Positions 1 to 64,000 of a stretch of DNA of 64,000 nt are shown here, piece after piece (position 1 is the stretch's first letter; the number at the start of each line of letters is the position of its first letter). The notes below the pieces were generated by a model, which saw only the letters and a list, made by a program, of their open reading frames with translations, searched no databases and was not told the DNA's origin. This DNA comes from Pleurostoma richardsiae (Eukaryota; Ascomycota; Sordariomycetes; Calosphaeriales; Pleurostomataceae): contig JANBVO010000001.1 in the NCBI GenBank assembly GCA_030052745.1, positions 2,108,001-2,172,000 of the forward strand, written 5' to 3'. The translations under genes were made by a program, and so were the position numbers.

Positions 1-1729
1 GGCCGTTGGCTTGGGGGTTCTGATTGCCTGATCCTCGCCCGCTCTTCACTCCACTCCGACACACACCAGCTAGATAAGGTTCGGGGCTACACAGAGTTCC
101 GGCCCCTCCGCTTAGCAACTCGGGCAGAGAAGAGCCTCGCTCCGTCTCATTCCTCAGCATCACCTCAGCCAAGGGCAACTCTGGAATATCTGGGGCAACG
201 TCTACTCAGCCTCAACAGCCGCCTAATCCCGCTCGCGTCTCGGTCTGCGCAACGGCAATCGATAAATTACGGGCTGTTGTTCCATCCACGACCAGAAGTG
301 CAAAGAAGGGCTTAGTCGGGCAGTCTCTCTAAAGCCGCCCCGTTCCCGCGAATCTCGACTCAACAGCATAGCATACATTACCCTACGTTGGTGGTAAGTC
401 GAGGCCGCTTTTTAGTCCCGGTGTCTCTCCTCCTCCCTTGCCTTCGGAAATCTGTCCGACTCATTCAATAGCTCCACGCCTCCGCGTCGTCCTCCACCGT
501 CCTGTTCCACCTTTACCGCTTCTCTTTCTCCCAATTTCAGCGCCCCAAACCCTCACCCCCATCCCGCACTGTTTCTTCCCCTCCTTACTCCCCCTCCTCC
601 GCGAACCGCCTCTCCGCACATCGCACAGCTCCATCACCCTCCAGCTCCACCACGCTTACTCCAAAAAAAGGAACGTCTACTGCGACATCGTAGACCCTTG
701 GGCTCCGGTTCCTGTGCAACCGCAAAGCCAAGCGAAAGCCGACCGGGAAAAAAAGAAGCGCGGTCTCGTTGCCCTTCCTCGGCCGCTTTTCCGACCCCGC
801 CGCCACGATAATCCCTCGAGGACAGCGTCGCCTCCACGAAGCACAGTCGCCAATCCGCACTCGCAGCGGTCAGGGGAAAATATCGCTCTCGCGCCCTGAA
901 TTACTGCCCGCCTTCCATCTCCCGCCCTCTCTTTCCGCCTTTTCTCCTGCACTGCCGGTCGACTCGAAAAGCCGCATTGCCCAGGCCAGCCTATCCAGTT
1001 GCAGTCGCATCTCCGCCTAGTTGCCTACCCGCTTTCGCAGTGGCAGGAGTCACCACCACCCTCCAGCAAATCGCCTCTCTCGCACCGAGGTGCAGCAAGT
1101 CAGGAACACAGAGACCAACCGTCCAGAGAGAAGAAAATTTCCCGCTCGCCATCCCAATTTCACATATTTTCGCATCAACGCGGATTGCCTCGACGTGTTT
1201 CCTTCGCTGTTCAGTAATCCGGCGTCGGTTTCCAGGGCGCCACAGGCATCGATCCTGGTCTGCCTGAACAAGTCACCCCTACCTACCTCTGCACTCAACC
1301 CCGCCAACTCTCGCCTCTCTGTTTGATGGACCAGTGACTCTCGTCACCAACTTCCGTATCAGGTACCAGCGCTATAACTTCAGAGATTCGAGGTATGTCG
1401 CAGAGCCCCCCCTTTTCTCTGTCTTTTCGTCGCGCAGTGTCAACTGGGGCGTGGGACCTCGTCCGCGGAACTTGAGTGTGGTTCCGCGCCACCTCGAAGA
1501 CCTGCATGCTCCCTGGCACTGCTGACCGCAACATCAACGGGGAATGTCCTGCCACGTCCCGGCGCATCTTGTGGGCCACTTGCTGGCAACCTATCACGCC
1601 CCCGTCGACTTTTCTTTTTCCTTGCAGAATATAAGCGTCAAGGGCTGACTGGAAGGATGCAACAGGTTCCTTACCACTGGCCGTTCCGTGGCGGGAATCA
1701 AGCATAAGAAGCGAGATTACCGGCAGGCG
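1..1729 (+). promoter_or_regulatory. Long pyrimidine-rich upstream region and leader of the bHLH gene
   Basis: No convincing gene lies here. The + strand is strikingly C/T-rich from about 420 to 1330, as is common in promoters and leaders of filamentous-fungal regulatory genes; the short open frames are compositional by-products of this bias. A plausible 5'-leader intron runs 1393-1627, with donor GTATGT after TTCGAG and a pyrimidine tract ending TTGCAG. Its branch site is not obvious, so the intron is inferred. Downstream of it lies a short upstream open reading frame at 1657-1707. The transcription start is unknown. Confidence 0.5.
1657..1707 (+). other. Upstream open reading frame (uORF) in the bHLH leader
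   Basis: An ATG at 1657 opens a 16-codon frame (starting MQQVPYHW) that stops with TAA at 1705-1707. This is 22 nt before the first in-frame ATG of the bHLH protein and in a different frame. The position just before a regulatory gene fits translational control, but no conservation evidence is available from this window. Confidence 0.4.
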
Positions 1730-3406
1730 ATGGCCACGTTTGGCACTTCCTATATCAAGCAAGAGATCAACGACGACTTCCTATCAAAGAATTCACGCGA
1801 GCGCTTCGGAAGCGCGCAAGAAATAACAATGGCCCAGCACGGCTTCAATCAGTTTGGCGGTGGCCAAGGAGCCAACATCGACCCCAACGACCTCAACTAC
1901 GGCTCGTCGTTCCAGAATAACTACAATAACCAGAGCTCCAATAATGCTTCTGCTGCCTTTTCGAGCGGATCTGCTGTCTTCGGTGACGACGAGCTGCTGG
2001 ACGGCTTAGGGAGTCCCACGGATCAGCAAGCCGGCTTGCAAGGCCAGGACTTCGGGGCCATGAACCAGATGAGCATGGGATATCAGCAGAATATGTACGG
2101 CGACTCGCATCACGGCCTCCCGCTAGACCAGTCGCAGATCAACGGCTACTCGAACACACCGGAAGGAGATCCCATCCAGAGCCCCTTCGTCCACAACTTC
2201 ACCCAGTACCGCCAGATGCATCACCCTCAGTCATTTGGCGCATCCTTACAATCGCCGATATCGTACGCTGGCTCACCGCTTGCTCGTGGAGATGTCAACG
2301 ACGGAAGTGACCCGAACTATCTAGACGCCAAGGCACGACAGAGGATGTCCGCGCAAGCAATGCAGCGCAAGGCTTCGAACGCCCGAAGTCCCCTTACACC
2401 GAAGACCGCCGCAATGGCAGGGTTGTCGATCGGATCCCAGGACGGCTTTGGAGCCCAACCCATCCGGACAGGCGGCGCTCACCATGAGAAGTCTATTTCG
2501 GGCCAGTGGGTTCAGACCCCCAACAGCCTCGCTTCGTTCCCCGGCTCTGGCTTGTCATCGCCCATTCAAGGCCTTCACAGCGCCCAGATCAACGAATTTT
2601 TGCTCAAAGGCGGCACATCCATGCCTGCTAAGCTCGGGCAGCCTGGTGGCGTTACAACGTCGCAGGAAGCGAAGAGGAAGCGGCGGAGAGAATCGCACAA
2701 TCTGGTCGAGAGACGCAGACGCGACAATATCAACGAGCGAATTCAGGATCTTAGCAAGCTGGTCCCGGCGCATCGCCTGGATGACGAGAAGATCCGCAAA
2801 ATGATCCAGAACGGCACACCGCTATCTCCCACCCTATCGGCAGTATCTAACGGCGCCCAGGCAACGTCCAGTCTGGCCGGCCCAGGTGCAAGACGCGCGA
2901 CAAGTGGTGCACCAGGGAGCATCACCACCGGCCTGCCCATGGATGACAAGGACAAGGGACCTAACAAGGGCGACATTCTCAACGGCGCCGTCAGCTGGAC
3001 TCGAGACCTCATGTGGATGCTTCACCTGAAGATTCAGCAGCAAGAGGAGCTGATGAACTGTATCACCGAGCTCGGCGGACAGGTGCCTTTCGAGTTCACC
3101 GAAGATGAGAAGAGGATGCAGACAGAGCTCCTGGAGGCTATAGCCAGGAATGAAACCGCCGGCTTCACCTACACCCGGACAGCAGGCTCCGGCCTGCGGG
3201 TACCTCACCATACCGATTACAAGGGCGAACCCCTCAACGGGTCCGGAAACGGTACAGACATGGCCTCCGTCAGCCCGGGAGATCCTAACGGCATCATGGG
3301 CGGCGACTCGAACCAATTCTGGGCCGATGAGGACGATGGAAACGGTGACGTCAAGTTCAACAATGACGACCTGCTCGAGGAAGACGAGTACATGGACCTG
3401 AACTAA
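1730..3406 (+). CDS. bHLH transcription factor with a very long loop
   Basis: Nuclear DNA-binding regulator. From the ATG at 1730 the single-exon frame gives 558 residues. Residues 1-300 are rich in Gln, Asn, Ser and Gly, with an IDPNDL motif near the start, as expected for a fungal activator region. The basic region at about 314-330 contains HNLVERRRR, whose His-Glu-Arg pattern predicts binding to CACGTG-type E-boxes. Helix 1 ends near LSKLVP (about 345). Helix 2 starts near GDILNGAVSW (about 413) and continues into a Gln/Glu-rich helix. The loop of roughly 65 residues is far longer than usual; yeast Rtg3 is a known long-loop case. The acidic C-terminus ends DEYMDLN. A second ATG at 1829 has better context (A at -3) and would give 525 residues. 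The target genes are unknown. Confidence 0.85.
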   Translation: MATFGTSYIKQEINDDFLSKNSRERFGSAQEITMAQHGFNQFGGGQGANIDPNDLNYGSSFQNNYNNQSSNNASAAFSSGSAVFGDDELLDGLGSPTDQQAGLQGQDFGAMNQMSMGYQQNMYGDSHHGLPLDQSQINGYSNTPEGDPIQSPFVHNFTQYRQMHHPQSFGASLQSPISYAGSPLARGDVNDGSDPNYLDAKARQRMSAQAMQRKASNARSPLTPKTAAMAGLSIGSQDGFGAQPIRTGGAHHEKSISGQWVQTPNSLASFPGSGLSSPIQGLHSAQINEFLLKGGTSMPAKLGQPGGVTTSQEAKRKRRRESHNLVERRRRDNINERIQDLSKLVPAHRLDDEKIRKMIQNGTPLSPTLSAVSNGAQATSSLAGPGARRATSGAPGSITTGLPMDDKDKGPNKGDILNGAVSWTRDLMWMLHLKIQQQEELMNCITELGGQVPFEFTEDEKRMQTELLEAIARNETAGFTYTRTAGSGLRVPHHTDYKGEPLNGSGNGTDMASVSPGDPNGIMGGDSNQFWADEDDGNGDVKFNNDDLLEEDEYMDLN

Positions 3407-4536
3407 ACGGCACCTCTTGAGCTCCGAATTCAACTCCTTTGTTACGGATCTACAGGTCACGGTCACGGTCACGGTCACGGCGTTCGTCTACCGGTAACTT
3501 TGGACTCGCATATCATGCTGGCCTCGTCGGATGGGTGGCTCTCGACGTCATCATTCCCGGGCGCATTTTTCTATTTCTCCTGCTTTCCGCTATTTGCATG
3601 TATCACGGTAGACCTCTTGTACTGCTCTGTCCCTTTTTGGCATTACTACGGTCGTTCGGAGTGTGTTCGGATATCGACCACGGCAGCGACAACATCCTGC
3701 CTGTGCGCCAGCACGTGTGCGACCTCCTTTAGAGGCCACCATGACGGCTTTGGGGATGGACTCGAATTTTGGGGCGATATATATTTTCAAACTTTGAGGG
3801 AGAGGGTCATAAGAGGCGATATAACTGGAAATTCCCTGGCCGTCATATGCCATCCAACTGTTGTCTGGTCATTCCGACCCCTTTCTTCTTCTGGCTGCTT
3901 TTTCTTGTTTTCCTACTGCTTCTGTCTTCTGAGCTACTTTTACATCAATGATACCTCGGACACCACGGCTGGGCTCTGGTTGGGATGATGGAAGGGATGA
4001 ACGGTTGGGCAACCTCAAGAGGGGCGCTCACTTGCTTGGCTGTTTTCGCTTTGCTCACTCCTCTTGTAGCTACTTTCTTGAGATCCAGTATATTTAATAA
4101 CTCGCTTTATCTTGCGAGGACCCGAAGAGACGGCTTTTACCAGCTCTCTACTCCTTTGGCATCTCTTAAGTGACATGCTAAGCGATGAAAAACCACTCGA
4201 GTCGAGGCAAAAGTAGTACAGCCTGGCCTGAGACTCTGCCCTGAGATCCATTGTCCATCGTCCGATCTCATCATTTCATACCCGCCTGCCGTCTGATGTT
4301 ACATTTCTAAAGAGCCCGGCCATCTGAACACGAACAGTGGTTTAGCTTGCATGAGATGAACCGCTGATCGAGGAAAACCCCGTCGCAACCTTCCCCCCAA
4401 ACGCCCTCACCTCGATGTTCTCCGTGCCTCATCCCAACTTCCCACGCGCTCCAATCGTTAATCCTCCCTCATAAATAGTTAAAAGAAATAAAAAATGCAA
4501 GCGACACGAGGATCACAGCCGCGGCTTGAGGTGTCC
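3407..4536. other. Intergenic region between convergent genes
   Basis: The bHLH gene (+) and npr3 (-) converge here, so this holds the 3' ends of both. It includes a short hexamer repeat at 3455-3480 and a T-rich stretch at about 3880-3960. Open frames here are short and show no family signature. I see no gene. Confidence 0.6.
3455..3480 (+). repeat. GGTCAC hexamer tandem repeat
   Basis: About 4.3 tandem copies of GGTCAC lie 49 nt downstream of the bHLH stop codon, probably inside its 3' UTR. Confidence 0.9.
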
Positions 4537-7264
4537 TCACCAGTGCCGCACGCAGATGAGGTACTCGCTCATGGCCGTCAGCAGGTTCCACACGTCCTTG
4601 CGCTTCATCTCCTCCTGCAGCGCGATGCGCTCCAGCGCCGACCGCCCACTGAAGTACTTCCAGAACAGCGGCCACGCCGCGGCCACGCGCTCGTCCCAGT
4701 CGCGCCCGTCCGTGGCCTCCTTCTTGGTCTTCTTACCGCCGCCACCACCGTCCTTGGCGGTCATGTTTGCCGCTGCGGCCGACACCTTCTGCTGCTGCTG
4801 CTGATGATGATGATCATCCTGCGGCTGCCTCTTCTCGTCAGGCCCGCCGGGAGCGACGTCCGTGGAGGCGACGCCGGATCCGGCGGCCTTCGCGCCGCTG
4901 GCCCTCTCCTTGAGCCGCCGTCCGATGGCGCTGAGGTAGAGCGACTCCTTGCCCGTCGCCTTCTTGGCGTCCAGGACGACGTGCGGCGCCAGCCCGGCGA
5001 GGTGCGGCGCGTCGTTGACGGAGGGGTGGTCCGTCCGCACGGGCGGCGCCTTGCGTGCGTGCGCCGTCGCCTTGTCCGCCAGCTCGCGGGCCGCCTTGTC
5101 GGCGATGCGGGCGAGCCGCGCGCGCTCGGCGGCCTGTTCGGCCAGGGTGGGCGGCTCGGCGGCCGCGGAGGAGGAGGACTGGTGGTGGTGGTGGTGGTTG
5201 TTGTTGGGGTAGGCGGCGTCGGGGTTCGAGGGGCTGAAGCGGGAGGAGGACGAGGAGGGGGAAGGGGAGAAGGGCGAGGACGAGGGCTGCGACGTCGGGG
5301 AGAGGACGGCCTCCTCGTCGACGTAGAGGTTGGGAATGTCGGAGTCGCGGCGGTTGCTGCTGTTGCTCTCCGACAGGCCGGCGACGCTGAGGGGCCGCAG
5401 CGTCGCCGTGGAAGAGGCCATGGTGCTCTCGCCCTCGGTGGTGTCGTCGTGCGGGGACGAGGACAGGGAGGATTCGTGCTCGAGCTCGCCGACGGCAGTC
5501 GCCTGCGCGCGCTTCGCCCGGGCGACCTCCTCAGCCTCAAGGGCGTACTCGACTTCGTAGATGATTTCGGGCCACACCACAACGTAGGCGAAGGTGCAGA
5601 GCTGCGTGACCCACCCGCCGCGCATGAGCCAGGCCAGCATAGTCAGGTAGGCCGGACGGTACGACTTGCTGGGGCAGAACCACTTGTAGGGCCTGGGCGC
5701 GACGCTGAGGTCGGCCAGGAAGTTGGGCAGCGCCGGCGCGAAGGGGAACTGCCTCGCCCAGGCGGCGCTCGCGCGGGGCAGCCCCCGCACGTCGCAGTTG
5801 GGCGAGAGGATGTAGATGTCGCGGGCGTGCAGCGGCGGGATGGCGATTGCGCGGCGCCAGAAGATGAAGTGCTGCGCGTACTTGCGCACGTGGGCGAGGC
5901 TTAGGATGTTGGTGCTCTGCTGCGCCACCTGGTGGAAGGACATGGTGGGCTTGGAGTGCCGCACGAACTCGACCATCGAGTACGTCGTCTCGTCCGGGTC
6001 GGCCTGTAGCTCGGCGATGATCTTCTTCTCGTCGTCCATCAGCAGGAGAGCGAAGTTCTTGTCCAGGAAGCCAGGCTCGTCGGCGGCCTCCTCGCTGATA
6101 AAGGAGTTGGCCGTCGTGATCCACAGCCCTCGCGCGTCGTCCTCGCCCTCCTGCGGGAGGTCGGAGATGTGGAAAGGGACAGGGATCTGTACCGAGTGTG
6201 TCACTGCTCCTCCGGAGGTATCCAGCTGGAGCGCTGCGATCTTGTTGCGGGAGATGGCGTCGTAGAGGTCCTGCATGGAAGCAGCTAGCGACGAAGTCTG
6301 GAGTATTTCATCCCAAAGTGAACTCATCTTCCGTTCTAGTAGAGCGGTTAGGTTTACTACTCTTAGGGGCTGATTATTTGACGAGAAAGTGATACTCACT
6401 GTCTTCTCGCGCCTTGTCTTTCAAAGCTAGTATCTTCTTTGACTCCTTCCACACGAAGTCGCTGCGCTGCTGGCAGTATTTATAGGCCTTGTTGATCTTG
6501 CGGATGATGTTGGAATACATCGTATCCACTAGCTCCTTTGCCTCGTGCTTCTTAGGGTTGAGGATGAAGACAAGGTTAAACATGGTCATGGAGCTGACTT
6601 TGTCCTCCGCCTCGTCTGCAGCTGCAGCCGCGGCAGCATTGCTGGCGGTTGCCCCTGGCTTCGCCATGTCCTTGACCTCGACCTTGTCAGCCTCCGGAGG
6701 TAAGCCATCCTCATTGTCTCCATGGTTCTCGACTTCTTCGGGTGGAATATCCGTGTCGTCTTTCTTGACTGCTTTTCCCTTCTGATCTTGCTGCTTCGTT
6801 TTGTCCTTCTTCTTCTTCTTCCACACCCCGTTCTCTGGGACGTAGATTGGGTATGATACGCAGTACAACGGGTCCAAGGAGACTTGGAAAAGCCGCTTGT
6901 GGTAGGCTCGTGCGGGCGTCAGAATGCCCTCGAGGTCTTTGGTGGGAAAGCCGGCGACGTGCTCCCAGGGGACGATCTGTGTGCCGCTCTCGGTCACGAG
7001 ATGGTCGTCCTGGTTCCACTTGAGCAACTCGGAGGAGTTGAGGAGGGACCCGGTCGTTGCGTCCAGTGAATCAGGGCGGGCAGCCCTCTCCAACATCAGG
7101 TCGTCTTCCTCCGGACCTTCTTCCTCGTCTCTTTTGCGGTCCTTCTGCACCGGTAGGACATGTGGAGGGTAATGAAACACGAATCTGGGACCGTCCCGTG
7201 TCCTGTTGATGACCAGCGCCACCGCCAGAAAATTAGAGGGATTCGGTAATATGGGCAACGCCAT
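4537..7264 (-). CDS. npr3: Nitrogen permease regulator 3 (Npr3), GATOR1/SEACIT subunit
   Basis: Npr3 pairs with Npr2 in the GATOR1/SEACIT complex, which dampens TORC1 on the vacuole membrane when amino acids are scarce. Two exons, 7264-6400 and 6335-4537, are joined across a 64-nt intron (6399-6336; donor GTGAGT, branch CTAAC, acceptor TAG). The join keeps frame and gives about 887 residues. The N-terminus (MALPILPNPSNFLAVALVIN) is the conserved start of the family. The typical C-terminal block around WPLFWKYFSGRSALERIA is present. Between them are disordered stretches with poly-His, poly-Ser and a Gln/His run encoded by trinucleotide repeats at about 4784-4813 and 5180-5205. The neighbouring ethanolamine kinase is divergent, 1,033 bp away. 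Identity is secure; the disordered inserts are likely to vary in length. Confidence 0.93.
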
Positions 7265-8297
7265 GGCTATGATGCGCCTGGATGTATAAGTTCATCGACT
7301 GACTGGATTCAGCGATGAAGTAAGAGTGAGACTCATGTGCCGGTCAAGATTCGTCGTCGGCACTCCGTTGGCAAGCCGCTCTTCGTGATCAATAGACGGA
7401 CTCAGTCTCCCATGATGAAGTCCTATCCTCCTCCAAAAAGAACCGGGACCTTGAGATGGAGATGGGGTTGACAGCGAAACTCATCGGCAAGAGTCAGTGA
7501 GCGAGTGTATCGCTAACTGGACTGCCCGGGCATTGGAATGAATGGACCCATGGAGTGGCCAGCTGCCAGGGAAGAATGACAGCTGGCAGACTCGTACTGC
7601 CAGCTGGCGCCCAACCACACTTCACATGTCAGGAGACGACTCAGGGTCAGTGGCTTCAATCAATCTCAACACTCGCGATCCTAGTCACGCAGTGGCTCCA
7701 TTGCCCCCATCATTTTTCGCTGCCGCTACACTAGACACGGAAACCGGCCTCGTGCCCACCGTCGATTTGTGACAGACGGCATCCATGGCCGCGTGTCAAC
7801 TGTCGACGGCCACAAAGGTGTTTACAACGGCGCACGAGAGAACCAGACAAACAGCGCAGGTAGGTGAGCTTGCTGTCTTCCTGAATTCCACCTACCAACA
7901 AAGTCAAAATACCCACACAGAATGTAACCAGTTCCAAAGCCATCTCCGTTGTCTTGCTGCGTTGGCGCACCATCCCGTCCCCTCCTTCTCCAAATCTGTC
8001 TGTCGGTCAACGGTCCTTTGCCCCTGACTACTTGAGCTACCACACTATAACTGGCACCTGCATGCCGCCTCCTGCAGCGGTCCCCTCCTCCAAATTGCTT
8101 CTTTTGTGTAACCGGTTCTGCCCCTCCTTGTCAATGACGTCCACCTAAGAAGCACCGATTTCCAATTCTCATAGTCTTGTTTGGGCGTACGGAGGTAGTA
8201 ACGCTTAGCAGCTTTAGCAGCCTAGACAGTCCGAAAGAAAGAATCACAACCCAGACTTGATCTCCAGACCAACCTACACCGCTCCGACGCCGCAACT
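7265..8297. promoter_or_regulatory. Divergent promoter region between npr3 and ethanolamine kinase
   Basis: The region lies between head-to-head genes. Three CAGCTG E-box palindromes embedded in a GCCAGCTGGC-like context cluster at 7558-7567, 7579-7589 and 7598-7609. TTCACATG at 7621-7628 is the reverse complement of CATGTGAA, the core of the yeast inositol/choline-responsive element bound by bHLH factors. C/T-rich tracts precede the kinase start. No gene is seen. Confidence 0.45.
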
Positions 8298-9725
8298 ATG
8301 ATATCGCACACCCAAAATGGCGAGGCCGTCAAGCCGGCGCCGGAGCCCGACACCGACATCCCCTTCGTCTCCCTCTCCTACACCAGCGACCCCTCCGCCT
8401 CCGAAGCCTCAGCCCGGGCGCTGATCCTCGCCCTCCGGCCGGAGTGGGCCTCCCCTCCCGCCAAGATCGAGTTCGTCCGCTTCACCGACGGCATCACCAA
8501 CACCCTGCTGAAGGCGGTGAACCGCGCCCCCGGCCTCTCCCCGGACGACGTCGACCGCGAGGCCATCCTGCTGCGGGCCTACGGCCACGGCACCGACATC
8601 ATCATCGACCGCCAGCGCGAGGCGCAGAACCACGAGCTGCTGATGCGCCACGGCCTCGCCCCGGAGCTGCTCGCCCGCTTCCAGAACGGCATGATGTACC
8701 GCTTCATACGGGGCCGCGTCTCCACCCCGGCCGACCTGCGCCGCCCGCCCGTCTACCGCGCCGTCGCGAGGCGGCTGGCCACGTGGCACGCGACCGTGCC
8801 CTGCATACCCGGGAAGACGCACATCAGCGAGCGGATGGGCAGCCACTGCCGGGACAGCCTCACGAACGGGGCGGGTGAGGACGGCGAGGTGGATCTGCAG
8901 AGCGTCATCGACGGCGTGGCACCGGGCAAGGCGCCGCCCAACGTGTGGACGGTCATGCAGAAGTGGATCTTCGCCCTGCCTCACGATACGGAGGCCCAGC
9001 GGGCGAGGCGGACACGGTTACAGGCGGAGCTCACAGCCCTGGTCCGGGAGTTGAGCCAGCGGCCAGGGCTGGGCAAGGATGGCGTAAGTCACTATTTCCC
9101 ACTGAAGACAGGCTTGGTCTTATCTGCCCGGGTCTTTTCACTGCGCTGACGGTCGACCTCTCCTTTCTAGCTGGTATTTGCCCACTGCGACCTCCTGAGC
9201 GGCAACGTCATCGTCCTGCCCAAGGGCAGTGATGGCACTAACGGTGTGGTCCCGGCCGGCGGCGACGACAAGGCCACCGAGTCGGTCACCTTCATCGACT
9301 ATGAGTACGCGACGCCCTCGCCCGCGGCCTTCGACCTGGCCAACCACTTCGCCGAGTGGGGCGGCTTCGACTGCGACTACGGCGTGCTGCCGACGCGGGC
9401 GCAGCGGCGCGAGTTCATCGCCGAGTACGTCCGCTCGTACTCGGGCCTCCTGGAGAAGCAGGAGAAGGAAACGCAGGGCGGCGAGCGCGCCGACGTCGAT
9501 GCGCTGATGGAGGAGGTCGACCTGTTCCGCGGCCTGCCCGGGTTCTACTGGGGCATCTGGGCGCTCATCCAGGCGACCATCTCCGAGATCGACTTCGACT
9601 ACGCCTCCTACGCGGAGACCCGGCTCGGCGAGTACTGGGCGTGGCGCGCCGAGGCGGACGGCAGCCGCGCGGCCGCGGGGGAGGAGATGCCCCTTCGGGA
9701 GAGGAGGTGGGCGCAGGAGGAGTGA
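8298..9725 (+). CDS. eki1: Ethanolamine kinase
   Basis: Cytosolic kinase that phosphorylates ethanolamine, the first step of the CDP-ethanolamine branch of the Kennedy pathway to phosphatidylethanolamine. Exons 8298-9083 and 9171-9725 flank an 87-nt intron (donor GTAAGT, branch CTGAC, acceptor TAG) and give 446 residues. The GTDIIIDRQRE segment is typical of ethanolamine rather than choline kinases. Exon 2 opens with LVFAHCDLLSGNV, the catalytic Brenner-type motif (H-x-D-x4-N), normally HNDL in this family; Cys replaces Asn at one non-catalytic position. It is followed by FIDYEYATPSPAAFDLANHFAEW, trimmed here to its key parts: the metal-binding Asp and the conserved FD-ANHF. The intron splits the gene just before the catalytic motif. 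Choline kinase activity cannot be excluded. Confidence 0.9.
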
Positions 9726-10404
9726 GAACGACAGATGTTCGGCCGCGGATACACGTAGACAGAAAGCGGTGGAGTATCTCGAAAGAGCTGGGGAAGAAGA
9801 AAATGATGGTCAACAGATTAGGGGGTCTCGAGGCCTTCAAAAGGGGTTTGTTCAAGGTGAAGCCACCATACAAGGGTTCAGCAGACTGAAGAAAAAGGAG
9901 GGTAGAGCGTGCTTGGCTTGCTTGATTTTTCTCTCTGGTCATTCTGCCGTTGCGTTGGGAAGAAAGCCTGCATTTGTCTCATCACATATGGTTTAGCATT
10001 CTTCGGTGATACAGGAGTTTTGCTTCATACCCACATTCAACATGGGCTCGGGAGTAGATAGGTAGAGAGATGGTAATGTCTTTTTCCTTTTGTTCTTTTT
10101 TTGCATCCATCGGCCATGAGCTTCCAGTTGACATTCGACGACAAAAGACGTGGGCTGGAAAGGGCGAGGCTTGCTTTCTCAATAGACGTCGTCATGGAGA
10201 CTCTTAGAGCAGAGGTGTCATAATATGATATGCACGTCGTCAGCCTCATCCGCCTGAGGCTCGACCAGACTTGCATTTTTCATCCAATGTCCATGATCCA
10301 TCCAGTCCATCTGCGCGAGTTATCACGCAATTTCGCCGCCTCTCATACATGAGCCCTATCGTGAAGCATATATACATGGTAATATGTCATCTCATAGAGG
10401 AATA
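9726..10404. other. 3' region between convergent genes
   Basis: The ethanolamine kinase (+) and the zinc-finger gene (-) converge here. The sequence is moderately A/T-rich and contains no supported gene. Confidence 0.6.
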
Positions 10405-13400
10405 TCACGCCCCAGCCGATGCCAAGTCTGTGTCCATCCTGTCCGGTACCGGTGACCCCAATTTTACCTCTACTTCCTCTGTCCTATGTTTTTCCTCTTC
10501 ATGCTCCTCTTGCCTCAGCACGTCTGACTCCGGGTTCTGCCGCTGTTCCCAGTGCCGGGTTGATTCCTGTGGCGGACCTGGCAGCTCTGGTGGCAGCTCT
10601 GGCAGGAAATCGTGTGCTTTCTCGCCTGCCTCCGGTATTTGTTCCCTCTCATTTCGAAACTCCTTCAACTCTGGCTCTTCCATTTCCGCTTCCCGAAAGC
10701 CCCCTTCCCTAGGCTTATCTGTGTTAGCGGTCGTAGGCGTCTTAAGGGAGACCGAGTCCTTTCTCGCGCTGCTGCTATCACCGACACTACCTGGGATGCC
10801 AGTGGTCCCGGTGGTAGAGGTTGCCGACTTCGGCGTCGGAGGAACGATGACATTCAACACGCAGTCATCCAGATGTTCATAGAACTCTTGCGCGGTGACA
10901 AATTGGTTGTGGCAGATAGAGCATTTTGCACCAATGCCTGTCCGCGCAGCCTCAGCGCGAGCTGCCGGATTACTAAGTACAAGCTTCCGGCTGTTTGGCG
11001 GCGTCTGCTCGACGTTATGCACCGCTGTCAGGTGTCGCTTAAAGACGTCTGCACGGTTGAATGCCTTCTCGTATGCCGTTCCCGCGCCAGGACAGAACGG
11101 GCATACCATGGTGCCCTTGTAATGCGTGAGAGCGTGGCGATTCTTGTCATATTTGCGAGCAAACCCCTTCGTGTGATACTCGCAGGTCTCAATAGGACAC
11201 TTTTCCGGGCGCTCCTCCTGATGAGTCAACATATGGGCTGCCAGATCCTTGAACACTCGCCCGCATTCGGGATGCGGACATCGGTTTCTGTTCGGAGGCT
11301 GTGTCTCCTCAGTTCTGTTGCTTGCGTTGGTGAATGTCGTGATGCTGCTGTGAACTGGGCTACTCTGTATTGGCATCATCCCCTGTTGTGCAGCCAACGG
11401 AATATCTAGCAGCGGTGCTGAGAGTATAGGAGGTTGGGCTGGCAAGCCATGAGGAGGAATGCTATGGATGGCAGGTGGTGGAGGGGCGGGAGCCAGTCTG
11501 GGAACGTCTGACATGGGAGACCGCCGTCCGCCGCGTGGCGAGATGAAGTCAGGGGTAGGCTTGTAGTCTGTTTCATCATCTCCACTGTCTGAATCGATCT
11601 CGTTGGCGTCGACGATAGACTGACGGACCTCGTGCATCCAATCCTTCAAAATGGTCATCGGCGGCCAGTCTCCACTGGCTTTCCCTCCCCTGTGAGGGTT
11701 AAAATGTGCCCTTCTTAGATGAGCCGCGGCGTTATAGTAGGCACCGTATCGCTTCTGAGTCACACAAGCCTTGCACTTTGACAGTGGTATTACCGGCTGT
11801 GGCGAACTGGAGCTGTAATTTGACGGTTCTGTGCATACCCATCTCTTCACCAGAGCCGCATGCTTCGCATCTGTGTGCCTGCGGAGTTCGTGTTCACCGC
11901 GGAATCCTTCAGGATACTCGTTACACTTTGTACAGTAGACCCTGCGAAGTGGTGGTCGTTGGTACGAAGGCCGTATTCGAGTAGCGGAGATGGGTGATGT
12001 TAGGCCTCTGCCGGTGCCACGGAAGATAGGACTTTCCCCAACTGTGTGTCTCCGCCCCTGATCAGCTGCACGTGGGGAGGAAAGTAGCCGATCGGAGCCG
12101 GTCTTCGCTCCATATGGATCCATCTCGGGATAACCCACAGGGTTCGGCCCCCAGCCCTCCCCAACCGGTCGCATATCTGGCAGAGGCTTCCGCACCTCTT
12201 CTCCCGGTCGTACAATAGGCGGTAAGACGAACAATCCTGCCCTGCTCGGGGCCCTCTGCCGAATGAAGCTGTTGGCAAACGCCCCTTCGGTGTCCCCGCT
12301 TCCCAAGAGCATCAAGAAATCCTTGGTAGAAGCAATGCCATGTTCCGCCCATGCGTCTCTTCGGGTTATTACCGACACGGAGCTGAATATCTCTCTGTCT
12401 TCATCGCTCATCTCGATGCTAGGCTCGTCTAGTATCATGGGCGTTGACCAGGCAAACACGCTCACTAGGACTTTGTACACGCTGTGCATCGCGGCCGCTG
12501 CAGAGGAGCTCCCCCCAAAGCTAGATTGCGGACTTGTCCTTGACAATGAAGAAGCGATGTCAACGAGGATCGTCCTCATGACACTGAAAATACAAAGCGA
12601 GAAGAACACCGCTAACCAGCTCCTCGGATCGAGCAGGCCCCTTCTCATCGTTATACTCTCGAATGATTGGAGGAATTGTGTCATGCAGTTGTACAGCAGA
12701 CGGTATCGTCCGTAGGTATCGGCATCGTCAAACAGCGCTGGAGGATGCGAGGGATTTGTCGCGGCGTGTATCGAAGGGTCTGGCTGCTGTAGGTCGTAAA
12801 ACAAGACTTCCCGTAACAAAAGTTTCGCCCTATATAGAACGGGGAAAGCCACTGCCTCGGCGTCCCGATTCTCTGATATCGTACCGCTCAACTTCAACAG
12901 GTGCCAGAAATTGTAAGCCGTCGCCGTCATGTTCCAGCTCGCAGCTAGCACTCTTAAGATTGGCGGGGGCATCTCGACTGGCTCGTGGGAAAACGAAGCG
13001 ACGGTGGGATTCGCCGGTGGAAGATTGGCAAGGTCCTCAGTCCACCAGAACCCATCGTCAAAGTCAAGCTGAGCCTTAACCATCCGCGCCTGCTCTAGCG
13101 ATATAGGATATGTCCTATCGAGGAACTCGTTCATGTTCCTGCGTTGCGCAAGGGGAGATGCCATAGGTGTGTGGCCCTGGAGGGGCGCTATCGACGCTCG
13201 CATACAGTTAGTTGATGACTCTGAAAGCAGTAAAGGAGGCACCTACGGGGTATCATGACTTCTGCAAAGCTCGCAAGGGGGCCCCGGTGACATCCAAGGA
13301 CTTTCCAGTAATCATTGTCGGCGGAACTCGCTTGATCGGGGCAGAGCGAGCACGGATCGTGGGAGTCACACTGCCATCAAAACCATGAGCAACATGAAGG

Positions 13401-14668
13401 AGGTGGGCTCACTAACTGTTGACTTACCCCTTTCTTCAGTATCTTGCATCGTAGGCAGGGTCCGATATCACGGAGCAGTCTCAGCTCCTCGATGGATTCG
13501 AGCCTTGACTGCCCTACCCGGCTTCGCTTCAGCGGAGGTAGGAGAGGGTCGACCTCCGAGTCGACGGAGCCTCTTGGCTGGTTTCCTGGATGCTCAGACA
13601 CAAACGAGTAGGATCTCAGCGAATCCCTGTTGTCTCTTGACAAGCCAGCTGAGGAAGGTGGAGGAGGTGGAGGATTGACGCCCGGTCTGGGTAGGTACAT
13701 CGATGATGCCTGCTTGGAGTAGTCTAAGCTGTATTGACGGTGACCAGGCTGGTCGGGAAATATGAAGGGGGGTGTGCTGCCGACTGAGAGGCCCGAATCT
13801 CGCTTCGTCGGGACGACGTGCTCTCTCACGTGCTGATCCCGCTCCTCTTGATTGGGAAAGCCGTAGACGTAGTGCATACATCGGTCATCCCAACACTTGA
13901 AAGAATGAGAGCTTCGGAAAGCCAGAGGCAAGCTGTCTTTAAGCCTCCAGGCGCGGGAAACGGGGTCATAATGTTGGAGGTTCTTATCAAACCATGTAGC
14001 GAACCCAATCGGGGCCTCGCCCTGGTGATAAATGCCCGTAGCCTCGATGACCTTGGCGTCGGGCAGATCGAGGCCTGGTATGGAGTAAGCATGCAAGGTT
14101 CTAACCTCTTGTAATATCAAGGTCGGCGAAATAGCATTCGACCTACCTTGATCCAAGCAAGTGCTTTCGATACACTCGCACTGATACTGAAGCGATCTGG
14201 CCTCTTCAATCTCGGACAAGACGGTTATCTTGTCGGTCAGGTCTAGTGGCAAGACATCAGATGGGTGAATGTGACGTTCGCACAACATAATGCGTAGGAC
14301 ACGAGGCTAGGAAAGAAGCAAGACATGGACACACAAGCGAACATATCCGTATATTTTGGATGAGAGAAGGTTATGATATGGCAACAGAAGCAGCAGGCAG
14401 AGAGTAGACAGGCAAAAGGCAATGATAGGCGAGGCTTACGATTGTCTTCGGCGTAGGTGCGTAGGACACGGAACTTGTGGCGCAACATGTCCAGCTCCAC
14501 ATTGATGTTGGGGCCATACTTCTGCGGCAGCAAGGCGGCGAGCTTGGCCTGGATGTCGGCCTGTTGATCGAGGAGGGCTTTGATGGCGGGGTCTAGAGAG
14601 GGATCGTAGCCGGCCGTGACAGAGGCGCCGCGGTCAAGCCCGTGGCCGACAAGGCTCTCAGCGGCCAT
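10405..14668 (-). CDS. Large zinc-finger regulator: zinc-cluster-like motif plus C2H2 fingers
   Basis: Predicted nuclear DNA-binding protein of 1,316 residues in four exons: 14668-14440, 14242-13428, 13370-13247 and 13187-10405. Introns are 197, 57 and 59 nt and every join keeps frame. The N-terminal part is helical (LDPAIKALLDQQADIQAKLA). At residues 339-375 six cysteines follow C-x2-C-x6-C-x5-C-x2-C-x16-C, close to a Gal4-type Zn2Cys6 cluster but with a stretched last spacing; intron 2 falls inside it, just before the third Cys. C2H2-like fingers follow near 805, 860, 1025-1120 (several in tandem, beginning CPHPECGRVF) and a C-rich one near 1147 (CSICHNQF). The C-terminus is charged and disordered. 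Exon 1-2 joining is the least certain: an alternative acceptor at 14310 would break frame. The function is not known to me. Confidence 0.75.
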
Positions 14669-15804
14669 GGCTGGAATGCCCGACGGCAGTCCTGCCGAAG
14701 GGGCTGAAGCTGAGCCGGAGCTGGTTCCGTGCGCGTGCGCGGGAGAACGGCGGCGGCTGAGGGAAGGTTTTCCAAATGCTAGTTACGTCCACCGGGCGCT
14801 TTTTTTCGCCGTGTCTCGTCTGGAATCAAGACGGCCGTCGCGGGCGGATCGGCCAGCGGCCACAGCGCCGAAAGCTGCTCTCTTGGACTGTCTTCGCTCC
14901 TGGCTGGCTGGCTCTCGTTGGCTTGCGCATCAACAAATCGCCGGGTGAGCAGCGACTATGCGCAACATCGTATACGATACACAAAAGCACGCCGCCTGGG
15001 TGGATTGCCATGCGACCTTCACAGAGCCATGAACGCGCCGCAGCAAGCGAGAAGGGCGGAAGGGTAGAAGGGCGAGATGGTGAGCAAGAGGTCTGCGCGG
15101 GCTGCCGCCGCCGGTTGACGGTGAGAGTGCTGCTGAGAAAGCAGCGAATTGGTTGTTTTCCTACGTCGCAGCTGGGCTGGTCTGCCGTTCTTTTTGGAGA
15201 AGAGGAATTATTAAAAGCCGTTCGACTAAGATTGGAGAAGGGGAAGGGGAAGGTGGGGCGGAGCGAACGTTCTGCTGCAGGGAGCGAGCCGGCCGAGGGA
15301 AGGAAGGCGCAATGCAGGCAGAGGGCGCCGACGAGAGCGACATGAGAGGGAAAGCGAGAGAAGACAGAGATAAGTCACAGCTTCTTTTCCCATGTGCGTG
15401 CGCGCGCGCGCGAGTGCGGGCTGAACCGGCAGCTGGTACTGCCAAGTACACACAAGCACACGATACCCACAACAGCTGAGGCAGAGCTCAGGTTCCAGCA
15501 GGTCTTGCAGGTGAAGAAGGCAGGGAAGCCTGGGAGGAGCTTGTCGCAGAGATAGCCGATGTACAGCAAGGTACCGCGCCCGCCCGACAGCCCGACATGC
15601 AGCAGTAGCATAGTAGCAGCGGGGTTGATATGAATCGCAAGGTTGGCCAAGCAAGGCAAGCCCTGGCAACCATCCCATCCCATACTATCCGTAGGTATGT
15701 ACCTGGTCCGTAGAGGACGGGGCATCATCCATGGCAGGTCAGGGTCAGCCGGCCGAGGGTTCGAGGTGAGCAAGGTACTCCGTGTTACTATGCCGTCTGC
15801 TCGC

Positions 15805-15819
15805 AAGGTACTGTACCTT
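15805..15819. repeat. GGTAC near-palindrome
   Basis: AAGGTAC and GTACCTT arms flank a single central base. A related copy (AAGGTACCGTACCC) lies at 15867-15880 and a TACCTTGCCTTACC stretch lies between them. Confidence 0.7.
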
Positions 15820-16403
15820 TCCTTACCTTGCCTTACCCGTGCATACTCCATTCGGCTTTAAGCGTCAAGGTACCGTACCCTGCCGGCGCTTCGAATTGGG
15901 CAAGGGCGATGGAGAGGGAGAGGGAGAGATACAGATTGAGACTACTGAGACAGCGGAGGAAGGAACGAAGGGCCGCACACCGGAACGTTTACGGCTACGT
16001 TATCGGCAACCTGCTCGACAGACTGGCAGTCCTGCTCACCTCAGTAGTCCCTCCGTCCCCTGACCTTCCTTCACCTCTCACTGCCGGCCGCTCACGCTCT
16101 CTGCGTTCGCCCCTCGATGGGGCAGGTATCGCCGGTTTGCAACGGCTGTGGTTATATTGGGTGACTGGTTCACTGGCACCGCATCTCTGTCTTCTTCAAT
16201 CTCCAGGTTCTCCAGCCTCTTCCTCCGCGTTCACTACGACGAGGCAGTGTTACGCTATGTTGGACTATGGCGTGCTTGGCCACTCCGATTTGCTTCGCTG
16301 CTTGGGATCATGATGTGTTACGACATCATCCCAGCGGTCCTGGTTATCAGGCCGACCGTTGCGACCTGCAAACCGGCGAGCGAGGTTAGGCGGATGGGAG
16401 GTG

Positions 16404-16432
16404 CAGCCAGCCAGCCAGCCAGCCAGCCAGCC
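16404..16432 (+). repeat. CCAG tetranucleotide microsatellite
   Basis: About seven tandem copies of CCAG (read CAGC/AGCC in other phases) in the gene-poor region. Shorter runs of the same unit recur at 14898-14913, 54776-54790, 55273-55284 and 55390-55403. Confidence 0.9.
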
Positions 16433-19008
16433 TCAAGCACAACACTCCACAGTCCGCGCTCGACCTTCCTCCAATCACCCTGTCGCTTCCAGCTGGACGC
16501 GCCCTCCGGGACTTACTCGATAGGGGACTTCATTTGAACGACATGCAGCTGCTGCAGTAGCCGACCAGTCCTCAGCTATCTCTCCCGCCCTCTGCCGGCA
16601 TCATTGGTGTTACGAAGACCCGTCGCATTCGCCCACCACCTTCTCGCCCGCCCTTGCCCTGCCTGCTCTTGCTTCCCTCCTCTACGAATCATCTATCGTC
16701 AGCTGATTCGTCTCAGCGCATAGCTTTGAACGGGCAGAATCGCAACCGTCCACGCGAATCCCACACCATTCTTCGAAGCAACCCTTGCCCATACTCCTGT
16801 TTTTGCTAGCACTGCATGCATCATGTCGCAGACACTGTTCGCCATGCAAGTCTGCTCATCTGCCGCCGTCAGGGACTTCAGTGAGAGTCACGCACCTCGA
16901 CGCTAGTTAAGCGGCGGCGGGGACCCTGTATCTCCCGTCATACTAATGTACACTAGAGTACTTGTCCCTCAGGTCGCTCGTCCCTTGGGCTGCCGATCTC
17001 GAACGGCCTCGCCCAGGTGCTAAGCCCCTCCTAAACACTCTAGCTTCACGACTTTTCCTAATCCGCCGCTGCCCTCGCATCACCGTCATACCAGCAACAG
17101 CAAATGATGAAATAATGGAGCATTGCATATGACGATAGCACGGGAATGTGCTCTTTCCTTTGTCATGGCAACTGCGGAAGATTACACCGAGAGCCGGGTG
17201 GAAAGATTCCCGCCCGAAGAAGGCCTGCGCCGCCAGAGAGCTGCGGTGAGGAGGCGGAGCGCACGGAAGATGCGTGGAGAAGCCAAGGATGTCTGGTTCC
17301 GAGCTTTCCCAGGAATGCGCCCCCCTTGTGGGGTTTCAGCAAATAACGAGACGTGAGACTTGCCTCAACGGTCGCTTAGGGATGCCCTAAAGCCTTACGC
17401 CCGGTTTCGAGAACATCAGCAGAACACTGGCGTCGCACCTCATTCTTAAAGCAGCAAGATGCGTTATCTACATGCGGCATGGTCACGACCGCCCTCACGA
17501 CGCGACACTGGAAGGGAGAGAAAATTCCGTCCATCATCAGTGAGGTGCTCTGAGAGAGGCAATCGCAGTGAGGAGTAGAGGTGCAAGGGATTGGTCAGGG
17601 CGATGACATCCCCGGCAGAACCACAGACCCGCGCAAAGTCCGTACGGAGTAATCCGTAGTCACAACGGCCGTGATGGAAGATGGGTGTGTGAGTGGGTTA
17701 GCGGCGGGAATTGGTTGGCCAGGGAGGACGCATCCGCGTCGTCAAGCTGCGGAGGGTGGTGCAATTCCTATCCACACGCAGCATACGACACTCACACTCT
17801 AACAGTCTACCACGTGTACGGGAGTACCGTCCCTCGTTGACAGCCCGCCAGCACGGCCCTTCTGCAGGCTGCGTGCTGCCAGGAAGTTCTCGCCGCCTCG
17901 CCGCGGCGCCGCCAAATCTTGCCTTACCACTAATTTGATAGCTGGCACCCTCAGACCACCGTAGCAGATCCTTCAGAATGTTATGTCCGGAAGAGGGCGG
18001 GCTGTGCTCTGCCCTCAGCTTGACTCAGGTCCAGGTACTATTCCCGTTGTGAATGTCTCCATTTTCTGGCGGCAGAACTCGCATCAATCTGACAGCACCA
18101 TCAGCCAATACTGATTGGAACAGTCTCAGAACCCTCGTTCCCTTCTTGTGATTCTTTTTGCCCTTGTTTTACGCTTTCCTTCTCCCGCCCGGAATGTTAG
18201 GTAGATCCTACGGAAACTATACCTTGGTGTAGGTCTTTCCCGAGGACGATATCCCCGAGCTCCACGGCTGGGCCGTAAACATCGCCACCAACTCTGCAGG
18301 GCGGGCGCGACAGTGTGTGATCGCTTTAGCTCGGGCCATCTCAGATTTGCATCACGGCTGATGGTAGTTTCTGATAATTGACACACGCATGAGCCCTCGC
18401 TGTTTTGACAGATATTGACATGGGAAGGGTAATGGGCGAGTGATTGGCGTCAAGACGTCGTAGTATGTCACTGCATCAAGCAGTTAGTTATGCGCTCCAA
18501 CCACCCGGGATAGCTAACTAGCAAAATGGTAATATGAAATAGCTACGTAGGTAAAGGCAGACGTCCGGAAATGCCTTGACAGCTCGCTTCCTTCTTCCAA
18601 TTTACGTTTGGAAGAATCTAAAGTCTGTTAAAGGTCAGGGAACAGTCACTGTATTCAGATGCGGTCTTGGTGTCAAAACATCTTGAATTCGCCAACGCCT
18701 TATGTACAAGTCGCGCGCCATCCCTCCATTCTTTCCGTCCCAAAGGATTATACAAGACGTAGATCGGATACATGCCTCATGTTTATCTCTCCCTTCCCAC
18801 CCACCACGCCGAGCAAGAGAAAACAAAGGAGAGGAGGGGAGCTGCTAGCTCCTCAGTGGATTGGCCCGCATAGGCGCCACGGACAGTAAGAGAGACACAT
18901 GATGAAGCCGGTGAGGAGAGTGTCTCTCTGACAGGCATGACAAGCAGACGAAAAGAGAATAATCGCCGAGGCCGGAGAAGGGAGATCGCGAGGACGGTCT
19001 AAGCGTGC

Positions 19009-22000
19009 TTAAAAGTCCAGCACGAGGTTGATGGTCCCCATCCCAGGCCTCGGCTTCCTCGCGTGGCCCCTGAGCACGCGGAACCCGGCCTGGCGCCTGC
19101 GGCCCTCCTCGACGACGGCGTGCACCCCGTCGAGGCTCTTGCCCGCCTCGCGCGCCGCCTCGCCCCCGGCGGAGACCATGTCCGCGAGGCGCAGCTCGCC
19201 GCTGGCCTTCTCCATCTCGCAGCGCAGCAGCCACCGCTCCCAGCTCCAGCTAGCCGCCAGGCCCGTCACGGCCGCGGCGCCGTCGGCGCTGCCGGTCACC
19301 ATGGCCTCGAGCTCGAGGGTCTGGACGGGCGCGCCGGCCGAGTCGCGGGCCGGCGGGCGGCGGGCGGCGGGGCGCGGGCCCATGGGCAGGACGGTCCAGG
19401 CGCGGCGGACCTCCTCGAAGCCGGCGCGGTGCAGCCGGCCGAGGAAGAGCCGCGTCGGGGAGGGGTCGTAGCCGAGGGTCTTGAGGGTGAAGCCGAACTC
19501 GACCGACTTGGCGAGGCCGAGCGGGCCGGCGTTGACGACGTCCGAGTCCATGACGCCGAACTCGAGGTAGCCGCCCGGCTTGAGCACGCGCATGCACTCG
19601 CGCAGGCACGCCTCCCACTCGTCCTCGCCGTGCTCGCCGACGAACTTAAGGATGGAGTGCAGCTCGCGCGCCGACACGAGGTCGAACTGGTCGTCGGCGA
19701 AGGGGAGCTTCGCGAGCCGCTCGACGGCGACCTGCCGGTGGTTGGGCGGCCCTCGGATATTGGAATTGCTCAGCTGGCGGATCGCCTTGGTCGTGACCGT
19801 GTAGATCTTGGTGTTTGGGTACTGCAGCGCCGCATGCCACGCCCAGTCGCAGGTCGCCTGCCCGCCGAGGTCGAGGATGCGCGCCCGGTCGCGCGCGACG
19901 CCGTTGCGGCCTGGAACCATGCGGGACATTCGAGCGAGCCGCTTGTGCACGGGCGCTGCGATGAGGCGGCCACCATTCAGGAGTTTGGTGGCGGCGACAT
20001 GCCACGTGGACATCTGCATCTGGTGCAACGCCTCAGCCTCCTTGTCGGCCTTGAGCTTTTCCGGGTCGTCGAACAGCACATCGTCGCCTCGAGCGACGTT
20101 GGCGCTCATTCGCTTCTTGGCAGATTGCGGGACGACACTGAGCTGGTACTTGCCAAGAAGCTGGTTGCGGTGGGCCTCGCAGAGCGAGACTCGCTGCGCT
20201 TGAAGGGCTTCAAAGCGCGGAAGCCGATGGACGAAGACATCGTAACTCATAGATCGCACGATGTAGTCCTGGAATGCGCGATAGTACGCTGATTCCTGGC
20301 GAAGGAGCTTAGAAGGCAGGCTCCGTGGGATGTCAGCCTTCTTCACCACATCAGAAAACCTGACAGTCTTCTTTCTCTGCAAAGCCGAGTTGTCTTTCTC
20401 AGGTACGGGCGGAACAGGCTCCTGCTCCGGCTTCGGCTTGGGCACATCGATCGTCTCCTCAGCCTTCTCTGCTGCTGGCTCTGGTTCCGGCTCTTCGAAG
20501 CCTGTCACACCTTTCAGATACGCCCTCTGTGCGACGAGCCAGAGTTCTGTGCGGTCGAGGTGGGACAGAGCAACGTCCTGCTGCTTTCGGGCATACTCAG
20601 GATCGTAGTCCACCACAATTTCTGTTGGAACGACCTCCTCCTTTGGGGACCTAGGAGACTCGGGATCCACGACGCTGCCCGAGGAAGTAGACGCACGTGT
20701 GGGCGGAATACGTTTTGCGGTGTCAGGTTGAGGGGTCTGCTCCATACGAACTGCAGTTGGGAGATCTTCCATCACAGTATCCTGCACTTCCACGACCTGT
20801 TCCACTGGCGACGACGAGAAATCACCGTTGGCCATGTGAAGGGGACGGAGATCCGGGAGAGGAACCGGAGGAGCCGGCTCCGTATTCCAGGGAGTTCTGT
20901 AGAACTGCTCAGCAGTTGTAGATGTAGGAGGCGGCATCTCCTCTGCGGGTGACATGCCGAAGTGCCATGTCGAACGGGCGCGTGGCGAGAGTCCAGAGAA
21001 GAAACCGCCTGGAGAAGGGATATCCAGCCTCGTTAGTCCGGCTAAGGACCTCTGTTGAGTAGGCGACAGAATTATTGAGGAGCGTGCAATATTCATAACA
21101 AGACGTGGCGGGTGTGGCCGTGTCTCTCTCATTGGCTCCTGAGGTACATGAGGCGCCTCAATGACCTGTTCTGGGGCTGCATGATACTCCCCGTCGGCTT
21201 CGTTCGTGGAAAGTGCCTGTAGTGTCGCCAATGCGCCGGGTTGGAGCTGAACACCGGACCAGTCTCCCGTCTCGTCTCCATCTTCCACACCCATAATAGG
21301 AGTCGGGGGCGCAGACATAGCCGCCATCTGATCCGACGAAAGGCTTCCATCGAGAGATGGTGGTGCGGAGATAGTCGGGACCTCCTGTGAGTGTTGTGCC
21401 TGCATGTACGAGAACATAGCAGGAGACATGGCCACCGCGGAGGGTGGTGTAGGAGGTACCGGCGATGCCATGGTCTTCTTGAAATCAGGCCGCCCAGACC
21501 AAGTGGCAGGACTGGTATCTCCGCCGTTCGGGATGAAGAGCGGCGGCAGAGCCCTCCTGACTTGATCATGACTGGGCTTTGGGATCGCCCGACCAGGGCT
21601 CTGCCGCGTATTCGACTGTTGCCCCCGCCGCATGCTCTCTATGCGAGGCTCGTCATCGTCGGATGAAACATCGTAGATGTCATCGAACTCTGTTGCATCA
21701 GTCATCACGCTTTGCCGATTCCATGAGTTGCTCGAGGGATTGGAGGATCCAGAGACTGGAGAAGTACCCTCATCGGCGGAATCAGTGGATGGTGAGGAGG
21801 GAAGGATAGGCGCGGCTAAGAAGTGGAATCCTCGCGGGGTCGGGAAATGGTCACTCAAGGGTGAGAACCAGAGACTATTCTTATCCGGGTCTCCTTCGCC
21901 TCTTGATCTTCGCTTTGCCATTCTCCTCTGCAGTTGAGTTGTCTTTATAGGGGAGGTAGCATCGTCACTCTCCTCGATTATCGTATTAAGAGCCTGCCCC

Positions 22001-22071
22001 GGCCTCCGGCCCTGCGGAGGGGAGGGTGGGCGGCGATGTGTACTATGCGGTAGCAGAACCAGTTCCGCCAT
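19009..22071 (-). CDS. Large protein with C-terminal SAM-dependent methyltransferase domain
   Basis: A single-exon gene of 1,020 residues. Roughly residues 1-480 are disordered, rich in Ser, Pro and acidic stretches (SSDDDEPRIES). A conserved-looking helical part follows (about 490-640: DRTELWLVAQRAYLKG, RFSDVVKKADIPRSLPSKLL). The methyltransferase fold begins near residue 729 with motif I, ARILDLGGQATCDWAW, continues with FDLVSARELHSILKF, and has the class I post-motif MRVLKPGGYLEFGVMDSD. The motif I glycines read LGGQ rather than the common GxGxG, so SAM binding is likely but not certain. The C-terminal part, about 30% of the length, is GC-rich. The substrate is unknown; it is much longer than LaeA-type methyltransferases and I do not assign it to that group. 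Confidence 0.85.
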   Translation of the reverse strand: MAELVLLPHSTHRRPPSPPQGRRPGQALNTIIEESDDATSPIKTTQLQRRMAKRRSRGEGDPDKNSLWFSPLSDHFPTPRGFHFLAAPILPSSPSTDSADEGTSPVSGSSNPSSNSWNRQSVMTDATEFDDIYDVSSDDDEPRIESMRRGQQSNTRQSPGRAIPKPSHDQVRRALPPLFIPNGGDTSPATWSGRPDFKKTMASPVPPTPPSAVAMSPAMFSYMQAQHSQEVPTISAPPSLDGSLSSDQMAAMSAPPTPIMGVEDGDETGDWSGVQLQPGALATLQALSTNEADGEYHAAPEQVIEAPHVPQEPMRETRPHPPRLVMNIARSSIILSPTQQRSLAGLTRLDIPSPGGFFSGLSPRARSTWHFGMSPAEEMPPPTSTTAEQFYRTPWNTEPAPPVPLPDLRPLHMANGDFSSSPVEQVVEVQDTVMEDLPTAVRMEQTPQPDTAKRIPPTRASTSSGSVVDPESPRSPKEEVVPTEIVVDYDPEYARKQQDVALSHLDRTELWLVAQRAYLKGVTGFEEPEPEPAAEKAEETIDVPKPKPEQEPVPPVPEKDNSALQRKKTVRFSDVVKKADIPRSLPSKLLRQESAYYRAFQDYIVRSMSYDVFVHRLPRFEALQAQRVSLCEAHRNQLLGKYQLSVVPQSAKKRMSANVARGDDVLFDDPEKLKADKEAEALHQMQMSTWHVAATKLLNGGRLIAAPVHKRLARMSRMVPGRNGVARDRARILDLGGQATCDWAWHAALQYPNTKIYTVTTKAIRQLSNSNIRGPPNHRQVAVERLAKLPFADDQFDLVSARELHSILKFVGEHGEDEWEACLRECMRVLKPGGYLEFGVMDSDVVNAGPLGLAKSVEFGFTLKTLGYDPSPTRLFLGRLHRAGFEEVRRAWTVLPMGPRPAARRPPARDSAGAPVQTLELEAMVTGSADGAAAVTGLAASWSWERWLLRCEMEKASGELRLADMVSAGGEAAREAGKSLDGVHAVVEEGRRRQAGFRVLRGHARKPRPGMGTINLVLDF

Positions 22072-23901
22072 TGTCGCTAAAGGGTAATTAATCTCGTCAA
22101 GTCTGTGCCGTGCTGAGTGCGGTCATCATTTGCCAGAATAGAAGCTGTGTCGTCAGACTGATACGACGGCCTGCGTCGGTGAGATTCAGAGAAAATGATG
22201 GGTTAACGATAGGATGCTTCGGTCAACGAAGCAAGCGTCTATTCTTGCAAAGGCGCAGGAGGCGTGGAGTGAGAAAATAGAGAGGAGGGGAGGGTCTACG
22301 CGGCCGGGGGGCATGGAGATAGTTTTTATGGAAGTGATTTATGGAAACACGGCCAGGTCTCCCGCAACCTACCGCGTAGGAGGTTCCATTCTACCTCCAT
22401 CTCATCGAGCGGTTAGCCATGAGCGGCAGTACTGGCGCTGGGAGTGTGACCCGATCTGCCAAGTCCGCAGGTCGTCTGGCCCAACATTGGATGGTCTGTG
22501 GAAGCCGGCCAACCTCCTAGGCAGCTTGCCAGCCGGCCAGTATGCACTTGTCTGCTGTACTGCCAGGAAACAGACGGGCTGTTTCCGTTTTTGGAGACAT
22601 CATCGACCCAGTATCGACAGTCCCTCAGAGTGGGAGTCAAGCCGGACGACGACAGCCATGCACACCCAGCCAATAAGAGGGGCCAGACGGATGTGTAATT
22701 AAAGCCAACAAGACAAGTCTGACAATACCACTGGCTGGCGCGCGCCAACTTGGACCCGGATGCGTCCTCATTGGGAGCGATGTGCAGTTGCCGGATCCAA
22801 TGGCACAGCGCTACGCCGGCCTCACGCTGAGCTGGGCGCTTAACTGCTTCCTATCGCCATGCTCAGGTGGCTCCTATTGGATGTCGCTCTAGAGTGCAGC
22901 AGATGGCCAGCCAGTCTGCAGCATGCAAGACTGCAAGACATCGATGGAAGACCAGAGATTGGGGGCTGTGAATGCGAAGGAAACCTCATGGTAATGGTGC
23001 CATCAAGCAGCAGATACATCTTCGACGGTCCAAGCCGACGATATCTATCACCCCGTCGCCTCGATGTGTCGATGAGTCGGAAAAGAGACAACTTAAGAAG
23101 AGGAAAATGGTTGCTTCTCATAGCGGATCTAGGGCGGACTACCATCTCTATCCAGAGAGAGCCCTTCAAGCTGTGTTTATCACCCCTTGAAGTCGCTGGA
23201 GCCGACCGGCGATCACAAGAGATGGTCATAGGCTGGTCGGGGCATAGCCATCCACTCGCTGGCTTTGCCAGTTCGATAGACTCATCACAATATCGACAGA
23301 GGTGAGATGTGAATTGAATAGACGGGAATCTTCGAACGTAGTGGTAGTACTGGGAATATTCCATAACGTAGAACCAGGAATCGAAGTTGTCTCTCTTGGG
23401 CAGTTTGAGACGACACTCGAGCTCCCTCAGCCAATGCTTACGACATCAGGTATTCCCAACCCTACGTAGCCACCCACCCTAGGTACCTAGCCACCTAAAA
23501 CCTCACGAAATTCATAGAGATCAAAAATTGCATATAATAATCGTAGAGAGATATATTTTTATATCCATATATATTTAACGGGGACTTCCACTGGTCGGGT
23601 TGGGCGAGGAATACGTTAGGGGTACGTACTTGCCTTCTCGCCCACTTTGTTGATTCCTGCCGAGGGAGGGGCACGGAGCGGCCACAGCGCCCGTCCAAGC
23701 GTGCCAGAGACGTCAGTCGACTGCCCCGCCATCTCTTGATCTTTCAACCCCGCAGTCGAGCTCGCGAAAATCAACAAAGCACCTAGGGGAGGGCAGTCAG
23801 ACCTGCGACACGGAGGCAGTAACTGGCAGAAGAGAAACTACAGCCCTAGCTGATATTCTTATCACCTCATACGCCTTGCTGTTCGAATTCTGCACAGCGC
23901 A
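22072..23901. promoter_or_regulatory. Divergent intergenic region
   Basis: The region lies between the methyltransferase gene (-) and tma22 (+). The open frames at about 22214-22702 and 22840-23364 lack family signatures and overlap each other on opposite strands. A CCTAGGTACCTAGCCACC stretch lies near 23478-23495. A distinctly A/T-rich segment at 23508-23578 contains TATATATTT runs. No gene is supported. Confidence 0.5.
23508..23578. other. A/T-rich segment
   Basis: A local A/T-rich island of about 70 bp inside otherwise GC-rich DNA, between methyltransferase and tma22 promoters. It could be a nucleosome-free promoter element or the trace of a decayed repeat; nothing more can be seen. Confidence 0.5.
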
Positions 23902-24837
23902 ATGGCCGACGCTGAGTCCTCGGCGTCGACCGAGCCGCAGGGTCGTCATGTTGTCTACTGTGGTGGTAAGTCCCCTCCTCTCCATGCAGCTGGACAATTA
24001 TCGTTCCATTCAGAGGGCTAACCTCTTCCTCTCTCTTGCGCAGTGTGTACGCTACCGCCCGAGGTATGTTCACTGTCCAACCACTCCCAACGACCGCCAT
24101 TGCCAGGAAGAGAAATAACACGAGATGCTCTGCTCCCTAGTACTGCGAATACGGCGGCACAGTGAAGAAATGCCAGGACTGGCTGCAGAAGAACCACCCC
24201 GAGATGTACTCGAGGATATGGTCACCAGGTCCGGATACCTTCCTCCCCTTATTCGTCTGTTGGCCTGTACGTGTCGCCGCTAACGTGTTGCCCCTGAGCA
24301 CAGAGGCCCTTGCCGAAGCGACCGCATCCCTCTCCGTCGAAGCCCAGAAGCGCGCGGAGAAAGACGCGCAGAAGAAGGCCGCCAAGGCCGAGGCGGCCGA
24401 GCAGAAGCAGGCGGACAAGCGGGCAAACAGCGTCGTTACCATCAAGCGGATCGAGCGGAATAAGAGGAAGTACGTCACGGCCGTCTCCGGCCTTGAGGCG
24501 TTCGGCCTAGAACTGAAGAAGGTTCGCATACCTGCCCTAATGAACGTCATAAGCGCTTCCCCAGATCCGCTGTCCCTCATCCGGGACTAAACACATAAGT
24601 GGGAGGGGATGACCGTCCGCTAATACTATTCGAACGTACTAGGTGGCGAAGGACTTCGGCAAGAAGTTTGCGACCGGCTCGTCCGTTACCAAGACGCCGA
24701 GCGGAGGCGAGGAGATCGTGGTACAGGGCGACGTCAGCGACGATATCGAGGAGTTCCTGTTGGAGAAGTACAAGCAGATACCCGAGGACAACATCGAATT
24801 GGTAGAGGACAAGAAGAAGAAGGGCAGCGGTGGTTGA
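23902..24837 (+). CDS. tma22: Tma22 / DENR translation-recycling factor
   Basis: DENR (yeast Tma22) acts with MCT-1/Tma20 on the 40S subunit, removing tRNA after termination and aiding re-initiation. Five exons, 23902-23965, 24044-24063, 24141-24228, 24304-24521 and 24643-24837, give 194 residues, the normal family length. The N-terminal zinc site reads YCGVCTLPPEYCEYGG and is assembled from three exons; exon 2 is a 20-nt microexon supplying VCTLPPE. The C-terminal SUI1/eIF1-like domain holds KRIERNKRKYVTAVSGLEAF and FGKKFATGSSV, ending in a Lys-rich tail. Intron 4 uses a weak-looking donor (GTTCGC). The gene converges with the borealin gene, 177 bp away. Confidence 0.95.
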
Positions 24838-25014
24838 AGCGTCTCGTATATATAGCGCAATGCACATGTTTCTTGTTCCTGAGAGGCAGGCGAGCCCAAG
24901 ACATCATGTATCCTATGTCCTCAGACAGTGTGTTACAATAGGTACCAATACTCCAACATTCACAAAAACGCCGTAACGCCGACCAGACTCGAAAACCACA
25001 TCGGAGTCAGCCGT

Positions 25015-26325
25015 TCAGTTTCGCTTCCTAAGGACTCTTCCCGTGGCCGTCGATGCCGGAGCCGCCGCCTTGGTCGCAGCAGCCTTCTTTGCTGCAGTCC
25101 CGGCAACGCCTCTCCGTATTGTACCCATAACAGTCCTCTTCGTTGTGGCGGCCGGAGGTGCTGATGCCTTCGCTGCCGCTGCCGGCCTCCCCACCGGCTT
25201 CCTGACCACGGTGGACGTACTACCGTCACTGGACTCGCTGACGCCACTAACTCTTCTCGCGGTCCTCGTGGCGGTGGTCCTCGTCGGCGGGGCAGCGGCG
25301 GCGGCGGCGCCTCTCCTCCCTCTTGTACCTGCAGTCGTTGTGGCACCCCCAGCCGAGCTGGCGGCAGATGAGACGGTGGCCTTCCGCGTCGTGGCGGCAG
25401 CACGAGTCGACCGCGCCTTCTCCATCATGGTACTGACGAGATTTGAGGTGCTAGGTTGTTTCACCGGTGAAGCCGGCCGTGCGATGTACGACTTGGCAGG
25501 GGAGGCAGGGGGCGGGGCCCTGTCTCTTGCGGGTACACGCGTGTTGGATGATGTCGGTGACAGGACCTGTGCGGGGTTGGGGGCTCCCTCGTGGTGTGCG
25601 CGCAGTCGCTTCTTGGCACCGTCGAGGGGTTCTACCTCGTTCTCCTTGTTGACGCCAGCAGTCTCGTTTCTAAAGAAAGTTAGGGTCAGATCGTCACAGT
25701 CATAGGCTCGCTGTCGGACTGACCGCAGATGCTCAGCAGCCCGCCCTGTCCCGGGTCGCGATGCGGCGCTGGTGGCGGCTGACCGCTGGGACGCCGGGCG
25801 GATCAGGTGCGCGTCCTTCTCCGGCACGGGCGGAGGCCGAGAAGAGAGCGGCGCTGTGAAGGTCGGGGCGGTTAGGGCGGCCGCCCTCTGTTGTTGCCCG
25901 CCTGCCGTCGAGTACTTCTGCAGGAGATCACCCATCTTCGCCTTCCGCAGGGCCATTGGGATCCTATTGACGCGTATTTCTATCCGCGTCCGCAGGCCCT
26001 GGGCTTGCAGGTTATACTGTGCGCGTAGCTTCCGGGCGCGCTGGGTGACTGCAGGTTTGTTATGGTTAGATACGTGCGGTTACGGGACGGTTTCCATGCA
26101 TTCGGGTGCTCTGCCACACGTACTCTCGAGCTGTAGGTTGTCGATGAGGGCCTGTTTCTGCTCAAGTGTGATGCCCAGTTTCCGCTTCTTGTGAGGGGAC
26201 TCCCCGGAAGGAATTGTGTCCTTGGCTGGAGTCTTATGCTCTGTCGTTCCTCGTACCGCGTCGTTGTCGGCCGTGGAGATTGTAGACTCCCCCGACTTGC
26301 GCTTCCTACCTCGCGGCGGTGCCAT
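25015..26325 (-). CDS. nbl1: Borealin-like chromosomal passenger complex subunit (Nbl1-type)
   Basis: Borealin/Nbl1 links survivin and INCENP in the Aurora B passenger complex at centromeres and the spindle midzone. Exons 26325-26124 and 26048-25015, with a 75-nt intron (donor GTACGT, acceptor CTGCAG), give 411 residues. The borealin N-terminal helix spans the exon join: LGITLEQKQALIDNLQLE continues into ITQRARKLRAQYNLQAQ and then RIEIRVNRIPMALRKAKMGD. The rest is low-complexity, with SPAK/SPVK-like sites, a VGRPAAAAK AT-hook-like patch and Ala/Thr/Arg-rich repeats ending GRVLRKRN. Yeast Nbl1 is essentially the N-terminal helix alone, so the basic tail is an extension. Without the splice the conserved helix would be cut in two. 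Confidence 0.9.
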
Positions 26326-26869
26326 TATGTAGTAGTGAGTAATATGGTAGTAGTAATGATAATCCTTTCGAGTGTTCTTGACGGTGGATGTGAGGGTGTA
26401 AAGTCGAATCTAGGGCCGAGATCCGAAAGTTGTGATATAATCGCCGTGTTTGAGCTGCTGGAGTGTAGCAAGTGTAGGTAGCTTGGAAGTAAACAAACCT
26501 GGAAGCTCTAAGGCATGACCCCTGTCTAAGATGGACGTGCCCCAGGGGTGGTAGCCAGAATTTAGCGGCATGTCACGCAGATACCTCGCTTCCCCACATA
26601 ACCTTCCATGAAATTGAGGTACCTTACTAATAGCTAGCTGCCAGGCTGAACCGCCTTACGAATGAGGTACGAGAGCTCGCCTTGCAACTTGACCTCACCA
26701 CAGCCAGCTTCTCCTCGTCGACAACCACATCCATCAACCAAATCCCCCCCGCCTCCGAACCCGAATAAACTTTAAGTTCTTGAGGCGGCACCACGTAGCC
26801 TCAGTGAACTTAATCTCTTTCCTACCCGCCCGTTTTACAGTCGAATACCCTCCGGGATCAGCAGCCAAG
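26326..26869. promoter_or_regulatory. Divergent promoter between borealin and rpn10 genes
   Basis: A head-to-head gap of 544 bp. It holds GGTACC/TACCTTAC-type motifs near 26617-26632 and a C-rich run before the rpn10 start. No gene is seen. Confidence 0.5.
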
Positions 26870-27879
26870 ATGGTCCTCGAGGCAGTGATGGTCGTTGTGG
26901 ACAACAGCGAAAGCAGTCGAAATGGAGACTACGCACCCACACGTTTCGAGGCTCAGGCTGATGCCGTCAATATCATCTTCCAGACCATCACGCAAGGGAA
27001 CCCGGAGTCATCGGTCGGACTGATGAGCATGGGTGGCAAGGGCCCGGAGGTTCTGGTCACATTAACGACGGACCAGGGCAAGATCCTCGAGGGCTTGCAT
27101 CGCACGAAGAAGAAGATCGGTGGCTCTCCTCACTTGGCGACCGGCATCCAAGTAGCCAGTGTAAGCCATTCCACGTTGAACTGCTTCACCTAACCGTGTG
27201 CTGCTTTAGGCATGCCTCTAACATGCGAATGCAACAGTTGGCCCTCAAGCATCGACAGAACAAGACCCAGCGGCAACGGATCATCGTCTTCGTGTGCTCG
27301 CCAGTCGAGGACGACGAGAAGACCCTCGTCTCGCTTGCGAAGAAGCTCAAGAAGGTGAATACCACGGTGGATTTCGTCCTCTTCGGCGAGCTCGACGACG
27401 ACACGACGCAGAAGAAGCTCGAGAAGTTCACGGAGACTGTTAAGGGCAGTGGTGAGGGCTCGAACCTTGTCGTGATCCCGCCCAGCGGTAAGCTCCTCAG
27501 CGATCAGCTCATCGCGACGCCGATACTGCTCGGCGAAGGCGCTGCCGGACCGTCTGGCATGGGTGGCATGGGTGGTGGCGGAGGCATGGGCGGCGACTTC
27601 GACGGTCTAGACTTTGACCCGTCCATGGACCCGGAGCTGGCACTGGCGCTACGCATGAGTATGGAGGAGGAGAAGGCGAGGCAAGAGAAGAAGGCGCGCG
27701 AGGAAGCCGAGGCTGCCAAGAAAGCGTCGCTCGAGTCCGTCAAGGAGGAAGAAGACGAGTCGGCGCCTCTGCTGGACAAGACCGTCGAGGCCAGTGGGAG
27801 CGGCTCGTCAGTCAAGAAGGAAGAGGATGAGGACAAGGGCGGCAAGTCTGGGGATGGCGATAAGATGGACATCTCATAA
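26870..27879 (+). CDS. rpn10: 26S proteasome regulatory subunit Rpn10
   Basis: Rpn10 (S5a/PSMD4) is an intrinsic ubiquitin receptor at the base-lid junction of the 19S particle. Exons 26870-27160 and 27238-27879 flank a 77-nt intron (donor GTAAGC, branch CTAAC, acceptor CAG) and give 310 residues. Residues 1-190 form a VWA domain that starts with the conserved MVLEAVMVVVDNSESSRNGD and retains SVGLMSMGGKGPEVL. A Gly/Met-rich linker leads to one ubiquitin-interacting motif, DPELALALRMSMEEEKARQ, at about residue 253. The tail is acidic and Lys-rich. Single-UIM architecture matches fungal Rpn10 rather than animal S5a, which has two UIMs. Confidence 0.96.
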
Positions 27880-28159
27880 GCACCACCTTTCTGGCCGCTT
27901 CATCTTGCTGGCGTTGAACTACCTGGGCACTGTAACATAATAGAGACGGGTGAACAGTCCAAGACTTCCTCACCTCGAGTATTCTTGGCAGAATTGAGGG
28001 CTGATTCCGAAACGATTAAGAACTAAGAGAGAGCATCCTTCGCAAACTGAACGCCCTTTAACGCCACACCATGCCCGTGTGATCTAAGACGCCCAACTGT
28101 CTTGCATGCTCGGCTGGTACATGAATCCAACACCGTTCCAAAGGGGCAAACGGCCGAGG
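27880..28159. other. 3' region between rpn10 and trs23
   Basis: A 280-bp gap between convergent genes. It holds 3' UTR sequence only. Confidence 0.6.
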
Positions 28160-28757
28160 CTACCTATTGTTGACCTCCCTGATATACGAGTTCAATTTTC
28201 GCTCAAAGATCTCGCACCGTATCGGCATTTCCAGCTGGTAGAACGGGTTCTTCATGACGTAGTCCGCATACAGTTCATAGATCCTTCTTGTCGTGACGTC
28301 CAGGTTGGCCTGCGTTGTGTCTGTAAAAAGCAAGAACTTGGTGCCGGTCATGGTGTTGAAGCACTGCAGCCGGAAGTTCTCCGTCTCCATCACCTCCAGC
28401 CCGGAGGGCGGTTCCGGCCGGCTGGGAATGCCATTCGGCGCAGCCGGTGCTGGGGCTTGTTTTACTGGATTCAGCCTTGCAGTGATGGCATGAACACTAC
28501 TCCGTGTAAGCTTGAAGTACGATTGGGTGCTTCGTCACCAAACTCTGCAGTAGAATGACGCCTCTTACTTACCCATGGAACGTGCCCGCGAGCACCAGGT
28601 AGTCATTAGAGTTGAGCTTGTTCAGGCCACCTTCGTGGAAGTTGCGGTTATAAATGAGACCTCCAGCCTTATTGATTATCATAAGAGCGAAGACAGCCCT
28701 GTAGGGAGATGAGTACAGTGTCTCGACTGAAACAGTGAGAGGACGTAAAGCTCACAT
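28160..28757 (-). CDS. trs23: TRAPP subunit Trs23/TRAPPC4, start codon split by an intron
   Basis: A longin-like core subunit of the TRAPP tethering complexes, which act as exchange factor for Ypt1/Rab1 in ER-to-Golgi traffic. Three exons: 28757-28756 (the AT of the start codon, plus leader upstream), 28698-28573 and 28496-28160, giving 154 residues. The first intron (28755-28699, GTGAGC...CTACAG) interrupts the ATG as AT|G. Splicing yields MAVFALMIINKAGGLIY, the conserved N-terminus of the family. Without splicing the ATG is followed directly by TGA. The second intron is 76 nt. The C-terminal part is clear Trs23: FRLQCFNTMTGTKFLLFTD and YELYADYVMKNPFYQLEMPI. The next in-frame ATG (Met7) would remove the first beta strand. 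Confidence 0.9.
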
Positions 28758-30215
28758 CTTATCGTTGACGGCGGAGCTTTACCGGCCCCTGTCGCTGCCC
28801 GCAGAATGAGAGCCTTATCAGAAGCAGCAGTAAAGCAAGCTACTGCTATATCTGGTAGGTGAAGAGCCCAACTCGCAGTGACGCCAGTCAACCTGTGAAC
28901 TTTCTTTTGCGTCTTCGGGCAGAGTTGTGTGGCTTTGCCGTACGAATATCAACAAGCAGAGTGAGCTCAGCGTCAGGATCTCCCCGAGCTGTTTTGTCGC
29001 GTATATCTCTGATTGTCACCCCCTGAAGTGTCCTGTTAGTCAAAATCCCCCACCATCAGGGTTGAAAGAAGAACGGACCGGGCTTGTAGGAACGGCAAGC
29101 ACTCCTACAGCCTGTCCGCCAGGAAAAGCACCCCCACAGTGCGGACCTTGAAGAGCTTGACAAGCAGCCTTCTGCTGGTAGGCTTGCGGCGGGCAGTCTG
29201 CTTCATAATCGTCAGTTGATATCATCGGACAGCAGTTCTCAACGATGCGACGCTGGCTTCAGGACAGAGACAACGGGGAAAGTTGGTGGATGCTCAATCT
29301 CGGATGAATTGGCGACCAGACAGAAGCATCGGAGCAATAACTAACGCACCTTGCGAATGGATGTACTTTATCTTCTCACAGCATCTAATTCGAAAGAATG
29401 AGAGCTTGCTTCAGTTCGCAGCTCAAGTATCAAGCTGCCCCTTTCGACGTATGAGGTTCGGGTACGTGTGATGAGGTACTCGTGGCCCAGGCTCCCCCCG
29501 CAAAACCGAGGGTGGTGTAAATAACTGGCTGGGAATTCAAGGATACCCAGTACAACTTAGTTACCTACCTACCTACCTACTGAGACCTGTGAATGCTGTA
29601 GGCGCTGAAGCAGTAACAGGTCCAATAACAAAGATGATTGGAAGGTACAGATAATTAAAGCAGTCAGCTAGTATGCATGTATACACGTGGTCTAGTTCAT
29701 TAGTATAAGTACCTTGGATTTTGCAAGTTGGTTAGAGTTGCGCCGTGCTCGAGCTCATACTCTAGTGGCTTATTTGCACCGCCCAAAAAGGGAATAACCA
29801 CACTATGGGATGCACAGGTGGGTGTGATTACCCCGGTACCCTAAGCCTAAACGGGTGGCCTCCACAGGCCAAAATCCTCCGTACGTGGCTTTGAGGCTCA
29901 ACTGCTACCGTTCTCTTTTTGCCCCACAGCATCTCCGAAGCTTCGTCTTGGGAGCCTTAACCTCGACGACCACGTGAGCAGCTCGACTTCCTCGCGGCGC
30001 GAACCCTCTGCTGGGTTCCATCATAGGGTGCGCTTTTCTGCGGGAGCTGAGTGGAAGTAGAATTCGCGATCCCGCGCCTCTCAGTTGAACGCTCTCGGCA
30101 TCCTCGCTGTCTCTCAGCTCGGCATCAGCATCCCGCGCGTCCCTTCCTCCCCGTCTCCCTCTCCTAACGACAGCCGACATCTCATCTCTTCCCCTTCGTA
30201 CCGCAAACGCCCAAC
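28758..30215. other. Intergenic region upstream of trs23 and rpb4
   Basis: Divergent 1.46-kb region, A/T-richer than the flanks from about 29270 to 29760. It contains a CTAC tetranucleotide run at 29562-29580 and a TCCGTACG element near 29878. A 61-codon minus-strand frame at 29040-29225 (MISTDDYEADCPPQAYQQ) has four Cys and could be an exon of a small protein, but no signal-peptide exon or splice partner could be found. No gene is supported. Confidence 0.45.
29562..29580 (+). repeat. CTAC tetranucleotide repeat
   Basis: About four to five tandem copies of the unit CTAC/ACCT in an A/T-rich intergenic segment. Confidence 0.8.
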
Positions 30216-30772
30216 ATGTCGAGCCGCCCAAACTACCCCGCGACCTCGCGGCCGAAGCCGCCGCCCCCGGGCGAGGAGGAGGCCGGTTCGGTGCTGAAGC
30301 TCGGGGAGTTCGAGGACGTGGACACGCTGACGCTGTCTGAGGCGGCGCTCGTCATCAACGCGCTGCTGGCGAAGCGGCGCAACGACCGCAAGAACCTCAA
30401 CGAGACGGAGATCCTTGCTAAGACCATCGACTACCTCGACGCGTTCTCGCGGTTCAAGCAGAAGGAGAACGTCGAGGCCGTGGAGCGCCTGCTCAGCTCG
30501 CACAAGCAGCTGAGCAAGTTCGAGAGGGCGCAGCTCGGTGCGTTCCTTCCCCATAGGTCCTTGCCATTCGTTAGATCAGACATGTGCTGCGACCGCCATG
30601 TCGCGACTGAGATTTCGAGCTGTTGGGCAGAACTCGCTAACCCAGGGCGGCAGGCTCGCTCTGTTGCGATAGCGCCGAGGAGGCAAAAACGCTCATTCCG
30701 TCCTTGGCGGACAAGATTACCGATGAGGAGCTGCAGGAGCTCCTTGACCAGATCGGCAAACTCATGTCCTAG
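30216..30772 (+). CDS. rpb4: RNA polymerase II subunit Rpb4
   Basis: Rpb4 forms the Pol II stalk with Rpb7 and supports initiation, mRNA export and decay. Exons 30216-30537 and 30654-30772 flank a 116-nt intron (donor GTGCGT, branch CTAAC, acceptor CAG) and give 146 residues. The HRDC-like fold is seen in LSEAALVINALLAKRR, KTIDYLDAFSRFK and, across the join, FERAQLGSLCCDSAEEA, followed by IPSLADKITDEELQELLDQI at the end. The N-terminal Pro-rich stretch (RPKPPPPGEEE) is an extension over the core. A reading without splicing would run into an unrelated Arg-rich tail, which supports the intron. The gene faces the membrane-protein gene tail to tail. Confidence 0.95.
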
Positions 30773-31365
30773 AAGGGCAAGAAGAGTGTATGGCGACCGA
30801 AGAAGACTGTTTGATTCATGATATAGATTGGTAGGGGGAAAGGCATTGCGGGCAGCAGCATGTGGACGGGGCCCTGGGAGGAGTCGGCATAGCTGCCTGG
30901 GTTGCAAACAGGGTCATTTGCATGCATTGGCCGGCGTCTGGGAAGGTAGGGGACGGAAACTCCTTTTTTTATCACTGCTTTTGGTTGCGTTCAATACCCC
31001 TGAGGCGACGCGGGAACAAAAAAGAAAAGAAAAGGGGAGCATTGTCATGCTAGAGAAAGCCGGTCTGTTGCGCTGGCATCAACTTCCATTGCATGTTGAA
31101 GCCTACGGTCGCTGAGATCGCTCTGGCAACTATGAATAAAAGCTATCTCAGGCACAACTTTTCCCCCTTTCGGCTTCGGCCGGCTGTGAGAATTCTAATA
31201 GCTGGCTGCTGGGCCTCTCTGCTACTTTCCCTCTCCCATCCATTCTGCACAAACCAGATTGCGTCGACCACCCCGGTAATTTTTGTTTTCATTTCCAAAC
31301 CCCCTTCAATACTTGTCGTGCAGATCTCCTGCAGCCACTGCCGAGAAACGTCTGACCACCTATCC
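30773..31365. other. 3' region between convergent genes
   Basis: The region lies between rpb4 (+) and the membrane-protein gene (-). It holds A-rich tracts near 31015-31040 typical of 3' UTRs. No gene is seen. Confidence 0.55.
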
Positions 31366-32624
31366 TCAGCCCGAGAACGCAGACCAGCTATTGACATGAA
31401 CCCCGCGTTGCCTCTCCAGCCCCGTCGCGCTCAGCGTGGCCCGCGGCCGCTCGGGCGCTAAAGCCGTACCGGCTTCCTCCGACACAGGTTTGCCTTCTCG
31501 CTGGACCGGGGAAGAGCCCCGGGAACTCCGCGGGGCTGGCGGCGGGCTGAGCTTGAAGAACGGCACAGTCGGCGACTCGAGCTCGGCGTAGCCCGGCCGC
31601 GGCGCTGCGGTAGAGTCCAGTTCGAAATGTGGGTGTGCCGGGGATGGGCTTACCCTGGACGCGCGCCCGTTATGGTTACTGCGGATAGAGCGCGCCGACA
31701 TAGGGCTCACGAGGGCGCTGGTGGGACCGGGAGTCGCTGGGCTGCGAACATCGAGGGTTCGGTACGCTTGGGTCCGGGCTTGGACTAAATAGGGGGAAGC
31801 GGTCAGTTCAAGGTACGCCTCAACATAGGGGGAACGAGCTTTCTCTATGGATGATGCACACCTAGAACGTCTGCAAAGGGGTTTTTTCTCGCCTGACCAG
31901 ATAGAAGCGGCATGGGCGAGCTCGCAATCAGCCCAGGTGACCGTGGCGGATCGTCATCCATCCCATTGCCTCCCTTCCTGCCATCCTGGGGCACCTCTCC
32001 ACCCTGGAGAGCAGAGCTGCGCCCCCGGCATAAACATGCTGCGATCCCTAGGAGCAGAAGCCCAAGGGCGACCCCTACAGCGATACCGGCAATTGTCCCG
32101 ACCGGCGTTGCAGGGCCACCGGCTCCCGATGTCACCGGCTTGGCGGGGAGTGCGGCAGCGGACACAGAGGGCAGCGGCTCCGCGACGCCAGCGGTGACGA
32201 GGTTGGGGTCCACGAGCTCCGTCGTAGTGAAGTCCGTGATGACCGCCGCCGACACCGTGGCAGCGGTCAGCGGCTCTCCAGACGTGCTAGGTTCGGCGGT
32301 GACAGTGGCGGTAGAGAGGCCGGCAGTGACGGTGGCGGTGACGACGTCGTTGGGGTCGTGTCCCCAAGTCTCTGCAGCTGTTTCTACTACCGTCGGGCTC
32401 GGGTCCGGTCTGACTGTGCTGGCGATGGTCTGGACCTCCGCGATGGCCGTCGGCGCGGAGTGAGGACAGCTAGGCAAGGCGCAGCGGTCCACGTAGCAGC
32501 AGCCAGCGAAGCCGTTCGCCTGGCACCTGTAGTAGACGCCGCCGTTGGGACAGTCGCCAGGGGTCCGGACACCGAGGACTGCGGGTATGAAGCCCATCTT
32601 GGTCTGAGTGCGACGAACTGGCAT
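31366..32624 (-). CDS. Single-pass membrane protein with a Cys-rich ectodomain motif
   Basis: Function not recognised. Exons 32624-31862 and 31784-31366 flank a 77-nt intron (donor GTGTGC, branch CTGAC, acceptor TAG) and give 393 residues. Near the N-terminus is a compact Cys motif (CPNGGVYYRC, then GFAGCCYVDRC and SCP), a pattern I associate with predicted fungal surface proteins. A Thr/Ser/Val-rich stalk follows, then a single membrane helix, IAGIAVGVALGLLLLGIAAC, and a basic stop-transfer CRGR. The cytoplasmic tail is Pro-rich with tyrosine-containing RPGYAELESP. No signal peptide is seen from the ATG at 32624. The same frame stays open upstream to about 32837 without an ATG, so an upstream first exon is possible. 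It could be a sensor-like or wall-linked protein, but that is a guess. Confidence 0.65.
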
Positions 32625-34007
32625 TGGAGACGAAGCCGGCGGAGCGCTTGGGGATGAAGTGTACAAGAGCGCTCCTACATAGGGAGAAGAGGACTGGCAG
32701 ATTGAAGCTTGCTCCGGAGGACAGTCAAGAGCTGCAGACCGGAGAGAGCTGGCAGGCAGACAACCAAGCTTGATCTCCTCGTGGATCTCATACCAGGGAG
32801 GATAGGGAGGGTGACGCTCTTGTAGTCCTGGTCTTCGCCTCTACAGGTCTCTCAGACGCGACTCTTATCTTATTTCAGGGATATCTGCTTTACCAAAGCC
32901 TCAACAGCCCAGAGGGGAAGAATCAGACTTAAGAGAGAGAGACAGCAAACGGGATAAGCTCTTCTGCCTCCCTACTGCGTTGTCCATCTGCAGGTTACCT
33001 ACTTCCGCATTGCATTTGGTCCACTCAAGTTCAGAGCCTTTGCACAGATACACACACACACACATACATGCTTCGACTACATCTTTCTTTCTTCTCGCTC
33101 GTTTGTGTCTCTGAGATGATGGTGTGCTACCAGCCGTGCCTGCAGCCTTTTCTGTCTTGAGTCTGGGATGCATGCGCATATAGCCGGTCGGGAGAAAGTA
33201 AGCTTTGTTTGAAGGAGCACATCCATTGCCATTGCCATGACCGTATGTCTAAGGTGAATCGGTAGACGGTCTGTTCTTCACCCAATGAGACAGGAACCAT
33301 CACTTATGCCGCTCCTGTCGCAGAGCCGCATATGATCTACATGACCGTATGCAAGTCATCGCCTCAGACCAAATGTGGGAGATCATGCATCGCTATCTGT
33401 CAGACAAGCCTCAATTCTGGTCCTGTTATCCTTTCCCATTGCGCTGCCAGTGCTATCCTATCGGGAAGTCAACAAGCGGAGTCTTGTCCGCGTTCGCTGA
33501 CAACGAATGCATAGTTGACTTATGTTGCCCATGTATCATCGCAAAGACATCCCTTGGACCGTGCATCACTCCCCCAGATCTACAGCAGGGCTTGGACGTC
33601 ATGCTACCTCCTGCCTTCCATCATGGGCAGCCTCTGCCGTCTCTGGCTCAGCCCCTGCATGAACCACTCGTCTCAACAGCCCTCCTCTTTGCGGCTTTGC
33701 GGGGCTCAGCACTATATGCGGCGAGCCGCATCGTGCCCGATGCTTTGTTTATTCCAACCACAATAACCCGTAAGCTTGGTAGACATAGCCAAACACAGAT
33801 CCGCATCACTGGGCTCGGCGTAGATGTGGGCATGATCACAATCAACACCAAGCCCAAACGATCACACGCACCATGTCACTCGGAGAATTTGCGCAAGAAT
33901 AGTACAGGATGGTATGCGGTAAAACAAATCTCATGAGCTTATGCAAAAGGCCAGGTCAGAGTTCATGGCTGGGTATTGTGACTGGCCCAGACAACCCTCT
34001 TAGCCCC
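32625..34007. other. Intergenic region upstream of the membrane-protein gene
   Basis: The region lies between two minus-strand genes. It holds a CA dinucleotide run at about 33050-33064 and C/T-poor sequence downstream. The plus frame at 33349-33936 lacks any family signature, splice partners or coding bias. No gene is supported. Confidence 0.5.
33050..33064 (+). repeat. CA dinucleotide repeat
   Basis: About seven CA units in the region upstream of the membrane-protein gene. Confidence 0.85.
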
Positions 34008-36184
34008 CTAAAGCTTCTCGAGCAACAGTTTTGCTCCCTGGTTCCCCACAGACCGCTCCTGCTTCGGCGCGCTCTTCTTCTTCTTCCCCTTAGCAGCGTC
34101 CTGCTTCTCGTCCGCCTCCTTCGCTGCCTCTCGCTTCGCCTTCTGCTCCGGCGTCTCTTCCTTCGAGGCCTTGACCAGCGCCTCCTTGTTCTTCTTCAGC
34201 GTCTTCTTCAGCCCCGACTTGTCAGAGAAGCTTTCTGACTCGAGCAGTGCCAGCACGACGAATGAGCTGGGCCCAGTGGCCCAGGACACAATGTGGTCCT
34301 TGATGACGGGGTAAAGGATGTTTGCAAAGTCCAGGGGAGGATCCACCGGCTTGACCTTCCCAAGCTCCCGGTCGAACCAGCCGCCCTGGATCAGCGTCTT
34401 GAACATCCTCCCTCCATGGGGAGTCTGTGAGATATGCGGCATCGGAGGAGGGTAGATTTCCTCTGACCCCGCCGAGCCCTCCGGGCTGCCTTCGGCTGTC
34501 GCCGCAATTGCGTTGAGAGCCTCGGTCTTGTCACCGACTCCGTCAAGCAGAACATCGGTGATCAGCTGGCAACCAAAAGAGGTTGCGACAAGGTCATTGG
34601 GAGATGCAGCCACTGCAGCTAGGAGCTGCGGTGACAAATGTGCGATTAGCTCCTTGCGCCGGACCTCTGGATCCTTCTTGCTAGTTGTCTTCCGAATCTC
34701 GTGTACCTCCTTGAGAATTTCCAGATCCGTGGATTGACTCGCAGGGAATAGCGACTTGGAAGTTCCTTCAAAGAGGTAGCGGATTGTTGTCCTGGCATAG
34801 GGGTCGTTCGCACAGAATATCACGTTTTCGACTTCCTTCTGCTCGTTCTTCCCCAATATCTCGGGGAATATCGCCTTGGACGTCAGGACAGTATCATCAA
34901 TCACGTCGTACGCCACAAGGATAACGGTATGCCCATGCGGGTCACCACACATCAGCTGGAAGGTGTCCTTGTACGCCTTGAGGATCATCTTCCGATCCTT
35001 CGCGTTGCTATATGCTAGCAGCAGTGAGACAAGTCTCGCTCCTGACTTCGTGAAGCCCATGTTCTTGAGCAAATCACCGCTCTCGTCACCTTTGATGATC
35101 TCCACGAACTCATTGTACTCGTCGCTCTCCCGCTTGGCATTGAGGAAGTACTGCAACATCGCGTCGTGCAACGTGGTGAATCCCGTCATATTCTTCTGGA
35201 TAAGCTGGTTGGTCATGTCCAGTAGATACTTCATGATTGTGTTGCGCTTGCTTGGTTCTGCGGCTAGGACTTCTGAGAGGTCGGCAGTGGTATTCGCATC
35301 GTTTGACTTGAAGAGTACGAACTCAGGGCCGTACCACTCCCTCAACATGACAGCCTTCTGCTCCTTGGTGGCGGCTCCTCGGTAGATATCGTCGAGAATC
35401 CACGAAGCTTCGGGATGGTTGATCAGCTTGCGGACCTTGCCGTAAAACTCCGGGATGATTATATCCCGAATCTCGGTGTCTCTCTGGACGAGTAGCTTTC
35501 CGATCAGGAACTTGGCATATCTACTCTCCGCGAGCTGGGCATAGCTGCCTTGCAGCTCTCGAGCGATCTGCTTCCGCTGCTCTGGCGTTGCATACTTGAT
35601 AGCTGTCTGCACTGCCCGGACGGAATCATGCTTCAGCAAAAAGTCCTTCATGCGCCCAGTGATGATCTCGAACAGCTCGTTGACGAGGGTTTGCCTCTCT
35701 TCCTTAGGAACATGGGACTTCCGTCGTAGTCGCTCCCAGATCTTCTTGGCTCGGTGCAACTCGTCGGCCAGCGGCTTCGCAGCCTTGCGCTCCTGGGCCA
35801 ATTGCCTCTGCTTTATATGCGCTTCTCTCGAGCTCTGTCCCGGCACTGCAAGATGATCCATGTCAACATATAGAGACTTGAATGCACTGCGAGCGACATA
35901 CCCTTCACGGACGACTTGTCCTCGGACTGCGCCTTTTCGTGCTTCTTGAAGGCCACCTTCGTCGGCCTGTACTTCTCCACCACTTTGGCGCCCTCCTCGG
36001 CATCAGAGAAGCTTTCAAAGTCGCCGCCATCATCATCATCCGAGCCAGCGTCTTCACCTTCGAATGGCTTTCTCGTCGATTCAACCCGTGGCTTCTTTGC
36101 CCGCTTATCTGTGGTATTCCTCCCTCCCGCAGAGGAAGCCTTGCGCTTTTCGCCTGCCTTGGCTCCTTTGATGGCCATTTTCAT
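34008..36184 (-). CDS. puf6: Pumilio-family ribosome biogenesis protein Puf6
   Basis: Nucleolar PUF-repeat protein. In yeast Puf6 helps 60S subunit assembly and represses ASH1 mRNA. Exons 36184-35902 and 35845-34008 flank a 56-nt intron (donor GTATGT, acceptor TTGCAG) and give 706 residues (704 from the second ATG at 36178). The N-terminus is basic and then acidic (SDDDDGGDFESFSDAEEG), typical of nucleolar factors. Past the join (SSVKGVPGQSSREAHIK) comes KKIWERLRRK, then PUF repeats such as MKDFLLKHDSVRAVQTAIKY and YAKFLIGKLLVQRDTE, and a CPL-type C-terminal region. The Lys-rich tail (AKGKKKKSAPKQE) fits nucleolar retention. The gene is head to head with gir2, 324 bp apart. Confidence 0.93.
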
Positions 36185-36508
36185 CGGTTGTTGTGGTGGT
36201 GGTCGCAGCTACAAAAGGTAATGGACTGACTGACCGACCGCTGAATGTGCACCGGCAGAGAACGCATTGCCTGGTTGCAGACCAGAATTTTTTTGACAGG
36301 AAAAATTACTGCCGCCGGGCGGTGAGCGACCCATGACAGTCCGGTGGCAGGGGTCTAACATTACCCCACTACAGCAAGATCAAGCCTGGAAGCCCCTCCA
36401 TCCATCCATTCATTAGTGGGAGCCGGAGGTACGACGAGATCCCACATTCGCGGCGGAACAAACCAGCGAGGAACAAAGGTGTAGAACAGACTCTACACTG
36501 CCGTCAAC
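36185..36508. promoter_or_regulatory. Bidirectional promoter of puf6 and gir2
   Basis: The 324 bp between head-to-head genes contain AATTTTTTT and GGAAAAATTAC blocks at 36286-36308, resembling the RRPE motif of ribosome-biogenesis genes, but no clear PAC motif. ACGACGAGATC near 36431 is only a weak PAC match. Confidence 0.35.
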
Positions 36509-37256
36509 ATGGGTCGAGAAGAGCAGATTGAGGAGCGGGAAGTCCTGGACTCCATCTTCCCCGATGAAATCACAGGTTTGTTACCCCTCCTGCTCCTCCT
36601 ATGCGGCTTGTGGGCACTTGCTGACCAGATCCTTAGACATATCCGAGACAGAGTACCGGATAAAGATCACTCTCGACATCCCCGACGACAAGGAAGAGCC
36701 TCCCATCATGCTCCTCACGGTGCGCTATCCAGAGGACTACCCCGACAAGGCCCCGCACCTCGACCTCTCCCCAGGCCCCTCCGCGCCGCACCCGCTCTTC
36801 AGCGTCGCCGACGACAAGGACGAGCTGCTCTCGCGGCTCGAGGAGACCGTCGAGGAGAACCTCGGCATGGCCATGGTCTTCACCCTCGTGACGGCGCTCA
36901 AGGAGGAGGCCGAGCAGCTGGTGATCTCGCGGCGCGAGGCGGCCGCCCGCGCCCAGGAGGAGGCCCTGCTGGCCGCCGAGCGCGAGGAGAACAAGAAGTT
37001 CCACGGCACGCCCGTCACCCCCGAGACGTTCATGCGCTGGCGCGAGGGCTTCCTGCGCGAGATGGAGGAGGCCCGGCTGCGCGAGGAGGAGGAGCGCGCG
37101 GCGGAGATGAAGAAGGCCAAGGTCAGGGAGGCGCCGAAGCTGACAGGGCGGCAGCTGTGGGAGAGGGGCCTGGCGGGCAAGGTTGACGAGGATGAGGTCG
37201 AGGATGATGTCCCGGAGGAAGCCATGGAGAAGCTGAAGGTCGGGGCTGCTGCTTGA
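36509..37256 (+). CDS. gir2: RWD-domain protein Gir2
   Basis: Gir2 (RWDD1-like) binds Gcn1 and the GTPase Rbg2 and modulates Gcn2 signalling on stalled ribosomes. Exons 36509-36575 and 36637-37256 flank a 61-nt intron (branch CTGAC, acceptor TAG) and give 228 residues. The RWD domain covers residues 1-110: EEQIEEREVLDSIFPDEIT joins across the intron to DISETEYRIKITLDIPDD, followed by the signature LLTVRYPEDYPDKAPHLDL. The C-terminal half is a charged coiled coil with KKFHGTPVTPETFMRWREGF, a conserved RWDD1/Gir2 block. The end is acidic. It shares a promoter with puf6. Confidence 0.93.
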
Positions 37257-37554
37257 TGGGGGTTGCCTGCTACGGGTCATCAAAGGGATATATGTGTGCA
37301 TTGGCATGGAGTTAAAGGTCAATTGGGGTTATTCAGTAACGTCTGTATTGCAACGTCAATGTTCTATCTGGAAAGCCCATGAGAAGGCAGTTTCGGCATT
37401 TCTTACGAAATCAGTGTCCTCTTTTCCCAACCGAACGCCTGTAGATGGCCCGCCTAGGCCCCTGAAGAGATCATGATGTACCAAAGATGATCATAACGGG
37501 AGAGAATGGAAACAAGATGGAGAAGCAAGAACCAGAGACATATCGACCTCGGGT
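37257..37554. other. 3' region between convergent genes
   Basis: The 298 bp between gir2 (+) and acl4 (-) are 3' UTR sequence with nothing else visible. Confidence 0.6.
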
Positions 37555-38772
37555 CTACTGCTCCATCTCCTCATCTCCATCCCCATCGACGTCCTCCCAC
37601 CCGTCGTCCCCGTCGTCCTCATCATCCTCGTCATCACCAATCTCCGCCTTGACCTCCACAAGCATCTCCTTAGCGTGCTCGCCCAGCCTCTCATCCTCGT
37701 ACTCCTGCGCCGCGAAGAGATCCAGACAATGACCCAGCCACCTCCTCGCCGCCTTCCACTTCTTCTTCCACTCTTCCCGCCCCGCAGCCTCCTCGCCCGC
37801 CGCCTCCCTCGCCTTCCGGCCGAGCGTGTGCCACCCCAGCCCGCCGAGGTACCACGCCTCGACGCTCTCGTCGTCCTCCGCCACCAGCCGCTCCACGACC
37901 TCGACCGCCCTCTCCTCCATCTCCACCTCCATCAGCAGCCGCGCCAGGCCCACCCGCGTCGGGAACGCGGGGACCCGCGTGTCCTCCGGCTCCAGGTCCC
38001 GCCACAGCGCCATGCTGCGCTCCAGCGCGGCCACCGCGTCCCCGCGCCGCTCCTGGCTGACCCGCACGTTGGCCACCGTCTGCCACGCGTCGGGCAGCTC
38101 CGGCGCCAGCATCGTCGCCTCCGTCACCAGCGCCTCGCACCGCTGCTCCGCGTCCGCCTCCCACGACAGGTCCGTCATGTACACCTCCGCCACCGCGCAC
38201 AGCGTCTCCGCCAGCTTGCGCCGCTTCTCCGCCGCCGCCGCGTCGAGCGCCGCTGCAGTCGCTTCACCGGCTCGCCCGCCGCCGCCGCTCTTCCTCCGCG
38301 CCTCGGCTGCCGCCTCCTCCAGCGCCCCGATCTGGCTGCGCATCGCCGCCGCCCCGCGCTCGAACCACGCCACCGAGTCCGCGCCGCCGTCCTCGCTCAG
38401 CTGCGCCAGCCACAGGAACTTGTCGGGCCCGCCGCCCAGCTCGTCCGGCAGCGAGGTGCCGTCCGGGTCCGCGTCCGCCGCGCGCAGGAACGCCGCGCGC
38501 GCCTCGTCCGGCTCGCCGCGCTCGACGCGGATCTCGCCGAGCAGCACGCACGCCGCGGGGGCCATCCGCTCGGAGGATGGGGTGCCGGCGTCCTCGCAGG
38601 CCGCCAGGGCGTCGCTGGCGAGCGACAGCGCGGCGTCGAGGTCGCCCTGCTCGAAGGCGGCGGTGGCCTGGGCGAGGAGCTGCTTGGGCGACTGGGAGGC
38701 GGGGGAGGGGTGGTGTTTCTTGTGGCGGGCTTTGGATTTGGATTTCTTGTTGTTTGGTCTTGTGGGCGCCAT
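37555..38772 (-). CDS. acl4: Acl4-type assembly chaperone of ribosomal protein L4
   Basis: In yeast Acl4 captures nascent Rpl4 and carries it to the pre-60S particle. A single exon from the ATG at 38772 gives 405 residues; a more upstream in-frame ATG (38820) is less likely because the next residues, MAPTRPNNKKSKSKARHKKH, look like a natural Lys-rich start. TPR-type helices run from KQLLAQATAAFEQGDLDAAL through ACVLLGEIRVERGEPDEARA to VEAWYLGGLGWHTLGRKA, with long insertions rich in Ala and Glu. The C-terminus is strongly acidic (DDEDDEDDGDDGWED), as in Acl4, which binds basic Rpl4. Third positions are almost all G or C. A ribosome-biogenesis promoter motif lies upstream. Confidence 0.88.
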   Translation of the reverse strand: MAPTRPNNKKSKSKARHKKHHPSPASQSPKQLLAQATAAFEQGDLDAALSLASDALAACEDAGTPSSERMAPAACVLLGEIRVERGEPDEARAAFLRAADADPDGTSLPDELGGGPDKFLWLAQLSEDGGADSVAWFERGAAAMRSQIGALEEAAAEARRKSGGGGRAGEATAAALDAAAAEKRRKLAETLCAVAEVYMTDLSWEADAEQRCEALVTEATMLAPELPDAWQTVANVRVSQERRGDAVAALERSMALWRDLEPEDTRVPAFPTRVGLARLLMEVEMEERAVEVVERLVAEDDESVEAWYLGGLGWHTLGRKAREAAGEEAAGREEWKKKWKAARRWLGHCLDLFAAQEYEDERLGEHAKEMLVEVKAEIGDDEDDEDDGDDGWEDVDGDGDEEMEQ

Positions 38773-38889
38773 CTTGACCGGCTGGAAGGAGAAGATGGCT
38801 GAAACTGGGTGAAGAATCACTCTCGCCCGGGTATCTGAGTTGGTGGGTTTCTTTCTGGCGGTGCGGTGGGCTGGACAACTGGGCGTGAA

Positions 38890-38958
38890 CTTTTTCCAAA
38901 TTTTTATCTTATCGCCAAATCGATAAGAACTTTGGCTCTCCGCGCCCCGCGATGAGAT
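38890..38958. promoter_or_regulatory. PAC-like, RRPE-like and paired GATA sites upstream of acl4
   Basis: GCGATGAGAT at 38949-38958 matches the PAC element of yeast ribosome-biogenesis genes. A CCAAATTTTT block at 38897-38905 resembles RRPE. Between them CTTATCG and CGATAAG half-sites (38908-38914 and 38921-38927) form an inverted repeat around six bases and each contains a GATA core. All lie 118-186 bp upstream of the acl4 ATG. The match is by eye. Confidence 0.5.
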
Positions 38959-39765
38959 TCAATGTCCCCTGCGAGAGACACGAGCGCGAACTCTGCTCTG
39001 ATTCTTGGGTATTGGAGGGAATCACTTCTCTCTCTCCATTACTTCAAGTATGCCACCTTCGGTCAACCGGGGAAATATACCTGGGTTGCCCGACTACGAC
39101 ATCCCGGCGACAGCATCGAGCTTACACTTGACTTGCCCGAGTTGACTGACTGGGACAGACCCTCAGCAACAAGTCCACATACAGCAAACGTCGTCTTGAG
39201 CTCGAGACAATCATATCGATTAATTGCACAATCCCCCGCCAGTCTATTTACAGTGCAGCCGCACAAGGAGTGCTCCCGGAACTACCATACACACGTATAT
39301 ATATATATATACCGCTTATCCATCCACCCACCCATCCATCCGCTCCCTTCTGCCTCTCTATTACGGACAGAAGTAGGAGCTGTGTCAAAAACAGTAAAGC
39401 AGCCGCTCCCCCGGCAGTTGCCGACCCAAACATTTTTTTTCTTACGCCGTCGCTGATATTAGGAACAGTATAAAGGAAGGACGAGACCGCAGCGAGAGAT
39501 GCCCTGTGGCAAACCCGTCAAACAGAAAATCATAGCTGGCCACCCTGGTCCGTGTTTGATGGGTGCTCCCAAGTATCCCGTGCCGTGACGCCAATTGTTG
39601 CCCGAATTCGCGTAAATGTGGTTGCGGAACAGACCGTGCTGCTATTCGCTATTAGGAGAGACTAAACTCCTGGAGGTGTTGCGTGTTACATCGTAAAGCC
39701 GGGAGCCACGGGGCGTGCCGACATGTCCGCAGTTAGAAGGCATATCAATCTCTGACCCTCCTTGA
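38959..39765. other. Intergenic region between acl4 and the TRP-like gene
   Basis: It holds a TA dinucleotide run at 39295-39311 followed by CATCCACCC/CCATCC repeats to about 39345, and a T-run at 39432-39440. No gene is supported. Confidence 0.55.
39295..39345 (+). repeat. TA repeat followed by CATCC-like repeats
   Basis: About eight TA units run directly into imperfect CATCCACC/CATCCATCC units. Confidence 0.85.
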
Positions 39766-42700
39766 TCACCGGTAGACGACCTCCGCGGAGCTACCCAGGA
39801 GGTCCACCTCACGCTGCTGCTCGGGGTCAACGTGGGTAACGTTGCCCTGCTGGACGAACCCGCCACGCGGCTCTCCCTGTCCGCTTGGCGTGCCGCCCTC
39901 TAGGTCAATCTGGCTGAACTCCTCTGTCACAGCGCCAGAGGACTGCGATGATAGCCGCTTCTGCGAGTCCGTCCGCTCAAAGGGGAGCCGTGACGCTGTG
40001 CCTGGCCGCTCTACTTGAAGGGTGTTGTCATGTTCGGGTGTGCTAATTAGGTTGAGCGAGGTGTCGCGGGAGTGTGAGATGACCTGCGACTTGCGCCGCG
40101 AGCTCTTGCGCGGCACATCGGGCAGTGGCGGCGCCTCTTCCCAGGACGGACCATCCCCTCCCTGTGAAGGGTGCCTACTAGACTTGGATTGTATGCGGCT
40201 CGGGATATGAATGCTACCACCGGAGTCAATGCCCGGTAGCAGTGGCGGGACGTCGGATACCCTCGAGATCTCAATGTCTTCCATCTCTTCATCGTGCGGG
40301 CTACCATCCTCATTAAGCAGTTCAGTCTCGCCGGACTTGTGCTTCGTGTGGGCCCGGCTCTTCTTTTCTTTGTCGTCTTCGTCGTCGGACTCAATAGGCC
40401 CGTTTCTCAGCACGCCCATGGCAACCGGGATGCCCTCAGGAGGCGTCTCGTCACCAAAGTCGCCTCCTCGTGCTTTCATCGCTGGAGGCATCCTGGCACT
40501 GCGGACTACTTCAAAGCCTTTGGCTTTCTCTTTCTTCTTGCCGCCTACTAGTGTCCTAAACCAACCAGCGGCCGAGGCCATCGGGCCTGTGGGATCGGCA
40601 GGGCCCGTCCCCATCTTTCGGTTTGGACCACCAGAATTCAATCTCTCACCGCGGCTAACGCCATAGTAGAAATCAACCTCACGCGTAGAGTAGTCCTGCC
40701 TCGGGGCCACGCTAATCGGTGGGTTTGCGTACGGCGCCGGAGGAGCTGCAGCCTCCATCTGGCGTTCTTCAGCTTCGACTGGCTCGGTCACTGTCGCCCC
40801 GGGCTGACTATTGCGCTGATTGGACCATTCCGTGCTCGCCCAGGAGTCGCGTTTCTTAGCGTTCGGCGCGGCCATAGCATCGACGGTCGGTCGCCGCCGG
40901 CGGGGAGGTCGATAGAACGTATCGCCAACGCCCTCTACCGTCGCAGCGGAGGGCAGCGCGGGATGACGCGCCTGAGCACTGGGAGACGGTAAGAAGGAAA
41001 AGGTGCTAGCCTCACCAGGGGTTCCCGGAGTGAAGGTGCTCGCACCGTCGAACTGGCGCGTGACCTCCATACTATTGTTGTCCAGAGCCGTCGAACTCCT
41101 CCCCCGGTTGTTCAGAAGTACGCCCATACTACCGGCGGACTCGCTCCTCAGGCGGCCACCGGGCTGGATGAACCCGGATCCTGACGCATCTTCGGCAGTA
41201 AGCATGGCGACGTTCGACAGCTGGCTCTGCCTAGAGGGCCCTTCCCGCCGCGACATACGCCGCTGTAGCTGACGGGCGCCGAAGATCTTCGAAAGGCCGC
41301 CCCTTTGCAGGCCTTGTACATCGTCACTACCGGCGCCGCCTAATCGTGCGAGGACTTCAACGGCAGTCTGCAGTGCATTCAGCATGAAGCCGAAGACCAG
41401 CACGCAAGCATGGACGCCAAGAATAATGTAGCCAATCCATCCTTTGGGCCCATCTGTTACGCCCAACGAAGGGATGAAGGCTGTCATGAGGAGCACGACA
41501 GCTAATCGAAGCCCAGAAAAGATGAAATGGTAGAGGTTCATCGATGTCGCGGAGTTGAAGGGCCTGAAGGCCGGTAGAGTCAGAAGTTGGATGATTTCGC
41601 AGACGGCAAGGAGCGTCACTTGTGCCACGCCAGAGGGCTGCACGGCGCCAATAGCGATGCCTCGTATGGAAGTCAGAAGAAGAGACACAAGGGCGTATGT
41701 GGCGGCGTCGTCTTTATATGTGTTGTACAACGGTCCATAGAGAAGTACAGTCGGCAGATCGTCGAACAAGAACGCCCTTGGTTTGGTCCTCGTGAGTAGT
41801 CGGAGGAGGAATCCGATGAAGGCGAAGAGGATCACCAACGTGACTATAGAAAGAGCAACCGTGTAGGCGGGGGAATCCCCGGTGACCACAAGCTGGAAGG
41901 TCGACAGGGCGACTAGAGGCAGGTAGAAGTAGTTGAAGGTGATTCGCACGACGTTTCCAAAAGCGAAGGGAAGGTTCTTCCGGCGTAGGTCCTCCTCCGG
42001 GATGTTATTGATAGCTCGGTAGACCCACTGCGTCCCAAAGCCTATCATGGTGGCCACCAACACGGCGCCAATAATGGCCATGAACCAGACCATCATACCA
42101 GCCCAGATATCTTCCGCCCGGCTCATGCCTACAAGCTGGCCCAGCTTGTGGAGGCCATATTGCCCATTCGTATAATAGACACCGTCTCTAAGAATCTGCC
42201 AACTCGGTGCATTGCTCACGAAGCTCTCATTGAACATGAGGGTGGACCACGACGCGCGACTGACGATCGGCTGGAAGAAACCAGGGTAGTTCAGAGTCAG
42301 GCCGCCCGTGAGCACGGCGAACTGGATGTACTGGAGGCAATCTCCGAAGCCAGGAGTCACCAGACGAAGAAGATCACCGTCTCGGCCATAGTTGGAAGTC
42401 CAGTGGAAGATGTCGCTCGAGCCCCAAGGGCTGAATATGGCAGCAAGGACCGTCGCTCCGCCGACAGACAGGAGAACCAAAAGCGGCAAGTACCTCACAG
42501 TCCAGGCAAGGTCGCCGAGATCTGGGGTCACCGTGGTGGATGTGCATCCGATGACTGTGACGGCATCGTCACCGTACTTGATAATGAAAGTGGCCGAGAA
42601 CGAAGTGAAGGCGTAGGACGTATCGAATTCTTTGCTCATAGTCACAGAGGGAAGGCCATATCGAGTAGCACTGCATGGTGACGGGGTTAGTTAGCACTTA

Positions 42701-43184
42701 TGCGCGTCTCGAGGATAAGAACATCTGAGGGTAGAACATACGCAGTGTAGTTGCTAAATCTCGGACCAAGAGGGCAAGTCGCATTCACGAGGGAATCGGC
42801 ACAGAAGTTAGAGTCGTAGCTGTAGGGCTCGTACGTCAGGACGTCGATCTTGCTGTGCAGCGTCGTGAGCTTAGGATGCTCCGAGTCCGGCTGCGGCTCC
42901 TCGAGGATCTTTCCGTCCGTCTTGTTCGGGTCGCTCCAGTCTGAGCTGTCCGAAGACGGGAGCGTCACGTTGGTGAAGGACCCGGTCACGTTCCCCCACA
43001 TGGTGATCTTCAGCTTGTGGATTGGCTCTTCCAGCCCGAAGGAGGCATCGACGTAGAGAGGCACCCATTGCAGGGGGGTGGGGTCATTGTCCCTGTAGGA
43101 CTCGGAGAGGCAGTTCTCGAAGGGGACCAGGACGCCCAGAGCCGGCGGCAGCATGAGCAGCCAAGCGACGAGGAGGAGCTTCAT
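39766..43184 (-). CDS. TRP-like ion channel with ML-like ectodomain (FLC/Pkd2 family)
   Basis: Predicted plasma- or ER-membrane channel of the fungal TRP/FLC family. Exons 43184-42742 and 42670-39766 flank a 71-nt intron (donor GTATGT, branch CTAAC twice, acceptor CAG) and give 1,115 residues. A signal peptide, MKLLLVAWLLMLPPALG, precedes an ML-like lumenal domain containing ENCLSESYR, FGLEEPIHKLKITMWGNVTG and several N-glycosylation sites. The join reads SNYTAATRYGLPSVTMSKEF. Eight or more membrane helices follow between about residues 200 and 600 (for example VRYLPLLVLLSVGGATVLAA, VALSIVTLVILFAFIGFLL). The last 500 residues are a disordered cytosolic tail with many Ser/Pro sites. The start at 43184 is chosen because it directly precedes the signal peptide. 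Ion selectivity is unknown. Confidence 0.88.
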
Positions 43185-45790
43185 CTTGTTTAGCACGGAG
43201 AGCGAGAGACTAATTTGTCGGTAATTATGTGGATGGAGCAATCGACATGGCGTCTGAACCGCTCTACAGATATAGCTGAAGATGGATGATGATGATGCTC
43301 TCACAGAACCAGTGGGACAACGACTTGACGGCGGTGTGGTCCCTCGACTGTCGCACTTGGCATCCTTCCCACGCTGGTGACGGCGGCAGCGATTGGGCGC
43401 AGCGGCATATCTCGACGGTCTGTCTGCAGCAGGCGGAGATGGAACGGACACGGACACGGCGGCTGCTGCTTCCACCATTCGCATGGCTGTCGGGGATCGT
43501 CGGGGCGCTCGGTTGAGGTTGGCGAGAGAGGATGGGCTCGTTCGCAGACGCGGCTCAGGCAGCTAAAGCTAAATTGCAATCATCTTGGGGAGCCAGAGCC
43601 GCGGGTTGGGGGGGATTAACGATCGAATGAAGCGATTGCAGAGCGAGCGGTCGGGTGCGCTGGTCCGGCAACCCAGGTATTTCGTATTTTCTTCCCCTGG
43701 AGCGGTCAGTCACTGGAGACGGCTTGCACGGAGCAAGAAGAGGCTGTGCTAGGCTGGGCTTCTGGGATCTGAAACCGAGGCCTTTGAAAATTGTTATGAC
43801 GTGAGGCGTGTTGGGCGTTGGAAGGAGGAGCGAGTTAGTCAGAAAACGGTGGCGCCCCTGGGCCTTTAGTACCAAAATTTAAGGTATGCCCGCCCGGCCA
43901 CGATGCCGGGGGTGCTTGCGTGGGTACGTCAGGCCAGGCCCTGCTAACCGCAAGTAATGTGATAGACACGTAGGCGCAGGCCCAGATCCCCTACGTTAGT
44001 CGCTTCTCCCTCATTCGATTGATCTGATAATGGAAAGATTACGCTCCTGACCGCCGGCGCGGCCAGAATGATGCACATGCAAGAATTGAAAAGGCTCAGA
44101 TAAGGAGCTGGGCAGAGTTGTCCATACTCAGTGACCTACGGAGCCTACGCTGCTGAGCGAAAGCGCTACAGTGAGACAAGAGAGACCTATGATAAATATC
44201 GCGAGTATTTTGTCCCACCGCCGATATACGATAGCGACGAGAGTTCGATTAAACTGGCAGAGCAAGAGCAGTCTCACGGAAGGAGAAGCTCTGGCTTAGA
44301 GCGAGCATAGAATTGGCGATCACAGACGTCACAAGAGACAAAGAGCAGGATGGTCGCGGTATCAAATTGTCCGTCACTCGCTCGCTCATGATCGTAGCTC
44401 CAATCAAGTGCGATGGATAGGTACGCCTCGAGTCTGGTCCCAAGCATGCGGCATCTCTGTCTGGGTTGGTTGCGTGTGCAACACGCAAGAGCAAGGTCCC
44501 GAATGCTAGCCCTCCTTAACGTGCATTAACATGTCTCGACGGTATGCCCACCTCTGCCCAGGCACTACCCATAGGTCCTCTTTGCCCGCTCATTCCGATG
44601 GGGACCAACATGGAAAGGCTATTACTATTAAAACTGGCGAGACATCCAATGGTCGCACCGCATCTGTTGTCCCACTGCGGTTGCCAAGTCGCTGACCATC
44701 ACGATCCGAAAACTGCAGCGGCGTTCCTGTCTGCTGCTCAGGAGACGCGATAGTACAGAGCGCGATACTCTCTCGTTTACCGAGGTGCGCAAGGAAGTTG
44801 AAGGAAACGAAAAGTCCTGCGCTCTCTCTGCACTCTGTTCACCTCACGTTGTCGTAGGCCCGACGAGACAAATCGGAGACTCCCTTACCTCCCCCACCAT
44901 GCCAGCTGCCCTGGGCCGGCACGTTCTATTTTGAGAATGCAACACGAAACAGACGCCATTGCCAGCTCACCCCAGCCCAGGGAGCCCTTTTTCAGCCCAT
45001 CAGAGCTGCCCGTGGCGCCCCCGACCTGCGGAGTTGGATGCCTGGCGTTCGGAAAGTTTTCCTCTAGCCCGTTCGTCAGTTGACTCCTGCATCAGCCCAT
45101 AAAAGCTCTCTACCGACAGCGACACTAGGGGAGGGGGGAGATGAGAGGCTTCACAGGGCTGACAGCCAGATACGAACTCTCGTGGAGGTTGTTGCTCGCT
45201 TACTACCGTTTGAAGTGAGGCCTCTTGAAGAAGGCGGGCGCACCCCTGGCCGCCGCTGAAGAAGCCACCAAGCCACTCACAGGGGGGCGCTGATCGCCGA
45301 AGATATCGAAGCGCTTCCTTGGCCGCTGCGTGGATCATTGCCGCTCCCGTACCTTATCACCGTTTGTTATGCTTTGACCAGATGCTCCGTACTGTGGTGA
45401 TCCGTACTCCGTACAACATCGATAGAACCCCCCTAGACACCTGAAATAGGTATTCCGTACATCATCGAGATTTCGGCGGAAGGGGGAGAGAATGTAACTC
45501 AATGACATAGTATATTTGAAGACCTAAGATGCGCGATCAGCACCGGGTTTCTCGACCGGACTTGTCACCGATATGCAGGTGCTCCTGTCACAGTGGATGA
45601 TGTTGCAGTTATATTAGTTCGGATAGCTACCCGGACGGGTCTCTTGCGGTCGCCGCAAACGAAGATATTTCTGGTAGAGCCCGTACGATAAAGGAGCAAA
45701 TGGTAAACAGGCACTGTGTCGTGCGTCCATCGAAGCTCACAAACTCCATCTCATACATGCGCACAGATTCCAAATTCGTGGACACCAGGT
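43185..45790. other. 2.6-kb gene-poor region upstream of the TRP-like gene
   Basis: No open frame has a family signature. Visible elements are CCGTAC repeats at 45385-45416 (TCCGTACTG, TCCGTACTCCGTAC) with another TTCCGTAC at 45453-45460. The region should hold the TRP-like promoter near 43.2-43.9 kb and the mlh2 3' side near 45.5 kb. Confidence 0.5.
45385..45460. repeat. Cluster of CCGTAC / TACTCCGTA elements
   Basis: TCCGTAC occurs three times within 34 bp and once more 40 bp later. The reverse complement, TACGGAGTA, recurs at 17641-17652 and 55431-55440. Confidence 0.65.
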
Positions 45791-48520
45791 TCATGCGCCC
45801 AAATCTACAGCCTTGCCCTTCAGCAATTTAGAGAGCCCGATGTCGACGTTAACCCAGCTGTCTGACTGAGGCTCCTCTAGACGTCGCAGGAGCTTTCTCA
45901 GTCGGAATTCCAGCTGAGATATTTCCTCCGAACCCATGCTCATGTCTAACCCTGTCTCCTGGCCCCCTGTCGTGGTATAGGTGTCGAGAAAGATCAGACG
46001 TGCCAACATTTCCGCAATTTCCTTAGTACTTGTACGCAGGGTGAGTACAAGACTTGACGTCTGGTCTTTCGGCACCGAAGACTCCAGCGATAGCAGCTCA
46101 ACCTGGAGGTTCGTCGACATCCTCTCTCCTTCACCGTTAAAGCGACTCCTTGAGCGCTGGTGCCGTGCACGCGGATCCAGATTTGTCATGGAAGATTGTT
46201 CGACCGCTAGGTGAGGTCTGACAATGTTTGAACCCTCGTGGACTCTAAAAGGGGTGCGACCTCGTCGTATTCGCTTTGCTCTAGGCGTTTCAACGCCGTC
46301 CATGACAACAAAATCGTCCGTCTCGTGTTCCCGAAGTAGTGCTCCTGTCCTCCTGTGCGTTGCTGGTGAACCGACCTGGGGCACTACAATAGGGGAAGAG
46401 AAGCCGTTGTCCCTCAGTAAATGAGATTGGCGCAGAGCATCCTCCTCGTCACATAAATGTGTTCTGACGCGCTTGTTCCGCCGTGTGCCTTGTGCCCCAA
46501 AGGATAGCGTTGTCTGAACAAGCCCATCTACTTCAGCATCGGTGTCCGAATCATGACGAGGACGTAACGGTAAGTCGAGTCTGTGTTTTCTTTGCGCCTG
46601 CCATGACGGCGGCGGTGTCTGCAACTGCGTTGCGTCCCGTCTATCAGGTTTCTGATGGAACATCGAACGAGCGACAGGGCTACGATATGGTCCACCAGGA
46701 ACGGATACTCGTGTGTTGACGACATCCATGAACAATAATTGACGTCGAGTTTGGGGTATATCAAGGTCACCGGGTGGGCCGCCTGGTTGCCTCAATACCG
46801 GTAGTTCTTCATCCGACTCTGCTCTGGTGGGTGTCCGTACAAGGGGGGCGTTAACTTCCAGTGGCTTTGGAGATGTCGCAGAATCCGACTCTGTGAGTCT
46901 TCTGGGTGCATTCATCTTAGCAATAGTCCATGGGTTTAGACTCTTCGTGGAATCTCCCATCTCGAGGTCCGAGGGCTCAACCAGCATCATGTGATGCTGG
47001 CGTGAGCATACATCTTCTGTCTCCCCATCTTCTCCGTCTGACGATGTGTCGACATTGGCAGACATGTCGACTGTTAGCCCGCAATCAGAAGCTTGCTGAA
47101 GTTGCGGCAAACGACTCTCCCTAAAACAGTGTGTCGGCTGCTGGAATGGACTGACTACTTGTCCATGGTGGTTAGACGCGCCGCCTGCAAGAGTTGTAGG
47201 TCGGGATGGCACGACTGAGACTTGACAGTGGATTGGAATCTCTTCTGATACGCGGCCATTGACAAGGCGGCTATCGTGATACTTCGGAGCCGCAATTAAG
47301 GGAGATCCTCTGACGGCGTGCGGCGTTTGGGATGACAGCGGCTTGGCTGAGGTATGAGTATGATGATATTCGTGCACGCCAAGCGGTCCATTAGATTGAC
47401 GGCGCTCGGCAACGCCAGTTCGCAGGCATTCCTTCTCTTCATACAGACTGCTGCAGAAGTCATCGAACAGTTTGACCAAGATCTGTTCATCTTCAAATAT
47501 AACTTCATCTTTCGAGGGCTCTACATTTGAGTCGTAGGACCCCTGTGGACATCGGACATTGATTCGGATGAACGGATCTCGAATTGGCCGCGATGCATCG
47601 CCAGGGCTAAGTGATTTGGAGAGCATAGCTTTGAATATAGACAATAGCTTCTTCATTGTTCCTCTGATGGTCGAGACGGGCCGTGAGTCGACGGAGAAGT
47701 AGGCGCCTTTGGAGATCTTGGTTGGGTCGGCATCTTCCTTCGGAATGAACGCCTCGAACTCCATCCTACTTTTATCAGGATCATCTTCTCGGTCGGCTTG
47801 ATGACCTTCACACGTAGGGTACCGGGCGAGCAGACATTGTGCTGTCAACTCTGGCCCTAACACTTGCAAGACCGCTTCCTTGATGCCAGCATCAGGCTGG
47901 GGAGAGTAGTTCCATGACCGACTGTTGTCTCCGATAACCTTGAAGGAGAGTCGGAGGCGTGGCCTGGCCAACGCATATCCGCAGAGGAGATTTCTCACCC
48001 TAGAGATGGTCTTGGGGGCTTCCTTGGTGGCGATCTTCTTGCGGACAGGCAGTGAGGCGAAGATATCTTTGACGCTCACCGTTGTCCCAACCGGTGCAGA
48101 TGTGCGTTCCTGATTCGTCACTCCCCCAACACCGGGCGCCAGGTGGAGTTTAGTAGCCACGGGATCTGTGGATGTTCGCGTAGTAATAGTGATCATCCCC
48201 AAAGCATTCGCACTCGCCAATGCTTCTCCCCTGAATCCAAACGAAGTCCCGCCCACCAACCGGATCTCTTCAAAGCTTCTCAGCTTGCTGGTGCGACCTC
48301 GCCGCCCGAGGCAATCGTAGTCACAGGAAGCGATGCCATCTCCGTTGTCTCGGACCTGTATTTTGTCCACGGTGTTACGAGAGACCAAAACCTCGATGGA
48401 AGTGGCTCGGGCATCAATGGCGTTCTCAACCAGTTCCTTGACAACTGATACGGGCGTGGTTATGACTAGAGGAGAGCCCAGGAGGCGTACTGTGGCCTCG
48501 GGAAGAGCGGAAATAGGCAT
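45791..48520 (-). CDS. mlh2: MutL-family mismatch repair protein Mlh2 (PMS1-like)
   Basis: Nuclear ATPase that pairs with Mlh1 and helps mismatch repair and recombination tract control. A single exon from the ATG at 48520 gives 909 residues. The start MPISALPEATVRLLGSPL matches the human PMS1/yeast Mlh2 branch. The GHKL ATPase motifs are intact: E29/N33 in KELVENAIDA, D58 in DNGDGI and GFRGEA at 95-100, then GTTVSVKDIFASLPVRKK. The usual TSK lid reads RGRTSKL. The central region is disordered. The short C-terminal part lacks the DQHAxxE-x4E endonuclease motif, as expected for Mlh2 and unlike Pms1/Mlh3. It could be called Pms1 by simple search, but the N-terminus and missing endonuclease argue for Mlh2. 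Confidence 0.88.
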   Translation of the reverse strand: MPISALPEATVRLLGSPLVITTPVSVVKELVENAIDARATSIEVLVSRNTVDKIQVRDNGDGIASCDYDCLGRRGRTSKLRSFEEIRLVGGTSFGFRGEALASANALGMITITTRTSTDPVATKLHLAPGVGGVTNQERTSAPVGTTVSVKDIFASLPVRKKIATKEAPKTISRVRNLLCGYALARPRLRLSFKVIGDNSRSWNYSPQPDAGIKEAVLQVLGPELTAQCLLARYPTCEGHQADREDDPDKSRMEFEAFIPKEDADPTKISKGAYFSVDSRPVSTIRGTMKKLLSIFKAMLSKSLSPGDASRPIRDPFIRINVRCPQGSYDSNVEPSKDEVIFEDEQILVKLFDDFCSSLYEEKECLRTGVAERRQSNGPLGVHEYHHTHTSAKPLSSQTPHAVRGSPLIAAPKYHDSRLVNGRVSEEIPIHCQVSVVPSRPTTLAGGASNHHGQVVSPFQQPTHCFRESRLPQLQQASDCGLTVDMSANVDTSSDGEDGETEDVCSRQHHMMLVEPSDLEMGDSTKSLNPWTIAKMNAPRRLTESDSATSPKPLEVNAPLVRTPTRAESDEELPVLRQPGGPPGDLDIPQTRRQLLFMDVVNTRVSVPGGPYRSPVARSMFHQKPDRRDATQLQTPPPSWQAQRKHRLDLPLRPRHDSDTDAEVDGLVQTTLSFGAQGTRRNKRVRTHLCDEEDALRQSHLLRDNGFSSPIVVPQVGSPATHRRTGALLREHETDDFVVMDGVETPRAKRIRRGRTPFRVHEGSNIVRPHLAVEQSSMTNLDPRARHQRSRSRFNGEGERMSTNLQVELLSLESSVPKDQTSSLVLTLRTSTKEIAEMLARLIFLDTYTTTGGQETGLDMSMGSEEISQLEFRLRKLLRRLEEPQSDSWVNVDIGLSKLLKGKAVDLGA

Positions 48521-49116
48521 GCTCAAGATGATACAGCAAAAGGAGGAGATAACACAATACAAACTACAGCTTGAATCGCAAATAGACGAGATGTGAAGCT
48601 GGAAAATCCGCCGAGAACAGAGTCATATCGTCACAGGGACAGATGGTATTTGGCGGACCGGCCATCATGAAGTAAAAGAAAAAGGAAGTCACCTTCTTCC
48701 GTCGACAGCAGCCTGGTACCTCCAGGTACTGGCTTGACACGGATTAAGAAAGGAAGGAGCGAGGCCATCACTGCTCTCGGAAGCATTTCTAGGTATGGAA
48801 GTGGTGACTGGTCCGCTCTTTCCCAAGCTGGTACTATACGGATTACCGACTATCAGGGGTCCATCCAGCAATACCCACCAATTACGTAGCCCAGTCAGCA
48901 TGACTAATGCAGCTGTCCTCCCCGCAGCCGCATAAGGAAAGCACCTTCATTCCTCGCACCACCACCCCGCCAAATACCTGCCCCTCGCCTCACTGCACGA
49001 CCGAACGCAGCCTCTCCCGAGCAAGCTACCAGCCTCATCTTCACCTCAAAACTGCCCAATTGTGCATCTCGTGCGGCCGTGTTACCTCTACGAGCTGAAA
49101 TATACACCAGAACATC
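48521..49116. promoter_or_regulatory. Divergent promoter between mlh2 and rib4
   Basis: 596 bp between head-to-head genes. No gene is seen, and no clear MCB-type (ACGCGT) cell-cycle site was noticed near mlh2. Confidence 0.45.
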
Positions 49117-49875
<759 letters not shown>

Positions 49876-50820
49876 GCGGCGAACCGGGATGGCCGGGTGG
49901 TTCGACGGCGTGCGGGCGTGACTGCTATCACTTTTGGCCAGCTTTGCTCTGGGGTTTGGAATAAAAGGACGGAGGGAGCGCTAGGATAGTTCCCATGGTT
50001 GGAAAGACCTCGCATAGAGCGGCCGCATACCGGTTTGGCGCACAAGGGGCTTTCATGCAACGCCTCTTTGGTCTTACCCTCGTGTATGCTGCACGCATCC
50101 AAGCCAAGCTCAGTAGCTATAGGACCAGTCACGGAAAGAAGCAAGCAGTTCTGATATAAGTGACAAAAATTAAAATTATCTTGCGTAGTTAGAGTCGGAT
50201 GGATGATGTTGTGTCTATCATGAATCGTCCCAGCAACACGGCAAATGAGTGAGAAAAATGACGAGTTGTACTCCAATGCACCTTTCCCTTCTCCTCCCGC
50301 CGAAATATTCCCCGCGATCTTATAGTAAGTTTTCAAGCCCAGAATCTTTCTCTTTCGCGGAACGCCTAATCTATAGGAAGAAGGAAGAAAAATAAGGTTA
50401 GGCGTGATGGGTGGTGGAGAGGGTGCGATGGTGTCAGATGCGCCAGCTGGGAAGAAAAAAGAGCTCCACAGCGAGGCTAAACCCACACAAGGCTTGCCGG
50501 GCGTGCAGCAACGCGCAAGCTGCACACGCAACCCGGCACCCACTGCTCCATCTCTTTTGTGAAGAATGTACAAGGTAGAAGGATGGGACAGCAGGATACG
50601 TCAGGAAAAAGAGCCGCCCGAACCGGTTTGCCCCCGTTTCCCTTCTTTTTTCGTCCTTTTTTGTGTGATCCGGATGATGCGATGGGAGATGACGACGTGG
50701 ACCCGATGATTTTGGTTGGTATATATGCGTGGGAAGCGGCCTTCCTCTTGGCCCTTGCTCTTCCATCCGAGCTTTTATGCGACAGATGACATGGAACTAA
50801 ACCCCCTCATCCAGCATCCC
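49876..50820. other. 3' region between convergent genes
   Basis: The 945 bp between rib4 (+) and the low-complexity protein gene (-) include an A/T-rich stretch at 50150-50180. No gene is supported. Confidence 0.5.
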
Positions 50821-53800
50821 TCAGGTGATGAGCGCACTGATCTCGGGCACCTGCGCAGTGCTGCTCTTCTTCGACTTCCACAGCGACTTCTTCTTGTCGC
50901 GCTTCGCTTTCATCGCTTCCCAGCCCTCGTCCTCGTCATCGGAGGCGTTGTTGGCGGCCTTCTTCAGGGGCGGCGTTTTAGTGGCGGCCTTGCGCACGCT
51001 CGCGGGGTCCTCCCAGCCACCGATGGCCCCGGACATGGTCGACACGTTTCTCATGTGGCTCGGGGAAGGCGCCGTGGGCGGGGCATGTGACACGGGCCGG
51101 TACCGTCCCGGAAGGCCGATGTTGCTGCGCTCGGAGGGCGCGATAGACGGAGCGTAACCGTTGCCGACGACGCGGATGGATGGCGCGAATCCAGCCTGCT
51201 GTGGTGGCGGGGGTGGCTGGACCCACGACGCGGAGCTGGGCTGGACCATGCTCATCGTCCGCGACTGTATAGACCCTCTTGGGGCGTTCAGCATGGAACC
51301 ATTATCCATAAAAGAGTTGCGCATTCCGCCGTCCATCCCCACAGGCATCGGCAATGACATCCCGTTCATGCCGTTCATACCGTTGATCCCGTTCATGTTG
51401 GGTACAGAGCCCATTGACTGGGCGGACATGTGGCCTGCAGACCGTGGAGGCCCGTTCGGATTCGCACCATTCGCCGCCATCATCTGCATAAACTGCATCT
51501 GCATTTGCATGAACTGCGTCATTTGCTGGGTCATCTGGAGCTGTGCCTGATCGCCTGGCGAGAGCATCATGTTCGGCATCTGCGGATACATCATCTGAGG
51601 GGGGATACCGTTGATCGGGTCGAACCCGCCGGGCGCAGCCGCCGGGATTGGCGCTGTGCCATTTAGCTGGGGGGTGCCTCGTCGCATTGCTCGAGAACGT
51701 TCCTCGTTTGCGATGACGCCCACAAGCCCTCCTGGCGGAACTGGAGGTGCCTGGCCGGGAACAGGCGACCCGCCCCCAAGGGCAAAGCTCTCACGAACAC
51801 TGGGCTTCACAAGGCCATATGGATCCTGAGGCAGGTTGCGAGCGAACACAGGCAGGCGGGAATTCCGGTCGGCAGAAGCCTCCCCCATCGCCGATCCTGG
51901 TCGCTGGAAGCTTGGCTGCGTCGCGGCTCGCAGGTTCGGATTTGATATCATGCTGCTGAGACGCGTTGGCGGGCGATTCTTGTTCGGGAAGCCGTGGGCT
52001 GCGAGGATCGCCAAGGGAACTTCCTCGTCCGAGTCCGAGTCGGGGGACGAAGCGTTGTTCGAAGGCCCGCCACCAGCCAAGTTCGGCAAGTTAGGGGTGC
52101 TCATCGAAATCTGAAGGCTCGGTCGCGGGGGCAGACTGGAGGACTCGCCAGTAACTTTCATCATCTGCTGTCTGTAGACGGTCATGTGAGCCTCCTGCTT
52201 CTTCCTCTGCTTGGCAAGCTGCCTCGACTTCTCAATCTCATCATCGTCATCGTCGTAATGATCCTCATCCTCGCTCTCATCCTTATCCGACTCCTTCGAA
52301 TCTGACGCGTTGTCTTGCCGTTCCAAGTCTTCCCTATACCTCTCAAATTGCGCGCGCGTCATGACCTTGTTCCGTGGAGGGCTAGGCCGCTGGGAAACAT
52401 AACGCTGGGCTAGTGTTGTCGAGCTCTTCAGATTAGTGTCGAAGAGGTCATCATCCTCTTTGCTCTCGAGTGAGACATCTCTCCAGCTCTTTCCTGGTGC
52501 GTCGTCGTTTCTCCTGTATCGGCTAGACTGAGCCGGTGCTGCACCGCCTCCACTAGCCATAAACTTGCTCACTGCGGATAGCGAGTCCTTCAACAGCTTG
52601 GCGTCCTCATCATCTCCATCTTCTATCTCCGACTTTCGCCTGCCAAAGACGGCACTCGACCTCTTCAAGCTTCCTTCTGAATTTGCCAACGGCTTTCTAG
52701 AAACAACAGGTGACGTGTGGCGAGGAACTGGCGGGGGAACATTTTCATTAGTCGGGGACGTGGTGACGGGGCTCTCAGACAGTAACCCGTCGTGGGAGCG
52801 TTGACTGTTCCATGAGAAAGGCGAAGGCTCAACCTTGGACGTCTTGTCGATGTGGATCGGAGACGGCTGATTGAGGCGATTGCCGGTGAGGGAACGAGGC
52901 GCCAAAGCCTGCCGCCCCTGATCGTCGAGCACCGTTGCTACGCTTGCACGCTTGTCGAAGCTGAGCATCTTACCGAAGTCACTGCCAAGGTCTAGCGCGA
53001 AATCTTCGTCAACCTTTGGCGGCGTGACAGTGGTTGCGGTCGACGAGGTAGTTGCCCGAGCCCTGCCCCCGTTGTATTGTGTCTGGCCTTCCGGTTCTAC
53101 TGGCGAATTCGGCAGACTCTCGACTACGGCCGGCACCGGAGGCAACTGCTTCTTCTGGCCGCCGAAAGAGAAGGTGCGACCGGCTGACCTCAAAAACCCA
53201 GATCCCGAGGATTTCGGCACAGGAGGAACCGGGATATCGGCAAAGGCCTTCTTGTGCCCTCTCATCTCTTCCTGTCCACCAAAATCGGCGGACGAAGGTG
53301 CCGTGGAAGCGTTACTATGGCGAGACGAGTTGTCCGTCGACGTGGTTTTCGTTGTGTTTGACGAGCCACTGCCCCTGACGACTGTTAGTCAATGTGTCTC
53401 GATAAAGAGTAGTAAAAGTGGTTGAGCAAAAGTAGGTGTTGAAAAACGTTTCCAGAAAGAAGGGCACTGGAGCCGGCGAGACTAGCTGGTGGAAGCACCG
53501 CACAGGCGTCTCCTTGGCGCAGATCAAAGCCCATCGCCATATAGGCAGCATTTTGAAAGGACCGGGAAGGAATTAGAGAGCCACATACCGGTTCGTCTTG
53601 AGGTCGGCGAAGATGTTCTCCTCGATGGGGATGTCAGTCACACTCGTCGTGGGCATATGATGTGTCTTTGCCGAGAGTCTTGCTCCTCCGTCGAAGGCCT
53701 TCCCACCGCCACCGGACAGCTCCGAGCGTTCGATGACGCGAAAGGAGGGTTCTACCGGACCATGTTCGTTCTCTGCGGCGGATGACTTCCGCCTGCCGAA

Positions 53801-53821
53801 AGCGACCGGGAATCTAGGCAT
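50821..53821 (-). CDS. Fungal low-complexity protein, function unknown
   Basis: Not assigned to a family. Exons 53821-53589 and 53368-50821 flank a 220-nt intron (donor GTATGT, branch CTAAC, acceptor CAG) and give 926 residues. The N-terminus MPRFPVAFGRRKSSAAE is basic and conserved-looking, followed by FRVIERSELSGGG. Most of the protein is disordered with Ser/Pro phosphosite-like patches. A charged coiled-coil segment lies near 385-455 (VMTRAQFERYREDLERQD and an acidic DDDDDEIEKSRQLAKQRKK part), then a Met/Gln-rich stretch (QMTQQMTQFMQMQMQF) and Asn/Gly/Met repeats (NGINGMNGMNGM). The C-terminus has GWEAMKAKRDKKKSLWKSKK. The composition suggests a scaffold or condensate-forming protein, which is inference only. 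Confidence 0.75.
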
Positions 53822-55795
53822 ATAGAAATCGGAGTCGAGGAAGTCGACTTAAATCACCAGCAGCCCATGCAATTTTTCGCCCGGCACGCCAGGTCGCTGG
53901 CGGAGATATGTAGGTGTTTTTAGGAGCTGAAATTGCTGATGGGCAAGAGTCAGGAGGAATACGAGGCTGGGCTGTGCGGTAGCGGATGACCACGAAAAAA
54001 AATAATGCAGTCGGCGGTTCGGGTGCTGGCCGTCTGAGAGGGGTTGCTTGTCTCAGAGGGCCTCGATTATGACGCGAGCTGGGCGGTTGACTGCATGACG
54101 GCAGAAACGCAAGGTTAGCAGCGTTCGTGAGAGGTATGTCGCTGTCCGTCACCCAAGGAAATGGACTTGAGCCCGCCACATCAAGGGCGAGATCGTGTGC
54201 TTGATGTATAACAAGTCCGGCTCCTCTCGCTCTTTGTGCCCAAAGGAATGTGTACCCGCTGTCCCGTGGCCCCGTTCGAGAAACCCCCACGGACGGCACT
54301 GGAAGCGTCGAGTCAAGAGCGTCCTGGCCGGCCGTTGCACTATTATGATGCTTTAACGGCGATCCGGATTCCAGGCGGGCAGACGCTTAGAGTTTGGTCG
54401 GGACGTTGCGAAGTGATCCACAGCACATTGGCACGAGAGTAGCGGCGGATCGAGAGGCCCCCCAGCTCGGGGTACAGGAAGGCAGTGGGAATGGAAACAG
54501 AAGGAATCGAGCGTCTGACTTACATTGGCCCAACCCCAGAGCGAATGACTTTTTGGAGCTATTAATTAGGAGTAAGAGATCCACGCGGGGAGAGCTCTGG
54601 CGAGGAATGCTGCTGCCGGGCTTTTCGGCCGTCAAGGAACTGTAGAACCGGAAACGACGCTGAAGGCGGAAAACGAGAGAAACAGAGCGGGTTCCCGGAT
54701 GCTTGAGAAGCCGAAGATGACGAGAAGACGCAAACAGGCAGAGAGGATGCAGATCGAATCCGGGTCGCTGGGCGGGTGGCTGGCTGGCTGTGACGAGATG
54801 CTATTGCTATTACCGGGAGGAAATTCAACGAGAGACCAAGGCCGGATTTGCGAGATGGTCGTACAGAACGTCCAAAGGACCGACCTGAATCGAAGGAGAC
54901 GAGCAAAGAGAGGCAGCGAGGACGACAACAACACAACAACGATGGTGATGCTTGCTTGGGCGGAGTGCTGGAGGTTGGAAAGCGTCGAGAATGGAAAGGG
55001 GGAGGCAGCAGTCAGGTCAGTCAGCAACAGTAGCAGCAGCAGCAGTCAGGAGTGACATCCGAGGAATCCAGGCACGGCAAGTTTAAGGGTCATCAGGTAG
55101 CAGCAGACATTATCACTTTTCTCGCCTTTATTCCGCTAGCCAGGCAGGCTATTTTTCATTATTAAGTGGGGAGGAGCCATACTAGATCGAGACACTGCAG
55201 CGGAGTTGAAGAGCTGCATTAGCGGGCGCCGCTGGGGCGCTTCTCCCAGGCTCTGCTTTGCCCTGCTCTCGCTCCTGGCTGGCTCGCTCTCGCTGCTGTC
55301 TGGCTCTGAGACGGGGGGCGATCTGCCCTCCGGCCTGCACACATACGAAGCCGTCGACCCAGTGATGATGTGATGGCTTGCTCCCCGGCTGTCTGGCTGG
55401 CTGGCCGCTTCTTGGCGGTGCACCGAGAGCCTACGGAGTACTCTATAGTACGGATCACCAAGGGAGGGAGGGAGCTCCGTATGATGAAAAGCCAACATGG
55501 TGTTTTGCCGCTCAAGAGGCGGGCGGGTTGGCTTGACTTTCTCTTGTTTTCCCCTCGCACAATCTCGGACCTCCCTACTTTAGCCAGCTGCACATGCTGC
55601 GGCCGGCGGATGGCAAAAAGCTGCAGCTCGACCCCTCGTTATGCAGGACGAAGGCTGGTCTCTGAGCCTTTTCCGGCCATCGCAGCCACATCTTATTGCC
55701 CATCTACCCTTCTGACCTCACTTACCTAAGGCAGCACGCAGACCAGGTTTCCGGAGGGTTCAGAAGGATGGCGACGCCTCTGGGGTAGCAGACGC

Positions 55796-56008
55796 ATGCG
55801 GGCTGCTCCCCTCTTTCGGGGCCGCTCCTCCTCTGACCCCCCTCCCCCCCCCCTTAACCCCCCAGTCAGCGCGTCCACGCCTCCAAGGCGTGATGATGCA
55901 CACCCGCTGCTGGGTGACATCGCCAACAACCCCGGCCCCTGTTGGCGCCGGCCTCGTCGGTCGAAAACAAGCGTAGCGGTCTGCGCGGGCCTCCACACGC
56001 CGTGTTAG
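55796..56008 (+). mobile_element. Possible retroelement remnant with a 2A-like motif
   Basis: A 70-codon frame contains HPLLGDIANNPGPCW at 55901-55945. The GDIxxNPGP core resembles the ribosome-skipping 2A motif (D-[V/I]-E-x-N-P-G-P), which occurs near the N-terminus of some non-LTR retrotransposons, but the usual Glu is Ala here. The frame ends in a TAG soon after a Cys-containing stretch. No reverse transcriptase is visible nearby, so this may be chance. Confidence 0.2.
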
Positions 56009-56580
56009 ACCTCCGCACCACAGACAGCCGCCTGCTTTTCTGCATCACGCTCCGCCGGTTCAGCAGGATTCTCCAGCGCCGGCGAACGATGCAATTCTTC
56101 CCGCAGTTCTCGCAAGCCTACAGACTTCGCGGGATGACGTTCAAAGTGCGGTGCGGGACATCCACTACTCGGCACCCGGAAGCTTCTTACATAGTACTGC
56201 CCAGGGCAGGTAATTTAGGCGCCACAAAGCCACGAACCCACAATGGGCCGAGTAAACGGGCCCTTGACCAAAACAAACAGTGTGTCTCGCTACCCAATAC
56301 CGTGGCTCCGTTGGCCGCAGAGTACCGTCGGGAGGCTCATAGGAAGCAGAGCACGGATCAGCAGCTCTTCCTCCAGGCCTTTGCCAGTGTGGCCAGAGCT
56401 GAGCGGCGATGATAAATTAGCATGCTGTCATGAACTGTCTGATATCCCTGGGGAAGAGACGGCCTCACGCTAGGTAAGCTGGCGAGGTGGATTACGGACA
56501 CAAAGCGCCGTCCCTAAGTCCATACTGTGGTAGGAAACCTTCTCGAAAGCAGCCTAGGTCCGGTGGTTTGTTCCCGGCAC

Positions 56581-56618
56581 CAAACGGACCCTGTCCAGCT
56601 GTAGGGTCACCGTTTGGC
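56581..56618. repeat. Short inverted repeat
   Basis: CAAACGG and CCGTTTG arms with inner CCCT/AGGG pairing across a short loop could form a hairpin. No flanking target duplication or element was identified. Confidence 0.5.
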
Positions 56619-58234
56619 GTTCGCCAGAGCTCTACTCTAGCTGGCCCCATTTCTTCACGCCGCACGCGTACAGTAAGGTCCAGGACCCCTTGCGCTCTCC
56701 CACGAGGCGCGTTCTCGCAAGATCATTGATCGATGGTGGATTCGAGAGTTTGCGACCTGCGTTGTGCAATAATACCGGGAAATATCCTCCACGCCGGTTG
56801 CAACTCGCGAACCACAAAGCATACGTATTCTCTCTGGGGCTTTTTTGCACGCGCACATGTCGCTGTAACATCACACGGCATTGGCCAGGGACTCCCTTCC
56901 CGGTCCCGACTGTGGTTGTTACACAGCGAGCCACGCCTCAAGAGCTTCTACTCGTGATGTGTAACACCAGATCTGATCAACAGATCAACAGGTCCTGTAT
57001 GGAGCTGCGAGGAGTAGCGGCCGAGGAGGTACAGAGCGGAGTGCCCTCATACATCTGCTCAAACTCGATCTCCTTTCCCGGAGTGTTCAAGCAGTCGTTG
57101 TGGAGACCATCAACAGTCGTACTGCAGCGTTTCGGCCTGCTCCTAGATGTCACACCTGCGATACATGGGGTGTCATTGTCCGCCAGATGACGACCGTCCG
57201 ACAAAGCTGAAGCATCTCGGTCGGCTCTTCTGACTGCCAAGACCGACAGCACCTGGCAGCTGCGGTCGCGCAATTACGCAACCCTCGCGGGAAGTTCTGC
57301 TGCTGCTGCTCTTCTCCTACTCCGGAAGAACCTAGGCACATAAGCTACGACGGGGTCTGGACGGACAGGACGGTCGAGCCTCTAAAACGGCGGGAATACG
57401 GGGGACTCCTGGGATAGCCGCTGCCTCTCCACCAAAGTCCACTCTTTTTCAGGGCAAGAGAGGGCGGCCCGCAATTCTCTGGCCTCGTATTCTCGGCGTG
57501 GGATGCCGCACAGAGTCAAGAGACCACGCTGATGACTTGACAGTGCTATGTGACAATTGCTGACAGTCCGAGACAATCACATTGCTTAGGAAAACTGACG
57601 GAAGCTGCGTAGACGGTTTCATACGCGTATTTAACGTTCTTTCAGTGTCAAGCTCGGATTTCAGTCCGGCAACCGCGGGAAGAGCATTGTTGACGCCGCA
57701 AACAGCATAGCCGAGACAAGACAAGGAGATTGTGGGCTTTTGAGATCGTGAAGCATTCATTCTCCGTGTGGGATCTCCGTCTAGGGCAGTTCACGCCCCG
57801 TCTACGACGGTGAAAACGCTTCTCTGGGCATCACTTCGACGAGACCGGAGTATGTGGCGCACAGCACAAAGCAACAAAGCGGCTCTTCCGTCCGGCGTCC
57901 GCAAGGCTTCGCAGATCTGATCTGACGTTGGATCCATAGCTCATCTTGACTTTCCCCTTGGCAGCTTAGCCGCCGGAATGGGAAGCTTCCCCTGTCGGTA
58001 CCAGCACACGCTCAATCTCCCGTGCCCCTGGATCGCGTCTCTTCACTTCAGGGGCATTGAGCTACTGACTGTCGTGTCGGTGCGGAGCTGGTCCAGAATC
58101 CAGATGCTCCGAGAGCTCCGGAATGGTGTCATGAGCTTCACGTTAGTCTGCGCTTATTGCGTTTAGACGAGAACAATACCCGAGTTACTTCTCGGCTTGC
58201 AGAAAGATCCTATTTCTCTCTGATAATGATTTTT

Positions 58235-58819
58235 CTAACCATGACGCGCGTGGAAGGGACAGCTCTCTGGGGAGCGGTGCGGGCACCGAGTGCTCCTACA
58301 CTGCCTACCTAGTTGACATGTATAGATGGCCAACTCTTCTCCTGGAAGAGGCGGGCGGTGCGCGGGACGATCGCCATAAGAAATGACATCAATTCCTGAT
58401 TTTGGAGCGGCGCTGTCGTTGCGAGCTGAAGCGAGATCTTCCAATTCCCAGCCGTGCTCGGCGGGCCAGACGAGCATGTTTATCAGCTCTTTAGCTAAAA
58501 CTAGGAGCTCCATCACATCGCCGGATCGATCGGTGCCATGAAGAGCGCCGTCCCGCCTCGGCCTCGGTGCTTCGTTCTCATACTGTATGTGCCGATCAGG
58601 GTAGGATACGGTAGCCGATCCTGACGCAGTCGAGATGAATTGAATAAACACTGCAGTAACTGGAGCAACCTGCTTTTGTGTCGTGCACCTCTCGCCAACC
58701 TCGAAGAAGAGAGCAGTGAAGGCGTAGTAGCCCTGAACTTGCTCACTCGTGAGCTGCTCGTACAGCACAGCTCGACCAGCTTCCCCTTTTCTGCGCCCCG
58801 TTAGAAAACCCGCTGCGTG
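58235..58819 (-). other. Coding-looking open frame, possible gene remnant
   Basis: The minus frame is open for 195 codons after the TAG at 58822-58820, without an early ATG. The segment GEAGRAVLYEQLTSEQVQGY, followed by YAFTALFFEVGER, has protein-like composition and C/G-ending codons; the latter half looks less so. I do not recognise a family. It may be an exon of a lineage-specific gene or a decayed copy. Confidence 0.3.
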
Positions 58820-59235
58820 CTATTTTTGCCAGCGGTGGGGATAATATGCATAAACTATCCGTTTCCCCTGGTCTTTATGGCCGCCGATCCCGTGGTTCAG
58901 GGTCCCGGGAGGTCATTGGGTGATCCTCGGTCCACTCCCGGAAGGTCCTTTTCGCCAATTTTTTTTCTTTCGGTAGGCAGGCGGGGCACGCTTGTCGACG
59001 GGAACCCCGCGATTCTTCTCGCTTGCAGCCCTGCATGCCGGAAGAAACGATGACGGCCCCGGACACTCAATTGAAGCCAATTACGGAACAGACTCCCTCC
59101 GCTTGAAGCCCGAGCGCTTGCTCCCCCGGTCCAGAATATCACGGAGCAAGTTCCCGGCTGCGCGCCCGCTCTTGTAGCACCCGAAGGCCCGACAGCTCCA
59201 CCGTCGCAGCAGCCGCAGCAGCAGCAGCCGCAGCC

Positions 59236-60027
59236 ATGGCCGACACGGCAGCCAGCAGCACCGAGCCGTGCCGCATCCTGGTGATGGCCTCGGGCAACGG
59301 GACCAACTTCCAGGCGCTGATCGACGCCGTGTCGTCGGGGCGCATCCCCAACTCGCGCATCGTGCGGCTGTTCGTCAACCGCAAGACGGCGTACGCGACC
59401 AAGCGCGCCGAGCAGGCCGGCGTCCCATGGGAGTACTTCAACATGATCGCGGGCGGGTTCCAGGCCAAGGGCGAGAAGGACCCGCAGAGGCTGACGGAGG
59501 CGCGCGAGAGGTACGACGCCGCGCTGGCGGAGAAGGTGAAGCAGGAGAGGCCGGACCTGATCGTGCTGGCGGGGTGGATGCACGTCTTCACGGGGGCGTT
59601 CCTCGCGCCGCTGGGTGGGCTGCCTACTATCAATCTGCATCCGGCGCTGCCAGGTTAGTACCCTATTCCCATATCTCTTGCTGGCCACGAGCATGGACGC
59701 ATCCCTTCTCCCTTCTACGGACACAGGTCTTGCTAACCACCCACCCCTATCTCTGCAGGCAAGTACGACGGTGCAAGCGCGATCGAGAGGGCATACGAGG
59801 ACTTCAAGGCTGGCAAGCTCGAGAACAACCGGACGGGCATCATGGTGCATTTTGTGATACAGCAGGTGGACCGTGGACAACCGATCATGGTGCAGGAGAT
59901 CGAGTGCCGGGAGGGCGAGAGCCTGGAGCAGCTGGAGGAGAGGATACACTCGCATGAGCACGAGCTCATCGTCAAGGCGACAGCGAAGGTCGTCGGGGAC
60001 ATATTAGCGAAGAGGGAACAGAGGTGA
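59236..60027 (+). CDS. ade8: Phosphoribosylglycinamide formyltransferase (GAR transformylase)
   Basis: Transfers a formyl group from 10-formyltetrahydrofolate to GAR, the third step of de novo purine synthesis. Exons 59236-59653 and 59759-60027 flank a 105-nt intron (donor GTTAGT, branch CTAAC, acceptor CAG) and give 228 residues. Motifs in order are RILVMASGNGTNFQALIDAV (phosphate-binding N-terminus), LAGWMHVFTGAFL, the catalytic Asn and His in INLHPALPGKYDG (formed across the join) and the catalytic Asp in VIQQVDRGQPIMVQ. Fungal Ade8 is a stand-alone enzyme, unlike the trifunctional animal protein. The leader just upstream contains CAG/CAGC repeats (59203-59232). Confidence 0.95.
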
Positions 60028-60778
60028 TAAGGCAGATTGCAACTGCGAGGGCAGATGAATTTCTTCGCAAACTATTGAATGCGTGAGCGCCTCAAGTTGA
60101 ATATCGTCAAGCGCCATTGTCACCTCATGACCGTCTGGAGAGGTTCCTCGAACTATGGACGTACACGTGTAGATGCGCCGGGAATAGATAGTGCCCAGAC
60201 ATCTCCGGCGTGGGAGGATTGAGGTTATTATGGGACCCAAGAAATGCCCGAAGAGGTGTATCTGAGCCCTGGATAGATTTCACATTGATACCTGAAAAGC
60301 AAAGAAAGCATGACAGCCAGCTTAGCCCGATTGCCTATGGATGCGGCTTTGGCCAATGGTCCTGCCAAGGGATACGCCGCAATGGAATCTGTGAGGGATA
60401 TTAGAGCTATGAAGTCATACTTGGGACACCCGCGGCTTCAGCTCAGAGCTTTCCCCGGGGGTCTCTGACAGCTCCCCACCACGCGGTGGCGCACCACGGT
60501 ACAGGCACGACTCACGCCTCGCCGGATCCTCGGTCCTTTGCGAGATAAGAACCTTCCTGGAAGCTATATACCTCATTTTCTCTCTCAAGTTTTCTCGAGG
60601 GAAGTTCTTTGGACTGTCAAGTTGCTTTACAGCGCCGTGTATCCTTAGCGTCGGTGGCCTCTTTGTTTGACTATTTGGTGTCAAAACATACAGCCGTCCA
60701 CCCGAGAGAAGAGTGTGTCAGCGCATCACGATACCTGAAGTGACAGGTTCCTGCTCGAGACCCAGCCCATCCGGGGAG
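60028..60778. other. Intergenic region upstream of the CDF gene
   Basis: 751 bp with both genes on the + strand. It holds the ade8 3' end and the CDF promoter. No gene is supported. Confidence 0.5.
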
Positions 60779-63043
60779 ATGGCATCGCCGCCTCCGCCCC
60801 TCCCGCGCATCAGCTCGTGGCGGAAGGGCTCCTTCGCGCTCTCCCAGGAGGACACGGCGCCCCTCGCGCCCAAGGGCCACAGCGCGCTCACGGCGCTGAT
60901 CAAGAGCCGCTCGTCCGTGTCGCTGCTGCACGGCCTCCACCACCACCAGGGCCACCACCAACCGGGCAACCAGTCGCCGCACTGGCGCATCGGCGACGAG
61001 GAGGAGGCGGGCGGGATGGTGGCGTCGGGCGAGTGGGGGACCGACGACGAGGAGCCGGCCCTGCTGCAGCTGGCGTCGCCGCAGCGGCCGGGCCGCCTCG
61101 CGGAGGAGCGCCGCATGAGCGCCATCCTCAACGGGCCGCAGATGAGGAGCATGCGGCTGATCGGGAGGAATAACCCGCGGTACCGGTGGCAGCAGTACTG
61201 GAAGACGGAGGAGCAGCTGAGGCGGATGAAGTCGAAGATGTGGGTGCCGCGTTTTCCATCTCGTCTCCTTCCATCCTATATTTTGTGAGGCACGTGGCAG
61301 AGGCTGATGCGACTTTTCAGACGGAAATACTACGAGCGGACAAACTATCTCATACAGCAGTACCTGTATATTGATAGGCTGCTGGACTCGTCTCTGCCGC
61401 ATGACCTGCTTAACGAGTACAACGATATGCCCGCGTCGGCGTTCCGTGGTCTCGAGGTGCCAAAAACCATCTCAGAGGAGCCCAGCCCATTGTCGGCTTC
61501 CCCACAGCTCAGCGGCAACGGCGTGCCAGCTGCGTCGTCATCGAACCTGTCCGTCGCCAGCGCGGCCAAGAAGGTCAAACGGACGCCGAGGGACATCTAC
61601 CGGCCAACGGAGACGACGCCGCTCTTTGCAGCCCCAGAGGAGGAGGAAGAGCCCGACGATGCCCCGAAGCCGGACATCCCCTGGGTCGAGGAGGAGGATG
61701 TGCACAGCGGGGCAGCCATCGTCACACTGGCCATTTACGTCAACTTCGTCGCCAATGCGGCGCTCCTGGCCGGTAAGATCGCCGTAATCATCTCAGTGCC
61801 TTCGGTGTCAGTGCTGGCCAGCTTGGTGGATGCGGCGCTGGACTTCCTCTCGACGATCATAGTGTGGACGACGACCTGGCTGATCGGCCACCAAGATCAG
61901 TACAGGTATCCGATCGGCCGGAGGCGGTAAGTCTGAATGTTTCGCTTTTTTTGCTCTTCATGCTGATGTGTGTTACAGGTTAGAGCCCCTGGGGGTGCTC
62001 GTCTTCTCGGTTATCATGATCATCTCCTTCTTCCAGGTTGCGATGCAAGCCATCCAGCGGCTTGCGTCGGGGGATCACGACGTCATCCAGCTGGGAATAC
62101 CGGCGATTGTGATCATGCTCAGCACGATTGTCATCAAGGGGGTCGTCTGGCTTTGGTTCCGGCTGGTCAATAACTCGAGTGTTCAAGCCTTGTAAGTGCT
62201 ATATGACCGTCCTATGGGCAGTATCTAGACTGCGGCTAACTCCATTTCTAGAGCGGCAGACGCGAGCACTGGTACGGAGGGTCCATTCATAGCTCCTGAA
62301 TCGCCACTGATGACAATCAACAGATGTGATATTCAACGCGGGCTCCATTGCTTTTCCTATTGGTAGGTATCTCTGCGTCTTCTTCCCCCCCCCCCCCCCC
62401 CCCCCCCCCAAACAACGCTAAGACGTGTGTTACAGTGGGATTCTACGCTAGGATATGGTGGCTTGACGCGCTCGGCGGTCTCCTTCTGTCGTTTATTGTG
62501 ATATTCAACTGGTCTCAGACGTCGTTGCAGCATATCCGGAACTTGTCGGGCCGCTCCGCGACTGCAGATCAGAGGAACATTTGTGAGTGATGCCCGTGAT
62601 GTGCTGCTTGGTGCTGCTTGTGCCTTTTCTGATCGGCTTCGCAGTGTTGTACTTGACCATGCGGTTTGCGAAAACTATCAAGCAAATTCAGGGTCTTCAG
62701 GCGTATCATGCGGGGGATAAACTCAATGTTGAGGTAAGGGCAAGGGCGGCTCGTGAGATTCGATGTTCCTTTCCGCTAACACCCGTGTCTAGGTAGACAT
62801 CGTCTTGGATGCGAGCACGTCTCTTAAGGATAGCCATGACTTGAGGTGAGCTCAAAAACTCTTGACCCTACTCCACCTGCCGTATTTTTCTTCCAGGTCG
62901 CTAATCATACTCATTCCTCGTGTTACAGCGAGAGTCTGCAGTACGTTCTCGAGTCGGTTCCTATCGTAGATCGGGCGTTCGTCCATGTCGATTATGCGAG
63001 CTACAACTTGCCCACGCATATGGAACAGCAAGCGGGTAGATAA
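60779..63043 (+). CDS. Cation diffusion facilitator transporter, manganese type
   Basis: Predicted proton-coupled Mn(2+) exporter or vacuolar/Golgi carrier. Nine exons, 60779-61239, 61321-61926, 61979-62191, 62252-62271, 62324-62362, 62436-62582, 62645-62733, 62793-62845 and 62929-63043, keep frame throughout and give 580 residues. The N-terminal 280 residues are cytosolic, with a His-rich run (LHHHQGHHQ). Membrane helices start near residue 284. The metal site of Mn-type CDFs, DxxxD in helices 2 and 5, is seen as DAALD (about 323-327) and DASTD (430-434); Zn-type members have HxxxD in helix 2. Exon 4 is only 20 nt and encodes AADAST plus the first base of D434. The C-terminal cytosolic domain holds HAGDKLNVEVDIVLD. 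Introns are 52-83 nt. Confidence 0.93.
62385..62409 (+). repeat. Run of 25 C within an intron
   Basis: A homopolymer C tract in the 73-nt intron between exons 5 and 6 of the CDF gene, upstream of the acceptor TTACAG. The length is likely to be variable between isolates and prone to sequencing error. Confidence 0.9.
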
Positions 63044-64000
63044 GAGCGAAAGGAAGAGGAGTCTTTTGTCTCTTTCATTCACAGGCGCCTTCTGAGCGAA
63101 AAGCAACAATGGATTAATTATAATCATTCAGGTTATGTCAATATTGCACAACACCCCATGCTTGTTGATTTCATGATAGCGCAGCGCCTACTTAGCTGAA
63201 ACACGCCTCCTTTTACAAGCCGATCCCTCCGTCTGCGACTATATGTACAGGTCTTCTTGGCCGTGGTCGATTCTGGGAGTCTGACGTTGTTCTAGGGCCA
63301 GCATTTTGTTGGCGAGAGAGATGGCAGGAGGAAGGGATGTAGCGCATTCGGCGATGCCGGATCTGCCTTGCCAAGACTCATTCTGGTAACTACACGAAGC
63401 CACTCTCAGTCTGACTTGCCGTACGGGTGACTACATCGATACTATGCGAGATAGGCCTGTGCTCTGCACACCGCTCACTCTTCGCGCCGCCGATCGGTAA
63501 CCCCGCGGAAGAAGGCGGATTCGACATCAATGTTCTAACCAGGGAGAGCGGACAGGCATACGCTCGGACTGAATGCATGCCCGTGTATCAGGATTGGTCA
63601 GGCGGGGTCCAGAGCAACATGGTTGAAGATCGCCGCGCCCACACCTGTTCGTCCTGCAGCCTCGCCATAGCTTGACGACTTTCTTTGATCGACGGCATCT
63701 TTCCTACGGTTAGATGCTCCCGTGAAGTCTACGTGAGTCTGCATCCCTTGAAGGGCAATGGCGCCGTCAATATATGATACCGGACTCTCTGTGGTGTATG
63801 AGCCTACCGACACAGTTCCGGTGGTTGAGTAAGTTGGGAGGCGCTCACCTCTGCACGGCTGGAATCTTGGCTTCTGTCAGGCTCTTTCCAGGTCGCCAAG
63901 TTGACAATTGTCATAGCGTAGTGCTCATCCACGGTCTCCAAGGTCATCCATACAAGACGTGGCTATATGGGAAAAGGGTGCAAAAACCCCCGGCTCATGA
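63044..64000. other. Downstream flank
   Basis: After the CDF stop codon no open frame carries a recognisable signature up to the window edge. The region holds 3' UTR sequence and unassigned DNA; a gene beginning beyond 64000 cannot be seen. Confidence 0.5.

Follow-up and report, generated by a model that had tools for sequence, protein, structure and literature searches.

Can an intron that interrupts the initiation codon of a gene act as a switch on its translation? The question is raised by trs23 (28757-28160, minus strand) in the 64,000-nucleotide stretch of Pleurostoma richardsiae contig JANBVO010000001.1 that was analyzed here (the window). Its start codon is split AT|G, and RNA that keeps the intron reads AUG-UGA, from which the original prediction had concluded that splicing may gate production of Trs23. 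On the evidence of the sequence, it is highly probable that the start-codon intron is removed constitutively and that the unspliced AUG-UGA form would give no Trs23 from that AUG.

The gene model comprises three coding pieces and two introns, all on the minus strand, and encodes a protein of 154 amino acids. Exon 1 contributes the AT of the start codon at its 3′ end (28756..28757), in a context with A at −3 (AAG-AUG). Intron 1 (28699..28755; 57 nt, GTGAGC...CTACAG) is followed by exon 2 (28573..28698), which supplies the G of ATG and then runs from Ala2 to the GG of Gly43. Intron 2 (28497..28572; 76 nt, phase 2, GTAAGT...GAGTAG) separates it from exon 3 (28160..28496), which extends to a TAG stop and completes the protein. 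Joining AT to the G at 28698 yields ATG-GCT and the reading MAVFALMIINKAGG. With intron 1 retained, the frame reads M-stop-ALRPLTVSVETLYSSPYRAVFAL; the intron length is a multiple of three, and the UGA straight after the AUG is the sole in-frame stop within it. On this model, the first coding intron of trs23 is a phase 2 intron inside the initiation codon. The predicted AT|G split was thus confirmed by letters, coordinates and frame, as was the AUG-UGA of the intron-retained RNA by letters and frame.

The identity of the protein was established by homology. It matched Sybindin (PF04099) with an E-value of 1.1e-51 and 175.1 bits (cut-off 25) over residues 3-150, and its best solved relatives were 2j3t_D, 2zmv_A, 7b6d_D and 3cue_A (E 3e-32 to 2e-24), which we take to be mammalian, fly and yeast chains. 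Two TRAPPC1-type chains matched far less well (3e-8 and 4e-8). The chains 2j3t_D and 2zmv_A are labeled subunit 4 and 3cue_A the 23 kDa subunit, while which subunits the 7b6d entries represent (for 7b6d_D, the 23 kDa subunit) is our assumption. Because of the Sybindin match, and because the best solved relatives are Trs23/TRAPPC4 chains, the gene is, as judged by homology, the orthologue of yeast TRS23 (TRAPPC4) of the TRAPP complex, in agreement with the name first given to it. In yeast, Trs23 is an essential TRAPP subunit. A genome search recovered one further Sybindin locus, presumably Bet5, with the N-terminus MTVFSFYIFDRHS; it has a contiguous MTVFSF start without a split start codon. Protein scans for trs23 relatives gave 41 pattern stretches in prokaryote genome contigs and 12 in viral contigs, 0 of which were confirmed in either set.

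Because exon 2 opens with G-GCT straight after the CTACAG acceptor, a Met immediately preceding Ala2 requires that the exon upstream of it have AT as its last two letters. Alignments with 3cue_A, 2j3t_D, 2zmv_A and 7b6d_D all start at residue 1 on both sides; taken alone, the N-terminal stretch was significant for 3cue_A only (50.5 bits, i-Evalue 1.8e-12) and not for 2j3t_D, 2zmv_A or 7b6d_D (i-Evalues 1.5, 1.6 and 180, respectively). Splice sites were ranked against 73 heuristic introns, 9 from the window and 64 from regions picked for ATGTRAG; the search for these introns was seeded with consensus sites, and L001-L003 and the overlapping regions L048 and L090 were left out. Over the 1.5 kb between this acceptor and the divergent Rpb4 gene there are two AT|GT sites, at 28755 and 30178. 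The donor at 28755 scored 9.0 (57.5th percentile), and no other donor from 29100 to 28573 exceeded the 10th percentile; the site at 30178 scored 1.8, under all 73 reference introns. The intron 1 acceptor stood at the 98.6th percentile (top 2%) and the intron length at the 26th. In dinucleotide shuffles of 28699-30216, ATGTRAG occurred within the right distance range from the acceptor in 20 of 3,000 cases, and an AT|GT donor with a score of 9.0 or more occurred at the right distance in 13 of 3,000; an AT|GT donor so suitably spaced is more than chance would be expected to supply.

Upstream of the ATG, by eye, the frame is shut by an in-frame TAA (28781-28779), with seven open codons counted. 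The next ATG lies at 29056, 299 nt off, and the intervening 296 nt before the start (28758-29053, minus strand) are free of ATG, a stretch equally clean in 42 of 5,000 mononucleotide shuffles. This fits a 5′ leader with the transcription start inside the stretch. As a whole, the sequence evidence favors a real AT|G junction, with a GT...AG intron splitting the start codon and the frame supported by homology. The candidate branch point, CTCAT, begins 15 nt from the 3′ end of the intron and departs from the CTRAY present in 78% of the 73 heuristic introns, and for this reason intron 1 may splice below average.

The stop that follows the AUG is explained by the donor. When a phase-2 intron that opens with GTRA is retained, the frame always runs xxG-TRA, and hence AT|GTGA becomes ATG-TGA. 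Intron 2 of trs23, also phase 2 and with GTAAG, reads CAT-GGG-TAA if retained, the same automatic stop, whereas a GTATGT donor after AT| yields none, such that AUG-stop is not general to AT|G introns. The start-stop of trs23 would accordingly be a by-product of AT| plus a GTRA donor and no dedicated element, and because the donor sequence dictates the stop, AUG-UGA is in itself no sign of a regulatory switch, which leaves the regulatory reading weak. The idea that a built-in start-stop is rarer still than an AT|G intron is not supported given this arithmetic, and the excerpted text of PMC2911113, in which the same stop is published for phase-2 GTGAGT and GTAAGT introns, also goes against it. 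GTRA donors were present in 52 of the 73 reference introns, and 16 of 21 phase-2 reference introns would stop at once if retained, both counts coming from a set biased upward. A donor-agnostic set drawn from the window only (11 introns with noisy boundaries) had GTRA in 3 and an immediate stop in 1 of 4 phase-2 introns; it goes against a near-universal stop in this genome and leaves the GTRA rule intact.

What retained RNA could still produce depends on the next AUG, which is the in-frame Met7 codon (28680..28682, minus strand), 75 nt after the first and in a poor context (CTT-AUG-A). Barring read-through of the UGA, the most that retained RNA could yield is a protein without residues 1-6. We propose that intron 1 would be constitutively spliced out, giving a normal trs23 mRNA that begins AUG-GCU. 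Any unspliced RNA, reading AUG-UGA, would make no Trs23 from that AUG and would probably be lost via nonsense-mediated decay, with re-initiation at Met7 at best.

Introns at start codons have been described in Yarrowia lipolytica, a distant comparison for this fungus. As excerpted, one report lists 47 Yarrowia genes in which the lone A of the start codon makes up the entire first coding exon (A|TG) and notes that a phase-2 GTGAGT creates an in-frame stop whatever the intron size (209 of 1,083 introns, to which GTAAGT adds 11); first introns were retained more often than downstream introns, and retained introns mostly contained a stop, making them likely decay targets (PMC2911113). Excerpts of a second report set apart 42 start-codon introns, cut at their 5′ end immediately behind the A, T or G, as a class that is spliced with high efficiency; they also state that splicing efficiency was highest for introns near the start codon and that genes with near-start introns had the highest expression and lowest variability across 12 conditions (PMC13309789). 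Like trs23 intron 1, the start-codon introns are spliceosomal and lie at or inside fungal initiation codons, and the phase-2 GTGAGT introns bring an immediate in-frame stop if retained. The differences are that the 47 genes split A|TG rather than AT|G (PMC2911113, as excerpted), that the 42 pool all three cut positions (behind A, T or G) and the excerpted text gives no separate figure for AT|G (PMC13309789), and that, in the same excerpted material, the introns of Yarrowia have a greater length (a median of 196 nt) and a branch point lying only ~1 nt away from the acceptor motif. Both the start-codon position and the built-in stop are therefore already described in Yarrowia. On balance, our analysis of this published behavior leans towards efficient splicing while leaving room for retention. 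Start-stop elements such as AUG-stop upstream open reading frames (uORFs), for example those derived from GCN4 uORFs (PMC11375166, as excerpted), likewise have an AUG directly followed by a stop, but the trs23 AUG is the gene's own start and AUG-UGA would exist solely in a hypothetical unspliced RNA.

Against this background, it is very unlikely that stress- or nutrient-controlled retention of intron 1 shuts off Trs23 translation through AUG-UGA. Such control could draw on an AUG in −3 A context that meets UGA at once and is preceded by no ATG for 296 nt, on the non-consensus branch point and, from excerpted sources, on the greater retention of first introns in Yarrowia (PMC2911113) and on yeast GCN4 uORFs, whose start-stop versions inhibit re-initiation more than the native ones (PMC11375166). 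AUG-UGA is, however, automatic given AT| plus GTRA, the intron 1 donor is ordinary and its acceptor strong, and the start-stop adds little, since retention of intron 2 would likewise halt translation at once. A regulated on/off gate for the TRAPP subunit, in which low re-initiation at Met7 perhaps gives a trimmed Trs23, is a shade less likely again. The proposal that splicing gates Trs23 production is accordingly unsupported here: the stop is automatic and near-start introns in Yarrowia splice best (PMC13309789, as excerpted), although first introns there are kept more often than later ones (PMC2911113, as excerpted).

Two other readings dispense with the split start altogether or move it. In one, intron 1 goes unused and translation begins within exon 2, at Met7 (MIINKAGG), or a short form arises by leaky scanning or re-initiation on retained RNA. 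This is again highly improbable: although Met7 is in frame with the first AUG and requires no intron, its context is poor, the aligned relatives have an equal six-residue length ahead of it, and the second Sybindin locus begins MTVFSF contiguously, hence AVFAL looks coding. In the other, which we regard as extremely unlikely, the same acceptor is spliced to a different exon farther upstream that carries its own start, giving a longer Trs23 N-terminus. The strong intron 1 acceptor could pair with other donors, and the transcription start and leader introns of trs23 are not fixed by sequence; yet the aligned relatives begin at the Met of MAVFAL, no further donor above the 10th percentile is present in 28756-29100, and no second plausible AT|GT lies within 1.5 kb.

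The frequency of AT|G starts in this genome was surveyed with the pattern ATGTRAG-CTRAC-YAGG, which gave 115 matches versus 44 for the reversed pattern used as control. The 100 of 115 matches listed contained 96 distinct donors, all of which were examined (99 scored matches, three doubled by overlapping regions), using the nearest acceptor per donor only. Five of the 96 (L004, L071, L098, L012 and L041) were coding-like downstream (score at least 10) but scored low, under 4, on the upstream side. L004 is internal, with ankyrin downstream and an upstream side that resembles an ankyrin repeat by eye; L071 is also internal, with a Zn-cluster domain just upstream; and L098, which encodes DUF7025, is probably internal, since its frame is open upstream and contains an ATG there. 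L012 had no Pfam match on either side of its putative intron. L041 (1001, plus strand) is a possible second AT|G start, with an in-frame stop 21 codons upstream and, over the 20 codons inspected, no ATG in frame; its downstream frame had no Pfam match. No clear second AT|G start was therefore found among the 96 donors listed, with L041, L012 and L098 as candidates, which fits AT|G starts being uncommon in this genome. The earlier statement that AT|G introns are rare agrees with this limited survey (0 clear among the 96 listed), although the required CTRAC branch point makes the survey blind to introns of the trs23 type: it would miss trs23 intron 1 itself and cannot measure its class.

Within the window, trs23 is flanked by Rpb4 (PF03874; 30216-30821, plus strand), divergent and about 1.46 kb away, and by a convergent gene for a VWA-domain protein (PF13519; 26780-27879, plus strand), which we read as Rpn10 and whose frame ends ~280 nt past the trs23 stop. 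The acceptor of trs23 intron 2 (GAGTAG|T) is very weak, at the 1.4th percentile of the 73 heuristic introns. If inefficient trs23 splicing occurs at all, intron 2 may be the likelier place for it.

The main value of the trs23 AT|G intron is practical and concerns gene annotation. By its own statement, as excerpted, the gene finder Tiberius is unable to predict spliced start codons (PMC11645249). A gene finder limited in this way would probably start trs23 at Met7, a likely misannotated start, and drop six residues. The locus also illustrates a simple rule: whenever an AT|G intron whose donor is GTRA stays in the RNA, the reading is AUG-stop, so that failed splicing would give no protein from that AUG.
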